Below, one piece after another: positions 1-54,682 of a DNA stretch of 54,682 bases. Source of the DNA: Gammaproteobacteria bacterium (GTDB lineage: Bacteria; Pseudomonadota; Gammaproteobacteria; Arenicellales; Arenicellaceae); the NCBI GenBank assembly GCA_022447525.1, contig JAKVBA010000001.1:41571-96252 (forward strand), written 5' to 3'. Each line of letters opens with the position of its first letter. Positions within the stretch are counted from its first letter, which is position 1. The notes beneath the pieces were generated by a model. The model was given only the letters and a program-made list of their open reading frames with translations. It ran no database searches and had not been told where the DNA came from. The position numbers and the translations under genes are program-made.

Positions 1-335
1 AAAACAACTATATCTCCTCGGTCTGGTGAACCGGTATCAATGACTTTGTTTTGTAAAATAGGCAATCGAATGCCATATGAAAACTTGTTCACCAAGATGA
101 AGTCGCCGATTTCTAAATTCGAAAGCATAGAACCCGACGGAATCCGGAACGGTTCGGCAATAAAACTCCTCAATACAAAAACTAGCAAAAGTACAGGAAA
201 AAAAGAACGAGCGTAGTCAAGTGGCACTGGCTCAGGAACTTTTTTTGCGGCTTCTGGCTTAACGAACTTGTAGTAAGCAAGTACCACACCGCAAAGGCAA
301 ATTATTGAGAACAGCCCTATTTCAAAAATTTTCAT
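1..335 (-). CDS. lepB: Signal peptidase I (LepB), N-terminal part
   Basis: This is the leader peptidase that cleaves signal peptides at the periplasmic face of the inner membrane. The gene runs off the left edge, so only about 111 residues are present. The start is the ATG read leftward from 335. It lies 7 bases past the lepA stop, so lepA and lepB form one transcript in the usual order. The visible part has an N-terminal membrane segment, a charged cytoplasmic linker, a second hydrophobic segment, and then PSGSM with the catalytic serine of the S26 family. It ends within the segment that leads to the catalytic lysine. The lysine region and the C-terminal domain lie outside the window. Confidence 0.93.
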   Translation of the reverse strand, partial: MKIFEIGLFSIICLCGVVLAYYKFVKPEAAKKVPEPVPLDYARSFFPVLLLVFVLRSFIAEPFRIPSGSMLSNLEIGDFILVNKFSYGIRLPILQNKVIDTGSPDRGDIVV

Positions 336-342
336 GTCTTGT

Positions 343-2151
343 TTAGTCTTCCGATGTTTTTAAGACAGCTAAGAACGCTTCTTGTGGTATTTCAACCGAT
401 CCAATTTGTTTCATACGCTTTTTGCCCTCTTTTTGTTTTTCTAAAAGCTTTCTCTTTCTGGACGCATCACCGCCATAGCACTTAGCTGTTACATTTTTTC
501 TTAGCGCTTTCACGGTTTCACGTGCGATCACCTTAGAGCCAATTGCCGCCTGGATAGCAACATCGAACATTTGTCGAGGTATTAATTCTCGCATTCTTTT
601 TACGAGCTCTCTACCGCGATAGATAGATTGCTCACGATGCACAAGAATCGCAAGAGGATCTACCGGATCACCGTTGATTAAAACATCAACTTTCACCATG
701 TCAGAAGCTCTGTATTCCTTAATTTCATAGTCCAACGAAGCATAACCACGGCTGACGGATTTCAGTCGATCAAAGAAATCCATAACGACTTCGTTCAATG
801 GCAGCTCGAATTTAAGCATTACCTGTCGCCCAAGATACTGAATATTTTTCTGAATACCCCGCTTCTCTATACAAAGCGTCATCACTGCACCGATGTACTC
901 TTCCGGCATCAACATATTGGCTTCGATAATAGGCTCGCGGATCTCTTCAATTTTAGACAAATCTGGCAGTGCTGATGGATTATCGACTTCTATCAATTCC
1001 CCGTTTTTAAGCAAGACGTCATACACCACTGTAGGAGCAGTGGTGATCAAATCCATATTATATTCCCGCTCTAATCGCTCTTGGATAATCTCCATATGCA
1101 ACATTCCCAGAAAGCCACAACGGAATCCTAATCCAAGTGCGTCTGAAACCTCCGGATCATAGATTAACGAAGCATCATTAAGACTCAATTTACCTAGAGC
1201 ATCCCTGAATGAATCATAGTCGGCTGAATTAATTGGGTACAATCCAGCAAAAACTCGTGGTTGCACCTCTTTGAATCCTGGTAACGGTTCTGTAACGCCA
1301 TGTTTAGCATGAGTTATGGTATCACCAACCTTAGCTCCCGAGATGTCCTTTACACCCGATATAAGGTAGCCAACTTCACCAATTAATAATTGGTCTTTTT
1401 GCACCCGCTTTGGCGTAAAAATTCCAAGATCCTCTACCTGATATTCTATACCAGACGACATCATTTTGATCCGGTCTCGTTTCTTAATAGAGCCAGAAAT
1501 AATACGAATTAGCGCCACTGTACCCAGATAATTGTCAAACCAAGAATCCATGATCAAGGCAGACATTGGCGCATCTGCATCGCCTGCTGGGGCTGGGAGC
1601 TCTTCAACTATCTGCTCGAGCAATTCTTCTATACCAATGCCATTTTTCGCACTGACGTGTAAGGCACCGGAACAATCAATACCTACTACGTCTTCAATCT
1701 CATCGCTTACTCTGTCAACATCCGCGGCAGGCAAATCAATTTTGTTTAAAACAGGCAACACTTCCAGCCCAAGATCAACCGCCGTGTAACAATTTGCCAC
1801 GGTCTGGGCTTCTACGCCTTGCGAAGCATCAACAACAAGCAAAGCACCCTCACAGGCCGTTAGCGATCGTGAGACCTCGTAGGAAAAATCCACGTGACCA
1901 GGTGTGTCAATCATATTCAAGTGATAAGTCTGACCATCTTTTTTACTTTTGTAATTAAGAGCAACACTTTGAGCTTTAATGGTAATACCACGCTCTTTTT
2001 CGATATCCATCGAATCAAGTACCTGTTCCTCCATTTCTCTATCACTTAGACCACCACAATGAGAAATGAATCGATCAGCGATCGTCGACTTACCATGATC
2101 AATGTGAGCGATAATTGAAAAGTTTCTTATCTTACTAATGTCGTGCGACAT
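343..2151 (-). CDS. lepA: Elongation factor 4 (LepA), ribosomal back-translocase GTPase
   Basis: EF4 is a translational GTPase related to EF-G that acts on stalled or mis-translocated ribosomes. At 602 residues it has the normal family length. Visible GTPase motifs are the P-loop AHIDHGKS (about residues 15-22), DTPGH (82-86) and NKID (136-139). The C-terminal domain ends in the lysine-rich tail typical of LepA. The first ATG at 2151 is in register with the family N terminus. A TATACT -10-like hexamer lies 29-34 bases upstream of the start, at 2180-2185 on the minus strand. lepB follows after 7 bases. The gene is divergent from nadB. Confidence 0.97.
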
Positions 2152-2352
2152 AGCGATTTAACACCTAATTTTGCAATAAAGTATAGCGATTTAGATAAGT
2201 TTTAAGCTCATCTAAAATGCCCATAAAATAAAACGAGGCCAACAATAACTTCTTGAGAATCTACGGTCGGCACTCGTTTTCGAACATTTTATCAAACCAC
2301 TGGTATAAACACACTCATATTCTTAATAACATATGGTCATAAACCTCTCTCT

Positions 2353-2383
2353 TTGCCAATACTTTACTGGCTTGAGATATACT
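2353..2383 (+). promoter_or_regulatory. Candidate sigma-70 promoter of nadB
   Basis: TTGCCA at 2353-2358 and TATACT at 2378-2383 are separated by 19 bases, which is slightly long. A transcript starting near 2390 would give a leader of about 25 bases before the ATG at 2416. The placement also supports that start over the upstream in-frame TTG. Found by eye only. Confidence 0.4.
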
Positions 2384-2415
2384 CTCGAAGCATTATTTTC
2401 AAACGATATACAAAG

Positions 2416-4071
2416 ATGAATAACAATCAATGTGATGTTTTGATTATTGGCGGTGGGGCTGCCGGATTGAGTCTCGCTCTAAGGCTAGCTGATCAAGACA
2501 TTGCCATCACAATCTTATCTAAGTGTGAGTTGACCGAAGGCTCCAGCCTCTACGCACAAGGTGGCATTGCTGCAGTGTTGGATAATGACGATAATTTTGA
2601 AAATCACATCAAGGATACACACGTCGCCGGCGCTGGCCTTTGTAAAGAAGACGCGGTGAGAAAGGTAGTTGAGGGTGCGCCGGATGCGATTGATTGGTTG
2701 ATCAAAAAAGGCGTTAAGTTCACTGTTGAAGATGGGCCCGAGTTTGATGGGGTGGATGGCAACTATCATCTAACACGTGAAGGGGGACATTCACATCGAC
2801 GAGTCATACACGCCAAAGATGCTACCGGCAAAGAAGTCGAAACAACACTCGAATCTCACGTCAGAGCACAAGCCAATGTAACGATTCTAGAAAACCACAT
2901 AGCGATCGACCTGATTACCTCTCAAAAACTGAAAAAGCGCAACGGCGCCCGGTGTTATGGGGCCTACGCCCTAGATACCGATAATAATAAAATCGAAACA
3001 TTCGCAGCGCGAGCCGTTATTTTGTCTACTGGTGGCGCGTCTAAAGCGTACCTTTATACCACCAATCCAGATACTTCGACTGGTGACGGCATTGCTATGG
3101 CGTGGCGCGCGGGCTGTCGTATTGCCAATATGGAATTCGTTCAGTTTCATCCAACCTGCCTTTACCATCCTTATGCGAAAGGTTCACTGATATCAGAGGC
3201 CGTGCGTGGCGAGGGTGGTTTGCTGCGTCTGCCAAATGGTGATCGATTCATGCAGAATCATCATCTACTGGAAGAACTCGCGCCGAGAGATATAGTGGCA
3301 CGAGCTATTGACTATGAAATGAAAAAAGGCGGACACGACTCAGTATTTCTAGACATCAGTCATAAAGATAAAGACTTTATTCTCGATCATTTTCCAAATA
3401 TCGCCGAGAGCTGTGAGCAGTATGGTTATGACATGACTAACGAACCTGTGCCTGTTGTACCTGCCGCTCATTATACCTGTGGTGGGGTACTAACTGACCT
3501 CAATGGTAGAACTGATCTAAAACGTCTCTACGCGGTTGGCGAGAGTAGTTGCACGGGACTGCATGGTGCGAACAGGCTTGCCAGCAACTCTTTGCTCGAG
3601 TGTCTTGTGATTGCCAAAGCTGCGGCTGACGATATTGCAGAAAGGCTTAAAAGAAAGGAAACTGAAGACTTGCCAAGTCTTCCAGACTGGGACGAAAGTA
3701 AAGTAGTTGACCCAGATGAACAAATTGTCGTTTCTCACAATTGGGACGAAACAAGACGATTCATGTGGGATTATGTTGGTATTGTGAGAACTCGTAAAAG
3801 ACTCGAACGAGCCAGAAATAGAGTCGAGCTCTTGCAAGAGGAAATAGTAGAGTACTACGGAAATTTTAGGGTTAATTCAGATCTGATCGAGCTCAGAAAT
3901 TTGGCCACCGTCGCGGAGCTTACGATTGAATGCGCTCTCACCCGAAAAGAAAGTCGAGGACTTCATTACACACTTGACTACCCAGACACGAACCCTTACG
4001 CAATCGACACAATTCTAACGCCGAATAACTTTGTTGGACATGCTCCCATTCGAGATTGGAGCAGCAGCTAG
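2416..4071 (+). CDS. nadB: L-aspartate oxidase (NadB)
   Basis: This flavoenzyme oxidises L-aspartate to iminoaspartate, the first step of de novo NAD synthesis, and works with quinolinate synthase NadA. The protein is 551 residues from the ATG at 2416. It opens with a short polar tail and the FAD-binding GGGAAG motif near residue 12. It then carries the succinate dehydrogenase/fumarate reductase-type flavoprotein domain, including EFVQFHPT and RGEGG, and a helical C-terminal domain. The frame stays open back to a TTG at 2353. That TTG coincides with a -35-like TTGCCA, and a TATACT lies at 2378-2383, so 2416 is the better start. In relatives nadB is usually divergent from rpoE-rseABC. Here it faces lepA directly. 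Confidence 0.95.
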   Translation: MNNNQCDVLIIGGGAAGLSLALRLADQDIAITILSKCELTEGSSLYAQGGIAAVLDNDDNFENHIKDTHVAGAGLCKEDAVRKVVEGAPDAIDWLIKKGVKFTVEDGPEFDGVDGNYHLTREGGHSHRRVIHAKDATGKEVETTLESHVRAQANVTILENHIAIDLITSQKLKKRNGARCYGAYALDTDNNKIETFAARAVILSTGGASKAYLYTTNPDTSTGDGIAMAWRAGCRIANMEFVQFHPTCLYHPYAKGSLISEAVRGEGGLLRLPNGDRFMQNHHLLEELAPRDIVARAIDYEMKKGGHDSVFLDISHKDKDFILDHFPNIAESCEQYGYDMTNEPVPVVPAAHYTCGGVLTDLNGRTDLKRLYAVGESSCTGLHGANRLASNSLLECLVIAKAAADDIAERLKRKETEDLPSLPDWDESKVVDPDEQIVVSHNWDETRRFMWDYVGIVRTRKRLERARNRVELLQEEIVEYYGNFRVNSDLIELRNLATVAELTIECALTRKESRGLHYTLDYPDTNPYAIDTILTPNNFVGHAPIRDWSSS

Positions 4072-4180
4072 ATAGTAAATGCAACACTGATAAAAAGTAT
4101 ATTCGCGAAACCTATTTATTTTTAGTGAGCCATAACCTAAACTCATAAGTATATTGTAATCAATCAAACTAGAATCTGGT

Positions 4181-5128
4181 ATGCAAGACCCTCTCTCTCG
4201 AGTAGACCTCAACTTATTGGTCGCTTATCAAGTATTGATGCAAGAAAAAAATGTCACTAGAGCTGCTGAACGCTTGTTCGTGACACAGCCAGCCATGAGT
4301 AAAACTCTGAATCGCTTGAGAAATTTGCTGGAGGATGAGTTGTTTGTGCGCTCCTCACATGGCTTGACTCCTACCCCTAAAACTCTAGAGTTAGAGGGCC
4401 CGGTTAATCATATACTCAATCAACTTACCGAGCTTATGGTGACTAACCAAGAGTTTGATCCGGCGAGTACCGCGGCTACTATCTCTTTGGCGACATTGGG
4501 TACTTCAGCAAGTGTTGGTATGCCTATTTTCATTGATAAAGTGCGCCAGCAAGCACCCAAGGTGATGCTGATAAGTCAAAACATTGATGATAAATGGGAA
4601 GATCGACTTCGTAGCGGCAACTTAGATTTTGCGATTGTTGCTAAGAATAAATTTAGCCAGGATTTTGTCACACACAAGCTTATGAGCATCAAGCCTGTGC
4701 TTTACATGCGAAAAGACCACCCTCTAGCTGAGGTAGACCATATTACTTTGGAGCAGCGTAGAAAGTTTCAACATATGGCGGTTTACTTCCCGAATTTCGA
4801 AACCACACGCGAGGAAGTTCAAAAGTTATTTGCGTCTTTCGGCATTTTGTCAAACGTGCCATTTTTAACAACGAATCTTTTGGTTTGCCTTGAAACGCTT
4901 CGAAAGACGGATATGCTCATGATAGCGTCAGATCGATTGATTGATTCTTCGATAGTGTCTGATCATTTTATATCAAAACCTCTCGATGATTTGATCAATC
5001 TGAAAATTGATGCTCTAAGTCTTGTTCAACATGTCCGCACCAAGAATTCCCCGCTACACAAGTACCTCACGACTATGATCGTTCAGAGTTTTAACGAAGC
5101 AGATTCGGCGAGTTCGGTATCGAGTTAA
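4181..5128 (+). CDS. LysR-family transcriptional regulator
   Basis: The protein is 315 residues, normal for LysR regulators. The N-terminal winged helix-turn-helix (about 8-66) starts with VDLNLLVAYQ and contains NVTRAAERLFVTQPAMS, the pattern of the LeuO/NodD-like branch (VDLNLL, then LFVR and LTPT). The remainder is the periplasmic-binding-like effector domain. The effector and targets cannot be read from sequence. The gene sits alone, rightward, between nadB and the convergent dnaJ, and a hairpin follows at about 5153. LysR regulators often control a divergent neighbour, but the gene on its left is co-directional, so its target is probably elsewhere. Confidence 0.88.
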   Translation: MQDPLSRVDLNLLVAYQVLMQEKNVTRAAERLFVTQPAMSKTLNRLRNLLEDELFVRSSHGLTPTPKTLELEGPVNHILNQLTELMVTNQEFDPASTAATISLATLGTSASVGMPIFIDKVRQQAPKVMLISQNIDDKWEDRLRSGNLDFAIVAKNKFSQDFVTHKLMSIKPVLYMRKDHPLAEVDHITLEQRRKFQHMAVYFPNFETTREEVQKLFASFGILSNVPFLTTNLLVCLETLRKTDMLMIASDRLIDSSIVSDHFISKPLDDLINLKIDALSLVQHVRTKNSPLHKYLTTMIVQSFNEADSASSVSS

Positions 5129-5152
5129 ACCATAGATAAGCAACGCGTCATT

Positions 5153-5188
5153 AAAAAAGCCGCGCCTCTATCGAGGGCGGCTTTTTGT
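5153..5188 (+). terminator. Rho-independent terminator between the LysR gene and dnaJ
   Basis: The sequence AAGCCGCGCCTC, a short loop, then GAGGGCGGCTT forms a GC-rich stem with one mismatch. It is followed by a T-tract (GGCTTTTTG) on the plus strand and preceded by an A-tract. It can therefore end the LysR transcript and, in reverse, the leftward dnaJ transcript. Confidence 0.75.
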
Positions 5189-5212
5189 TAACGACATATA
5201 TCATCTTGATAT

Positions 5213-6358
5213 TTAGGTTACCAAGTCATCGAAAAAGGATTTAATTTTATCTGACCATGAACTATTTTCGGGATTATGTTTGCTACCGCCTTCACGAATA
5301 GAGTCGTCAAGTTCCTGTAACAGTTCTTTTTGTCGCTTAGTTAAATTAATAGGCGTTTCAACATTGACTTCACAATAAAGATCACCAACAAATCCAGCAT
5401 TGCGGACATTTTTGACGCCCTTGCCGCGTAATCGAAACATTTTACCAGACTGCGTTCCAGCGGGTATTTTGAGTTTCGCGCGGCCTGCAAGCGTGGGCAC
5501 TTCCAGCTCACCACCCAACGCCAAAATCGAATAGCCAATCGGTACTTTACAATGAAGGTCAACACCGTCTCGAGTGAATATCGGATGCTCTTTTAATGAT
5601 ACCGAAACATATAAGTCACCATTGACGCCGCCATTACCTGCACTTTCGCCTTCACCAGACAATCGAATTTGATCACCCTCGTCTACTCCGGCCGGTATCT
5701 TGACTGATAATTTTTTATTTTCTCGAATACGACCCTGACCATTACAATCGCCACAAGGATCGGTGATGATGGTGCCACTACCATGACACTGTGGACAAGT
5801 TTGTTGTACCGAGAAAAAGCCTTGTTGAATTCTCACTTGACCCTGACCGTTACAAGTGGGGCATTGAGTGGGTGAACTTCCGGGCTTTGCGCCTGATCCA
5901 TTACAAGTGCCGCAATTTGACATACGCGGAACAGTGATATTTACCTCTGTCCCTTGAACAGCCTCCTCTAAGCTTAGCTCGAGATTGTAGCGAAGGTCAG
6001 CCCCGCGTCTTTGTCGCTGTCTGCCTCCGGCGCCGCCGCCGCCAAATATATCTCCGAACATATCACCAAAAATATCGCCAAAACCGCCGGCACCGCCAAA
6101 ACCACCTGCGCCACCTTGACCGGCACTGCCGCCCTCAAAGGCAGCATGTCCGAATTGATCATATGTTGCTCTTTTTTCAGGATCTGAAAGAACTTCGAAT
6201 GCTTCTTTGGCTTCTTTAAATTTCAGCTCGGCTTCTTCACTGTCGGGATTTCTGTCAGGGTGATATTTCATTGCTAGACGACGGTACGACTTTTTAAGAT
6301 CAGCTCCATCGACTGATTTGCTAACACCCAGAACTTCGTAATAATCACGCTTTGCCAT
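5213..6358 (-). CDS. dnaJ: Chaperone DnaJ (Hsp40)
   Basis: DnaJ is the co-chaperone that delivers substrates to DnaK and stimulates its ATPase. At 381 residues it is a full type I DnaJ. It has a J domain with HPD at 33-35, a glycine/phenylalanine-rich linker (about 77-118), and four CxxCxGxG zinc repeats ([32 protein letters not shown]) near 145-205. Two beta-barrel substrate domains follow. It is the last gene of grpE-dnaK-dnaJ, 78 bases downstream of dnaK. A strong hairpin sits in that gap and may lower its expression relative to DnaK. Confidence 0.97.
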
Positions 6359-6378
6359 TATTTTTGACCTCTCTCACA

Positions 6379-6415
6379 AAAAAGCCTGCACTCAAAAAAC
6401 AAGCACAGGCTTTTT
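6379..6415 (-). terminator. Intergenic hairpin/attenuator between dnaK and dnaJ
   Basis: A 10-base inverted repeat (AAAAAGCCTG at 6379-6388, CAGGCTTTTT at 6406-6415) forms a stem flanked by A and T runs. Read leftward it is a canonical rho-independent terminator directly after dnaK and before dnaJ. Because dnaJ lacks an obvious promoter of its own, it most likely acts as a partial terminator or RNA processing site that sets the DnaK:DnaJ ratio. Confidence 0.7.
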
Positions 6416-6436
6416 GCTGCTTTACTAAGATGTTAA

Positions 6437-8362
6437 TTACGATTTGTTATCTTCGTCTTTAACTTCCTCAAACTCAGCATCAACCACATTGTCATCTTGC
6501 GCTTGCTCAGCACCACCCATATCAGCAGAAGCTTCAGCTCCGCCTGCTTGACCGTACATTTGCTCGGCTAGCTTATGGCTGGCTTGCATCAAAGCTTCAA
6601 CTTTTGCTGTAATAGCCTCAGCATCATCGCCTTTTGCTGCTTCTTCAACCTCAGAAATTGCTGTTTCAATGCTGGTCTTCTCGGCTGCATCTAAAGAGTC
6701 ACCGGCTTCTTCCATTGACTTCTTAACGCCAATAATCATTGCTTCTGCTTGATTCTTAGCATCCACCAGAGCCTTGGCTTTTGCGTCCTCTTCAGCGTGT
6801 GCCTCGGCATCGGCAACCATTGCTTCAATCTCTTCTTCGCTTAGGCCCGAACTTGACTTGATAACAATCTTATTCTCTTTACCAGTCGCCTTATCTTTTG
6901 CTGATACATTCATAATGCCGTTGGCATCAATGTCAAATGTCACTTCAATTTGTGGTACGCCACGAGCTGCTGGAGGGATGTCTGTTAAGTCAAAACGGCC
7001 CAAAGATTTATTGCCAGCCGCCATCTCGCGCTCACCTTGAAGCACATGGATGGTCACTGCATTTTGGTTGTCCTCTGCAGTAGAGAAAACCTGACTAGCT
7101 TTCGTAGGGATTGTCGTGTTTTTCTCGATCAATGGAGTACGGATACCACCCATTGTCTCGATACCCAAAGTCAAAGGTGTTACGTCTAAGAGTAATACGT
7201 CTTTTACGTCACCACCAAGCACACCACCTTGGATCGCTGCTCCCATAGCCACAGCCTCATCCGGATTCACATCACGTCGAGCTTCTTTACCAAAAAACTC
7301 TTGTACTGCTTCTTGGACCTTTGGCATTCTAGTTTGACCACCGACTAAAATTACGTCGTCAATTTCACTCGCTGATAGCCCCGCATCTTTTAGCGCGATT
7401 CTGCATGGCTCTATAGTTCTCTTAACCAAATCTTCCACTAGCGACTCTAATTTTGCTCTCGATAGCTTTAGTACCAAGTGCTTCGGACCAGTTGCATCGG
7501 CCGTGATATAAGGCAAATTGATCTCGGTTTGTGAGCTCGAGGACAACTCAATTTTTGCTTTCTCTGCTGCTTCTTTAAGACGCTGCATCGCAAGTGGATC
7601 ACCTTTGAGGTCGATATTTTGATCTTTACTGAACTCTTCAGCTAGGTAGTCTATGATTCGGTTATCGAAGTCTTCGCCACCTAAGAAGGTATCACCATTG
7701 GTCGACAAGACCTCAAACTGGTGCTCTCCATCAATTTCAGCGATTTCGATAATAGAGACATCAAACGTACCGCCGCCTAAGTCGTATACGGCAATTTTAC
7801 GATCGCCGGTTTTTTGATCCATGCCGTAAGCCAGCGCCGCAGCCGTGGGCTCGTTGATGATACGCTTTACTTCAAGACCGGCTATTTTTCCAGCATCTTT
7901 AGTAGCTTGGCGTTGAGAATCATTAAAGTAAGCTGGAACCGTAACAACTGCTTCGGTTACTTCCTCACCGAGAAATTCTTCAGCGGTTTTTTTCATCTTT
8001 TGTAGAACTCTAGCTGAGATCTCTGGAGCCGCCATTTGCTTATCATTCACTTCAACCCATGCGTCGCCGTTCTTGGCTTTGACGATTTTATACGGCATTA
8101 AATCAACGTCACGTTGCACCACCTCTTCGTCGAATTTACGACCAATAAGGCGCTTAACCGCGTAAAGGGTATTAGTTGGATTTGTTACAGATTGACGCTT
8201 AGCTGGCTGACCTACCAGTACTTCGTTGTCATCAACAAAAGCGACGTATGAGGGCGTTGTACGATCGCCTTCACTATTCTCGATTACACGAGCTTTATCA
8301 CCGTCCATGACGGCAACGCAAGAGTTGGTAGTACCTAGGTCAATTCCAATAATTTTGCCCAT
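6437..8362 (-). CDS. dnaK: Chaperone DnaK (Hsp70)
   Basis: DnaK is the ATP-dependent folding chaperone. The protein is 641 residues, the standard length. The nucleotide-binding domain begins with [13 protein letters not shown] (5-17) and contains [12 protein letters not shown]. The conserved linker is [10 protein letters not shown]. The substrate-binding domain is followed by a helical lid and an acidic tail ending in [16 protein letters not shown]. It lies 122 bases downstream of grpE. The leader contains a 6-bp hairpin (GCCCTT at 8395-8400, AAGGGC at 8407-8412) with no T-tract. Transcription is expected from the heat-shock promoter upstream of grpE. Confidence 0.98.
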
Positions 8363-8484
8363 TGTTGTTTACCTCAATTAAAAACTTTGTATCTGCCCTT
8401 GTTTGTAAGGGCCGGTATTTATAATTCAATACACAGACGCTATTTTTGTGCCCTTTTGGGGTGTTTTTAGCGATCTAAACTTCT

Positions 8485-9087
8485 TTATTTCGCAACCACC
8501 ACCATCGCCGGTCGCAATAATCTGTCATGTAATTCAAACCCTGATTGAATAACAGTGATTATGTGTCCAGATTCCACATCTTCGGACTCAACCATACTCA
8601 TGGCCTGATGTAGGTTTGGATCCAGCTTATCACCCGCTTCAGGGGTGATTTCTTTGACGGAGAATTTGATGAATGCCGAGGACAACTGATTCAATGTGAT
8701 GGTTGACCCTTCATATATACTTTTTATCGTCTCGTCTGCGTCTTCCGCCGGTTTATTTTGAGTGGCCAACTTCAAGCTATCAAACACGTTCAACATTTCT
8801 TTCGCAAATCCCTCAATAGCGAACTTTCTCGAATTTGCTACTTCTTTTTCAGCTCTGCGCCTGACATTGTCTTCCTCGGCCTTGGCTCTTAAAAAAGCGT
8901 CTTTAAGCTTACTTATCTCAAGCTGCGCTGCTTCCAACTCCGGGTTACTGTTGTTTTCCGTGTTAGTGTCAATATCGGCTGTTTCTGTCGCGGAATCGTC
9001 TAGATCCACTGATTCTGCTTTAGCCAATTCAGGTTCGTTAGCGGAAGTTTCTTCTGAATTTATGTTTTGATTTTCTGCGTCGCTCAT
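8485..9087 (-). CDS. grpE: GrpE, nucleotide exchange factor of DnaK
   Basis: GrpE releases ADP from DnaK. From the ATG at 9087 it is 200 residues, with an acidic disordered N terminus, the long dimerising coiled coil (RAKAEEDNVRRRAEKEV) and the C-terminal beta domain containing VIQSGFELHDRLLRPAMV. An in-frame GTG at 9105 would add six residues. The ATG was chosen because MSDAENQN resembles family N termini, but the ribosome-binding site is weak for both. It is the first gene of the heat-shock operon, 54 bases below a near-perfect sigma-32 promoter. Confidence 0.96.
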   Translation of the reverse strand: MSDAENQNINSEETSANEPELAKAESVDLDDSATETADIDTNTENNSNPELEAAQLEISKLKDAFLRAKAEEDNVRRRAEKEVANSRKFAIEGFAKEMLNVFDSLKLATQNKPAEDADETIKSIYEGSTITLNQLSSAFIKFSVKEITPEAGDKLDPNLHQAMSMVESEDVESGHIITVIQSGFELHDRLLRPAMVVVAK

Positions 9088-9141
9088 TGTTCTGTTTCGG
9101 GCCACAGCCCCAAATCTCTACGGCAATTATCGAATGCGAGG

Positions 9142-9170
9142 ATTATGGGGATACTCTCAATGAGTTCAAG
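9142..9170 (-). promoter_or_regulatory. Sigma-32 (RpoH) heat-shock promoter of grpE-dnaK-dnaJ
   Basis: On the minus strand, CTTGAA (9170-9165) is followed by 14 bases and then CCCCATAAT (9150-9142). This is close to the known RpoH consensus (CTTGAAA, 13-15 bases, CCCCATNT). It ends 54 bases upstream of the grpE ATG. It implies that the operon is controlled by RpoH rather than by HrcA/CIRCE. No CIRCE palindrome was seen nearby. Confidence 0.88.
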
Positions 9171-9277
9171 CCTTTGGAAGTCAAAATTTAAGATAAATCC
9201 CAAGATTTTTTCGAGGAATGAATTTAGTGCAAAAATATCTCACCAAAATATGGTGAATCGAAACTAAGGTTTGCAAC

Positions 9278-10120
9278 CTAAAGTTCGATATCGACCATAA
9301 GTAAACTTTTTATGAGCTCGGTTTTATCGGTTTTTTGATGATATACAGCGTAAGCAGCTCTGTTAAAAACTGGAGCGCCAATCACTTTGTATAACTGTTT
9401 CTTTTTAATGGCCTTTTTAACCATCGGTTTTGCCAAATACGCCGCGCCACCACGAGCTTTTATTTGTTCATAGGCAACTCTTCCTTGCGTTGTTTGTAGT
9501 CTGGCGAAACTGGCGTCTGGGAAATGCTTTGCATGTTGAACAGCAAAGTTAGCACCCCAATCGACGAAAGCATAGTTCTCACTCAATGCGTCTTCAAGTG
9601 ATTGATCGCGTTCCGAACTCACGAGCACCAAAGGTAGCTCAGCAAACACTCTACTATTTAAAAACTTGCCCCTAGGTGCATCGTAAACAAAAGCCAAATC
9701 AAGCGTTCTATTCGTTAGCCTAGTAAGAAGGCTGTCCTCACTAAGAACTTCGGCAGAGAATGCTACGTCATCTCTCTCAGCCATTACGTGAGTTAGCCAG
9801 GGTTGTAATATCATATCCCAAATTCCTGGAAGCCCAGCTACCGACAATTGCAAATTCAGCCCTTCTGACATTTTAAGGACTTGAGTTGCCTTCTCCCAGT
9901 TTCGAACTATGGAATCTGCATATTCGAGGAGAATCTCACCATCTGAGCTCAGATGTATGTTACTCCTCTCTCTGACTAACAATTTTGCCCCGAGGGTATC
10001 TTCGAGAGATTTCAAACGAGCACTGACTGCTGATTGCGTTACGCACAGGTTGTCGGCGGCACGACCAAAGTGTTTTACCTTGGCCACCTCCAGAAAAGTT
10101 TTTAGCGCGGTAATATCCAT
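9278..10120 (-). CDS. LysR-family regulator, HdfR-like
   Basis: The protein is 280 residues. The N terminus (MDITALKTFLEVAKVKHF, then GRAADNLCVTQSAVSARL) and the overall length match HdfR, the enterobacterial repressor of flagellar flhDC. The C-terminal segment containing VDWGANFAVQH also recalls HdfR's EWGPDFQQH. No flagellar genes are in the window, so the target here is unknown. The gene is divergent from the 71-residue gene at 10285, and the shared 164-base gap is a plausible site for autoregulation. The name HdfR is a family-level inference. Confidence 0.82.
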   Translation of the reverse strand: MDITALKTFLEVAKVKHFGRAADNLCVTQSAVSARLKSLEDTLGAKLLVRERSNIHLSSDGEILLEYADSIVRNWEKATQVLKMSEGLNLQLSVAGLPGIWDMILQPWLTHVMAERDDVAFSAEVLSEDSLLTRLTNRTLDLAFVYDAPRGKFLNSRVFAELPLVLVSSERDQSLEDALSENYAFVDWGANFAVQHAKHFPDASFARLQTTQGRVAYEQIKARGGAAYLAKPMVKKAIKKKQLYKVIGAPVFNRAAYAVYHQKTDKTELIKSLLMVDIEL

Positions 10121-10284
10121 GAAAGCTATTTAACGGTGCGGTATAGAAAAATTTTTCATCGTCACAATCAAAATAATTCTTTTTACACGCCGCCTCAAGA
10201 GTTGAATAATGAAAAGTAAGCTAACAAGTGTCTAACTTTCATAAAAGCCTACTGTGACCAACATATTAATGGAGTCGTGAAAAA

Positions 10285-10500
10285 ATGCGTAAGAACAGCT
10301 CTACATCCTCTCACCTAGATGACGAAATTTTTCTCGGGGATTTGAAAGAGATGTCCGAAGATGACTTTTTTACTTCGCACAATAGGAGTGCGCGTCGAAA
10401 AGCAAATGAACGCAAAATTGAAGCACGGCGAAAAATCGAGCGCTATAATGAAGACAAAGAGTTAGCTGGTTGGCTCGACGACTCTCATTTAGAAAAGTAA
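10285..10500 (+). CDS. Small conserved protein, possible PA3496 family
   Basis: This encodes a 71-residue, highly charged protein without signal peptide or membrane segment. The N-terminal half is acidic (LDDEIFLGDL, EMSEDDFF). The C-terminal half is a basic/acidic helix (ARRKANERKIEARRKIERYN) ending in LAGWLDDSH. The RRKIE-Y-E-L-LDD pattern resembles the PA3496 family described as putative envelope integrity proteins, but this is a recollection of pattern and not a search result. It is supported as real by its own strong terminator at 10579-10620, an A-rich GGAG-like site 14 bases before the ATG, and its position divergent from the HdfR-like regulator. Confidence 0.65.
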   Translation: MRKNSSTSSHLDDEIFLGDLKEMSEDDFFTSHNRSARRKANERKIEARRKIERYNEDKELAGWLDDSHLEK

Positions 10501-10578
10501 TTAGAGAGACCCAGCACTTACCTGCCGGATCGAGTCGACAAAGCAAATCGGTTTACTTTTTTAAATCGAAAAAGCTGG

Positions 10579-10620
10579 CCTCTGAGGAGAATAATAGCCG
10601 ATCTCCTCAGAGGTTTTTTT
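10579..10620 (+). terminator. Strong rho-independent terminator
   Basis: A perfect 12-bp stem (CCTCTGAGGAGA at 10579-10590, TCTCCTCAGAGG at 10602-10613) with an 11-base loop is followed by seven T. It ends the 71-residue gene. Its T-tract overlaps the stop codon of the convergent DUF3379 gene at 10619. Confidence 0.92.
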
Positions 10621-11362
10621 ATAAGTCCCAATAGAGCGCTTCATCTAGCTGCTTATCAGCCTGATCTAAACCACTTTTGGTTTTACTCACGATAACCAAG
10701 TTCCCATTCTTTAGAGGTTTTACCCGAGTTGTATAACCCTTGTAGACCGCATCAATAATATCCTCAACCTTATCGCCTTTTATGTAGGCGAAGGTAACAT
10801 GCCCATGAGGGGTATCTAGACCAGCGTGCAATCCACGATATTCACCCATCGGGCATAGTCTCGAAAACTGTAAGTTCTTGAGAAATTTGAGTTTCATAGC
10901 ACCATCATAATTTGCGAGATGCATATTAGCTGACTGATTCGCTCTTTGCGGGTTCCAAACGGGGGTAACTAGTACTTCGTCCATGTGCTCCACTACGCCA
11001 GCCAGTAAGGCTTGATAATCGTCAGCTATCGGGTGGTTGCTTGTAAAAAAATTATTAAATAAAAAACCTCCAACAAACAGCGCTATGGCTAAACATGCCG
11101 CAGTCGAATAACGCCATATAGTTTTTCTTGAATCTCTACCAATCTCCTCATCATCTAATAACTGATTGAGTTGGATTTTGGCCAGCAACGACTCAGGCAC
11201 ACTTACATCCAAACTTTTGCTAAGCTCGTGATCCATGTTTTTAATATCGCGCAATAGCTGTTTGCTCTCAGCGCATTTCTGGCTTTTGCGTATAAAGTCT
11301 TCGTTTTCACTGTATGGGTCGGATAACGCTAACCGTTTAAATTCTACACTGTTCATTTTCAC
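10619..11362 (-). CDS. DUF3379-type membrane protein, candidate anti-sigma factor
   Basis: The 247-residue protein has a cytoplasmic N-terminal region of about 80 residues (FKRLALSDPYSENEDFIRKS then CAESKQLL), one transmembrane helix (about 84-106) and a periplasmic domain. This matches DUF3379 proteins, which accompany ECF sigma factors in gammaproteobacteria. The N-terminal segment resembles the anti-sigma zinc finger region but keeps only one cysteine, so it may not bind zinc. It is 34 bases downstream of the ECF sigma gene and last in the esterase-sigma-DUF3379 operon. That order is typical of sigma/anti-sigma pairs. The anti-sigma role is inferred from context. Confidence 0.75.
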   Translation of the reverse strand: MKMNSVEFKRLALSDPYSENEDFIRKSQKCAESKQLLRDIKNMDHELSKSLDVSVPESLLAKIQLNQLLDDEEIGRDSRKTIWRYSTAACLAIALFVGGFLFNNFFTSNHPIADDYQALLAGVVEHMDEVLVTPVWNPQRANQSANMHLANYDGAMKLKFLKNLQFSRLCPMGEYRGLHAGLDTPHGHVTFAYIKGDKVEDIIDAVYKGYTTRVKPLKNGNLVIVSKTKSGLDQADKQLDEALYWDL

Positions 11363-11396
11363 ACTATCTTTTAACTGCTAACTGAAAACAAATTGG

Positions 11397-11966
11397 TTAT
11401 TCCCCAACTAACTCTAATTGCGGCATACTCTCATGCCCCAGTGACTGACGCATCTTTTTTCTTGCTCTAAACAATCGCGTCATTACCGCACTGCTGCTGA
11501 TATCCAATATTGCGGCTATTTCATCGCAAGAAAAGCCACCCAATACCTGCATTTCTAGGGGCTCTCGATAATCTTTATGTAACTTACTCAAGGCATTTCT
11601 CAAAGCAAATGCCTCTGGACTATCGTCGTAACCGAGATGGCTATCATCAGCAATGGTATCCATCTGTTCGACATCTTTATAGTCGAACTGTTTACGCTCA
11701 AACTGACGAGCATGCTCCCGACGAAAAATTGTAAATAACCACCCCTTTGCTGCTTTCGCTTCTCTGAGGCTATCCAATGATTTCCATGCGCGTAGGAACG
11801 CCTCTTGCATCACGTCTTCGGCCATCGCTTTATCTTTACAAAGCCAGAGCGCGTATTTGTATAGATCTTGCGAGTGCGCCTCAATTAACAGAGCGTATTT
11901 TCTTTTTTTATCCATCATGCTCTTATTGACCTGACCAGAATCATTTTTATTGCTGGAGTCGCTCAT
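11397..11966 (-). CDS. ECF-type RNA polymerase sigma factor
   Basis: The protein is 189 residues. Region 2 includes LYKYALWLCKDKAMAEDVMQ and AFLRAWKSLDS (about 34-65). Region 4 includes LHKDYREPLEMQVLGGFSCD followed by EIAAILDISSSAVMTRLFRA, the promoter -35 recognition helix. Its ATG overlaps the stop of the upstream esterase gene (ATGA, 11963-11966), so the two are translationally coupled. An in-frame ATG pair 17 codons inside (MMDKKRKYALL) is an alternative start. The regulon is unknown. It does not sit in the usual rpoE-rseABC context. Confidence 0.9.
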   Translation of the reverse strand: MSDSSNKNDSGQVNKSMMDKKRKYALLIEAHSQDLYKYALWLCKDKAMAEDVMQEAFLRAWKSLDSLREAKAAKGWLFTIFRREHARQFERKQFDYKDVEQMDTIADDSHLGYDDSPEAFALRNALSKLHKDYREPLEMQVLGGFSCDEIAAILDISSSAVMTRLFRARKKMRQSLGHESMPQLELVGE

Positions 11967-12766
11967 TTTTTACTTTTTTTTAAAAACAATAAAACCCTCT
12001 CTAACACTTCTTGCTGATTATCTATATGTAGCCAGTGCCCGGCATCTGAAACCGTCTCAAGGGTTGATGCTGGGAAGAATCTTTTGATTTCAAGCTCTGC
12101 TTGTTCTTCTACATAGTGCGATTTTCCGCCCCTGATAAATAGACTCTCTCCGGTATAGATAAACTGACTAAGTTCATCAGACGGAAAACCTACAATTAGG
12201 TCTAGGTTTTCGTAGAGAGCTTGCGTATTCAAGCGCCAAAAATAGCCATTCTCATTTTTTGCCAAACTTAACAGAATAAACATTCGAGTTGCTTTGTCTG
12301 GTATCGCCTGACTTAACTCCTGATCTACCTGAGATCTGGAGGAGACACTTTTTAGATCAATCCCCATCATGCCTTGCAAAATTTTAGCGTGAGAGTGATC
12401 GTATTCGACAGGAGCAATGTCTAAAACAATGAGTTTATCTAGCAAGCTAGGGAAGTTTAGCGCAAATACCATGGCCGTTTTGCCCCCCATGCTGTGACCA
12501 CAAACACTTATTCGTTCAAGACCTAACTGAGTAATAAGCTCTTTTAGATCATCAGCAAGGTCGAAATAGGAATTTTCTTTCGAATGCGGCGATAATCCAT
12601 GATTTCGCTGATCGAGAACAATAACCGGCACTTGTCTTGATAACTCTTTGGCAAAGCCTCGCCAGTTACCGCAAGAACCAAATAAACCAGGAATAATAAT
12701 GACCGCTGACAAAGCAGAATCGGTTGGAGAGACGTGATCGAAGTAAATTTGATGATGAAGCTTCAT
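11963..12766 (-). CDS. Alpha/beta hydrolase, YbfF-like esterase
   Basis: A 267-residue cytoplasmic alpha/beta hydrolase. It shows the oxyanion region IIPGLFGSCGNWRGF, LDQRNHGLSPHS, the nucleophile elbow GHSMGGK (serine near residue 94), the aspartate segment VLDIAPVEYDH, and the late catalytic histidine in AGHWLHID. This pattern is that of the YbfF acyl-CoA thioesterase/esterase group. It is the first gene of the operon with an ECF sigma factor, overlapping it by 4 bases. This unusual coupling suggests co-expression. The substrate cannot be read from sequence. Confidence 0.85.
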   Translation of the reverse strand: MKLHHQIYFDHVSPTDSALSAVIIIPGLFGSCGNWRGFAKELSRQVPVIVLDQRNHGLSPHSKENSYFDLADDLKELITQLGLERISVCGHSMGGKTAMVFALNFPSLLDKLIVLDIAPVEYDHSHAKILQGMMGIDLKSVSSRSQVDQELSQAIPDKATRMFILLSLAKNENGYFWRLNTQALYENLDLIVGFPSDELSQFIYTGESLFIRGGKSHYVEEQAELEIKRFFPASTLETVSDAGHWLHIDNQQEVLERVLLFLKKSKK

Positions 12767-13083
12767 AACACCTTTTATAAAAATTATAGCACCTTCACAA
12801 AGAACAAAATAAACTCACCAAAAGCCCTTTTTACCAAAAGGCCCGTGTAGCTTGGCGTAGATCAACTAGAGCTCAAGGCTGCTTAAATTGATTCTCAGCG
12901 CTCTTTTAAACCTCTGAAAAAGGCAGCCACTGAGTGCCATTCAAAGCTAGTGTCCACGATCTCTAGCTAGAACAACAACCCAGACCCCAACTTCGGGTCT
13001 TGCCGTTCGAAGCATGAATAAAAAATCTTAAGCTCTTCGAATAAAGCCAAACTAAAGTTTGACCATTTAGTTACAATGCGCGA
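12767..13083. other. Divergent intergenic region
   Basis: These 317 bases separate the leftward esterase operon from the rightward permease gene. Apart from the extended -10 at 12784-12792 the content is weak. There is an imperfect hairpin near 12825-12843 (GCC/GGC with T/A arms) and a short inverted repeat around AGACCC...GGGTCT near 12981-13001. No open frame with plausible protein character, tRNA or operator was recognised. Confidence 0.6.
12784..12792 (-). promoter_or_regulatory. Extended -10 promoter element upstream of the esterase-sigma operon
   Basis: On the minus strand TGCTATAAT matches the extended -10 consensus TGnTATAAT exactly. It lies 18 bases upstream of the ATG, with no convincing -35. 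The leader would be very short. Confidence 0.5.
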
Positions 13084-13824
13084 ATGCTTGATTTATTACT
13101 ATTATGCGTCACCGGCGTTGCCACTGGCTTTCTAAACGTAATGGCTGGAGGCGGCTCAATGTTATCGGTACCAATCATGATCTTTCTGGGGGTGCCGGGC
13201 ACCATTGCAAACGGAACAAACCGCATCGCAATTCTGCCACAAAACATATCGGCAGTTTGGGCATTTTACCGGAAAGGGTTTTCCAACTTTAAACTAAGTC
13301 TGAGTTTAGGCCTTTGTACAATCCCAGGAACGCTAATTGGCGCTACTTTAGCCGCTCGAGTACCAAGCGATCAATTTAACACATTACTCGCGCTTATCAT
13401 GGTTTTGGTACTTATCATTATGGCACTACCTCAACCAAAAACTTTGAACCCTGCCGAGTCGCCCTCGAAGAATCGTTTAATTGCTGGTCATATAATTATG
13501 ATACTCATCGGCTTTTGGGGTGGATTTATACACATTGGAGTCGGATTTTTACTGATGCCGACACTCAACAGAGTAATGCAGTTAGATCTGATCACCACTA
13601 ATGCACATAAAGTTTTTATAGTGATGTGTTACACAGTGGTGGCTTTAGTAGTTTTTGCTGCAGAATTGGAGCTAATATGGAAGTATGGGATTGCTCTGGG
13701 CATCGGAACTTGGATAGGGGCTTGGTTGGCCGCCAATATGCAAGTAAAAAAAGGTATTGGGCCAATTAAAATCACATTAAACATTGTCATCATGGCGTTC
13801 ATTATCAAATTGCTGTTCTTCTAA
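13084..13824 (+). CDS. TSUP (TauE/SafE) family membrane permease
   Basis: The 246-residue integral membrane protein has about seven or eight hydrophobic helices. The N-terminal repeat (GVATGFLNVMAGGGSMLSVP, then NGTNR) and the second repeat (GFWGGFIHIGVGFLLMP, then NAHKVF) are the hallmarks of the TauE/SafE sulfite/organosulfur exporter family. Substrates in this family include sulfonates, sulfite and sulfoacetate, and which one applies here is unknown. It ends 26 bases before bioA in the same direction, so the two may be cotranscribed without an evident functional link. Confidence 0.85.
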   Translation: MLDLLLLCVTGVATGFLNVMAGGGSMLSVPIMIFLGVPGTIANGTNRIAILPQNISAVWAFYRKGFSNFKLSLSLGLCTIPGTLIGATLAARVPSDQFNTLLALIMVLVLIIMALPQPKTLNPAESPSKNRLIAGHIIMILIGFWGGFIHIGVGFLLMPTLNRVMQLDLITTNAHKVFIVMCYTVVALVVFAAELELIWKYGIALGIGTWIGAWLAANMQVKKGIGPIKITLNIVIMAFIIKLLFF

Positions 13825-13850
13825 TTCTCCGCAATTCTGTTTCCATAACA

Positions 13851-15146
13851 ATGACCAAATTAGAACACCTTCTCAAGGCCGATAGAAAATATTTGTGGCA
13901 TCCATATACTTCCGCCATAAGTCCCTTGCCAACTTATTTGGTGGAGTCAGCCAAAGGCGTCAGGATAACACTTAGCGACGGTCAAGAGTTAATTGACGGG
14001 ATGGCATCATGGTGGTGCGTCATTCATGGCTACAACCACCCAGAACTAAACGCGGCGGCACATAGTCAAATCGAAAAAATGTCGCATGTTATGTTTGGAG
14101 GGTTAACACATGAACCTGCAATAGAGTTAGCCAAAGAGTTAAACGCTATTACTCCCTCAAACTTACAACATATTTTTCTAGCTGATTCTGGTTCTATTGC
14201 GGTTGAGGTGGGCATGAAGATGGCTATTCAATATTGGCAGGCACAGGGAAGCCCCAACAAAAGAAAGATGCTTTCTCTCAAAGGTGGTTACCATGGCGAT
14301 ACTTTTGCAGCAATGTCAGTTTGCGACCCGACAACAGGAATGCACCAGATATTTAGCGATAATGTAGTGAAGCAGTTTTTCACTGATCGACCAAGCTGCC
14401 GATTTGATCAAGATTTTGACGCATCATCGCTTAAAAATCTCGAATCAAGTTTCGAAAAGCATCATCAGGAGCTTGCAGCAATCACTTTAGAACCCATAGT
14501 TCAGGGTGCTGGTGGTATGTGGTTTTATCATCCGTCTTATTTACGAAGAGTTAGAGAATTATGCAATGAATATAACGTGTTGATGATCGCTGACGAAATC
14601 GCCACAGGGTTTGGTCGAACCGGCAAACTATTAGCTTGCCATTGGGCGAATATCGAACCTGATATTCTTTGTTTGGGAAAGGCGTTAACTGGTGGCTATC
14701 TTAGTCTGGCCGCGACCTTGACCACACGCGATATTGCATACGGGATATCTGAAAATGGTGGAGTGTTTATGCACGGCCCTACTTTTATGGGAAATCCACT
14801 GGCGTGTTCAGTAGCCTTGGCCAGCTTGAGATTATTATCGCGCAGTAACTGGCAACAAAGCATTGGCAATATCGAAGCAATTATGCGAGCGTCTTTAGTC
14901 GATAGCCAAAACTTAAAATGTGTAAGGGATATGCGAGTTCTCGGTGGTATCGGCGTGATTGAAATGGAGGATGATATCGATGTAGCCGAAAGCCAGCGAT
15001 TTTTCATTGAAAAGGGAGTTTGGGTAAGACCTTTTGGACGACTCTTGTACATAATGCCGCCCTATGTAATCGGTGATGAAGACCTTAGTAAACTGTGCGA
15101 AGCTTTGGTGGATTTTGCAAAAAAAACAGAAATGAAATCCAAGTGA
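13851..15146 (+). CDS. bioA: Adenosylmethionine-8-amino-7-oxononanoate aminotransferase (BioA)
   Basis: BioA is the PLP enzyme that converts KAPA to DAPA in biotin synthesis using S-adenosylmethionine as amino donor. The protein is 431 residues, standard for BioA. The N terminus LWHPYTS and GMASWWCVIHGYNHP are BioA-specific. GGYHGDT (146-152) stacks on PLP, ADEIATGFGRTG (247-258) carries the PLP aspartate, and LGKALTGG provides Lys277 for the Schiff base. No other bio gene is in the window, so bioA is detached from bioBFCD here. It is convergent with cinA, with 22 bases between the stop codons. Confidence 0.95.
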   Translation: MTKLEHLLKADRKYLWHPYTSAISPLPTYLVESAKGVRITLSDGQELIDGMASWWCVIHGYNHPELNAAAHSQIEKMSHVMFGGLTHEPAIELAKELNAITPSNLQHIFLADSGSIAVEVGMKMAIQYWQAQGSPNKRKMLSLKGGYHGDTFAAMSVCDPTTGMHQIFSDNVVKQFFTDRPSCRFDQDFDASSLKNLESSFEKHHQELAAITLEPIVQGAGGMWFYHPSYLRRVRELCNEYNVLMIADEIATGFGRTGKLLACHWANIEPDILCLGKALTGGYLSLAATLTTRDIAYGISENGGVFMHGPTFMGNPLACSVALASLRLLSRSNWQQSIGNIEAIMRASLVDSQNLKCVRDMRVLGGIGVIEMEDDIDVAESQRFFIEKGVWVRPFGRLLYIMPPYVIGDEDLSKLCEALVDFAKKTEMKSK

Positions 15147-15168
15147 TTTTCATCATCTGTGCAAATAT

Positions 15169-16458
15169 TTACGATATATGTTTAGGTTTACGCTTCAACT
15201 CGCTGAAATAGTCAATGTCAGTGCTCAATTTCAGTAATTCCCGGCGGACCAAATCCATTGCAATTGAAGCAGCTGTTCGTTGAAAGGCCAGCCTTGGCAT
15301 CGGCAAAAAGAAACGGCGTGCCTTTAAAGAATCTTTTTCACCCCAAGCCATCCAAACGGTACCTACAGGCTTTTCTGGGGTACCTCCTTCTGGGCCTGCA
15401 ATACCAGATATTGATATGGCCATATCAGCATCGCTTTTCTCTAGAGCACCCTTGGCCATAGCCAGCACAACTTGCTCACTCACCGCACCGTACTCATCGA
15501 TAATGGAGCTCGGGACGTCCAAAACGGATTGTTTCATGGCGTTTGAATACACCACAAAGGCTCCATCAAAAACATGAGATGACCCGGCTTCACTGACAAT
15601 ACCCGATGCAATACTGCCTCCTGTGCATGATTCAGCGGTCACGATCTTCTTGTTACTTTTAGCTAAGGCTTTATTAAGTGCCTGCGTAAGTCGGGTGCCA
15701 TTTGCACCAATCACATAATCGGAGAACAGGTTAGAAAATTTTTCTGTCCAATGATCGTTAAGGTAGTCAAATTGTCCACCTCTAGATGTGAGTTTAACCT
15801 CGATAACGGGCATCTGAACCCTAAAACCAAGCTCAATTTCTTTTGGCCAATCAGGAAACTTTTCATTAACGATATCCTGCAAGCCTGACTCAGTAATTCC
15901 GAACAATCTCAAACGGGTGATCTTAATGGTTTCCTTGATCCCAGCGTGGGATTTGATCAAAGGCAGAACCTGCCCTTCGACCATTTTTTTAAACTCATTT
16001 GGCACTCCCGGAGTGCAAATGATCATGCAGTTTTGCCAAACGCATCTAAAACCAACAGCGGATCCTACTGGGTTATCAACAATCTCGCAAATCTCCGGGA
16101 GATCGGCTTGCTTTAAATTGGACTCAGTTACGACAAAGCCTCGAGGTTCTGCCCATGCGCTAAGATGGGCCATCGCAGCTTCATTTCTTGTTAAATTCGA
16201 CCCTGTTGCTTTTGAAAGCGCAAGCGCCGTCAAATCGTCGACGGTTGGCCCTAAACCACCATTGACAATAAGGACATCCGAAGCAGAAGAAAGTTCGGTG
16301 ATCGAATCCGTCAATAGCTCTAAATCATCACCCACAACTTTCTTGATTCTCGGTGTCATACCGAGATCTTTAAGAGATTGGGCAATATAAGCCGAGTTTG
16401 AATCAACGGTATCGCCGCTCATTAACTCATCACCGGTCAATAAAAGAGCAATTCGCAT
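15169..16458 (-). CDS. cinA: CinA: competence/damage-inducible protein with nicotinamide-nucleotide amidase domain
   Basis: The 429-residue two-domain protein starts with a molybdopterin-binding-like (COG1058) domain (LLTGDELMSGDTVDSNSAYI, then NGGLGPTVDD), known in the family as an ADP-ribose/CoA pyrophosphatase. The C-terminal PncC domain (about 265-415: VTAESCTGGSIASGIVS, ISGIAGPEGGTPEKPVGTVW) deamidates NMN to NaMN in pyridine nucleotide recycling. It is the last gene of the leftward run after hflD, with a 13-base gap. In many bacteria cinA precedes recA, which is not seen here. Confidence 0.93.
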   Translation of the reverse strand: MRIALLLTGDELMSGDTVDSNSAYIAQSLKDLGMTPRIKKVVGDDLELLTDSITELSSASDVLIVNGGLGPTVDDLTALALSKATGSNLTRNEAAMAHLSAWAEPRGFVVTESNLKQADLPEICEIVDNPVGSAVGFRCVWQNCMIICTPGVPNEFKKMVEGQVLPLIKSHAGIKETIKITRLRLFGITESGLQDIVNEKFPDWPKEIELGFRVQMPVIEVKLTSRGGQFDYLNDHWTEKFSNLFSDYVIGANGTRLTQALNKALAKSNKKIVTAESCTGGSIASGIVSEAGSSHVFDGAFVVYSNAMKQSVLDVPSSIIDEYGAVSEQVVLAMAKGALEKSDADMAISISGIAGPEGGTPEKPVGTVWMAWGEKDSLKARRFFLPMPRLAFQRTAASIAMDLVRRELLKLSTDIDYFSELKRKPKHIS

Positions 16459-16471
16459 AACGAACTCCAGC

Positions 16472-17080
16472 CTAAGAAGTAATGCTTGCTAATAATGAAC
16501 GAGACGCGTTACGCATTCTGGTTCTCTCCCAAATTAATCGGAATCGACTACCGCCCTTTTGATTCCACAAAACAGCCGAGCGAAAGGCGGCCAAAAGCAA
16601 GGTTCGTATCTTTGGCGGAATATCAGGATTTTGCAAATGAACCTCCTCTCCCTGCACTATTACCTGAGGTTGCATGGAAGAGATGTATTTTTGATATAAA
16701 TCCGAGCACGCTAACATCAATTCGTCGCCGTCAAACGCACTTAATCTGTCGACCTCCTGGCCAAATTGTCCAAATGTGTTTGAGTTCTTCATTAATTGAA
16801 TTTGCAGTTGCATGACTGTCATGGCGTACCTGAGCAACTCCATGCTCTGTGCCGAAGCCGACTGCATGACACCCTCTTCGATTAAACGTAGACCTCTTCT
16901 AACGCCAGCCAACCCCCCAAAAACTGATGGAGTGTTTACCGCATCTAGCACGAGTATGGATTTCACACTACTTTCCATCGTCATCTGGTCGGCGATTCCT
17001 CGACGGGCTAGTGATTGCACTTGCTCACAGGCTTGAATAATTCCAGCCATCGCTAATGTTCTCTCAGAAATAATATCCAT
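16472..17080 (-). CDS. hflD: HflD, high frequency lysogenization protein homologue
   Basis: The 202-residue, mostly helical protein is recognised from ERTLAMAGIIQACEQVQSLA near the N terminus, VFGGLAGVRRGLRLIEEG, and the C-terminal LLLAAFRSAVLWNQKGGSRF, which matches HflD's LLAGIRAAVLWHQVGGGR. In E. coli HflD is a peripheral membrane protein that binds lambda CII and is encoded beside mnmA. Here it lies between cinA and an S9 peptidase, with no mnmA or purB, so its normal neighbourhood has been lost. Its cellular role outside lambda is poorly known. Confidence 0.85.
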   Translation of the reverse strand: MDIISERTLAMAGIIQACEQVQSLARRGIADQMTMESSVKSILVLDAVNTPSVFGGLAGVRRGLRLIEEGVMQSASAQSMELLRYAMTVMQLQIQLMKNSNTFGQFGQEVDRLSAFDGDELMLACSDLYQKYISSMQPQVIVQGEEVHLQNPDIPPKIRTLLLAAFRSAVLWNQKGGSRFRLIWERTRMRNASRSLLASITS

Positions 17081-17122
17081 AAAACTACATTTGGTCGGTA
17101 AGGTAAAATTAAGACAATTATT

Positions 17123-19078
17123 TTAAACGAAAAGACTTTGATAAAAAGCCAGTTCTTTACTCCAAGCATCGATGTTGTTTTCGAGCAATTTGAATCCATG
17201 GCCCTCCTCAGGGTATTCCACGTACTCATAATTTACGTTATTTAGCTTTAGGCATTCGACCATCTCATGAGCGACGCTAGGAGGAACGATTTTATCTTCT
17301 CCCCCTTGAAAGATAATCATCGAGCTTTTTATTTTGTCTGCGTAAAAGATAGGTGATCGGCTTTTGTATCTACTGGTTTCAAGTGAGGCAGATTGGGAAT
17401 CATACGGCTCGCCGATAAGTCTGTCAGTATAGTGCTTTTCAAACTTATGTGTTACCTCACATAGCGTCGCTAGGTTTCCAATTCCGTAGTAGCATGCTCC
17501 GCCATTGAAGACATCAGGATATTCGGTTAACGCTCTAAGTACCGCATAGCCCCCAGCACTTTTTCCTCGAATAAAAACATTGCGCTTATCAACGAGGCCT
17601 TGATCAACGAGATAATTAATCCCGGCAATAATATCTTCGGCATCTCGTACACCCCATTCTCCGTACAAAGAGTCTCTAAACTTTCTACCGTAACCACTAC
17701 TACCACGATGATTCACATCAAGAATGGCAAAGCCTTTTGCACACCAATACTGTTTTTGAATATCAAAATGTGCATACGCCCTTGCTGTAGGACCACCATG
17801 CACCATCACCATCAAGGGTGGCAGAGCGTTATCGTCGGTTACTAAGGGAGAATAGTAAAATCCAAAGGTTTGATGGCCTTCGGTAGTTTGATAAGAAACA
17901 GGGACTGCTCTACTAACTCTATGAGAGTAAGGAGGTGAACTAACCAGCGTGTCTCTCGTGGCGCCAGCTGCCGATATCTGAACTTCTGTAATAATCGGCT
18001 TATTTTGAGGGCTTGTTTCGATGCAAAGAAGTGAACATGTATCGTCATCGTTACTACAAGACTGTTCATCCGACGACAAAAATTGGATGGTTGATTCACC
18101 ACCATACACAGGCTCTACAGATTCTGAGTCTGGATCGATAATATATATCGTATCTCCTGCTGGTTGACTACCAATCGCAAGCATTTTATCGACATCCAAT
18201 GGAACTATCCTTGCATCACCATATTGCCAATGAGGATAGCCAAATTCGACCTCCATGTTTGTCAGTCGATGAGGATCTTTTGCACCATGTTTAAGTACAA
18301 AAACGTTCCAGTAATTATCAGCCCCCTGCGAGTTGGAGAAATCTACAGAAAAGAATAGATCTCCCCTTCGATTAAACGCAACTTGGCAGTAAGAAGAGCC
18401 AGCAACACCCGTTTTTGCTTCTACTTTTTTTACACTCTTGACAGAATTTTGAGCTAGCTTACCAAGGTATAGACTATTCTCATCCCACGGCATATTTGGG
18501 TGATTCCACTCCACCCACGCAAACCCACCGCATTCATCGATGACTAGGTTCGAGTAAAAGTCTGCGCCCTCTACAAGCCTCACAGGAGGGGAATCTGGAT
18601 CCTCGGCATTAATATGCCCTATAAAGCTCTCATTCAGAGAACCACCTTTTTCAGCATCGTATAGCTCCACAATCGCCAAATAGCCATTCTCAGACACCTC
18701 CTTTATATCAGAAAACATATAGGTAAGTCCGGCAGAAGGTACGGGCGTTAAGCGTGTTATTGCGGTGCAGGATAAATTCTCATCACTGTGCTTTATAAGA
18801 TATAAACACTGATCAGATTGATTGCTAAAAATGATGCCTTCCTCAACAAGCCAAAACGGCTTACCCCCATATTCATTGATCTTAGTTCTCAGTGAATAGC
18901 CCTCAGGGGATATACAAACCGACTCGTTACCGATCCTTGCTTTGAGTACTGACTTGCTGGCATCGCTCTCTAGACTAGACAGATATATACACCTGCCTTT
19001 ATACCAATGAGGATACGATAGGGGTTCCTGAGAGGAAAAGACCTCATCGAGGTCTAAACTATGACTATCTGGTTGCAA
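17123..19078 (-). CDS. S9 family peptidase (prolyl oligopeptidase/acylaminoacyl-peptidase type)
   Basis: The 651-residue serine peptidase has an N-terminal beta-propeller-like region (about 1-400) with YPHWYKGR and FGYPHWQYGDARI segments, and a C-terminal alpha/beta hydrolase domain. The catalytic serine is in GKSAGGY near residue 507, the aspartate in GGEDKIVPP near 596 and the histidine in EEGHGF near 627. The preceding MVHGGPTARAY forms the oxyanion region. No signal peptide is present, so it is probably cytoplasmic and degrades short peptides. It sits 26 bases after the DUF192 gene, with hflD 42 bases downstream. Confidence 0.92.
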   Translation of the reverse strand: MQPDSHSLDLDEVFSSQEPLSYPHWYKGRCIYLSSLESDASKSVLKARIGNESVCISPEGYSLRTKINEYGGKPFWLVEEGIIFSNQSDQCLYLIKHSDENLSCTAITRLTPVPSAGLTYMFSDIKEVSENGYLAIVELYDAEKGGSLNESFIGHINAEDPDSPPVRLVEGADFYSNLVIDECGGFAWVEWNHPNMPWDENSLYLGKLAQNSVKSVKKVEAKTGVAGSSYCQVAFNRRGDLFFSVDFSNSQGADNYWNVFVLKHGAKDPHRLTNMEVEFGYPHWQYGDARIVPLDVDKMLAIGSQPAGDTIYIIDPDSESVEPVYGGESTIQFLSSDEQSCSNDDDTCSLLCIETSPQNKPIITEVQISAAGATRDTLVSSPPYSHRVSRAVPVSYQTTEGHQTFGFYYSPLVTDDNALPPLMVMVHGGPTARAYAHFDIQKQYWCAKGFAILDVNHRGSSGYGRKFRDSLYGEWGVRDAEDIIAGINYLVDQGLVDKRNVFIRGKSAGGYAVLRALTEYPDVFNGGACYYGIGNLATLCEVTHKFEKHYTDRLIGEPYDSQSASLETSRYKSRSPIFYADKIKSSMIIFQGGEDKIVPPSVAHEMVECLKLNNVNYEYVEYPEEGHGFKLLENNIDAWSKELAFYQSLFV

Positions 19079-19104
19079 ACTTAAGGCCTATTGTTCATTT
19101 AAAA

Positions 19105-19617
19105 CTAGTTTGACGACACGGGCTTCCACACTATTGTGTCTTGAACTTGTATTTTGTTATCAACATAGAATCCCCTTCTGACCTCTAAAGCCGCTATCAC
19201 TGGATTTTTTGAAGAATAGTACCGCTTTGTTTTCAAAACCAACGTATAAGGTTTCATGTGTCTGATCACGTCTATCTCCCCCGACGGTTTGATAAACGCA
19301 ATGTCAATTGGGGCAACTACGTTGTTCATATGAAAGGAGGGTTTTTGAAGTCGCTCAAATTGGAACAAAATCGGCATATCAGCTATGGTTTCCTCACATA
19401 CTCTCTGAAACCCGGCAGCGCGTGTATACAAATCGTCAGCCAGTTTAGCCTTGATAGAAAAGCTTGACTGATCGGCCCTATGGAAAGTGACCTCCACCAA
19501 AGGCATCGACTCCAGAGCTTTGTTGGTAAGCTCGCATTCGGCAGCAAATAGCCTTGATTGCCAACCGAAAAGAACGATCAAAAGACTTAATAAAACTACC
19601 TTATTTATCTTTAACAT
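19105..19617 (-). CDS. DUF192 family exported protein
   Basis: The 170-residue protein has a clear signal peptide (hydrophobic residues 7-24, cleavage likely after LFAA). The mature part carries the DUF192 (COG1430) pattern: AAGFQRVCEETIADMPILFQ, then FHMNNVVAPIDIAFIKPSGE, where family members usually read GLM-R and FWMKNTLIPLDI. The function of the family is not established. Two cysteines (about 28 and 74) could form a disulfide in the periplasm. It is co-directional with the oxidoreductase upstream (41-base gap) and the S9 peptidase downstream. Confidence 0.85.
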   Translation of the reverse strand: MLKINKVVLLSLLIVLFGWQSRLFAAECELTNKALESMPLVEVTFHRADQSSFSIKAKLADDLYTRAAGFQRVCEETIADMPILFQFERLQKPSFHMNNVVAPIDIAFIKPSGEIDVIRHMKPYTLVLKTKRYYSSKNPVIAALEVRRGFYVDNKIQVQDTIVWKPVSSN

Positions 19618-19658
19618 TACCCACCATCAAAAAAGAAAGCATATTACTTAATGCTGGA

Positions 19659-20612
19659 TTAGACACTGTTTGGAGAGTCCAGCAATATAGATTGAATTTG
19701 CTCAGCAAGCTGAAGAGCTCTAAGCCCTTGAAGACCCGTTACCATTGGCACAGCCTGTCCGGCCGCAACATCAACAAAATGTGCAAGCTCTACTTGCAAT
19801 GGCTGCTCTGAATCAAATTTATGATGTTCAGTATTTAGCTCCGCAAACTTGCTTCCTTGTGGCTTGGTCCCTTTGGTAACGATATCAAGTTCTTGGTCCA
19901 TAAGATTAATACCGTAATAACCCTCTGGACCAAAAATTCTAAATCTTCTAAACCGCTTGTTGGAAACTCGGCTCGCAGTCAAATTAGCCACCGCTCCGCT
20001 TGGGAACTGTAACCTAACATTTGCTAGGTCAACATGATCTGTGATGACCTTAGAGCCGATTGCTTGGACATCACAGGGAACTTCATCGACCATAGATAAA
20101 ACGAGATCTAGATCATGAATCATAAGATCCGTTACTACATCCACATCAGTTGCTCTTTCAACAAACGTTCCAAGCCGATGCACCTCGAGATACCTCGGTT
20201 CAGCTATTTTAGAAACGACCGCTCTTACCGCAGGGTTATATCGCTCTAGGTGTCCAATTAAAAACGGAGTGTCATTTTGTGCAGCCAAATCAACTAGCTT
20301 TCTAGCTTCGTCGACACTAGCGGCTATTGGCTTTTCTAGCAATGTGGCAATCCCAGCCTCCAAAAAAGGTTGCGCCACGTCATAATGCAAAGACGTTGGC
20401 ACCACGATACTGACGGCATCCACTTTATCTAAAGTATCCCTAAATTGCGTCGAGTACTCACAACCGTATTCCTTGGCAATATCCTTTACGTTTTCTTCAT
20501 GAGTATCCGAAAGCATAACCAAATCAACATGGGGCATGGAATGGTAGATTTTTGCGTGTATCTTGCCAAGATAACCAACACCTACGACACCGACTCTTAT
20601 TCTCTTGCTCAT
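19659..20612 (-). CDS. Gfo/Idh/MocA family NAD(P)-dependent oxidoreductase
   Basis: The 317-residue protein opens with a Rossmann fold (VGVVGVGYLGKIHA), followed by the family signature LLEKPIAAS (EKP) near residue 92. HLERYNPAV and DLMIHDLDLVLSMV, the latter with the catalytic-type histidine, complete the pattern. This variant resembles the GnnA-type UDP-GlcNAc 3-dehydrogenases seen near lipid A genes, but no partner aminotransferase (GnnB) or lpx gene is present, so the sugar substrate is unassigned. It is the first gene of the leftward run ending at cinA. Confidence 0.85.
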   Translation of the reverse strand: MSKRIRVGVVGVGYLGKIHAKIYHSMPHVDLVMLSDTHEENVKDIAKEYGCEYSTQFRDTLDKVDAVSIVVPTSLHYDVAQPFLEAGIATLLEKPIAASVDEARKLVDLAAQNDTPFLIGHLERYNPAVRAVVSKIAEPRYLEVHRLGTFVERATDVDVVTDLMIHDLDLVLSMVDEVPCDVQAIGSKVITDHVDLANVRLQFPSGAVANLTASRVSNKRFRRFRIFGPEGYYGINLMDQELDIVTKGTKPQGSKFAELNTEHHKFDSEQPLQVELAHFVDVAAGQAVPMVTGLQGLRALQLAEQIQSILLDSPNSV

Positions 20613-20901
20613 TTATTGCTTCAATGATGAAAAGTTTACCGAGCAGAGTATACGCCAACGAGGCTTTTGGAGCATCATGATTTAGTCGCCGCGTTTACCC
20701 TCTGGTTTAGAGCGGATATTACCTTCTTTGTTGTCAAAGAGGAGTGGCCGTCTGGCATCTGAAGCCTCTATCATTGTATTTTACGAATCACTTAATCGAA
20801 CTAAACTCGAAAGAATTTTAAAACCGATAGATTTTCATGCATCTTATGAAGACAACCTGGGGTAAAATGGGATCCACCATCTCACAACAAACTGTTTACT
20901 A

Positions 20902-22131
20902 ATGAGTCAGACAGCAAACAGCGTATTATTGTTAAATATCTTGGGTCAGGATAGGATCGGTCTTTCATCAGAGCTGTTCTCTGTCATCGAATCTCTGGAT
21001 GTAAAAATTCTTGATATCGGTCAGTCAGTTATCCACGACCAAGTATCTCAGGGCATTATGCTGTCCATTCCGAGCAGCAGTGAGACAATTCAGCAACAAC
21101 TCGAAGAAAAAGCTGACACAATGGGGTTGTCAATTCGAATGCGGGAAATCAGCCTTGAGGACTACGCTTCTTGGGTTGAGCAACAAGGTCAAGATCGTTA
21201 CACGCTTACCTTGCTAACTCGAGAAGTCTCCGCCGAGGAAATTGCTAGAGTGACGGCGGTCACCGCCGAGCAAGGATTAAACATACACGACATCGTTAGA
21301 CTGAGCGGCAGATTGCCTTTAAATACCCCAGTCACCAATGACACTAAGTCAAGCATCGAATTTGCCCTTCAAGGCAAACCCAAAAACGTTGAGGCAATGC
21401 GGGCCAATTTTCTTAAAATTGCTTCCGAACTTGATGTGGATATCGCCATTCAGCAAGACGACGCCTATCGCCGAAGTCGAAGGCTTGTATGCTTTGATAT
21501 GGACTCAACTTTAATCAAGGCTGAGGTGATTGATGAACTAGCGAAAAGAGCTGGTGTTGGTGACCAAGTTGCGCAAATAACCGAGAAAGCAATGCAAGGT
21601 GAAATCGACTTTACCGAGAGCTTTACTCAAAGAATGGCATTATTAGAGGGCCTAAGCGAAGAAGTATTGCAAGATATTGCTGAGAACCTACCTATTATGG
21701 AAGGAGCGGAAACGCTTATTCGAAATCTAAATGCTTACGGATTCAAAACCGCAATACTCTCAGGTGGATTTAACTACTTTGGCCACTATTTGAAAAAGAA
21801 ATTAGGCATCGACCATGTGCATGCAAACACACTTGAAATAGTTAACGGCAAATTAACGGGTAGAGTCATTCACCCTGTCGTTGACGGCAACAGAAAAGCA
21901 TTTTTATTGAAACAGATTGCTGAGAGCGAAGGTTTAAAACCACAACAAGTAATTGCTGTTGGCGACGGAGCCAATGATTTACCTATGCTGAGCGTTGCAG
22001 GCCTTGGAATTGCCTTTAGGGCCAAGCCTCTTGTGAGAGAATCAGCTAAGCAATCAATGTCCACACATGGCCTCGATGGGATTCTTTATCTATTGGGCTT
22101 CAAAGACAAAGACATTGAAAGAGCGATCTAG
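20902..22131 (+). CDS. serB: Phosphoserine phosphatase (SerB) with N-terminal ACT domains
   Basis: SerB performs the last step of serine synthesis. The protein is 409 residues. The N-terminal half holds two ACT-like regulatory domains (about 8-85 and 98-180). The C-terminal half is a HAD phosphatase with nucleophile motif DMDST (199-203), LSGGFNYF (motif II) and VGDGANDLPML (motif III). The double-ACT form is typical of marine and pseudomonad gammaproteobacteria, while E. coli SerB is shorter. It is a single rightward gene with a 289-base upstream gap in which no clear promoter was recognised. Confidence 0.96.
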   Translation: MSQTANSVLLLNILGQDRIGLSSELFSVIESLDVKILDIGQSVIHDQVSQGIMLSIPSSSETIQQQLEEKADTMGLSIRMREISLEDYASWVEQQGQDRYTLTLLTREVSAEEIARVTAVTAEQGLNIHDIVRLSGRLPLNTPVTNDTKSSIEFALQGKPKNVEAMRANFLKIASELDVDIAIQQDDAYRRSRRLVCFDMDSTLIKAEVIDELAKRAGVGDQVAQITEKAMQGEIDFTESFTQRMALLEGLSEEVLQDIAENLPIMEGAETLIRNLNAYGFKTAILSGGFNYFGHYLKKKLGIDHVHANTLEIVNGKLTGRVIHPVVDGNRKAFLLKQIAESEGLKPQQVIAVGDGANDLPMLSVAGLGIAFRAKPLVRESAKQSMSTHGLDGILYLLGFKDKDIERAI

Positions 22132-22269
22132 GGAAACACAGACGAGTTCTTACCGGCCTATTATTTTAAAACATTCGCGATAGCCGATTTATTTTACGAA
22201 GCGAGACTCATCGTTCAAAAAACATAAACACAGAGTGTAATAGAACTAATCGCTAAACTCAGAGAAGTG

Positions 22270-23454
22270 TTATCCCGGCACTCTAACAAAGCCTTCCATC
22301 AAAACGCGAGCACTTCTGCTCATACCCGCTTTTAGCGCCTTCCATTCGCCGTCTTTTAGAATGGCTTCACCACTAACACTCAAAGTCCCTGAAGGGTGAC
22401 CGAATCGAACTTCAGTTCTACTGCCACCCCCCGCAGCCAAATTGACCAGGGTGCCTGGAATAGAAGCTGCAATTGCGATCGCGACAGCAGCGGTTCCCAT
22501 CATTGCGTGGTGCAACTGTCCCATCGACAGGGCTCTAACTTGTAAGTCTATTTCTTCGGCGGCGATTATTTTCGAGCTGGATGTTGTAAAAGGCTTCGCA
22601 GGTGAGACGAACGCCACTTTAGGTGTGTGCTGTCGTGTTTCCGCCTCAGCCAAATGGGATATTAATCCCATTTTGACCGCGCCATGAGCGCGGATTGTTT
22701 CAAACTTACTCAAGAGTTCCGCATTGCCATTTATATCGCCCTGCAATTCTGTACCTATTAGCCCCAATTCATCTGCGTTGAGAAAGATCGTTGGTATGCC
22801 TGCGTTTATCAAAGTGACTTTTAAGTCACCAATACCCGGAACCGATAAGGTGTCCACGATACTTCCGGTAGGAAAAATGGCACCATCTCCAGCCGGCTCG
22901 ATAAATTCGACTTTAACTTCGGCAGCAGGAAAAGTAACACCATCTAACTCAAAATTACCGGTCTCTTGAACTTGGCCACCAACAATAGGAATATGGGCGA
23001 CAATAGTTTTCTTAATATTGGCTTGCCAGATTTTGACTATCGCCACTCCATTTTGTGGTAATTCTCTATCAATCAAGCCATTACTAATCGCGAAAGCGCC
23101 AACGGCTGCAGTCAAGTTGCCACAATTACCACTCCAGTCTACAAATGGCTTGTCTATAGATACCTGACCAAATAGGTAATCAACATCGTGGTCTGCGTTA
23201 TCACTCTTTGACAAAATTACGGTCTTACTGGTGCTCGACGTCGCGCCTCCCATCCCATCTGTTTGCTTCCCGTATGGGTCGGGGCTGCCTATAACTCTAA
23301 GCAAAAACCTATCTCGTTCTTCGCCGACTTTTTGAGCAAACTCTGGTAGGTCAGCCAAATTAAAAAACACACCTTTACTGGTCCCACCACGCATATAGGT
23401 GGCAGGAACTCTGATCTGTGGCGCGAACTCTCTATCCGAATGCTTCATATTCAA
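22270..23454 (-). CDS. prpF: 2-methylaconitate cis-trans isomerase (PrpF)
   Basis: PrpF isomerises the 2-methylaconitate produced by AcnD so that an aconitase-type hydratase can use it in the 2-methylcitrate cycle of propionate breakdown. It is 394 residues, the usual length. The N terminus VPATYMRGGTSKGVFF, then RVIGSPDPYGKQTDGMGGAT and DWSGNCGNLTAAVG, is characteristic of PrpF (diaminopimelate epimerase fold). It follows acnD by 26 bases, the conserved pair. prpB, prpC and a prp regulator are absent from the window. Confidence 0.95.
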   Translation of the reverse strand: MNMKHSDREFAPQIRVPATYMRGGTSKGVFFNLADLPEFAQKVGEERDRFLLRVIGSPDPYGKQTDGMGGATSSTSKTVILSKSDNADHDVDYLFGQVSIDKPFVDWSGNCGNLTAAVGAFAISNGLIDRELPQNGVAIVKIWQANIKKTIVAHIPIVGGQVQETGNFELDGVTFPAAEVKVEFIEPAGDGAIFPTGSIVDTLSVPGIGDLKVTLINAGIPTIFLNADELGLIGTELQGDINGNAELLSKFETIRAHGAVKMGLISHLAEAETRQHTPKVAFVSPAKPFTTSSSKIIAAEEIDLQVRALSMGQLHHAMMGTAAVAIAIAASIPGTLVNLAAGGGSRTEVRFGHPSGTLSVSGEAILKDGEWKALKAGMSRSARVLMEGFVRVPG

Positions 23455-23480
23455 ACCTTATCTTGTTACCAACTCCCTAC

Positions 23481-26072
23481 TTAAGCACCATTTGACTCAA
23501 GAAAATCTTGAGCAAAGCGTTGTAATACCCCGCCAGCTTCATAAATAGCGACTTCTTCCGCTGTATCCAATCGACACAACATAGGTACCGAAAGCAACTC
23601 GCCACTCTTGCGTTCGATATTGAGAGTTAACTTCGCACCCGGAGTCCGTTCACCAGCTACTCCATAGATTTCGGTTCCATCAAGTTTGAGTGTTTTTCTC
23701 GTAGTACCAGCTTCAAACTCAAGAGGAAGGACCCCCATACCGATCAAATTGGTTCTATGGATTCGTTCAAAACCCTCGGCTGCAATAACCTCAACACCAG
23801 CCAGTCGAACTCCCTTTGCTGCCCAATCCCGTGATGAGCCTTGCCCATAATCTGCACCTGCAACGATTATAAGGGGCTGACTTCTTTCCATGTAAGTTTC
23901 GATTGCTTCCCACATTCGAGTGACTTTTCCTTCGGGCTCCACTCTGGCTAGAGAGCCTTGTTTTATCTCGCCGTTTTCGAGCACCATTTCGTTCAACAGC
24001 TTCGGATTGGCAAATGTCGCCCTTTGCGCTGTTAAATGATCTCCCCGATGCGTCGCGTATGAGTTAAAGTCCTCTTCTGGCAGCCCCATTTTAGCCAAAT
24101 ACTCACCAGCGGCACTAGAAGCCAAAATAGCATTAGATGGTGAGAGGTGATCCGTGGTGATGTTATCTCCAAGTATCGCCAAAGGCCTCAGACCTCTAAG
24201 GGTGCGCTCACCGGCCAAAGCCCCTTCCCAGTATGGGGGGCGACGAATATAGGTGCTTTTTTCACGCCAGTCATATAGTGGGTTTTTATCCACTCCATTT
24301 TCAATCTCATGCTTAAACATAGGTTCATAGACTCGCTTGAACTGCTCTGGCTTTACGCTAGCATTCACTATTTCGTCTATTTCCTCATCACTCGGCCAAA
24401 TATCTTTGAGCTTGACCTCTTTGCCATCGTGATCATGTCCCAATACTCCGTTTTCAATATCGAATCGAATCGTACCAGCAATTGCATAAGCAACGACCAA
24501 CGGGGGCGATGCTAAGAATGCTTGTTTAGCATAAGGATGAATTCGACCATCGAAATTTCTATTGCCTGATAAAACAGCAGTGGAGTACAAATCTCTGTCG
24601 ATTAGCTCCTGTTGAATTTCTGGGTCTAAGGCACCACTCATACCATTACATGTAGTACAGGCAAAAGCCACGATACCGAAACCAAGATTTTCTAACTCTG
24701 TGAGCAAGCCGGCTTCTTCTAAATACATTTTCACAGTTTTTGAACCAGGAGCTAAAGAGGATTTAACCCATGGTTGTCGCATCAAACCAAGGCGATTTGC
24801 GTTTCTAGCAATTAAACCTGCAGCTATTACATTTCTTGGATTTGACGTATTTGTACAACTGGTAATTGACGCAATTATGACCGCCCCATCTGGCATTAGC
24901 CCCTGAGTGTCTTCAACTGGTCCAATAATCCCATGTTTAGCTAGATCAGTAGTAGGCACTTTTCTGTGTGGGTTACTCGGACCAGCAATATTTCTTCCTA
25001 CTGATGAGAGATCAAAAGTCAGAACTCGTTCATAATTAGCGTTGTCCATTCCATCGGCCCATAACCCTGTTTTCTTGGCATATTGTTCTACCAATGCTAC
25101 TTGATCTGGCTCTCGACCGGTGAGTGATAGATAATCAAGCGTATTCTGATCAATGTAAAACATCGCCGCGGTGGCCCCAAACTCGGGCGTCATGTTAGAA
25201 ATAGTAGCCCTATCCCCTAGAGTCAGATCGTTAGCTCCCTCACCAAAAAACTCAAGATAAGTTGATACAACTCGCTGTTCTCGTAAAAACTCAGTCAAAG
25301 CAAGGACAATATCGGTCGCGGTAATACCCGCTTGTCGTGCGCCTGTTAGCTCTACGCCCACAATATCAGGCAATCGCATATAAGAAGCCCGGCCAAGCAT
25401 GACGCTTTCAGCTTCCAGACCCCCGACTCCAATAGCTATTACACCAAGGGCGTCGACATGTGGAGTATGGCTGTCAGTACCCACCAAAGTATCTGGAAAG
25501 GCGACGCCGTTAGAGGAGTGAACAACAGGGGACATGCGCTCAAGGTTAATCTGATGCATGATGCCATTACCCGGAGGTATTACATCAACATTCTCGAACG
25601 CGGTTTTAGTCCAATTTATAAAGTGAAAGCGATCCTCGTTTCTTCGATCCTCAATAGCTCTGTTTTTCTCGAACGCATCTTTTTCAAAACCTGCGTGCTC
25701 TACAGCGAGCGAATGATCCACGATCAATTGCGTTGGAACAACGGGATTTACTTTAGCGGGGTCGCCGCCCTTCTCGGCAATAGCGTCTCTCAATCCAGCA
25801 AGATCTACCAGGGCAGTTTGGCCAAGAATATCATGGCAAACAACTCGAGCTGGGTACCAGGGAAAATCTATCTCTCTTTGCCGGTAAATGAGCTGCTCTA
25901 ACGAAGCTTGAAGATGCTCAGGATCACAGCGGCGAACTAAATTTTCAGCTAACACCTTGGCAGTGTAGGGTAGATTCTTATAAGAATCCTCCTTGATTTC
26001 GTTTATTGCTGTTTCGGCATCAAAATAATCGAGATTTGTACCCTCTAAAGGCTTACGGTAGGCGCTATTCAT
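23481..26072 (-). CDS. acnD: Fe/S-dependent 2-methylcitrate dehydratase (AcnD)
   Basis: AcnD is the aconitase homologue that dehydrates 2-methylcitrate in the PrpD-independent route. At 863 residues with the AcnA-like domain order it matches AcnD. Iron-sulfur ligands are seen in SCTNTSNP (near 404) and CTTCNG (near 470, two cysteines). VGTDSHTPHVDALGV lies in domain 1, and the swivel domain holds GADYGQGSSRDWAAKG. The immediate coupling to prpF supports AcnD over AcnA. A palindromic ATTGT-N2-ACAAT site 41-52 bases before the ATG suggests repression by a GntR-type regulator. Confidence 0.94.
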   Translation of the reverse strand: MNSAYRKPLEGTNLDYFDAETAINEIKEDSYKNLPYTAKVLAENLVRRCDPEHLQASLEQLIYRQREIDFPWYPARVVCHDILGQTALVDLAGLRDAIAEKGGDPAKVNPVVPTQLIVDHSLAVEHAGFEKDAFEKNRAIEDRRNEDRFHFINWTKTAFENVDVIPPGNGIMHQINLERMSPVVHSSNGVAFPDTLVGTDSHTPHVDALGVIAIGVGGLEAESVMLGRASYMRLPDIVGVELTGARQAGITATDIVLALTEFLREQRVVSTYLEFFGEGANDLTLGDRATISNMTPEFGATAAMFYIDQNTLDYLSLTGREPDQVALVEQYAKKTGLWADGMDNANYERVLTFDLSSVGRNIAGPSNPHRKVPTTDLAKHGIIGPVEDTQGLMPDGAVIIASITSCTNTSNPRNVIAAGLIARNANRLGLMRQPWVKSSLAPGSKTVKMYLEEAGLLTELENLGFGIVAFACTTCNGMSGALDPEIQQELIDRDLYSTAVLSGNRNFDGRIHPYAKQAFLASPPLVVAYAIAGTIRFDIENGVLGHDHDGKEVKLKDIWPSDEEIDEIVNASVKPEQFKRVYEPMFKHEIENGVDKNPLYDWREKSTYIRRPPYWEGALAGERTLRGLRPLAILGDNITTDHLSPSNAILASSAAGEYLAKMGLPEEDFNSYATHRGDHLTAQRATFANPKLLNEMVLENGEIKQGSLARVEPEGKVTRMWEAIETYMERSQPLIIVAGADYGQGSSRDWAAKGVRLAGVEVIAAEGFERIHRTNLIGMGVLPLEFEAGTTRKTLKLDGTEIYGVAGERTPGAKLTLNIERKSGELLSVPMLCRLDTAEEVAIYEAGGVLQRFAQDFLESNGA

Positions 26073-26108
26073 TTAAAAACCCATCTTTAATTAATGTGTA
26101 GTCAAACA

Positions 26109-26128
26109 GATTATTGTCAACAATATCT
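26109..26128. promoter_or_regulatory. Palindromic operator candidate upstream of acnD-prpF
   Basis: The site reads GATT-ATTGT-CA-ACAAT-ATC, with half-sites ATTGT and ACAAT at 26113-26117 and 26120-26124 and partly symmetric flanks. It is 41 bases upstream of the acnD start. The form fits GntR-family operators, which control methylcitrate genes in several proteobacteria. No regulator gene is adjacent. Confidence 0.5.
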
Positions 26129-26210
26129 GCTTAAACGATGGATTTTAGGCCCTGTTTCATTAATGTCAAACTAGATTGTAAACAACTTCACCTATTCCTG
26201 ATATAAGCTT

Positions 26211-27167
26211 TTATTGATAATAATCAGACAGCGTTTGAATAAAGTTGTCGATTTGATCTAATGGAAGTGCATTTATACCCGCAGCAGCGGCCCGTCCACC
26301 GCCGGTTTGAAACTGGCGACACACTTCATCAGCGCCATACTTATTGTGCAAGGGGGCTCGAACGCTTACAAGCAACTCATCATTGCCCTTTTCAGTTAGT
26401 ACCGCATGGGCTTTGTTTGGATTGGCATTCGCGAGCTCATTGCCAAATACTCCACTTACTCGTCTGGCCCAAGACTGGTTAGGTAATTGGTAAATGGATA
26501 CCGAGGAATTGTCATAGATTAAGTCAGATGCGTCAGCCTTTCTCATATCGTCATGGTACCCCTCTTCCAGAACACCAAATGTCTCCTTATCTTCATTTAT
26601 AAAATCAAACGCCGAGGAGTACTGGACAGTTCGTTGAAATAAGGCATCAGGATGAAAATAGAGATCCTCCAAACTCGCTCCGTAACCATTGTAATTAAGA
26701 TAAATACCTAATTTCTCTAGCTGCCGCAATTGCTCGGAACTGAGTCCGAGTGGCTTAGCTAAAATCGTAGCGCTTCTCTTTAAGTTGTCACCAAATGTAC
26801 CTACCACTGCCCAATCTAAAAATGCACCGTCAAGATACTTATTTATCAATAAGGACGTGCAGACGTCAGCGCTACTATTAATAATTGTTTGCAAATTGTT
26901 TGAATCGGGAATGTCGCCGGCAAAGTGATGATCACAATAAAAAACCGCCGCACCCGTATGCAACAAACGATTGAGATCTTTTCTGTTCTTATCGAGCGAT
27001 ACATCTAACACGGTAATTTGGTCTTGGGGGCCAGCATCAACTCTAGAGAGTAGATTTATATCTCTTTTAACTCCGCTAATAAGTTGACTCTCAATAGGTT
27101 TGTGCAACCTAAGTTGAGTCAAAGCGCAAATGCCGTCTGCATCTCCATTAAAACAATCTATCTGCAT
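26211..27167 (-). CDS. DHH superfamily phosphoesterase
   Basis: The 318-residue protein carries the manganese-binding motifs of the DHH family: NGDADG (Asp9, Asp11), VLDVS (Asp55) and CDHH (79-81). It ends with a DHHA1-like substrate domain containing QFQTGGGRAAAAGIN. The DHH/DHHA1 set includes NrnA-type oligoribonucleases and pAp phosphatases. A pAp phosphatase would fit the adjacent cysC-sat pair, since PAPS use releases pAp, but the sequence alone does not decide substrate. It follows sat by 81 bases in the same direction. Confidence 0.82.
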   Translation of the reverse strand: MQIDCFNGDADGICALTQLRLHKPIESQLISGVKRDINLLSRVDAGPQDQITVLDVSLDKNRKDLNRLLHTGAAVFYCDHHFAGDIPDSNNLQTIINSSADVCTSLLINKYLDGAFLDWAVVGTFGDNLKRSATILAKPLGLSSEQLRQLEKLGIYLNYNGYGASLEDLYFHPDALFQRTVQYSSAFDFINEDKETFGVLEEGYHDDMRKADASDLIYDNSSVSIYQLPNQSWARRVSGVFGNELANANPNKAHAVLTEKGNDELLVSVRAPLHNKYGADEVCRQFQTGGGRAAAAGINALPLDQIDNFIQTLSDYYQ

Positions 27168-27248
27168 ATTCAGAAACTAATCAACGCTCTGTGACTTGAA
27201 ATAGACGCAGCGGCAATAAAACGCCGCTTTGCCATTAATAATTAAAAA

Positions 27249-28430
27249 TTACAAATTCTGGTAATAATCCATCAAAATCTTTGCCACCTCTGGTCTAGAG
27301 AACTCCGGCGGGGGCGCAACACCATTGCCGAGCAACTCCCTTACCTTCGTTCCCGAGAGAATAACAAAATCCTCAAACTCATGGTCTGGAACATCTCGCA
27401 TCATAACTACTTTATTGAGTTTCTTGGAATAGGCTGTGTGATCTGCTTTGAAGATCTCTATTTGCAGCGCGTCGCCGGGTACGTCAGTATCAAAAATAGT
27501 CTGCGCATCAAATGCTCCATAGTACTCACCTACACCGGCGTGATCACGACCGATAATAAAGTGTGTAGCTCCCATGTTTTGTCTAAACAGAGCGTGTAAC
27601 ACGGCTTCGCGGGGACCTGCGTACAACATATCAAAACCATAGCCTGTGACCATTACGGAATTCTCCGGGAAATAGTGCTCGACCATCTCACGAATAGAAG
27701 CGTCCCTAACGTCCGCAGGAATATCACCTTTCTTTAATTTACCCAAAAGCATATGAATTACACAACCATCGGCCTGTGTAGCTTCCATTGCCATTTTGCA
27801 TAGCTCTTCATGGGCTCTATGCATTGGATTCCTAGTTTGAAATGCAACGACTTTCTCCCACCCGTTTGCAGCAATTTCCTCTCTAATTTGAACTGCTGTG
27901 CGAAAAGTCGCCGAGAAATCAGTCTCAAAATAGCTAAAATTAAGTACTTTAATCGGGCCGGAAACAACGAAACTCCCTTGAGCTAAAAATGCAGCCACAC
28001 CAGGGTGAGCTGGATCAAGCGTACCGTAGATCGCTTCGACAATTTCATTAATCTCATCACTGCTCAGTTGCTCTATACCTTCAACTCTCTGTACAGCAAC
28101 AACCGGATTGCCTTCAACATTGGGATCGAGCAATGCTATCTCTTGATCAATCTTAAAGCTTACCTCTTGGAGTAAGTTAAGAACAGGCACTGGGAAAAAT
28201 AGGTCATCATCAGTTTTCATTTCTCGCGCAACACCAAGCGCATCTGCCTTGGTCATATAGCCTGTTAGTGGCGTAAAGTAGCCGCCACCAAGCATTACCG
28301 CGTTAGCTGCCGATGCAGAACTAACCGATACTTGAGGCATGGATTTACTGCGAGTGATGAGTTGCTCTCTCTGATCAACGTCTGAGACGAATAAGGGATT
28401 TAGCGCGTCAGCGCCATGTGGTTTGATCAC
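27249..28430 (-). CDS. sat: Sulfate adenylyltransferase, single-subunit type (Sat)
   Basis: Sat makes adenosine 5'-phosphosulfate (APS) from sulfate and ATP, or runs in reverse in sulfur oxidisers. The 393-residue protein is the homo-oligomeric ATP sulfurylase and not the CysD/CysN form. It shows LGGGYFTPLTGYM, the active-site QTRNPMHRAHE near residue 200 (in place of HxxH nucleotide-binding motifs in other folds) and IIGRDHAGVGEYY near 297. It is 22 bases after cysC, so the pair makes PAPS. No sulfite-forming or dissimilatory genes are adjacent. Confidence 0.95.
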   Translation of the reverse strand: MIKPHGADALNPLFVSDVDQREQLITRSKSMPQVSVSSASAANAVMLGGGYFTPLTGYMTKADALGVAREMKTDDDLFFPVPVLNLLQEVSFKIDQEIALLDPNVEGNPVVAVQRVEGIEQLSSDEINEIVEAIYGTLDPAHPGVAAFLAQGSFVVSGPIKVLNFSYFETDFSATFRTAVQIREEIAANGWEKVVAFQTRNPMHRAHEELCKMAMEATQADGCVIHMLLGKLKKGDIPADVRDASIREMVEHYFPENSVMVTGYGFDMLYAGPREAVLHALFRQNMGATHFIIGRDHAGVGEYYGAFDAQTIFDTDVPGDALQIEIFKADHTAYSKKLNKVVMMRDVPDHEFEDFVILSGTKVRELLGNGVAPPPEFSRPEVAKILMDYYQNL

Positions 28431-28452
28431 TTTTAATACTCCTATGGCTCTT

Positions 28453-29079
28453 TTATCTGTATAGAATCAAAAAGCGTTGTTCTTGAAGATAGTCGAGGAT
28501 CACATCCACCTCTTCTGCTATTGTCATTTCATCTGTATTCAAGACGATTTCGGCGTTCTCTGGAGTTTCGTAGGGGTCATCAATACCCGTGAAATTCTTG
28601 ATCTCTCCTGCTCTTGCTTTTTTGTACAGGCCTTTCGGGTCTCTGGATTCAGCACATTCCAAAGAGCAATTCACATGAACCTCGATAAAGTTGTACCCAC
28701 CCTCTTCGTGTATTCTTCTGACCTGTTGACGGTCTTCCCTGTAGGGACTTATGAAGCTATTGAGTGTGATTATTCCAGTATCACAATAAAGTTTGGCTAT
28801 TTCACCTATGCGGCGAATATTTTCAGCTCTATCCTCGGCAGAAAAACCAAGATTCTTGTTTATACCCAGACGAATATTATCCCCATCGAGTCGATAACTG
28901 AGCTTGCCTAGACTATGCAGCGCTTTCTCTAGCGCGACTGCAACGGTGCTTTTGCCACTCCCTGATAAGCCTGTAAACCAAATAGTAACGCCTTTTTGGC
29001 CTAGACGATTAAATCTATCTGCTCGAGTTACTTCGCCATCATGCCAAGTGACATTAGTGGATTTCTGTTGTGTAGTCAT
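28453..29079 (-). CDS. cysC: Adenylylsulfate (APS) kinase
   Basis: The 208-residue kinase phosphorylates APS to PAPS. It shows the N-terminal [13 protein letters not shown], the Walker A GLSGSGKS (37-44), [30 protein letters not shown] and the lid segment [20 protein letters not shown]. These cover the full CysC pattern, including the APS-binding arginines. It is followed by sat after 22 bases and preceded by a TetR-type gene after 26 bases, so TetR-cysC-sat is probably one transcript. Confidence 0.95.
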
Positions 29080-29105
29080 AGTTATTAAAAGATATAATTT
29101 TGAAA

Positions 29106-29774
29106 TTAATTCGGTTTGCGTTTCTTAGAGCTTTGTTGCGAGCTCAAAGTCCCACGAAGAATTAGGGTTGAGCACTGTTCAATAGTCTCCAAAAGGTCTA
29201 AATTTTCATCTCTAACCAAATTGGCACCCCAAGAATTGCATATCCCGATAATTGAATATGCAACGAACTGCGTGTCTATATCCGCTCTCAAGCTTTTTTT
29301 GCGAATACCTTCCCCTAGGACCCCTTCGAGTAATTCGCGGTAACGAGTACCCAACTGCTTGATTAGCACTCGCTTTTGCTTTGGTAGATACAGCCTTTGC
29401 TCGTTATGAACTTTCATTGCGCTGTGATCGGAGCGATAGGTACTAAGATGGGAGGTCACGATTGCCAGTATTTTCGCTTCGATGGATTGTTTTTTTGAGC
29501 AGATTTTCTGCATCTTCTGAACGTAGTTTTCAAACCCATACTCACAGACATCTTGTAGTGCCTGTTCTTTCGATTTGAAATAGTAATAGAGGCTGCCTTG
29601 CTGAATACCCATTTCGGCAGCAATATCATGAGTGGTAGATCCATGAAAACCTTTGTTCGCAAAAACCTTAGCCGCGGCTTCTATAGCCAGTATTTTTTTA
29701 CGTGCGTACTTTACAGTCTCGCTGCTTTCAGTGATTGTTTTTGCCCCATTTGCCATGGACTGCATTATATGCAT
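29106..29774 (-). CDS. TetR-family transcriptional regulator
   Basis: The 222-residue regulator has an N-terminal helix-turn-helix (about 24-72: [20 protein letters not shown], then [20 protein letters not shown]) and an all-helical ligand domain resembling those of TetR proteins that sense acyl-CoA or other hydrophobic ligands. The start is uncertain: ATGs occur at codons 1, 4 and 7. It lies directly upstream of cysC-sat in the same direction and divergent from the DUF2505 gene. The neighbouring crotonase suggests a lipid signal as an alternative to a sulfur one. Targets are unknown. Confidence 0.85.
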
Positions 29775-29941
29775 TTTTCTATAGAACTATAGATTTTTGT
29801 ATATTCTTTTTTTTAATTTTAATAGTTCAATTGGTTATATCTAACGAGTTATAAAACAAAACTGTGCTCAAGGCCTATTCCAGTTGTAACATCGTACTGC
29901 TATCCTTGATGCACTACTCAAAGACACACCTTCAATAAACA

Positions 29942-30412
29942 ATGGAATTTATCTACCACTTTTCTGGTTCAGCCGAAGACGTATTTAATCAAGTCACTGA
30001 CCCACAACTCATCGTTAAACGCTGCATGGATTTAGGCAGCATCGAAGCGAGTTGTGACAGTAACGAAGAAGAATTTCCGCTACTGACCATTACTCGCAAA
30101 GAGCAAGCGGATCTCCCTGCTATGATGAAGAAAATATTGGGAGATCAACAGACCATTAAAACGCAACAAGCCTGGAGCGAGACAGACGAAAGCTATGACA
30201 ATATTTCAACCACGGTAATTGATGGCACGCCGATTAGTATCAAAGCTAATCAATCTCTTTATAATCTTGAGGAAGGAAGCGAAATCTCTGTCGAACTCTC
30301 TGTCAAAGCCAGTATACCGTTAGTCGGTAAAAAGGTTGAGGCAATGGTTGCCACCAAAATACGTGAAGAACTTTTTCGCGAATTTGAATACATAAATCAA
30401 CAGATAGGTTAA
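29942..30412 (+). CDS. DUF2505 family protein (SRPBCC/START-like fold)
   Basis: The 156-residue soluble protein starts MEFIYHFSGSAEDVFNQVTD, followed by two beta-rich halves (QTIKTQQAWSETDESYD, EGSEISVELSVKASIPLVGK) and the amphipathic C-terminal helix EAMVATKIREELFREFEYI. This is the DUF2505 pattern, a ligand-binding START-type fold of unknown function. It is divergent from the TetR gene, with 167 bases between them, so the TetR protein may control it. No signal peptide is seen. Confidence 0.75.
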   Translation: MEFIYHFSGSAEDVFNQVTDPQLIVKRCMDLGSIEASCDSNEEEFPLLTITRKEQADLPAMMKKILGDQQTIKTQQAWSETDESYDNISTTVIDGTPISIKANQSLYNLEEGSEISVELSVKASIPLVGKKVEAMVATKIREELFREFEYINQQIG

Positions 30413-30663
30413 CTTAGCCCTCAACTCTCGCGGCTTTTGCGTCACAAGCGACAGGAGGCTCTTCCGAAACACAGGACAGTTCTTAAATCAAAAAGCGGGC
30501 GAGATGACTTGATTGATTTGAATCACCCGTAAATTCAGCTGAACGGGAATTCATGTGCAAAGCTAATCTCTAATCCGGACATTAACTTTACAGAACTACA
30601 CTTTTGTTAATGTGGTCTGCTGGGCTTAAAAATTCAACTTAATGAATCACATTGCACGCAGAG

Positions 30664-31449
30664 CTATTGGAAATTTGGTTTACGTTTTTCTACGAAGGAA
30701 GTAACTCCTTCCTTGCCATCAGCGCCATCAGCACACTCCTCGATTGTGTCGCTTTCTAACTCAAGTTGTTGATGTAAACTGTTGAACCCTGATTGACGTA
30801 ACAGCTTTTTAATTGAGGCATTTGAGTTTAGAGATCCAATAACAAATTTTTGTGCTATTTTTTTTGCTCGTGGCATTAGCTCATTGTCAGCAACAACCTC
30901 ATTAAGCAAGCCCCACTCTTTTGCTTCTTGGGCACTCAAAACTCTATTGGTATACATAAGCTCCTGCGTTTTTCTTAGCCCTATCAATCTAGGAAGGTAA
31001 AAACTCGAGCTTCCATCTGGGCTGAGGCCAATGTTACTGTAGGCCATGGTAAATTTTGCTGATTCACTTGCGATGGCCATATCTCCCATTACCGAAATAC
31101 TGAAGCCAGCACCGGCAGCCGTGCCATTTACTGCACATATCAACGGCGCTCTCATGTTCGCAAAGAATTCAATGGCTTCATGTAATGCATCAGCTATTTC
31201 TCTCACTGTCTTTCCCGCCATCCCCTCTTGCGCGTCATGCATCGCCTTTACATCTCCGCCAGCACAGAAAAATCGTCCACTTGCGGTTAGAATAACAGCC
31301 TTAACCGTAGCGTTCTCTGCTAGCTGTTTAGCTACTTTAGCAAGCTCTTGTGCGAGTCCCAGGTTTAATCCATTAGCCGCTTCTGGGCGATCTAGCGTAA
31401 CCATTGCAATACGGTCACTGACTTCATACTTTAAAAATTCAAAGCTCAT
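30664..31449 (-). CDS. Enoyl-CoA hydratase/isomerase family protein (crotonase)
   Basis: The 261-residue crotonase-fold protein has the oxyanion-hole segments FFCAGGDVKAMH (about 61-72) and AVNGTAAGAGFSISV (about 108-122). At the second catalytic position GLSPDGSSSFYLPRLIG carries an aspartate, as in PaaG-type isomerases. The position holding the first catalytic glutamate of true hydratases is not a glutamate here (FTMAYSNIGLSPDG). An isomerase role is therefore more likely than hydratase. It may act in fatty or aromatic acid CoA breakdown. It is a single leftward gene downstream of the cyclase gene. Confidence 0.85.
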   Translation of the reverse strand: MSFEFLKYEVSDRIAMVTLDRPEAANGLNLGLAQELAKVAKQLAENATVKAVILTASGRFFCAGGDVKAMHDAQEGMAGKTVREIADALHEAIEFFANMRAPLICAVNGTAAGAGFSISVMGDMAIASESAKFTMAYSNIGLSPDGSSSFYLPRLIGLRKTQELMYTNRVLSAQEAKEWGLLNEVVADNELMPRAKKIAQKFVIGSLNSNASIKKLLRQSGFNSLHQQLELESDTIEECADGADGKEGVTSFVEKRKPNFQ

Positions 31450-31566
31450 GTTTTCACAATTTTTATTTTAAATATGTCTAGCATATTACGTGTTGAGCCT
31501 AAAAAGTGAAAGTAGAATTTAAAGCTGGCTGAGCTTTGAGCTCAAACCGGTTGTTTGACTATATCG

Positions 31567-33201
31567 CTAGATGTTTCTCCATTCACGAAATCTAGCAAGA
31601 TCGTATAACTTTTTACCCTCAGACAACAATTCGCTTGAGTAATCTTTGTGGGTTGCTTTACTTAAACTCTCATTGGACAAGGACGTATCTAGGGCCAGCA
31701 ACAACAAGCAGGTGTCGAATTTCATATTGAACTTTTTGGCGAACTCCAAACCTTTTATCCAGTGAGTGTGACTGGCATCCTCATTTTCCAGCATAGACTC
31801 ATACCATCCAGCTACCAATCGATAGCGAGGAATAGCAATATCGTATATATTTGCATGCTGTTTTAACAAGTAAATCGCACTGTTTAATCGGCGTTGAGTT
31901 TCTTTAAAATACGACTCCCTTCCCTCGACTTTTAGCTGATACCAGAGCCGAAGAGTCGCTTCACAATAATGAAAGCAACCAACAATGGATCGCCAATTAG
32001 TTGGGCGCCCCCAGATAGCTATCTCTTTCGCCGCCATAGTCAAATATTCAAAAGCTTCTATCGTTTCTTCGTTTCGAAGCGAAAGCAGGGCAAAAGAGCT
32101 ATTTGCCTCTAACACATTAACTGGGTCAATGGGATCACTCGATCCATCAATCAGCTTTTTTAATCTTTTATCCAGTGAGTTTGCCAGCGTAAACTCGCCC
32201 TGCACAATTGCAGACATCAACCACATGCAAAGCCCCCAAAGCTGTGTTTGTGTTACGCCGCGACGGAATCCTGAATCCAGTATCTTGCTGTAATCATTGC
32301 TTAGATCACTTGCCTGTTCCAGTTCACCAGATAGAAACCCAGCTATACTTTTTACCGACGTCGCCTCCTCCCAACGACGTCGATCACCGTGCGCTATTGC
32401 TGATTGTTGGCACTTTGACATTGCTTGAGTATGTCCTTGCCAATCTCCAAATTGCGCCAAACACATGCCTCCAGCGAGGTGGTACCATGCCCATGCTCCG
32501 TCATCATTGAGATTTTCTGCCACCTTTTTAGCGCGCCTTAGATAGGAACTCGAAAGTCTATAGGCGGGTATCCCAGCAAAAACGTTACCTATATTTGCGT
32601 AGCTCCTTGATAATGTAACCGTGTCATCTTGTGTCGCCTCAGATAGATTAGTGGAAGCCAACGCTGAATAAAATAGACCCTCCATTTTCTTGAGGTAAAA
32701 GTAGACCACAAACTGACGTTCCATGATCATTGCGGCTAAATGTACGTCTTTAACCCTTCTATCCGGCACTCTTTTTCGCAGTGATGGGAGATAGCGATTT
32801 CGTAACTGTAAAACAGCTTCTACTAATGTTTTAGTTATATATCCCATTTTTGATCGAGGCTGTCTAAACCCAAGCAAATCCAATGCTCTGTTAAATTCAC
32901 TTTCAGCTCTCTCGGGGAAACCTAAGGCTAGTTCCGCAGTGCCACCCATGGCCACCCATCTGGCATGTTTTGACTTAGATACGGTAATATTATGTTGCCC
33001 TATGATGGATTCAATTTTACTCAAACACTCAATAATTTCTCTATTAGCAAACTTCTTGAAGGCGTTTTGAATGGCTTTGCCGTAAAAGTGCAAGGCTTTA
33101 CGATAATCCTCGGCCTTATAGCAATGCAAGGCTAATTCCACGTTGTTTTGTGAGGCAATAGTCGAATTAGCTATCATCCACGATGCCACCTTTCGGTGCA
33201 T
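31567..33201 (-). pseudogene. C-terminal (TPR-like) half of a soluble-adenylyl-cyclase-like protein, separated by a frameshift
   Basis: From the first ATG this half encodes 544 residues of helical repeats (LALHCYKAEDYRKALHFYGK near the start, then TPR-like pairs), the usual tail of cyclase-ATPase-TPR proteins. In the same frame the open sequence extends up to a TAG at 33301-33303. Translation of 33202-33300 gives HVDYLFTHEATQKIAYDLLL followed by FRQRKKMHRKVA, the segment that normally joins the ATPase module to the repeats. The two halves are therefore one gene, with a single-base shift at about 33300. Whether this half is translated alone from 33201 is doubtful. An authentic mutation or a sequencing error are both possible. 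Confidence 0.85.
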
Positions 33202-33229
33202 TTTCTTTCGTTGTCGAAATAAAAGAAGG

Positions 33230-35761
33230 TCATAAGCGATTTTTTGAGTAGCCTCGTGAGTAAATAAATAATCGACATGTCTTATTTGGGCTCGAGTTTC
33301 CTACGCCGCTTAATCGATCAAGCTCACCATTTAATTCCTCTCTAGATTTATCTACCGGATAAATGTGGTGTAGCGTATCCATATTAAATTTTCGGCCAAC
33401 GACACTGGCTGTTTTGAGGGCAAGTTGCTGATCGAGATCAAGCCGGTCCATTTGGCTGTTCAAGGCACTTTCAATTGATATGGGCAGTTCGATCTGTTCA
33501 AGGTTACGAATTTGATCTGATAACCGACAATGACCTGCATGAACGGTCACTATTTTCCTAGCCAACAGATCACGAACTAATATTTCTGCATAATGTGGGT
33601 TACCCTCAGTTCGTTTATAAATTAGATTCAACAACCGTTCGGGTACCAACTCCGCACTCAACTCGTGTTGCACAACGTTATCATGATCTTTGCGCGTTAG
33701 AGGTCTTAACTTAATTTCATCGACCGAGCTCATGGTCGCTAGCCTTGTATAACTGTTTGGAGGCTTACCTACAAAATTTTGCAGAGCCATGATGAAAATT
33801 ACCTCAGCTACACTCCTTGCTATAGAATCCAATAATAGCCAAGACGCAGAATCCATCCAGTGAGCGTCGTCAATAATAATTACCAAAGTCCGACCATCTG
33901 CTATTTCTCTTAGAATATAAGCCATAAGGGTATGAATATTCTCCGCTCGAATCTCATTTTGCATTTGCAACAATTGATCGGACTCTTCTAAATCAAGACC
34001 AAAAATTTCATTCAAAAGCGGCAACATCCCAACTTTGACTCTGGAATTTCTCTCTATAAGCTTGTCTAAGAAATCTTTTTTTTGCTCAGAACTTGTCAGT
34101 TCATCGAAACCCACTGCTTCGTATACTAACTCTCGCCAAACGCCAAAAAATGAGGTTTGGGTAGTGCTTGCACTCGCTATTAATACTCTCGTATCAGCTT
34201 CCTCAGACCTCCGTCTTACGACCTCTGACAAAACCGCAGATTTGCCAATACCGGCCTCAGCAACTATTAAGACTCCTCTTCCAATACCTCTTTGGCTAGG
34301 TTGATCTATCAACTGCTCTATAATAGCGAGTTCTGTATTTCGGCCTACAAAGTATGTATTTTCGTTTTTTTGAACACTGATTACAGATAAGGGATTATAG
34401 GTTGGCAATGGATTAGATTTACCTTTAAGCTCGAGGAGCCCAGCACTCTTAAAATTAATTTTCTCAGAGCTCTGCTCGAAGGTAGCAGAATCACATAATA
34501 TACCCCCTTTGGCCTTGCTCATTAGACGAGCTGCCGTATTAACTCCATCCCCCATAAGAGTATATTCACAACGCCTTTTATCCCCGAGTGTGCCACAGTA
34601 AACAGGGCCGGATGCGACGCCTATTGATACCTGCACATCTATAGCTTCTAAGGCGGTTTTAACATTTAGAGCGGCTTTAACCGCTCGCTCAGCATCGTCT
34701 TCTGCCGACATCGGTGGCACTCCAAAACCAGCGATCAACGACACGCCTTTGTCATCACTACTAATTTTGTCCAAACTACCACGCTGGCCATAGCATACCT
34801 GTTGAATACACGTCACAATCCGTTGAGCGGCCTCAAGATCAATGTCCGGTTTAAAATCGGGCAGATTAATAAAGAGAACCGTGATATGTCTGAGTTCACT
34901 AATAAGTGCCACATCTACCTGCCCCGCTGAAATACGGTTTGCCACAGCCGCTGGCACAAAGCTCTTAATCATTGGCATATGATCCTCGGTGAGCCCAATA
35001 CTGTCCGTTGATGATTGGTATTGCCACTCTTTGATACTGCCAATGCTGTAGCAATCTTCATCCCTTTGATCAAACTCGCCGCAAAAATCACCCAATAAGC
35101 TCAGTGACTCTCTCGAGATGATAACATCACCAGGTAAAGCTACTTTACCGAGAGTCTCTAGGTTTATAATGGCGTCACTTACGACAGCATATTCCCATCG
35201 ATCTAAGACGCCTCCGAGAATCATACCCCTGATACTTCCATAGCTAATAGCAATCTTTAAGCTAAGACATAGATCCTTTTCATTTTTGATTTTTTGCGAA
35301 AGACGTTTTGCTACCTCTTGCATTTTTAGAGCACAGGTAACCGCGACTCTGACGGCGAAATCATTATCTTCAACTGGAAACAAAATAAGCACAGCGTCAC
35401 CAGCGAATTTAACAACATCACCACCATAAGATTCAGCGACCTCTATTAGCTTATCAAAGTATTCAGATATCAGAAGCGTTAAATGCTCAGCTCCAACCGC
35501 CTGCTCTGATCCGTACTTAGCTACCAAATCCTCGGTCAATGACGTAAAACCACTTATGTCTGCAAATAGTATCGCTGCGTTAAAATAATCTTCCTCGCAT
35601 TGGAGCTTTGTTTTGTTATCTGCAATCCTTGCTAGCAAACCATCGCTTATAAACTTAGATAGGGCATCTACGGCACTCAAGGAGTCGAGACCCCCATCAC
35701 CGCTTTCCTCATCTGCGACAGTCAAGGATGATGCCCGAGTTACCTGATCTAGTCGTTCCAT
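33230..35761 (-). CDS. Tandem class III nucleotide cyclase with P-loop ATPase (soluble adenylyl cyclase-like), frameshifted at its 3' end
   Basis: The 843-residue N-terminal part has cyclase homology domain 1 (about 62-225: FADISGFTSLTED with metal Asp68, then GGDVVKFAGDAV with Lys118 and Asp122). Cyclase domain 2 (about 290-455) has GVASGPVYCGTLGDKRRCEY then TLMGDGVNTAARL, with Thr401, Asn408 and Arg412 at the positions of the adenine and transition-state residues. A P-loop NTPase follows (FVGRN 471-475, Walker A AEAGIGKS 501-508, Walker B LVIIIDDAHW 626-635). The order C1-C2-NTPase-helical repeats equals that of animal ADCY10. The last roughly 20 residues before the stop are out of frame. 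It lies 73 bases below the B3 lactamase gene. Confidence 0.9.
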   Translation of the reverse strand: MERLDQVTRASSLTVADEESGDGGLDSLSAVDALSKFISDGLLARIADNKTKLQCEEDYFNAAILFADISGFTSLTEDLVAKYGSEQAVGAEHLTLLISEYFDKLIEVAESYGGDVVKFAGDAVLILFPVEDNDFAVRVAVTCALKMQEVAKRLSQKIKNEKDLCLSLKIAISYGSIRGMILGGVLDRWEYAVVSDAIINLETLGKVALPGDVIISRESLSLLGDFCGEFDQRDEDCYSIGSIKEWQYQSSTDSIGLTEDHMPMIKSFVPAAVANRISAGQVDVALISELRHITVLFINLPDFKPDIDLEAAQRIVTCIQQVCYGQRGSLDKISSDDKGVSLIAGFGVPPMSAEDDAERAVKAALNVKTALEAIDVQVSIGVASGPVYCGTLGDKRRCEYTLMGDGVNTAARLMSKAKGGILCDSATFEQSSEKINFKSAGLLELKGKSNPLPTYNPLSVISVQKNENTYFVGRNTELAIIEQLIDQPSQRGIGRGVLIVAEAGIGKSAVLSEVVRRRSEEADTRVLIASASTTQTSFFGVWRELVYEAVGFDELTSSEQKKDFLDKLIERNSRVKVGMLPLLNEIFGLDLEESDQLLQMQNEIRAENIHTLMAYILREIADGRTLVIIIDDAHWMDSASWLLLDSIARSVAEVIFIMALQNFVGKPPNSYTRLATMSSVDEIKLRPLTRKDHDNVVQHELSAELVPERLLNLIYKRTEGNPHYAEILVRDLLARKIVTVHAGHCRLSDQIRNLEQIELPISIESALNSQMDRLDLDQQLALKTASVVGRKFNMDTLHHIYPVDKSREELNGELDRLSGVGNSSPNKTCRLFIYSRGYSKNRL

Positions 35762-35834
35762 ACCCTATTGAAATATCAAAAAGTTTTTCCAGTTGCGTAC
35801 AATGTACACATAATTTCACCAACACCGCAAAAGG

Positions 35835-36737
35835 TTAATTAGGCTCTTCTTTGTTTTCTTTCTCCAGTCTTCTGGCCAACCTTTGGTTAAGATGATTAGC
35901 ATAGTTACCACAACCATCTTTGCCAATCAAACTCTGTTGCGACTCGATACGAGCTCGGAGCTTAGCTGCCGATGGGTGTGGTGCAATTAAAATATCGCAC
36001 TCTAAAGTCGAGATTTTTTCTATCGAAGTCCGATAGGCTGAAAGATAGTTTTTGAAGTCACTAAATCGATACACCTCGCTGCTGACCGGACTGAGACTAT
36101 CAGCATAAACAAATACCGCACATTTATTCAATTCACAAGAACGCCATTGCCAACTGAGGGCGCCCGGCGTGTGCCCAGGGGTGACTAATGGATTCAACTC
36201 AAGCATCCCCAATTTAACGTGCTGACCTTCCTCAATAATGCCATCAACCTCAACAGGTTCCATCACTTTTAACATGCCATATTGAGGGTCTTGTTGAGAT
36301 GGTGTACCGGAGCTAATCGCACCCAATGCACCTTGGGAAGTGAAAAGTCTCGCGCCTGTCGACGTCTTAATATAGTCTAGCCCACCAACGTGATCATGGT
36401 GCTCATGACTGTGAAGCAAAACTTTAATGTCTAAGGGATCAAAACCAAGTTTCTTAATATTTTCTATCACAACCCTAGCTCCTAGTCTGGTACCAGAATC
36501 TATCAAAACATGTCCTGCTGAACTGGTTATCAGTATCGACGAAATTCCGCAGGTTCCGACATAATAGGTATTCCCGAATAGCTTAAAAGGTGGGCCAGGC
36601 TTATCCCATAAATCCCAGTCCTCACAGGTCTGCGCCCAGTTTTCAGCTGAAAAATCGCGGTCGCGAAGATTGTCTTCCGTCGCAACTGCAAGAGAGAAGC
36701 TAAGGTAGCAAAAAAAAATAAAACTGATTGGCTTCAT
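35835..36737 (-). CDS. Subclass B3 metallo-beta-lactamase
   Basis: The 300-residue exported protein has a signal peptide (about 1-20) and the metallo-beta-lactamase fold. All zinc ligands of subclass B3 are present: HSHEHHDH gives His111, His113, Asp115 and His116, with His189 in TPGHTPG and His254 in APHPS. The B3 features WDKPGPPFKLFGNTYYVG near the N terminus and ADSLSPVSSEVYRF are also present. It should hydrolyse beta-lactams, possibly carbapenems, in the periplasm, though some B3-like proteins have other substrates. A terminator-like hairpin lies just upstream of its start, and the cyclase gene follows in the same direction. Confidence 0.9.
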   Translation of the reverse strand: MKPISFIFFCYLSFSLAVATEDNLRDRDFSAENWAQTCEDWDLWDKPGPPFKLFGNTYYVGTCGISSILITSSAGHVLIDSGTRLGARVVIENIKKLGFDPLDIKVLLHSHEHHDHVGGLDYIKTSTGARLFTSQGALGAISSGTPSQQDPQYGMLKVMEPVEVDGIIEEGQHVKLGMLELNPLVTPGHTPGALSWQWRSCELNKCAVFVYADSLSPVSSEVYRFSDFKNYLSAYRTSIEKISTLECDILIAPHPSAAKLRARIESQQSLIGKDGCGNYANHLNQRLARRLEKENKEEPN

Positions 36738-37300
36738 GATGATTTAGGCTCAAATAAAAAAGCCCCTAGTCAAAATCTAGGGGCCTTTTGGTCAAATTCG
36801 AAATTGCGATAAAACGTTAAAAGTCTAGAAAGATAAAGTATACCTAGGAACCAACCTGAAATTATTTTTTCTTTTATTCAGGCGTTTATTAGCTCAAAGC
36901 ACTCAAAAAGTTAAAAGTATGTCAATTTTTCAGGCTATTTATGACTATATCTTTACAAGTCCATTTAGAAATCCTGTCAATTTTCTTCGCCTATATCTTT
37001 GATATTTTGACCTTTTTACTTGTGTCGCGTTTTTTCAATCAAGTCCATATTTTTGCTTACTCAGTGAACAGTAAGATGGCCGATAATGATGCAAGCTTAT
37101 GGGCGCCTTTGAACGGTTACATAACTTCCTAAGCTGGGTCACTCCCTATATTCATTTTTGGGAGTGTTATAGTCTACTTCCTCTATTTTTATGTTTTTTG
37201 GGCATCAGCGGGGAGTTTGTTCTTTTGTTTTCTGTCAGAATTAAAGGCTGATAGATATTGGTGGTCTGGTTTGTTCCCAATTTTTTTGCTCGGGCTAGGC
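36738..37300. other. Decayed region with membrane-protein fragments
   Basis: No intact gene is present. On the plus strand the frame beginning at ATG 36941 gives 63 hydrophobic residues, then a TAA at 37130-37132, then stays open with aromatic, membrane-like sequence to about 37390. An overlapping frame from ATG 37099 to 37251 encodes about 50 residues (FLSWVTPYIHFWECYSLLPL, then ISGEFVLLF). That resembles the C-terminal end of small DUF4386-type membrane proteins. These are best read as gene debris next to the IS remnant. The assignment is weak. Confidence 0.4.
36762..36790 (-). terminator. Terminator-like hairpin upstream of the B3 lactamase
   Basis: A perfect 8-bp stem (GCCCCTAG at 36762-36769, CTAGGGGC at 36777-36784) has a 7-base loop and is flanked by six A on the left. 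Read leftward it is a stem followed by six T, i.e. a terminator 24 bases before the lactamase ATG. No leftward gene precedes it, so it is either the end signal of a deleted gene or an attenuator in the lactamase leader. Confidence 0.75.
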
Positions 37301-37601
37301 TGCGATAATTGGCAGCGAATCTACGTCTTAGATCGTATACCAATGGTTATCGATGACTGGTTTAAAAAATTTATTCAGCAAGCCCGGTAGTCCTTGGGAA
37401 AACGGCTACAACGAAAGCTACAATGGTAAGCATAGAGATAAACTTCTAGATAACGAATATTTTTATACCCTTAAAAAAGCTCAAATACTGATTGAGCATT
37501 GGCGGGTGCATTACAACACCACCGGGCCACATAACGCATTGAACTATCGCTCTCCGGCCCCTAAAACCAAACAGTCGAATTATCAACAAAATCCTAACTA
37601 A
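37301..37601 (+). mobile_element. IS3-family transposase remnant (C-terminal integrase core)
   Basis: The longest frame, 37353-37601, encodes 82 residues including PGSPWENGYNESYNGKHRD (with the third catalytic acid of the DDE triad), FYTLKKAQILIEHWRVHYNT and GPHNALNYRSPAP. This is the C-terminal end of IS3-family OrfB. Upstream the frame reads IVYQWLSMTGLKN after a TAG at 37329-37331. Skipping one T at 37310 restores CDNGSEST, the second DDE aspartate motif (normally SDNGSEF). The copy is thus 5'-truncated, frameshifted and dead. A possible right end is the GTGGCAAGTCA near 37619-37629, but the matching left end was not found. Confidence 0.85.
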
Positions 37602-37640
37602 CGAACTGGAATCGATCGTGGTGGCAAGTCAGATTACAAG

Positions 37641-38066
37641 CTAACCTCCAAATGGCGTTGCTAAAATAAAAAACACCATTGCAACAAAAGCAATACCAGA
37701 AGTAGTAATACCTGCCCTGCTTGAGCGCAACCAACCCGACAAGCCAATACTGACCAATAAGCTCAAAAAACCGAGCCCATAGCCCAAAAGCATCGAGCGC
37801 CACAGTATACCTACCATTGAATTATTTAATTCTAGCGGGAATTCAGGGTGCAAAAGAATGAGTAACCGCCAAGAGGCAATAACGGCTATAAGCAAACTGC
37901 ATGCCGCTATCGCCGAAGAAACCACAATCCAACTGACCGACTTTTTTGGTGATGAAAAAACCAATATTGTGAATAGGATGGTCGCCGAAAAACCACCTAG
38001 AAAAGCACTAACGAACGACAATTGTTCTGCTACGGCTATCATAAAACTCGGGTTAGCATCGCTCAT
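37641..38066 (-). CDS. Unknown four-helix membrane protein
   Basis: The 141-residue protein is hydrophobic with about four transmembrane helices (roughly 17-38, 45-66, 86-110 and 119-137). It starts MSDANPSFMIAVAEQLSFVS and ends in a conserved-looking FILATPFGG. No family was recognised. It is divergent from the class D beta-lactamase gene and follows the IS remnant. The smooth distribution of hydrophobic segments and a proper start make it likely to be expressed, although its neighbours are decayed. Confidence 0.6.
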   Translation of the reverse strand: MSDANPSFMIAVAEQLSFVSAFLGGFSATILFTILVFSSPKKSVSWIVVSSAIAACSLLIAVIASWRLLILLHPEFPLELNNSMVGILWRSMLLGYGLGFLSLLVSIGLSGWLRSSRAGITTSGIAFVAMVFFILATPFGG

Positions 38067-38198
38067 TTTTCTATTTCGCTTTCGTGTTCGGGTATCACGT
38101 CCATACCAATAAAGTCATTTTTCTTTAGCTATGTTGTCGATTACTTTTCTAGCTACTGAGGAAAGCACATTTTCTTATGTTAGTCGAAAAAATTTACT

Positions 38199-38207
38199 TG
38201 TTATACT
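38199..38207 (+). promoter_or_regulatory. Extended -10 promoter of the class D beta-lactamase
   Basis: TGTTATACT matches the extended -10 form (TGn followed by TATACT) and lies 31 bases upstream of the ATG at 38239. A TTAGTC sixteen bases upstream of the hexamer is a weak -35 candidate. Confidence 0.5.
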
Positions 38208-38238
38208 GTACCGAGTTCAGTAAACAAACTCCAAAAAA

Positions 38239-39063
38239 ATGAAAAACGCGCTGTCATTATCTCTCATTATCGCTTTGGTAGCCAGTTCATCGCTAGCTGA
38301 GCAAAAAATCCCCAGCAAGCAAACGAAAATCACGTCAAATGCATTACGCGTAATAATAAATGAAGCGAATGTTCTTGGTGCAATCTTAATTTACGATTTA
38401 TCACAAGACATTTACTATTCTAACAACTTTGAATGGTCGGCTATGGGGCAATTGCCAGCGTCTACATTTAAAATACCAAATACCATCATTGGTCTTGAAA
38501 CTGGCGTTATCAAAGACGAAACGACTGTATTTGAATGGGACGGTACATCCAAGAGATTTAAGAGTTGGGAGCAAGATATGGTGCTGCAAGATGCTTTCCA
38601 TAATTCTTGTGTGCCTTGCTATCGTCAAGTCGCAAGACAAATTGGCACAAAACAAATGAACGCGCATTTACGTGAGTTAGGTTTTGGCAAGATGGATGTT
38701 AGCGACAGCAGTTTAGATATGTTTTGGTTAATGGGCGAATCTACTATCAGCCCGTTTGAACAACTCCACTTTTTGGTGAATTTTTACAACAAGGCACTTC
38801 CCATCAGTGATAGAACGCATGCTATTGTAAAAAACATGATGGTAATGGAACAAACAGCAACACATCAAATTAGCGGTAAAACTGGCTGGTCTGTCAACGG
38901 CGATATAAATAACGGGTGGTTTGTTGGCTATTTAGTCAAAGACGGAAACGCCTATTTTTTTGCGAGCAACATTGAACCCTCTGCCAGCTTCGACATACGT
39001 AATTTTTCTTTTATACGAACGCAAATAACCTACGATGCACTGCGGGCACTCGACATGTTATGA
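38239..39063 (+). CDS. Class D (OXA-type) beta-lactamase
   Basis: The 274-residue exported protein has a signal peptide (1-20, ending SSLA). Class D motifs are PASTFKIPN with Ser75 and Lys78, HNSCVPCYRQVARQIG with the SxV motif at 123-125, FWLMG with Trp163, and SGKTGW with KTG at 214-216. The usual YGN triad is FGK (149-151), a known type of variation in more distant OXA enzymes. SCVPCY recalls the LCR-1-like branch. It probably hydrolyses penicillins. The carboxylated lysine Lys78 is kept, so activity is plausible. It is followed 51 bases later by the broken class C-like gene. Confidence 0.92.
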   Translation: MKNALSLSLIIALVASSSLAEQKIPSKQTKITSNALRVIINEANVLGAILIYDLSQDIYYSNNFEWSAMGQLPASTFKIPNTIIGLETGVIKDETTVFEWDGTSKRFKSWEQDMVLQDAFHNSCVPCYRQVARQIGTKQMNAHLRELGFGKMDVSDSSLDMFWLMGESTISPFEQLHFLVNFYNKALPISDRTHAIVKNMMVMEQTATHQISGKTGWSVNGDINNGWFVGYLVKDGNAYFFASNIEPSASFDIRNFSFIRTQITYDALRALDML

Positions 39064-39114
39064 ACGTGTGCGCTACTTGGAAATGCTTAATTAGCAACTT
39101 GGAAAAATAGAAAA

Positions 39115-39654
39115 ATGACGCGTCTTCTTAAAATAGTAATCTTGTTTTTTATTTTTCAGTATAGCTCTGTGCATGCCGCTGATCACGATAAGCTTAAAGT
39201 GACAGCAGATCGTATCTTAGCCAGTAACAGTTTCAATGGCATCGTGCAGATAAGTCAAAATGGAGAACTGATCTCCTCAAAAACGAAGGGGTTTTCCAAC
39301 TTTGAGAAGAAGCTTGCTGTGCGCCCCGATACTCAGTTCGTATTTGGCTCTACTAGCAAACAAATTACCGCAATACTAGTATTAACGCAGGTCGAAAAAG
39401 GCAACTTAAGATTAAAGGATGTCTAAAGCCAACATCTACCACACTAAACATAGACTTAGACAAAAGAGGTAACAATTCACCAGCTGCTTACTCACAGTGA
39501 TGGCATCCTCGATCTTAATAATGACGTGATAATATCACTTCTAATTAGGCGGCCAGATTTACTATGCCACTACATACCGACTAGAACTCTTTCATGGAGA
39601 GGCGATGACAAGTTTAGTGAACTAACGAAGATATCGAAATACCAAGATAAATAA
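39115..39654 (+). pseudogene. Broken class C beta-lactamase-like serine hydrolase
   Basis: The first frame (39115-39426) encodes 103 residues: a signal peptide (1-21), VRPDTQFVFGSTSKQITA with the catalytic SxxK at Ser79-Lys82, and VEKGNLRLKDV. It then stops. About 50 bases downstream a shifted frame gives TKEVTIHQLLTHSDGILDLN, which is the next block of the same family (normally ITIRHLLTHTSGI), and runs to the TAA at 39652-39654 without further recognisable motifs. The YxN and KTG-like blocks are missing. The gene is therefore frameshifted and 3'-deleted. It belongs to the broad COG1680/AmpC group, so a peptidase or esterase ancestor is also possible. Confidence 0.8.
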
Positions 39655-40210
39655 GGCCAAATGGTTGTAAGCCTCTGATTAAAAGTAGAAGGAGCAACTG
39701 TTATTTTTTTAACCTTTCTATCGTCATAGTCCTTACCTAGATATTAGAATATGCTTCCTATAATCTCAGCCTCACTAAATTAATTATTGCAACGGGTACG
39801 CAAGATCTATTCTCTGTTCTTCTATCTACTTACTAGAGAACCATTAGCTCTCGTAGATTGCGAGTCAATGTATTTACGCTCAAATACCTCCGACTAACAC
39901 TAAATTCGTTTGTGCCGGAATCGGTAAATCACGGCGATCAAATAATATTGGCAGCAAATCTCCCGAATCATGACTGACTATTTCTGTTCTCAAAGTTCGT
40001 TCATTGATAATTTGAATATCGTTCAATTTAACAAGTAAAAAATTATATAACTTTCTAACATACATCCTAAGAAGGCATAAAAAAACCTCTTATAACTTTA
40101 CAGCTGGAAGAGGTTCTTAAATCAAGCTATCTGCTTAATATTTATTGAAAAAAGATCAACAAGCAAAAACTTTTAGTTAACAATAAGAGTTATATACAAA
40201 TATATACAAA
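39655..40210. other. AT-rich non-coding stretch between the hydrolase remnant and ssb
   Basis: About 550 bases hold no convincing gene. A 61-residue leftward frame (39880-40065) has no recognised motif or good ribosome-binding site. The only clear element is the ssb terminator near 40079-40115. The stretch probably contains the deleted remainder of the serine hydrolase region. Confidence 0.6.
40079..40115 (-). terminator. Rho-independent terminator downstream of ssb
   Basis: AACCTCTT (40084-40091) and AAGAGGTT (40108-40115) form an 8-bp stem with a 16-base loop. Read leftward it is followed by seven T (A run at 40079-40085). It lies about 95 bases past the ssb stop. Confidence 0.75.
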
Positions 40211-40702
40211 TCAGAAAGGAATATCGTCGTCAAAATCGTTAGCTGGTTGCGGCGCCGATGGCGTCTGCTGCTGAGGTGCTTGGTTTTGACCGCCACCAAA
40301 CTGATTTTGCGGGGCCTGTTGGTAGCTTCCTCCAGCTCCCGCACCCATCCCTCCGGACTGCCCGGCACCTCGTGCATCTAGCATTTGCATTTGGTCTGCG
40401 ACAATCTCAGTTGTGTATCGATCTTGGCCCTGTTGATCTTGCCATTTTCTGGTCTGCAATTTACCTTCGATATAGACCTTAGATCCTTTTTTAAGGTACT
40501 CGCCTGCGATTTCACCCAAGCGGTTAAACATCACGATTCTGTGCCATTCAGTGCGCTCTTGTCGCTCACCGGTGTTTTTATCCTTCCATGAATCAGATGT
40601 GGCAACGCTGATGTTGGCTATCGCTGCACCATTATTGGAATAACGAACCTCTGGATCGTTTCCTAGGTTACCTACGATAATTACTTTATTGACACCTGCC
40701 AT
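40211..40702 (-). CDS. ssb: Single-stranded DNA-binding protein
   Basis: SSB coats single-stranded DNA in replication, repair and recombination. The 163-residue protein has the OB fold ([20 protein letters not shown] through about 108, with [20 protein letters not shown]), then a glycine/glutamine-rich linker and the acidic tip DFDDDIPF that recruits partner proteins. It is downstream of the YajR-like gene by 83 bases. The position near divergent uvrA is conserved in gammaproteobacteria. Confidence 0.97.
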
Positions 40703-40785
40703 TTGTTTACTCCAAATTTAAAATTTTATCTTTATGCTCGCAATTTGATCGAGCAGTTAATTATTTTTTGTTCAGCAGGCTGAGT

Positions 40786-42150
40786 TTAACGGTTCATAAT
40801 GATTTGGTCGAGAGCGACCTGATCAAGTTTAGACTTATCTACTTTTAAATAAGCTACCGACTCACCATCTATGATGATTACTTCCTCCACACCATCAACC
40901 TTCTCAAGTGCTGTTTTACAGCAATAGTTTGCGTTTGGGTTGACCCGTATTACGATGCTGTCAAGCAAAACCATACGAGGTGAGGTGTGGAGAACTGTTG
41001 CCCAAAGCAGTAACAAGAGCCCCGAAAGAGCAAAGACTGCATTGACGCCAAAACTACCGTAGAGTAAGCCTCCGAACAACCCTCCAAAAAAGATTCCTAA
41101 GAACTGGAATGTATTATAGACACCCATCGCAGAGCCTTTGCAGGCCGCTGGCGCCACTCGAGACACCAGCGAGGGCAACATAGCCTCTAATAGGTTAAAT
41201 CCCCAAAAGAAAACAACCAAACAGATTGTCAAACCTAATGAACCCAAAGGGCGAATCAGAAACATAAACTGCGATAGCAAAAGAAGGCAAACGGCTGCAA
41301 AGAAGATACCTTCAACTCTCTCTTTTTTACCACTGATAACAATCAAAGGTACCATCAGCACTATTGAGACTAATAAGGCAGGAAGGTAAACCGACCAATG
41401 TGCTTTCGTCTCGAGATTGAGCTCTTGAAGCAAAATAATGGGTACAGCGACGAACATGGCCGTCAACACAAAGTGCAATACAAAAATGCCAAGATCGAGG
41501 CGGATTAGTTGCCGGTGCCTCAAGAGCTGTAACATCCGGATCGGAATCGGACGAACGTCTAGATTCACAGTTTGCACCGGTGTCGGAACAACTTTAACAA
41601 TCACTCCCATAGACAACGCTGCGAGAATGGCCGTCATTACAAATAAGCCTGGTACAGAGATAAAGAATTCCAGCCATGGTGCCGTAATTAAGGCAAGCAT
41701 AAAAGAGAAACCGATGGTCATACCAATCATTGCCATCGCTTTCGTTCTTTGATTCTCCCTGGTCAAATCGCTGGTCAAAGCCAAAACCACAGCGGCTATA
41801 GCACCGGCTCCTTGCAATGCTCTGCCAAGAATTACGCCTGTTATGGTTGTGGACGCTGCCGCGACAAGACTGCCAATTACAAAAATCGCGAGCCCTATTA
41901 AAATGATGGGCTTACGACCAAATCTGTCTGACATGATGCCAAAAGGTATTTGAAATAAAGCTTGGGAAATTCCGTATACCCCAAGAGCGACTCCCATGAG
42001 AAGAGGTGTCGCACCTTCCAAATTTTCGGCATAAATAGCAAGCACTGGGAGTATCAAAAACAAGCCATACATGCGTAGGCCATATACTGAAGCCAGCGCA
42101 AAGATGGAGCGCTTCTCTAATTTATTTAAGCTGTCTGAGCTCACTTTCAA
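40786..42150 (-). CDS. yajR: MFS transporter with C-terminal ferredoxin-like domain, YajR-like
   Basis: The 454-residue protein, the same length as E. coli YajR, has twelve transmembrane helices and the MFS motif A GIMSDRFGRKP near residue 75. LGRALQGAGAIAAVVLALTS and FNLLEAMLPSLVSRVAPAA closely parallel YajR. The last 70 residues form a soluble heavy-metal-associated-like domain (KTALEKVDGVEEVIIIDGES), the YAM domain unique to this group, without the CxxC metal motif. The substrate of YajR is unknown. It lies between ssb and uvrA, a conserved gammaproteobacterial arrangement. Confidence 0.85.
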   Translation of the reverse strand: MKVSSDSLNKLEKRSIFALASVYGLRMYGLFLILPVLAIYAENLEGATPLLMGVALGVYGISQALFQIPFGIMSDRFGRKPIILIGLAIFVIGSLVAAASTTITGVILGRALQGAGAIAAVVLALTSDLTRENQRTKAMAMIGMTIGFSFMLALITAPWLEFFISVPGLFVMTAILAALSMGVIVKVVPTPVQTVNLDVRPIPIRMLQLLRHRQLIRLDLGIFVLHFVLTAMFVAVPIILLQELNLETKAHWSVYLPALLVSIVLMVPLIVISGKKERVEGIFFAAVCLLLLSQFMFLIRPLGSLGLTICLVVFFWGFNLLEAMLPSLVSRVAPAACKGSAMGVYNTFQFLGIFFGGLFGGLLYGSFGVNAVFALSGLLLLLWATVLHTSPRMVLLDSIVIRVNPNANYCCKTALEKVDGVEEVIIIDGESVAYLKVDKSKLDQVALDQIIMNR

Positions 42151-42427
42151 TTTTATTTGATGCTTAGATTTACAGAAAAATCCCTATATCGATCTCTACT
42201 AATTGGTAAAAGCGGCAGCGATCATTACATGAGCTTTTAAGACGAATAGGATAAAAAAATCATACCGATTTGACGGCAAGGCACGTATATTAGCAGGTTG
42301 TTCGTTTCGCTCAATAAAAAGAGCTGTTATTAACCGATCTTTATGAGTTAGACCTCTTCTGGATTACACCCAAAACAGAAGTTTACGTCGGCAATCCCTA
42401 AATTTTATAAATCTCAGTATCTCAGCA

Positions 42428-45271
42428 GTGTTAGAAAAAATTACCATCCGCGGTGCAAGAACGCACAATCTAAAAGGAATTGATCTGGAACTTCCAAGGG
42501 ATAAACTTATCGTTATCACTGGTTTGTCCGGTTCTGGAAAGTCATCTCTTGCTTTCGACACAATATACGCCGAGGGCCAACGTAGATACGTGGAATCGTT
42601 GTCTGCATACGCACGTCAGTTCCTTAGCTTGATGGAGAAACCAGATGTAGACGTTATTGAGGGCTTAAGCCCAGCAATATCGATAGAACAGAAAGCAACT
42701 TCTCATAATCCACGCTCAACCGTCGGCACGATCACAGAAATTTACGATTATTTGCGTCTCTTGTTTGCCCGCGTTGGTGACCCTCGATGCCCAGATCACG
42801 ATGTGACGTTACAAGCTCAAACCGTCAGTCAAATGGTTGATCAAACCATGGAACTGCCGGCAGGAAGCAAGATTATGTTAATGGCTCCAGTCGTTAAAAA
42901 TCGTAAGGGAGAATTCTTAAACCTTCTTGAGAGTCTTCACGCTCAAGGTTTTGTTAGAGCTAGAGTAGATGGACAAGTAATTGATCTATCTGAGCCGCCC
43001 ACATTAAAGAAAAATTTCAAACACGATATCGATGTAATTGTTGATCGTTTGGTAATAAAGGAAGGCAATGAGCAGAGAATGGCCGAATCGTTTGAGACAG
43101 CGCTCGAATTGGCCGAAGGCGTGGCTGAAGTGTATGTCATGCCCTCCGAACAACAGGAAGAAAAAACACTGGTTTTTTCCAGTCGCTACGCCTGCCCACA
43201 TTGTGGGTATAGTCTGAGCGAACTTGAGCCAAGACTGTTTTCTTTCAATAATCCAGTAGGTGCCTGCACGACCTGTGACGGACTTGGTACTAAGCAGTAT
43301 TTCGACCCAGAACAAATAATTTTCGACGAAAGTATCAGTCTTTCTCAAGGTGCAATCAAGGGTTGGGATAGACGCAGTCTGTTCTACTTTAGGATGCTGC
43401 AAAATGTAGCCGATCATTACGGTTTCAGCGTTGATGAGCCGCTAGACTCCCTTACGGATTTACAACGCGAAAAACTTTTATTCGGCAGCGACGACGAAAC
43501 CATAGAATTTAGCTACCTACGTCACAAAGGGCAAGGAGTCACGCGTCATCATTCATGGGAGGGGATCATTCCCAATATGGAACGGCGCTATCGAGAAACC
43601 GAGTCTAATAGCGTACGTGAGGAGCTGGCAAAATACATTAACTCTCAGACCTGCCCTGATTGCAACGGCAGCCGACTGCGGTTAGAGGCTCGACATGTAT
43701 TTATTGAGAATACCAACATCAATGATATTGTCACGCGGTCTATTGGCGATGCACTAAACTTCTTTGAAAATCTTACCCTTACAGGAAACAAGGCTGAGAT
43801 TGCTGAGAAAATTATTAAAGAAGTTCACGATAGGTTAGGCTTTCTCGTTAACGTTGGACTAAATTATCTGAGCATGGATAGATCCGCTGAAACTCTTTCT
43901 GGAGGAGAGGCTCAACGCATTCGGCTCGCATCGCAAATTGGTTCAGGGTTAGTTGGTGTAATGTACGTTCTAGACGAGCCATCGATTGGTCTGCATCAGC
44001 GCGATAATGATAGATTAATATCAACTCTCACGCACCTGAGAGACTTAGGGAACACTGTTATCGTCGTTGAGCATGATGAGGACGCTATGCGTCATGCTGA
44101 CTACATTGTTGATATCGGACCCGGCGCAGGGGTTCACGGCGGTTTCGTTGTCGCGGAAGGAACGATCGACGAAATTAAACAAAACCCCAAATCGCTTACC
44201 GGTAAATATTTATCGGGCGTTGATGGGATAGCACTGCCCTCACATCGTCACCAAGCAACCAAAGGCAAGACTATTTCGATAGTAGAGGCATCCGGCAATA
44301 ACTTAAAAGATGTTTGCGTAGATATTCCCATTGGATTATTGACTTGTGTCACGGGTGTTTCAGGTTCAGGGAAATCTACCTTGATAAACTCAACCTTATA
44401 CCCTGCTGCCGCTCGCCTGATTAACAAAAGTCGGATTGAGTGTGCACCCCATAAAGAGATCATCGGTCTGGACAATGTCGATAAAATAGTTGATATAAAT
44501 CAAAGCCCAATTGGTAGGACGCCTCGATCGAATCCAGCGACTTACACTCAATTATTCACGCCGATACGGGAACTATTTGCCGGGACCCCCGAAGCCAGAG
44601 CTCGTGGATATAAACCTGGTCGATTTTCCTTTAATGTCAAAGGCGGTCGATGTGAGGCTTGTCAGGGGGATGGCATGATTAAAGTGGAAATGCACTTTCT
44701 ACCGGACATTTACGTGGCTTGCGACGTGTGTAAGGGACAGCGCTACAATCGCGAAACCCTAGACATCCGCTACAAAGGTAAAAATATTCATGACGTTTTA
44801 GAAATGACAATCGAAGATGCAGTAGATTTCTTTAGCGCTGTGCCAAATATTCATAAAAAGCTTGAGACGCTTATGGCAGTCGGACTGGGCTACATTAAAC
44901 TTGGCCAAAGTGCGATCACTCTGTCTGGAGGTGAAGCACAACGAATAAAACTAGCACGTGAATTATCGAAACGGGACACCGGCAAAACACTTTACATTCT
45001 CGACGAGCCAACAACTGGCTTACATTTTCACGATATCAAACAACTTTTGGATGTTTTACACAGATTAAGAGACGCTGGCAATACGGTGGTTGTTATCGAA
45101 CACAATCTTGACGTGATCAAAACCGCAGACTGGATCATCGATCTTGGTCCTGAAGGCGGTAACGGCGGCGGCATGATAGTGGCCGAGGGCACACCTGAAG
45201 AGGTTTCAAACGTATCAGGATCTTACACTGGAAAATATCTAAGTCCCTTTTTATTGGAAAAAGCAGGTTAG
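42428..45271 (+). CDS. uvrA: Excinuclease ABC subunit A (UvrA)
   Basis: UvrA is the damage-recognition ATPase of nucleotide excision repair, acting with UvrB and UvrC. The 947-residue protein starts at a GTG (42428), giving [20 protein letters not shown], in register with other UvrAs. It shows Walker A GLSGSGKS near residue 31, a zinc module ([11 protein letters not shown] to CTTC), [16 protein letters not shown], the second Walker A GVSGSGKS near 640, a second zinc finger (CEACQGDGM to CDVC) and the second signature [15 protein letters not shown]. No clear LexA box was found in the 277 bases upstream. Confidence 0.98.
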
Positions 45272-45393
45272 TCTGCAAAAAACCGAAAAATTGAACTTGA
45301 ATCTAGACGAATAAAAATAGAGAATCCAGTCGCGCGTCGATTAGCACGATTTGATCTTAGTCGATACTATAAGCCGAAATATTTCTGTATACG

Positions 45394-45825
45394 ATGAAGC
45401 CGTTTAATAAACATAGCCGATCACACAAGCCAATAGTATTGTTGGTATTGGCCGTGATGATATTGAATATGGCTTTGTCGATAACAGCTTCGGCTCAAAG
45501 CGCCGGTGGTCTTGGAAGTGGTCTGACCTTGATGTGTACCTCCAACGGCTGGATTCAGGTCTCGCTTTTGACCGGAGAGCCTGTACAAAGCAGTACTGAA
45601 TTCTCACAGGGAACTGAATTAAACGTACCCGACATGGCTTCGACGGCTCACTGCCCGTACTGTCAGGCTTTTGAGTTTAGCCCAAACCTGCCAGAACTCG
45701 ACCTTGTCCACCCGTCCCCAATATCTGCTCCGGCGCCTCAATTGCCCGAGCAACAAATAATCTTAAGCCAACGGGCTGTCCCGCAACCAAATCCTCATCG
45801 CGGCCCCCCAACAATCTCCATTTAG
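45394..45825 (+). CDS. DUF2946-like exported protein
   Basis: The 143-residue protein has an N-terminal hydrophobic segment (about 14-32, ending SITASA), then a region with a cysteine in LTLMCTSNGWIQVS and the pair CPYC near residue 87, and a proline-rich C-terminal tail. The pattern of a leader, a single early cysteine and a HCPxC motif is that of DUF2946 proteins, often encoded next to TonB-dependent metal receptors. Here the TonB receptor follows after 136 bases. The cysteines could bind copper or iron. The function is inferred from context. Confidence 0.65.
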   Translation: MKPFNKHSRSHKPIVLLVLAVMILNMALSITASAQSAGGLGSGLTLMCTSNGWIQVSLLTGEPVQSSTEFSQGTELNVPDMASTAHCPYCQAFEFSPNLPELDLVHPSPISAPAPQLPEQQIILSQRAVPQPNPHRGPPTISI

Positions 45826-45961
45826 TTTTTCTTTTTCCAGGACATTTCTGTCGCCTCTGATATAGCGTAAGGGCACGACGTTTATATGTCCGCACCTGCG
45901 TAAATCGCAGCAACTCGGTCGGGACCAACGGTTCAAACCCACAAAACTATTTTAGAGAATC

Positions 45962-48103
45962 ATGTTAAATCAACTTCAAAAGAGCCATATTGCTTTGGCT
46001 GTTTTATGTCTTTCGTCGTCTATTTCATTTGGCTCTGTTCAAGCAAAAGGCCTGGGCCAATCAAATACTGAAGAAATTTTAGTCGTTGGTCAAAAGCAAA
46101 ATGGCTCACTCACATCTGTTTCTGTCCAAGAAGCACGAGAACTTTTGTCACAAGTGCCGGGTGGAATCGGCTTCGTTGACGCTACGGATTATCAAGACGA
46201 CTTCACACAAAGCCTAGGGGATACTCTGGTGTTTACACCGGGAGTATTCGCGGACACCTCAGCTCAAAGAGAAAATAAAATTTCGATAAGGGGGTCCGGT
46301 TTAAATGCAGGTTTTGAAAGACGCGGCATCAATGTCTATCGTGATGGCGTGCCAATAACACGCGCAAGCGGTATTACAGAATTTCAAGAAATTGATCCGC
46401 TTTCGGTTAAATACATCGAAGTGTTTAAGGGCGGAAACGGTGTTCGCTATGGTAGTAACGCGCTGGGCGGAGCCGTCAATATTGTGACGCCAACCGGTAG
46501 TAACACAGAGGCAGGCAGCAATTTCAGATATGAAGCCGGTAGTTTTAACTCTCAAAGACTTAATATCTCAAGCGCTGGTCGCACAGAAAATTTAGACTAT
46601 TACCTTGCCCTTACCGATTTACGAAGTGACGGCTTTCGAGCTCATAGCGATGTCGATAGTCAATACGGATTCGCGAATCTTGGCATAAGCCTAACCGAGC
46701 GACTGGAGACGCGCTTCTATCTCACTTCTTTACAAGACAGATTCGAGCTGGCTGGAAGCGTTAGCTTAGATAATGCAATAAACCAACCGGGATCCGCTTT
46801 GGGATCAGCGTTTGTTCCAGCAAGCCTAGGGTTTCTTGGTGGACCAGGCATCTTTGATGCGCGCACAGACGATTGGGATCGAAACCTGACCGTTAATCGC
46901 GTTTCAAACATAACCACGATCGCACTCGACGAATGGTCGCTAGAGATTGGCGGATGGTACGCAGAAAGGGAGCTAGATCATGCCATTACGAGATTTGCAG
47001 GCATTATTGTGCAAGACGAACAAGAAAGTGGCTTCGGTATCAGAGCGACTAACGAGAGAGGAGCGACTGATGGATTAATTTGGTCTATCGGTATTAGATA
47101 CAATGAGAGCGAAAACAATGCAAAACGCTTTTTCAACAACTTTGGCGAACGAGGCAATTTACGTTCACAAGACTTTCAAAATGCCAGCAACACCGTAGTT
47201 TTTGGAACACTTGCCGTTCCTATCAACGATTCAGTCTCGATTATTGGTGGAGCTCAACATGTAAAATCTGTTCGAGAAAACGAACACTCTCCGATAAACC
47301 AATTTGACACAGAGGATGACTCAGGCAGTCTGAGTTTCAGTGAGTTTGCACCAAAACTTGGGGTATTGTGGCAAATTGACGAACAACGACAAGCCTATGT
47401 GAATCTGAGCAGCTCTTATGAGGCTCCAGGGATAAGCGACTTAACAGCCGCCGGCACACTACCATTTGATCCACTTGAAATCCAAGCTGCGACTACTCTT
47501 GAAATCGGTTCTAGAGGACAAACCGACAATTGGGCATGGGACGTCTCTGCCTACCATAGCGAGATTGATGATGAATTTATTGATATAACCGATGGGAGAA
47601 TAACCGTTACGAAAAACTCAATCAGCCAAACAACACATCGAGGGCTTGAAGCAGGTGTGGACTGGTTACCAAACTTCGCCCCTCTAAACTCTAGAGGAAT
47701 TCAGTTTGTTTGGAGAAATGTAGTAACACTGAACGACTTTAAGTTTAATAACCATCCGATTTACGGCAATAACTCATTGGCTGGTATTCCAGACTTCAAT
47801 TTATTAACTGATTTATCTCTGAACTCAGAGGCCTGGAAAATCTCGGCTAACATACGTTACGTGGCTGATGGCCCCTACGTGGATTTTAGTAACACTATCC
47901 AAACTGAGGGCTACACTCTCTTGGGTCTGTCGGCTTCATGGGATCTACATGATTCATTCCGGATCTTCGCATCTGCAGAAAATCTAAGTGATAAAACCTA
48001 CATTTCCAACGTGGGTACGCTTGGTCTTGCAAGCTCCAGAAGCGCTGTTTTTACACCTGGTCAGGGTCGCGCTTTTTACGCTGGCTTCAATCTTGATTTC
48101 TAG
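45962..48103 (+). CDS. TonB-dependent outer membrane receptor (FecA/siderophore type)
   Basis: The 713-residue protein has a signal peptide (about 1-28), a TonB box-like EEILVVGQ (about 37-44), and a plug domain with QSLGDTLVFTPGVFADTS, KISIRGSGLNAGFERRGINV, and IEVFKGGNGVRYGSNALGGA then VNIV. A 22-strand barrel follows, ending in the aromatic NLDF. Plug features resemble FecA-like receptors for ferric chelates. The actual ligand is unknown. It is followed 9 bases later by a PepSY membrane protein and preceded by the DUF2946 gene. No Fur box was recognised upstream. Confidence 0.93.
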   Translation: MLNQLQKSHIALAVLCLSSSISFGSVQAKGLGQSNTEEILVVGQKQNGSLTSVSVQEARELLSQVPGGIGFVDATDYQDDFTQSLGDTLVFTPGVFADTSAQRENKISIRGSGLNAGFERRGINVYRDGVPITRASGITEFQEIDPLSVKYIEVFKGGNGVRYGSNALGGAVNIVTPTGSNTEAGSNFRYEAGSFNSQRLNISSAGRTENLDYYLALTDLRSDGFRAHSDVDSQYGFANLGISLTERLETRFYLTSLQDRFELAGSVSLDNAINQPGSALGSAFVPASLGFLGGPGIFDARTDDWDRNLTVNRVSNITTIALDEWSLEIGGWYAERELDHAITRFAGIIVQDEQESGFGIRATNERGATDGLIWSIGIRYNESENNAKRFFNNFGERGNLRSQDFQNASNTVVFGTLAVPINDSVSIIGGAQHVKSVRENEHSPINQFDTEDDSGSLSFSEFAPKLGVLWQIDEQRQAYVNLSSSYEAPGISDLTAAGTLPFDPLEIQAATTLEIGSRGQTDNWAWDVSAYHSEIDDEFIDITDGRITVTKNSISQTTHRGLEAGVDWLPNFAPLNSRGIQFVWRNVVTLNDFKFNNHPIYGNNSLAGIPDFNLLTDLSLNSEAWKISANIRYVADGPYVDFSNTIQTEGYTLLGLSASWDLHDSFRIFASAENLSDKTYISNVGTLGLASSRSAVFTPGQGRAFYAGFNLDF

Positions 48104-48112
48104 GAGTCGGGA

Positions 48113-49666
48113 ATGAGAGCAGCTATGTTAAAAAAATATGCTTTTATTGGTCATAAGCAGTTGATGTGGCTCGCTGGTGCGATGCTGTTGACATTTTTGG
48201 TGTCGGCAGCAACACACCCCATCCTTTCTTGGACTGGCCCCAAAGCAGGCAAACATCGACCACCGAGCGCAGTAATCAAAGGCGATCATGTAGGAAACAT
48301 GGCTTCGGTTTTACGTAAGCATCAAATAGATCAGGCTTTGATAGTAAAAATAGTACCTACCGAGTTAGGCAACTTGCTACAAGTTACCGAGGATAAGAAT
48401 GTTGCTCGACGGTACTTTGATCTCAAAACTGGTGAAGAAATTATCGACTTTGATCAGCATCAGGCAGTTTGGCTGGCCAGATATTACCTAAGCAAAACAA
48501 GCAGTGATGAGATCCGTAAAGTTGATTTCATTACAGAGTTCAACTCAGCTTATCCATGGGTTAATCGACTCTTACCGGTATACAAAGTTCAATTCGCAGA
48601 CCAAGGGAACACAAGTGCATTTATCTATACTGAGCTTAACGCATTAGCAAGTGTCGGCAATGACTACAAGACACGCATGCAAGCGGTGTTTCGAACATTG
48701 CATACCTGGAGTTGGTTGAGTAATTTTGAATCTGCTCGATTGATAATTATGGTCTTGTTGATGAGTACTATCACGCTCATGACGCTAAGCGGAATCGCTT
48801 TGCTAATAATGATTCGAGGGCGCAAAACGATGCCCAGAAGAGTAAAATTTCATAGAGGAATTGCTTATGTTGTTGCTATTCCGATTCTAGGCTTCTGCGT
48901 ATCTGGTTTTTACCATCTTCTAATCTACGGCTTTGTTGACCTTGGCCTACTTGATAAAGAAAGAGGTATGTCATCACCTAAACCAATAAACCTATTGCCA
49001 ATAGTAAATACGCGTGGTGAGTTTGAGCTTGGACAGAACGCTTTGAATCATATTTCCCTGATCGATCATGATGGGCAAATTTATTTACGAGCGAGTGAAG
49101 CCGTAGCTAAAAACAGAAATTCTTCAAAATTGTCATCAGCTGAAAATGACGAACATGCACATCATGCAAAGCCAAGACAGGCGCGGGAACGACGGTACGA
49201 GGGTCAATCCTTTGAGCGCCATGCGATTTACAAAAACCTCTCGACTACCAAATCACATTCAAACCTGAATGATAAAGAAGTGGTCGAGCGTATCGCGACG
49301 AATCACACAGGATTCAAAAGAGAGGAGCTAAGCAGTTCTGAGCTGATAACACGCTTTGGTATGCACTATGACTTTAGAAACAAAAGGCTTCCTGTTTGGC
49401 AAATAAATTTCGACCAGAACGGCGTTAAGCTATTTGTAGACCCCGTTTCTGGTCTGGTAGTCGACAAATTAGTCAATCGAGATCGATATGAGGGTTACTC
49501 TTTTTCGCTACTGCACAAATGGAACTTTTTGACACCGATTACTGGGCGTTTCTGGCGTGATGTACTTGTGGTTATAGTTCTTACGCTTAGCCTGATAATG
49601 ATGATTTTTGGTTTGGCAACCAGCATGAAACGCATAAAGCTTGGGTCGAGCAGTATCAAGGAATGA
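48113..49666 (+). CDS. PepSY-associated transmembrane protein
   Basis: The 517-residue protein has transmembrane helices at about 18-38, 205-232, 246-270 and 480-505 with large periplasmic loops, one histidine-rich (DEHAHHAKPRQ). The PepSY_TM arrangement and the cluster of histidines (HKQLMWLAGAMLLTF, FRTLHTWSWL, VKFHRGIAY, LLHKWNFL) suggest heme-binding, as in inner-membrane ferric-siderophore reductases. Ribosome-binding AGGAG lies just before the ATG, and the gene is only 9 bases from the receptor stop. It probably reduces or releases metal taken up by the receptor. This is inferred from context. Confidence 0.8.
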   Translation: MRAAMLKKYAFIGHKQLMWLAGAMLLTFLVSAATHPILSWTGPKAGKHRPPSAVIKGDHVGNMASVLRKHQIDQALIVKIVPTELGNLLQVTEDKNVARRYFDLKTGEEIIDFDQHQAVWLARYYLSKTSSDEIRKVDFITEFNSAYPWVNRLLPVYKVQFADQGNTSAFIYTELNALASVGNDYKTRMQAVFRTLHTWSWLSNFESARLIIMVLLMSTITLMTLSGIALLIMIRGRKTMPRRVKFHRGIAYVVAIPILGFCVSGFYHLLIYGFVDLGLLDKERGMSSPKPINLLPIVNTRGEFELGQNALNHISLIDHDGQIYLRASEAVAKNRNSSKLSSAENDEHAHHAKPRQARERRYEGQSFERHAIYKNLSTTKSHSNLNDKEVVERIATNHTGFKREELSSSELITRFGMHYDFRNKRLPVWQINFDQNGVKLFVDPVSGLVVDKLVNRDRYEGYSFSLLHKWNFLTPITGRFWRDVLVVIVLTLSLIMMIFGLATSMKRIKLGSSSIKE

Positions 49667-49808
49667 AGGCTGACCTCACTAAATGCTGTGGATTAGCGCT
49701 TTAATCAAGCGGGTCTTACAAGAATGTGATACACAAAACCTAAAGATGTCCCCTTTGACTCACGGAAGAGTTTTCGGGGCCGCGATACTAGCGTAGAGGT
49801 GAACTTGT

Positions 49809-50276
49809 CTATAGGGTCTTTAGGTAAAGCTCACAAACTGCCTCAAGTAGCTCAACCTCTTCGCAAGTAAATCGATTGAGAACTGGGCTATCAATATCGA
49901 ATACTCCGCTCACACTTTTACTTTTAAAGGGCACCACAACTTCAGATTCACTCGCCGCGTCACAAGCTATGTGACCCGGAAACTGATGTACATCAGCAAC
50001 TAGTTGCGTCTTTTGCTCTGCAAACGCCGTGCCACAAACCCCTTTACCTATCGGAATTCGAGTACAGGCCGGCTGACCTGAAAATGGCCCTAAAACCAGC
50101 TCGTCGCCGCGCAAAAAATAGAACCCAACCCAATTAACATTGTCTAGATTGTTATACACAAGTGATGCAAGATTAGCCGCATTTGCTATAGGGTCTGATT
50201 CGCCGCTAATAAGAGCTTGGGCTTGTTTTAGCAGTAACTGATAGGATGAATTCATTGAATTTTTAATACAGATCAA
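49809..50276 (-). CDS. msrC: Free methionine-(R)-sulfoxide reductase (fRMsr, GAF domain)
   Basis: This enzyme reduces free methionine R-sulfoxide. The 155-residue protein is a single GAF domain with NVNWVGFYFLRGDELVLGPF and the cysteine set ACTRIPIGKGVCGTAF and HIACDAASESEVVVP, matching the three redox cysteines of YebR/MsrC. The start is the ATG at 50276, overlapping the murI stop by 4 bases. A second ATG six codons later (MNSSYQ) would also fit the family length. It is last in the ugd-heptose-murI operon. Confidence 0.92.
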   Translation of the reverse strand: MICIKNSMNSSYQLLLKQAQALISGESDPIANAANLASLVYNNLDNVNWVGFYFLRGDELVLGPFSGQPACTRIPIGKGVCGTAFAEQKTQLVADVHQFPGHIACDAASESEVVVPFKSKSVSGVFDIDSPVLNRFTCEEVELLEAVCELYLKTL

Positions 50277-51109
50277 ATTGAAAGTGTTTCTATGCGTCTT
50301 AATTCGTAGTTTTTCAAGTTTCCGATCAATCCTCGTTCGCCTATTTCTTCGGTAAAAACCGCTAAATTACTTTGTAGATGCTGCTCCTCTGAAAATGAAG
50401 TAGGCAGATAATCGTCATGCGTGGAGGACACAGGCGAAGCATAAGAACTAAATAGGGACTCTACTCTCTTTGCTATCGCATCAGCTGAATCAATCAGCAT
50501 TATTGACTTCGCGTGCCTACTCAGTACCGCTTCGATTTCGTTTTTAAGCAATGGAAAATGAGTACAGGCCAAGACCAGTGTATCCAGTGATTCATGTAGC
50601 AAAAAAGGAGTCAAAATCGTCTCTAGTTCATTCAAGTTGACTGATAAACCTTTGAGTTTTTTTTCTGCCAAATCAACTAGGTCGCTTGAGCCGACTTTAA
50701 TGACAACACAGTCGTGTGCAAACTCTTCAATTAAACCCTCTGTATAACTTCGTGAAATAGTAGCGGGTGTGGCCAACAATCCAATCACTTTCGACTTTGA
50801 GGTTGCTGCCGCAGGTTTAATCGCTGGTACGACTCCGACTATCGGCAGTTGGTGATTTGACCTTAGAACTGGCAAGCAAACGGTGCTCGCTGTGTTACAA
50901 GCGATGATAAGCACATCCGGTTGGTATTTTGTAACGATACTGTAAGCCACCTTCTGACAACGATTCAAGAGCTCGTCCTCGGACTTTGTACCATATGGAT
51001 AACCAGCGTTATCGCTTACAAATATGTATTGAGACTGCGGCATCCTATCAGCGAGCGCTCGCAGAATACTTAAGCCGCCTACACCGGAGTCGTATATTGC
51101 TACCTTCAT
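50273..51109 (-). CDS. murI: Glutamate racemase (MurI)
   Basis: MurI makes D-glutamate for peptidoglycan. The 278-residue protein has YDSGVGGLSIL with Asp7 and Ser8, PYGTKSEDEL, the first catalytic cysteine in IACNTAST near residue 70, and the second in LACTHFPLL near 182. It follows hldD by 35 bases and overlaps msrC by 4, placing it in an envelope-biosynthesis operon. Confidence 0.96.
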   Translation of the reverse strand: MKVAIYDSGVGGLSILRALADRMPQSQYIFVSDNAGYPYGTKSEDELLNRCQKVAYSIVTKYQPDVLIIACNTASTVCLPVLRSNHQLPIVGVVPAIKPAAATSKSKVIGLLATPATISRSYTEGLIEEFAHDCVVIKVGSSDLVDLAEKKLKGLSVNLNELETILTPFLLHESLDTLVLACTHFPLLKNEIEAVLSRHAKSIMLIDSADAIAKRVESLFSSYASPVSSTHDDYLPTSFSEEQHLQSNLAVFTEEIGERGLIGNLKNYELRRIETLSI

Positions 51110-51144
51110 CAGTAGACCGTCAATAGCGCTAGAGTTAGAGTCGT

Positions 51145-52128
51145 TTATCTCTCAGCTTCAAGCTGCTCTACATAGGCTTTAACACCCTCTTCAACTTTAG
51201 CGAAGCTTTTGGTGTACTCGCCAGCAACGGTCAAATTGTTTAAGTCAGCCTTTGTATAACTTTGATACTTACCGATTAGTGCTTGGGGAAACTCTATATA
51301 CTGTATTTTGCCCTCAGAGACCCAGTCTGATGTGGTCTTTTGAACTCCTTCAAGGGTATTCAATACAGCAGTCGCTACATCATTAAAGCTCTGAGCTCTA
51401 CCTGTACCTACGTTAAATACTCCATTGACTTCAGGATGCTCTAGAAAATGAAGATTAACGTCGACCACATCCTCTACCCACACAAAATCTCTCAACTGCT
51501 CGCCATCGGCATAACCTCCGCTCCCCGCGAACAACTTTACAAAGCCTTGATCGTGATACTGATTGAAAAAGTGATATGCCACAGAAGCCATCCGACCTTT
51601 GTGTTCTTCACCTTTGCCGTAGACGTTAAAGTATCTCAATCCAACAACTTGCGAGTTTGCGCCAGCATTATTCTTTCTTAGATAGCGATCAAAGAGTAAC
51701 TTGGAATAAGCGTAAGCATTTAAAGCTTGTTCGTGCTCAGGCTTCTCTATAAAAGTCTCGCCACCCCCGTAAACTGAGGCAGAAGATGCGTAAATGTAAG
51801 GAATTTCATGTTCCCTGCAGTAATTAAACAGAGACTTTGAGTATTCATAGTTCGTTTGCATTATAAAACGACCATCCGACTCCATCGTGTCAGAGCAAGC
51901 TCCTTGATGAAATATAGCTTTAAGTCCGCCAAATTCCATGCCACGCTGAATCAGGCTAATGAACTCGTCCTTGTCCATATAATCTTCGATATCGCAATGC
52001 TCAATATTTCGAACCTTATTACCGTCGCTAAGATCATCAACAACTAAGATGTTGTTTAAACCTCGCTTATTGAGCCCTTTTACAATATTAGAGCCGATGA
52101 ATCCGGCACCGCCAGTCACAATAATCAT
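51145..52128 (-). CDS. hldD: ADP-L-glycero-D-manno-heptose 6-epimerase (HldD)
   Basis: HldD makes the ADP-heptose used for the LPS inner core. The 327-residue SDR enzyme has the NAD motif GGAGFIGSNIV (6-16), HQGACSDTMESDG, the catalytic region SSASVYGG with YAYSK (about 140), and ERGRM-type LRYFNVYGKGEEHKGRM. It is 112 bases downstream of the heptose kinase gene, in which no strong terminator is seen, and upstream of murI. Confidence 0.97.
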   Translation of the reverse strand: MIIVTGGAGFIGSNIVKGLNKRGLNNILVVDDLSDGNKVRNIEHCDIEDYMDKDEFISLIQRGMEFGGLKAIFHQGACSDTMESDGRFIMQTNYEYSKSLFNYCREHEIPYIYASSASVYGGGETFIEKPEHEQALNAYAYSKLLFDRYLRKNNAGANSQVVGLRYFNVYGKGEEHKGRMASVAYHFFNQYHDQGFVKLFAGSGGYADGEQLRDFVWVEDVVDVNLHFLEHPEVNGVFNVGTGRAQSFNDVATAVLNTLEGVQKTTSDWVSEGKIQYIEFPQALIGKYQSYTKADLNNLTVAGEYTKSFAKVEEGVKAYVEQLEAER

Positions 52129-52240
52129 AAAAAACCTTTCAAATATTTAGTCTAAGATCTTTGTGTTAGAGTACGTTTATTGCATAACAAGCGTACTTTA
52201 TACACGTGATCTCATTCTTCCAGCAAAATCGTATTGTAAT

Positions 52241-53188
52241 TTAAGATTCAGCTAATTTTTCAATTACTTCGTCAATTGTAGCGGTTGCTGTACCCAATTT
52301 TCCGACCACGATTCCGGCCACTGCATTGGCCAGGGTAAGCTTTTGCTGCTCTGAGTAACCTCCCACCGAGGTTAGAGCCATCATCGAAATAACAGTATCT
52401 CCGGCGCCACTCACATCGTAAACTTCAAGAGCTGTAGCAGGTGAGTTTAATTGCTCTTGTTGACCAAAAAACAAACTCATACCTTTCTCACTGCGTGTCA
52501 CAAGTAGAAACTCTAGATCTAAATCCTCGCGCAATTTATGTGCCTTGGTAACAAACTCCTGTTCTGATTGGCTCGTCCCAACAACCGCTTCGAACTCTTT
52601 CATATTTGGGGTAATAAGCGTGGCGCCTCGATATTTAGAATAATCATCGCCCTTTGGATCAATAATAACTGGAACACCACTATCCTTAGCAATCTGAATC
52701 ATTTTAGCCACATGTCTCAAACCGCCCTTGCCATAATCTGATAACACGGCTACATCGGCTCGTTGAATAGATCTTTCAAATCCATCCAAACACTGTGCCA
52801 ACACTTCGTCGCTGGGGGACTGATCAAAATCTGCTCTTAAAAGTTGTTGGTTTTGCGCCACCATTCTAAGTTTAACAATGGTTTTGAGACTTGGGTCTAT
52901 TGTCAGCGAGCTCACAGCACCATACCGATCTAAAATCGCCTTGACCTCTCTGCCAGCCTCATCATCACCAACAACTGATAAAAGCTCACACTCGGCGCCA
53001 AGCGACAGTAAATTGTTTGCCACATTAGCTGCTCCGCCAGCACGAGTTTCCTCTTTTTTAACAGATAAAACAGGAACTGGCGCTTCAGGCGAGATTCGAT
53101 CTACTGCGCCAAACCAGTAGCGATCTAACATCACGTCACCCACTACCAAGGCTTTTACATTACTAAACTGTGATTGCTGAAGTTTCAT
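52241..53188 (-). CDS. rfaE1: D-glycero-beta-D-manno-heptose-7-phosphate kinase (RfaE domain I)
   Basis: The 315-residue PfkB-family kinase starts VKALVVGDVMLDRYWFGAVD, followed by RISPEAPVPVL, GGAANVANNLLSLG and the C-terminal ATP site VYDVSGAGDTVIS. This is the kinase half of HldE. The fused cytidylyltransferase (RfaE domain II) usual in enteric bacteria is missing: the protein ends at EKLAES. A separate hldC (rfaE2) would be needed elsewhere in the genome. It lies 18 bases after ugd and before hldD. Confidence 0.93.
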   Translation of the reverse strand: MKLQQSQFSNVKALVVGDVMLDRYWFGAVDRISPEAPVPVLSVKKEETRAGGAANVANNLLSLGAECELLSVVGDDEAGREVKAILDRYGAVSSLTIDPSLKTIVKLRMVAQNQQLLRADFDQSPSDEVLAQCLDGFERSIQRADVAVLSDYGKGGLRHVAKMIQIAKDSGVPVIIDPKGDDYSKYRGATLITPNMKEFEAVVGTSQSEQEFVTKAHKLREDLDLEFLLVTRSEKGMSLFFGQQEQLNSPATALEVYDVSGAGDTVISMMALTSVGGYSEQQKLTLANAVAGIVVGKLGTATATIDEVIEKLAES

Positions 53189-53206
53189 ATGGTTTCTTGA
53201 TTAGAA

Positions 53207-54562
53207 TCACTCTGAGTGCTTGAGCATACTCTGCTCATTTGAGCGCCCGATACCAAGGTATTCAATGCCTATCTCCTTGAGCGCCGCGGGATCGTAGATA
53301 TTTCTTCCATCGAAGATAACTTTTTCATTTAACTGGTTTTTCAAACGCTCAAAGTTCGGGCTACGAAAAGTTTTCCACTCGGTAACAATAATTAATGCGT
53401 CAGACGACTCCGAGGCTGCGTACATATCATCGGCAAATTCTATTTTTTCAATGCAATCAGCGAGCATATGTCTTGCTTCTTCTTTGGCAACAGGGTCATA
53501 GGCTTTTATTTTGGCGCCCAATTCAACAAGGCCCTTAATAATTACCACGCTGGGAGCCTCTCTCATATCGTCTGTGTTAGGTTTGAAAGCAAGCCCCCAT
53601 ACCGAAAACGTTTTACCCTCTAAATCGTGACCAAAACGCTTTTTGATTTTATCTAAAAGGACATACTTTTGATCTTGATTGACATCCTCGACCGCTTGCA
53701 AAATTCGTGCGTCGTAACCATGTTCCTTGGCGGTACGATGAAGTGCTTGGACGTCTTTTGGAAAACAGGAACCTCCGTAGCCGCAGCCAGGGTAAATAAA
53801 GTGATAGCCAATTCTTGGATCGGAGCCTATACCTTGGCGCACTAACTCAACGTCTGCACCCAAACGCTCAGCTAGATTTGAAAGCTCATTCATAAACGAA
53901 ATTTTAGTTGCCAACATAGCGTTCGCGGCATACTTAGTTAACTCGGCAGAGGGTATATCCATCACGATCAATCGTTCATGATTTCTATTAAAGGGCGCAT
54001 ATAGTTGACGCATCAAGCCCACTGCTCTCTCATCGTCAGCACCAACCACTACTCGATCGGGCTTCATAAAATCGTCAATCGCTGCGCCTTCCTTCAAGAA
54101 CTCAGGATTCGAGGCAACGCTAAAATCGACCTCAATTTGTCTGCTATCAAGCTCTTTTTTGATGGCTGCTTTAACCTTGGCCGCTGTTCCAACTGGAACA
54201 GTCGACTTAGTCACAACAAGACGATAATCGCTCAACTCTCTACCTATTGCGCTTGCCACCGCCAAGACATGAGATAGATCAGCCGACCCATCTTCATCAG
54301 GCGGAGTTCCAACAGCGATAAAAATAACTTCTGCGTGATCAACCGCTGCTTGAATATCAGTGGTAAATTTAAGGCGATTTTGCTCAACGTTTTGAGATAC
54401 AAGCTTCTTTAAGCCAGGCTCATAAATTGGTATCTCACCACCAAGCAACATATCTATTTTTCGTTGATCTTTATCAACACAGAGCACTTCGTTACCGACA
54501 TCTGCAAAACATGTGCCAGTCACCAATCCGACGTAACCTGTTCCTACAATTGATATTTTCAT
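53207..54562 (-). CDS. ugd: UDP-glucose 6-dehydrogenase
   Basis: This NAD-dependent enzyme oxidises UDP-glucose to UDP-glucuronate for exopolysaccharide or LPS sugars. The 451-residue protein has [15 protein letters not shown] near the N terminus, [17 protein letters not shown], the EFLKEG region, and catalytic cysteine in [13 protein letters not shown] near residue 264. The C-terminal domain has [17 protein letters not shown]. It heads the leftward run ugd-rfaE1-hldD-murI-msrC. Over the last 120 bases of the window, upstream of its ATG, no promoter is clear by eye. Confidence 0.95.
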
Positions 54563-54682
54563 GTTGATTTATAGGTGTTTGATCGATTCGTTGTAAAACT
54601 TTGAACCTGAAGCTAAATTTTAGAGCGCAATAATAGTCTATTGATGCCGCTTAGTCACAAAAAATGGATGTAAAAGGCCGCC

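Follow-up and report, generated by a model that had tools for sequence, protein, structure and literature searches.

A bacterial tandem class III cyclase gene of the ADCY10-like family with glutamate at the Arg176 position

Bacterial tandem proteins that resemble soluble adenylyl cyclase (sAC) were reportedly described by Kobayashi, Buck and Levin in 2004; similarity is said to extend through the C-terminus and one member is said to be stimulated by bicarbonate. The available part of PMC11006738 cites a 2004 paper for the activation of a Chloroflexus cyclase by bicarbonate. The available text of a 2026 paper states that one or both of the bicarbonate residues are missing from most sACs of non-mammalian animals, two of which respond to pH (PMC12867704).

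Here we examined a gene on the minus strand of a gammaproteobacterial window (the whole stretch of DNA that was analysed, 54,682 nucleotides). From sequence and structure models, the product of this gene is very likely a cytoplasmic adenylyl cyclase of class III that belongs to the bacterial tandem (ADCY10-like) family, and its activity is predicted on the same basis. As one more member of a known family, the gene is ordinary and not new in kind. The worth of the case lies in the survey of residues and in a testable question about Arg176 rather than in the gene.

The locus and its domains

A preliminary description had claimed tandem class III cyclase domains, a P-loop NTPase and helical repeats at 31567-35761. 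This layout is borne out by the ORFs, Pfam, HMMs and AlphaFold models, and its features are as follows.

33230..35761, minus strand: first open frame, C1-C2-NTPase, 843 aa; the codons at its end, past the break, do not share the frame of the same-genus relative G008
35105..35587, minus strand: C1 cyclase domain, residues 59-219; HMM 166 bits (155 bits without the window in the model); D68, D122, K118, K169, E202
34412..34897, minus strand: C2 cyclase domain, residues 289-450; HMM 213 bits (206 bits without the window in the model); K332, T401, N408, R412
33812..34351, minus strand: P-loop NTPase, AAA_16/STAND-like, residues 471-650; PF13191 64 bits, cut-off 32.6
33230..33303, minus strand: frame break; second-frame stop at 33301-33303; homology to G008 switches frame here
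31567..33300, minus strand: second open stretch, C-terminal helical domain, 577 codons, 544 aa from the first ATG; matches the C-termini of tandem proteins

The window, G008 and ADCY10 were all among the rows of the HMMs that gave 166 and 213 bits. Independently of these, Pfam PF00211 matched two separate stretches of the protein, and phmmer aligned residues 58-219 and 266-455 to ADCY10. Within the NTPase we recognised what we take to be a Walker A motif (AEAGIGKS), a Walker B motif (IIIDDAHWMD) and, downstream, a GNPHY motif. The nSTAND_NTPase5 model scored 20.1 on the protein, under its cut-off of 34. From its first ATG the second ORF covers 31567-33201 on the minus strand (544 aa); AlphaFold predicted it to be all-helical (pLDDT 90.1), and structural matches to this superhelix include MalT domain III (1hz4). 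The NTPase and the helical domain are thus both at the locus, split by the frame break, and form one chain in relatives.

The C-terminal piece matched 64 of 85 tandem ORFs and, at 36 bits or less, 11 single-cyclase ORFs. The junction QKIAYDLL...QRKKMH, which had been read as sAC-like, is not specific to sAC, since 11 single-cyclase AAA-TPR proteins weakly match the beginning of the second ORF as well. A scan for promoters and terminators gave no excess over chance (8 vs 12.3 and 3 vs 4.5).

Together, the P-loop NTPase and the helical superhelix are similar to a STAND sensor, which would probably gate the cyclase on a ligand or partner. The targets of the cAMP formed would be cNMP-binding proteins from other loci of the genome, where we found five cNMP-binding matches, four of them over the cut-off. 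The source genome also has three other class III cyclase matches, and a search of it for a class I cyclase gave no match.

Kinship with ADCY10 and distribution in bacteria

Human ADCY10 was the top PDB sequence match, with both domains colinear (E 5e-38 vs 2.5e-15 for the next molecule) and 32% identity over aligned columns. The AlphaFold model (pLDDT 93.5, pTM 0.91) superposed on human sAC 5d0r as a C1/C2 pair (Z 42.7, rmsd 2.7, 425 residues), and transmembrane cyclases superposed at a lower Z of 30.2-35.5. Subsets of 60 of 84 and 40 of 47 rows went into the structure alignments. With independent C1 and C2 profiles built from bacterial proteins without the window, G008 or ADCY10, the two ADCY10 domains scored 130 and 121 bits, vs 56 and 55 with profiles of single-domain cyclases. 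The window domains scored 155 and 206 bits, vs 70 and 80.

The preliminary description had considered that the two domains might be unable to dimerise or might group with single-domain cyclases. The C1/C2 pseudo-heterodimer models well, and in the best tree, which sampled 35 of 79 in-frame tandem loci plus the window, G008 and L120b, each window domain groups with its ADCY10 counterpart and with further tandem proteins, apart from single-domain cyclases. An AU test that forced both ADCY10 domains to group with single-domain cyclases did not reject that alternative (p 0.29); the family assignment therefore owes more to profiles and structure than to the tree. Membership of the gene in the ADCY10-type tandem cyclase family is well supported. 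The PDB match, the superposition and the profiles all agree with its proposed standing as a bacterial counterpart of ADCY10, and the proposed domain order was found to be colinear for C1-C2, as compared over the catalytic core of ADCY10. By identity to ADCY10 the window protein ranks 30th of 90 bacterial rows, and we therefore rejected the idea of an unusually close kinship.

Single-cyclase AAA-TPR proteins dominate the window's order and match the window protein from C2 through the NTPase, as might be seen if an ordinary protein of this type had recently duplicated its cyclase domain within the lineage. We regard this as extremely improbable, because C1 and C2 belong to two distinct clades, each of which also holds proteins of other phyla and ADCY10, and because the window C1, at 155 bits with the bacterial C1 profile and 70 bits with single-domain profiles, reaches 11 bits with the C2 profile.

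To place these proteins more widely we scanned genomes with patterns derived from tandem rows and kept the best 80 loci among the matches listed, which means that the scan gives no prevalence figure. These 80 loci were all tandem and came from nine named phyla, counted from record titles of which some (Klebsiella pneumoniae, Bordetella parapertussis) are doubtful MAG labels. We therefore rejected the idea that the tandem architecture is rare across bacteria. We also rejected the idea that it is common in the lineage of the window. A C1 search model made from 39 of 84 rows, the window, G008 and ADCY10 among them, detected tandem proteins at E <= 1e-25 in 2 of 109 genomes of the window's order and in 7 of 369 genomes of a class sample, four of the seven being divergent. 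The gene was found in 2 of 18 same-genus genomes. The view that single-cyclase proteins are the bacterial norm holds for the window's order, but tandem proteins occur in many bacterial phyla and were already known, which leaves the implied novelty of a bacterial tandem without support.

Catalytic residues and the Arg176 position

The claimed D68 and D122 of C1 and Asn408 and Arg412 of C2 are present, and at these columns human ADCY10 and G008 have the identical residues. The human equivalents are K95 for K118, K144 for K169 and R176 for E202 in C1, and K334 for K332, T405 for T401, N412 for N408 and R416 for R412 in C2. We surveyed 90 bacterial tandem rows, leaving out the frame-broken L110; the rows were not dereplicated (L121, whose contig is of equal length, is probably the L061 contig, and the pairs L048/L050 and L072/L074 seem nearly identical). 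Equivalents of D47 and D99 occur in all 90 rows, of N412 and R416 in 89 each, of T405 in 86 and of K334 in 78. The window protein has all six.

The two halves are complementary, since C1 keeps the aspartates and C2 the Asn and Arg. In a 112-row domain alignment each aspartate is present in 38 of 38 C1 domains; among C2 domains there is no Asp at the D47 column (0 of 38) and none at the D99 column in the 37 of 38 rows listed, and the Asn and the Arg are each found in 38 of 38. C1 would give the two metal aspartates, and C2 the base-selecting Lys and Thr with the transition-state Asn and Arg. At the level of sequence and model, the fused C1/C2 pair has one predicted catalytic site and one predicted degenerate site. 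This is consistent with the earlier proposal that a C1/C2 active site could form, the residue set being complete and the modelled pair fitting well.

A glutamate had also been suspected at the position of R176, and three alignments confirm it as E202. Of these two residues of the mammalian bicarbonate site, Lys95 is kept as K118 and Arg176 is replaced. We rejected the possibility that R176 is a catalytic arginine left from a homodimer, because it lies one column before the catalytic arginine. The special weight that had been placed on the glutamate is not supported, since the arginine is missing from 89 of the 90 bacterial rows anyway, mostly in favour of Gly, Ala or Ser. The Lys95 equivalent is kept in 84 of the 90; L071 is the one bacterial row with both Lys and Arg, and L061 is among those with Lys and Gly.

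With E202 in place of Arg176, the mammalian Arg176-Asp99 bicarbonate switch cannot work as described, and the window enzyme is probably regulated in some other way. Loss of R176 need not mean insensitivity to bicarbonate, because a Chloroflexus relative is reported to be activated and four loci named Chloroflexaceae all lack the arginine. The bacterial relatives examined mostly keep the lysine but have the arginine in 1 row of 90. Either the reported activation of a bacterial homologue by bicarbonate takes another route, or Arg176 bicarbonate sensing arose within animals. With the arginine nearly absent from the bacterial rows of the tandem family to which ADCY10 belongs, control through Arg176 would be a late gain in animals, and the mammalian switch may well not be ancestral. 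We tentatively consider it a reasonable possibility that, besides such a late gain in animals, the window glutamate might form a pair with K118 that closes the degenerate site; bicarbonate would then have no effect on the enzyme, and control might lie with pH or only with its STAND-like C-terminus. The question of Arg176 ancestry bears on pH sensing by the sea urchin and salmon sACs.

The frame break and comparison with known systems

The frame displacement reported near 33300 is present in the given sequence; the stop at 33301-33303 limits the open part of the second ORF's frame to the stretch that begins at 33300. In G008 this piece is open across the break position. Identity to G008 is 53% in the 622 codons that precede the break and 47% in the 568 that follow, and there is no further stop in those 568. 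Differences amount to 0.36 per non-synonymous site vs 0.81 per synonymous site, where they are saturated. The stretch beyond the break is still conserved, and for this reason an old pseudogene seems to us less likely than a very recent mutation or an error in sequencing or assembly.

If the displacement is real, the gene could be a decaying pseudogene whose protein is no longer made and whose E202 is drift. The break itself fits with this, as do the presence of Glu at that column in only one other, divergent row of the 90 (L127) and the occurrence of the gene in 2 of 18 same-genus genomes, which suggests that it is dispensable. We consider this unlikely given the open and similarly conserved codons after the break, the substitution rates and the retained catalytic residues. 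The displacement would leave a product of 843 aa that retains C1, C2 and the greater part of the NTPase and has lost the helical domain, and a full-length product may not exist because the gene as sequenced is broken. Such a product might be a constitutively active short form stripped of its sensor and broadly comparable to mammalian sACt, a form without the C-terminus that is given in the available part of PMC12802110 as approximately 3.5-fold more active than full length. The 843-aa frame does retain both cyclase domains and the Walker motifs. However, this is a single sequenced copy of the gene, and the frames of L080, L085, L110 and L118 end or break early, near or inside the cyclase domains, at places other than the window break, which makes a short form doubtful and still less probable than decay.

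As a comparison, single-cyclase AAA-TPR proteins of the same order share a C2-type cyclase followed by the same NTPase, but are without C1 and have a C-terminal domain that is weakly alike. The Chloroflexus tandem sAC-like cyclases are reported to have two cyclase domains, as does the window protein. The latter is 25-42% identical over C1-C2 to the tandem rows other than G008, and its E202 is a further difference. The sea urchin and salmon sACs likewise have one of the two bicarbonate residues replaced, and sea urchin keeps K95 and has R176 replaced, but the substitute is Asn there vs Glu in the window, and both animal enzymes are controlled by pH, according to the available text of PMC12867704. 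ADCY10 shares the tandem C1-C2, the fold over 425 residues, the catalytic residues of each domain and K95, and the part of PMC12802110 available reports a P-loop/STAND region and C-terminal extension for sACfl. Compared over the catalytic core, the two differ in identity (32%) and in having Glu in the window where human ADCY10 has Arg176.

Relationship of the tandem cyclase to ADCY10

The gene under study was described in the preliminary description as encoding two class III cyclase domains (C1 and C2) followed by a P-loop NTPase, in the order found in mammalian soluble adenylyl cyclase (sAC, ADCY10). We located its open frames by ORF reading and its cyclase domains with an HMM of tandem relatives that had the window among its model rows.

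Open frames and cyclase domains of the gene
33230-35761, minus strand: first open frame, 843 aa
31567-33201, minus strand: second open frame, 544 aa
Residues 59-219: C1
Residues 289-450: C2

In the first frame Pfam matched cyclase in two stretches and also detected an AAA_16 P-loop domain; in the second it gave TPR alone, below threshold. With profiles built without the window, ADCY10, and G008 (a genome of the window's genus), C1 scored 155 bits and C2 206 bits. The tandem cyclase domains and subsequent NTPase are real and had been read correctly.

The top PDB sequence matches were four distinct ADCY10 constructs (E 5e-38 to 8e-38), colinear in both domains, and the next molecule after ADCY10 had an E of 2.5e-15. 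An AlphaFold model of residues 24-468, computed from 60 aligned rows, had a pLDDT of 93.5 and a pTM of 0.91. Foldseek matches 1-24 with this C1-C2 model were all human sAC (TM 0.80-0.84 by query length). With VIA-align, human sAC matches had Z of 40.0-42.7 over 410-427 residues, followed by transmembrane cyclases at 30.2-35.5. By both methods the closest structure across both domains is human sAC.

We also built a quick-search tree of 112 rows containing 38 bacterial C1, 38 C2, the ADCY10 domains, and 34 single-domain cyclases. The bacterial C1 rows and ADCY10 C1 were on one side of one branch (SH-aLRT 99) and the C2 rows and ADCY10 C2 on one side of another (support 96), with the single-domain cyclases separate from both groups. 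Each domain was placed with its ADCY10 counterpart. ADCY10 C2 was flagged for a long branch and odd composition, and an AU test with both ADCY10 domains constrained to the single-domain cyclases did not reject the constraint (p 0.29). Profiles separate the families more sharply; ADCY10 C1 scored 130 bits against the bacterial C1 profile, 56 against that of singles, and 15 against that of C2, and ADCY10 C2 scored 121 against the bacterial C2 profile, 55 against that of singles, and 16 against that of C1. The sequence and structure tests that we applied place the window protein in the tandem family that includes ADCY10, subject to three reservations: its interrupted frame, the missing bicarbonate arginine, and the undecided AU test.

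Catalytic and bicarbonate-site residues

Residues were surveyed in 90 bacterial tandem rows, window included, using human numbering. The equivalents of D47 and D99 were kept in all rows, N412 and R416 in 89 each, and T405 in 86; at K334, 78 rows had Lys and 8 Arg. Asp occurred in the D47 column in 0 of 38 C2 rows and in the D99 column in none of the 37 of these that were read. One catalytic site is predicted in the C1/C2 pair from these sequences. By analogy with the roles assigned to these residues in human sAC (PMC12867704; PMC12250328), the window cyclase would be specific for ATP.

Human Lys95 and Arg176 are described as binding bicarbonate, with Asp99 released by Arg176 (PMC12867704; PMC12250328). 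A glutamate had been suspected in place of Arg176, and we confirmed it as E202; the Lys95 equivalent, K118, is kept, as is Lys in 84 of the 90 rows. The Arg176 position was Gly in 56 rows, Ala in 13, Ser in 12, Thr in 3, Glu in 2, and Ile, Val, Gln, and Arg in 1 each. The sole K/R pair was in L071, a relative from a Myxococcales MAG (frame from 1567, plus strand). G008 has Gly followed by Arg here, so the sister gene lacks the window's Glu. In the domain alignment this column is one before that of the C2 catalytic Arg, which rules out Arg176 as simply the ancestral catalytic residue.

A 2026 report describes the K/R pair as largely mammalian and sea urchin and salmon sAC as responsive to pH (PMC12867704). 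Our survey fits these statements of the report and extends them to bacteria, a word with no occurrence in its main text. The near-absence of Arg sits uneasily with the bicarbonate activation of a Chloroflexus homologue, reported in 2004 work as cited in PMC11006738; Chloroflexaceae-named loci had Ala at this position in four of four cases. Among the titles and abstract openings listed by our searches of open-licence literature, we recognised no bacterial survey of these two residues. The result is of moderate interest for the evolutionary question of bicarbonate sensing.

Distribution and genomic context

A genome collection described as covering 84,980 species was scanned with tandem-derived patterns, which gave at least 585 stretches, 511 of them confirmed relatives. 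The best 80 of the 511 all had C1 and C2, 79 in a single frame. By record title these 80 comprised 41 Chloroflexota, 18 Pseudomonadota, 9 Planctomycetota, 4 Cyanobacteriota, one each of Acidobacteriota, Myxococcota, Verrucomicrobiota, Altimarinota, and Spirochaetota, and 3 without a phylum. Uncut tandem frames were mostly about 1260-1520 aa, and the window's cyclase is of a kind already known. At a C1-model threshold of E <= 1e-25, 5 of 109 genomes in the window's order had a hit (two tandem, G000 and G008; the others single-region), as did 11 of 369 in the class sample (7 tandem, of which 4 divergent). The tandem type is rare in the window's own order, and on these counts the gene is accessory.

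Some relative loci have altered frames: L085 is broken into 575 and 712 aa, L110 has C1 and C2 in different frames, and L080 and L118 stop early (499 and 444 aa, respectively). A divergent tandem cyclase (L120:1297-2673, minus strand) lies about 4 kb from another on the opposite strand; in the quick tree it joined first in the C1 and C2 clades, outside ADCY10 (supports 94 and 90, unstarred).

The source genome (3.62 Mb in 222 contigs, with a completeness of 96.5%) had three further class III cyclase matches, five cNMP-binding matches (four over cut-off), and no class I cyclase match. The further cyclase and cNMP-binding matches make cAMP signalling plausible in this organism, and the window cyclase is not its only one. 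Synteny with G002, of the same genus, covers aconitase through a DUF2505 gene (58-91% identity) and ends at about 30412-30664. Twelve window ORFs from beyond 30.4 kb were compared with the adjoining 14.6 kb of G002, and none had a match there. The cyclase and two beta-lactamase genes are situated beyond this breakpoint.

Beta-lactamase genes near the cyclase
35835-36737, minus strand: subclass B3 metallo-beta-lactamase (NF033105, 268.8 against a cut-off of 240)
38239-39063, plus strand: class D (OXA-type) beta-lactamase (NF012161, 253.1, just above the cut-off of 250)

These distinct genes lie inside 4 kb. The B3 gene is directly upstream of the cyclase on the same strand with a 73 bp gap; its nearest family model is SAM, with a score below SAM's own cut-off.

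Frame break and C-terminal half

A stop at 33301-33303 leaves the second ORF's frame open from 33300 only, and the first frame continues past the break as far as 33230. One close relative was found, in G008, spread over two contigs. C52 matches query residues 28-644, and C65 matches 649-808 and then continues, its frame uninterrupted across the break position; we infer that they carry one gene. Identity to the window was 53% for C52 (622 codons), 44% for the part of C65 that runs up to and slightly beyond the break (177 codons), and 47% after the break over 568 codons, which held no further stops. Since identity persists without another stop, the displacement looks recent or artefactual.

The window's C-terminal piece was matched in 64 of 85 tandem ORFs; 46 ORFs matched 480 or more of the 576 residues in this piece, two of these ORFs being C-terminal pieces only. 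Eleven single-cyclase ORFs also matched, all at 36 bits or less, eight only near its start and three in scattered stretches. AlphaFold predicted an all-helical stretch after the break (pLDDT 90.1), and the model gave weak matches to TPR superhelices, including MalT domain III (1hz4, E 3.5e-4, TM 0.46 by query). This makes a STAND-type gate plausible in the C-terminal half, which may gate the cyclase. Such a gate is likewise predicted for full-length sAC, whose short form is reported as about 3.5-fold more active, though none of the nucleotides assayed in that work told the two forms apart (PMC12802110).
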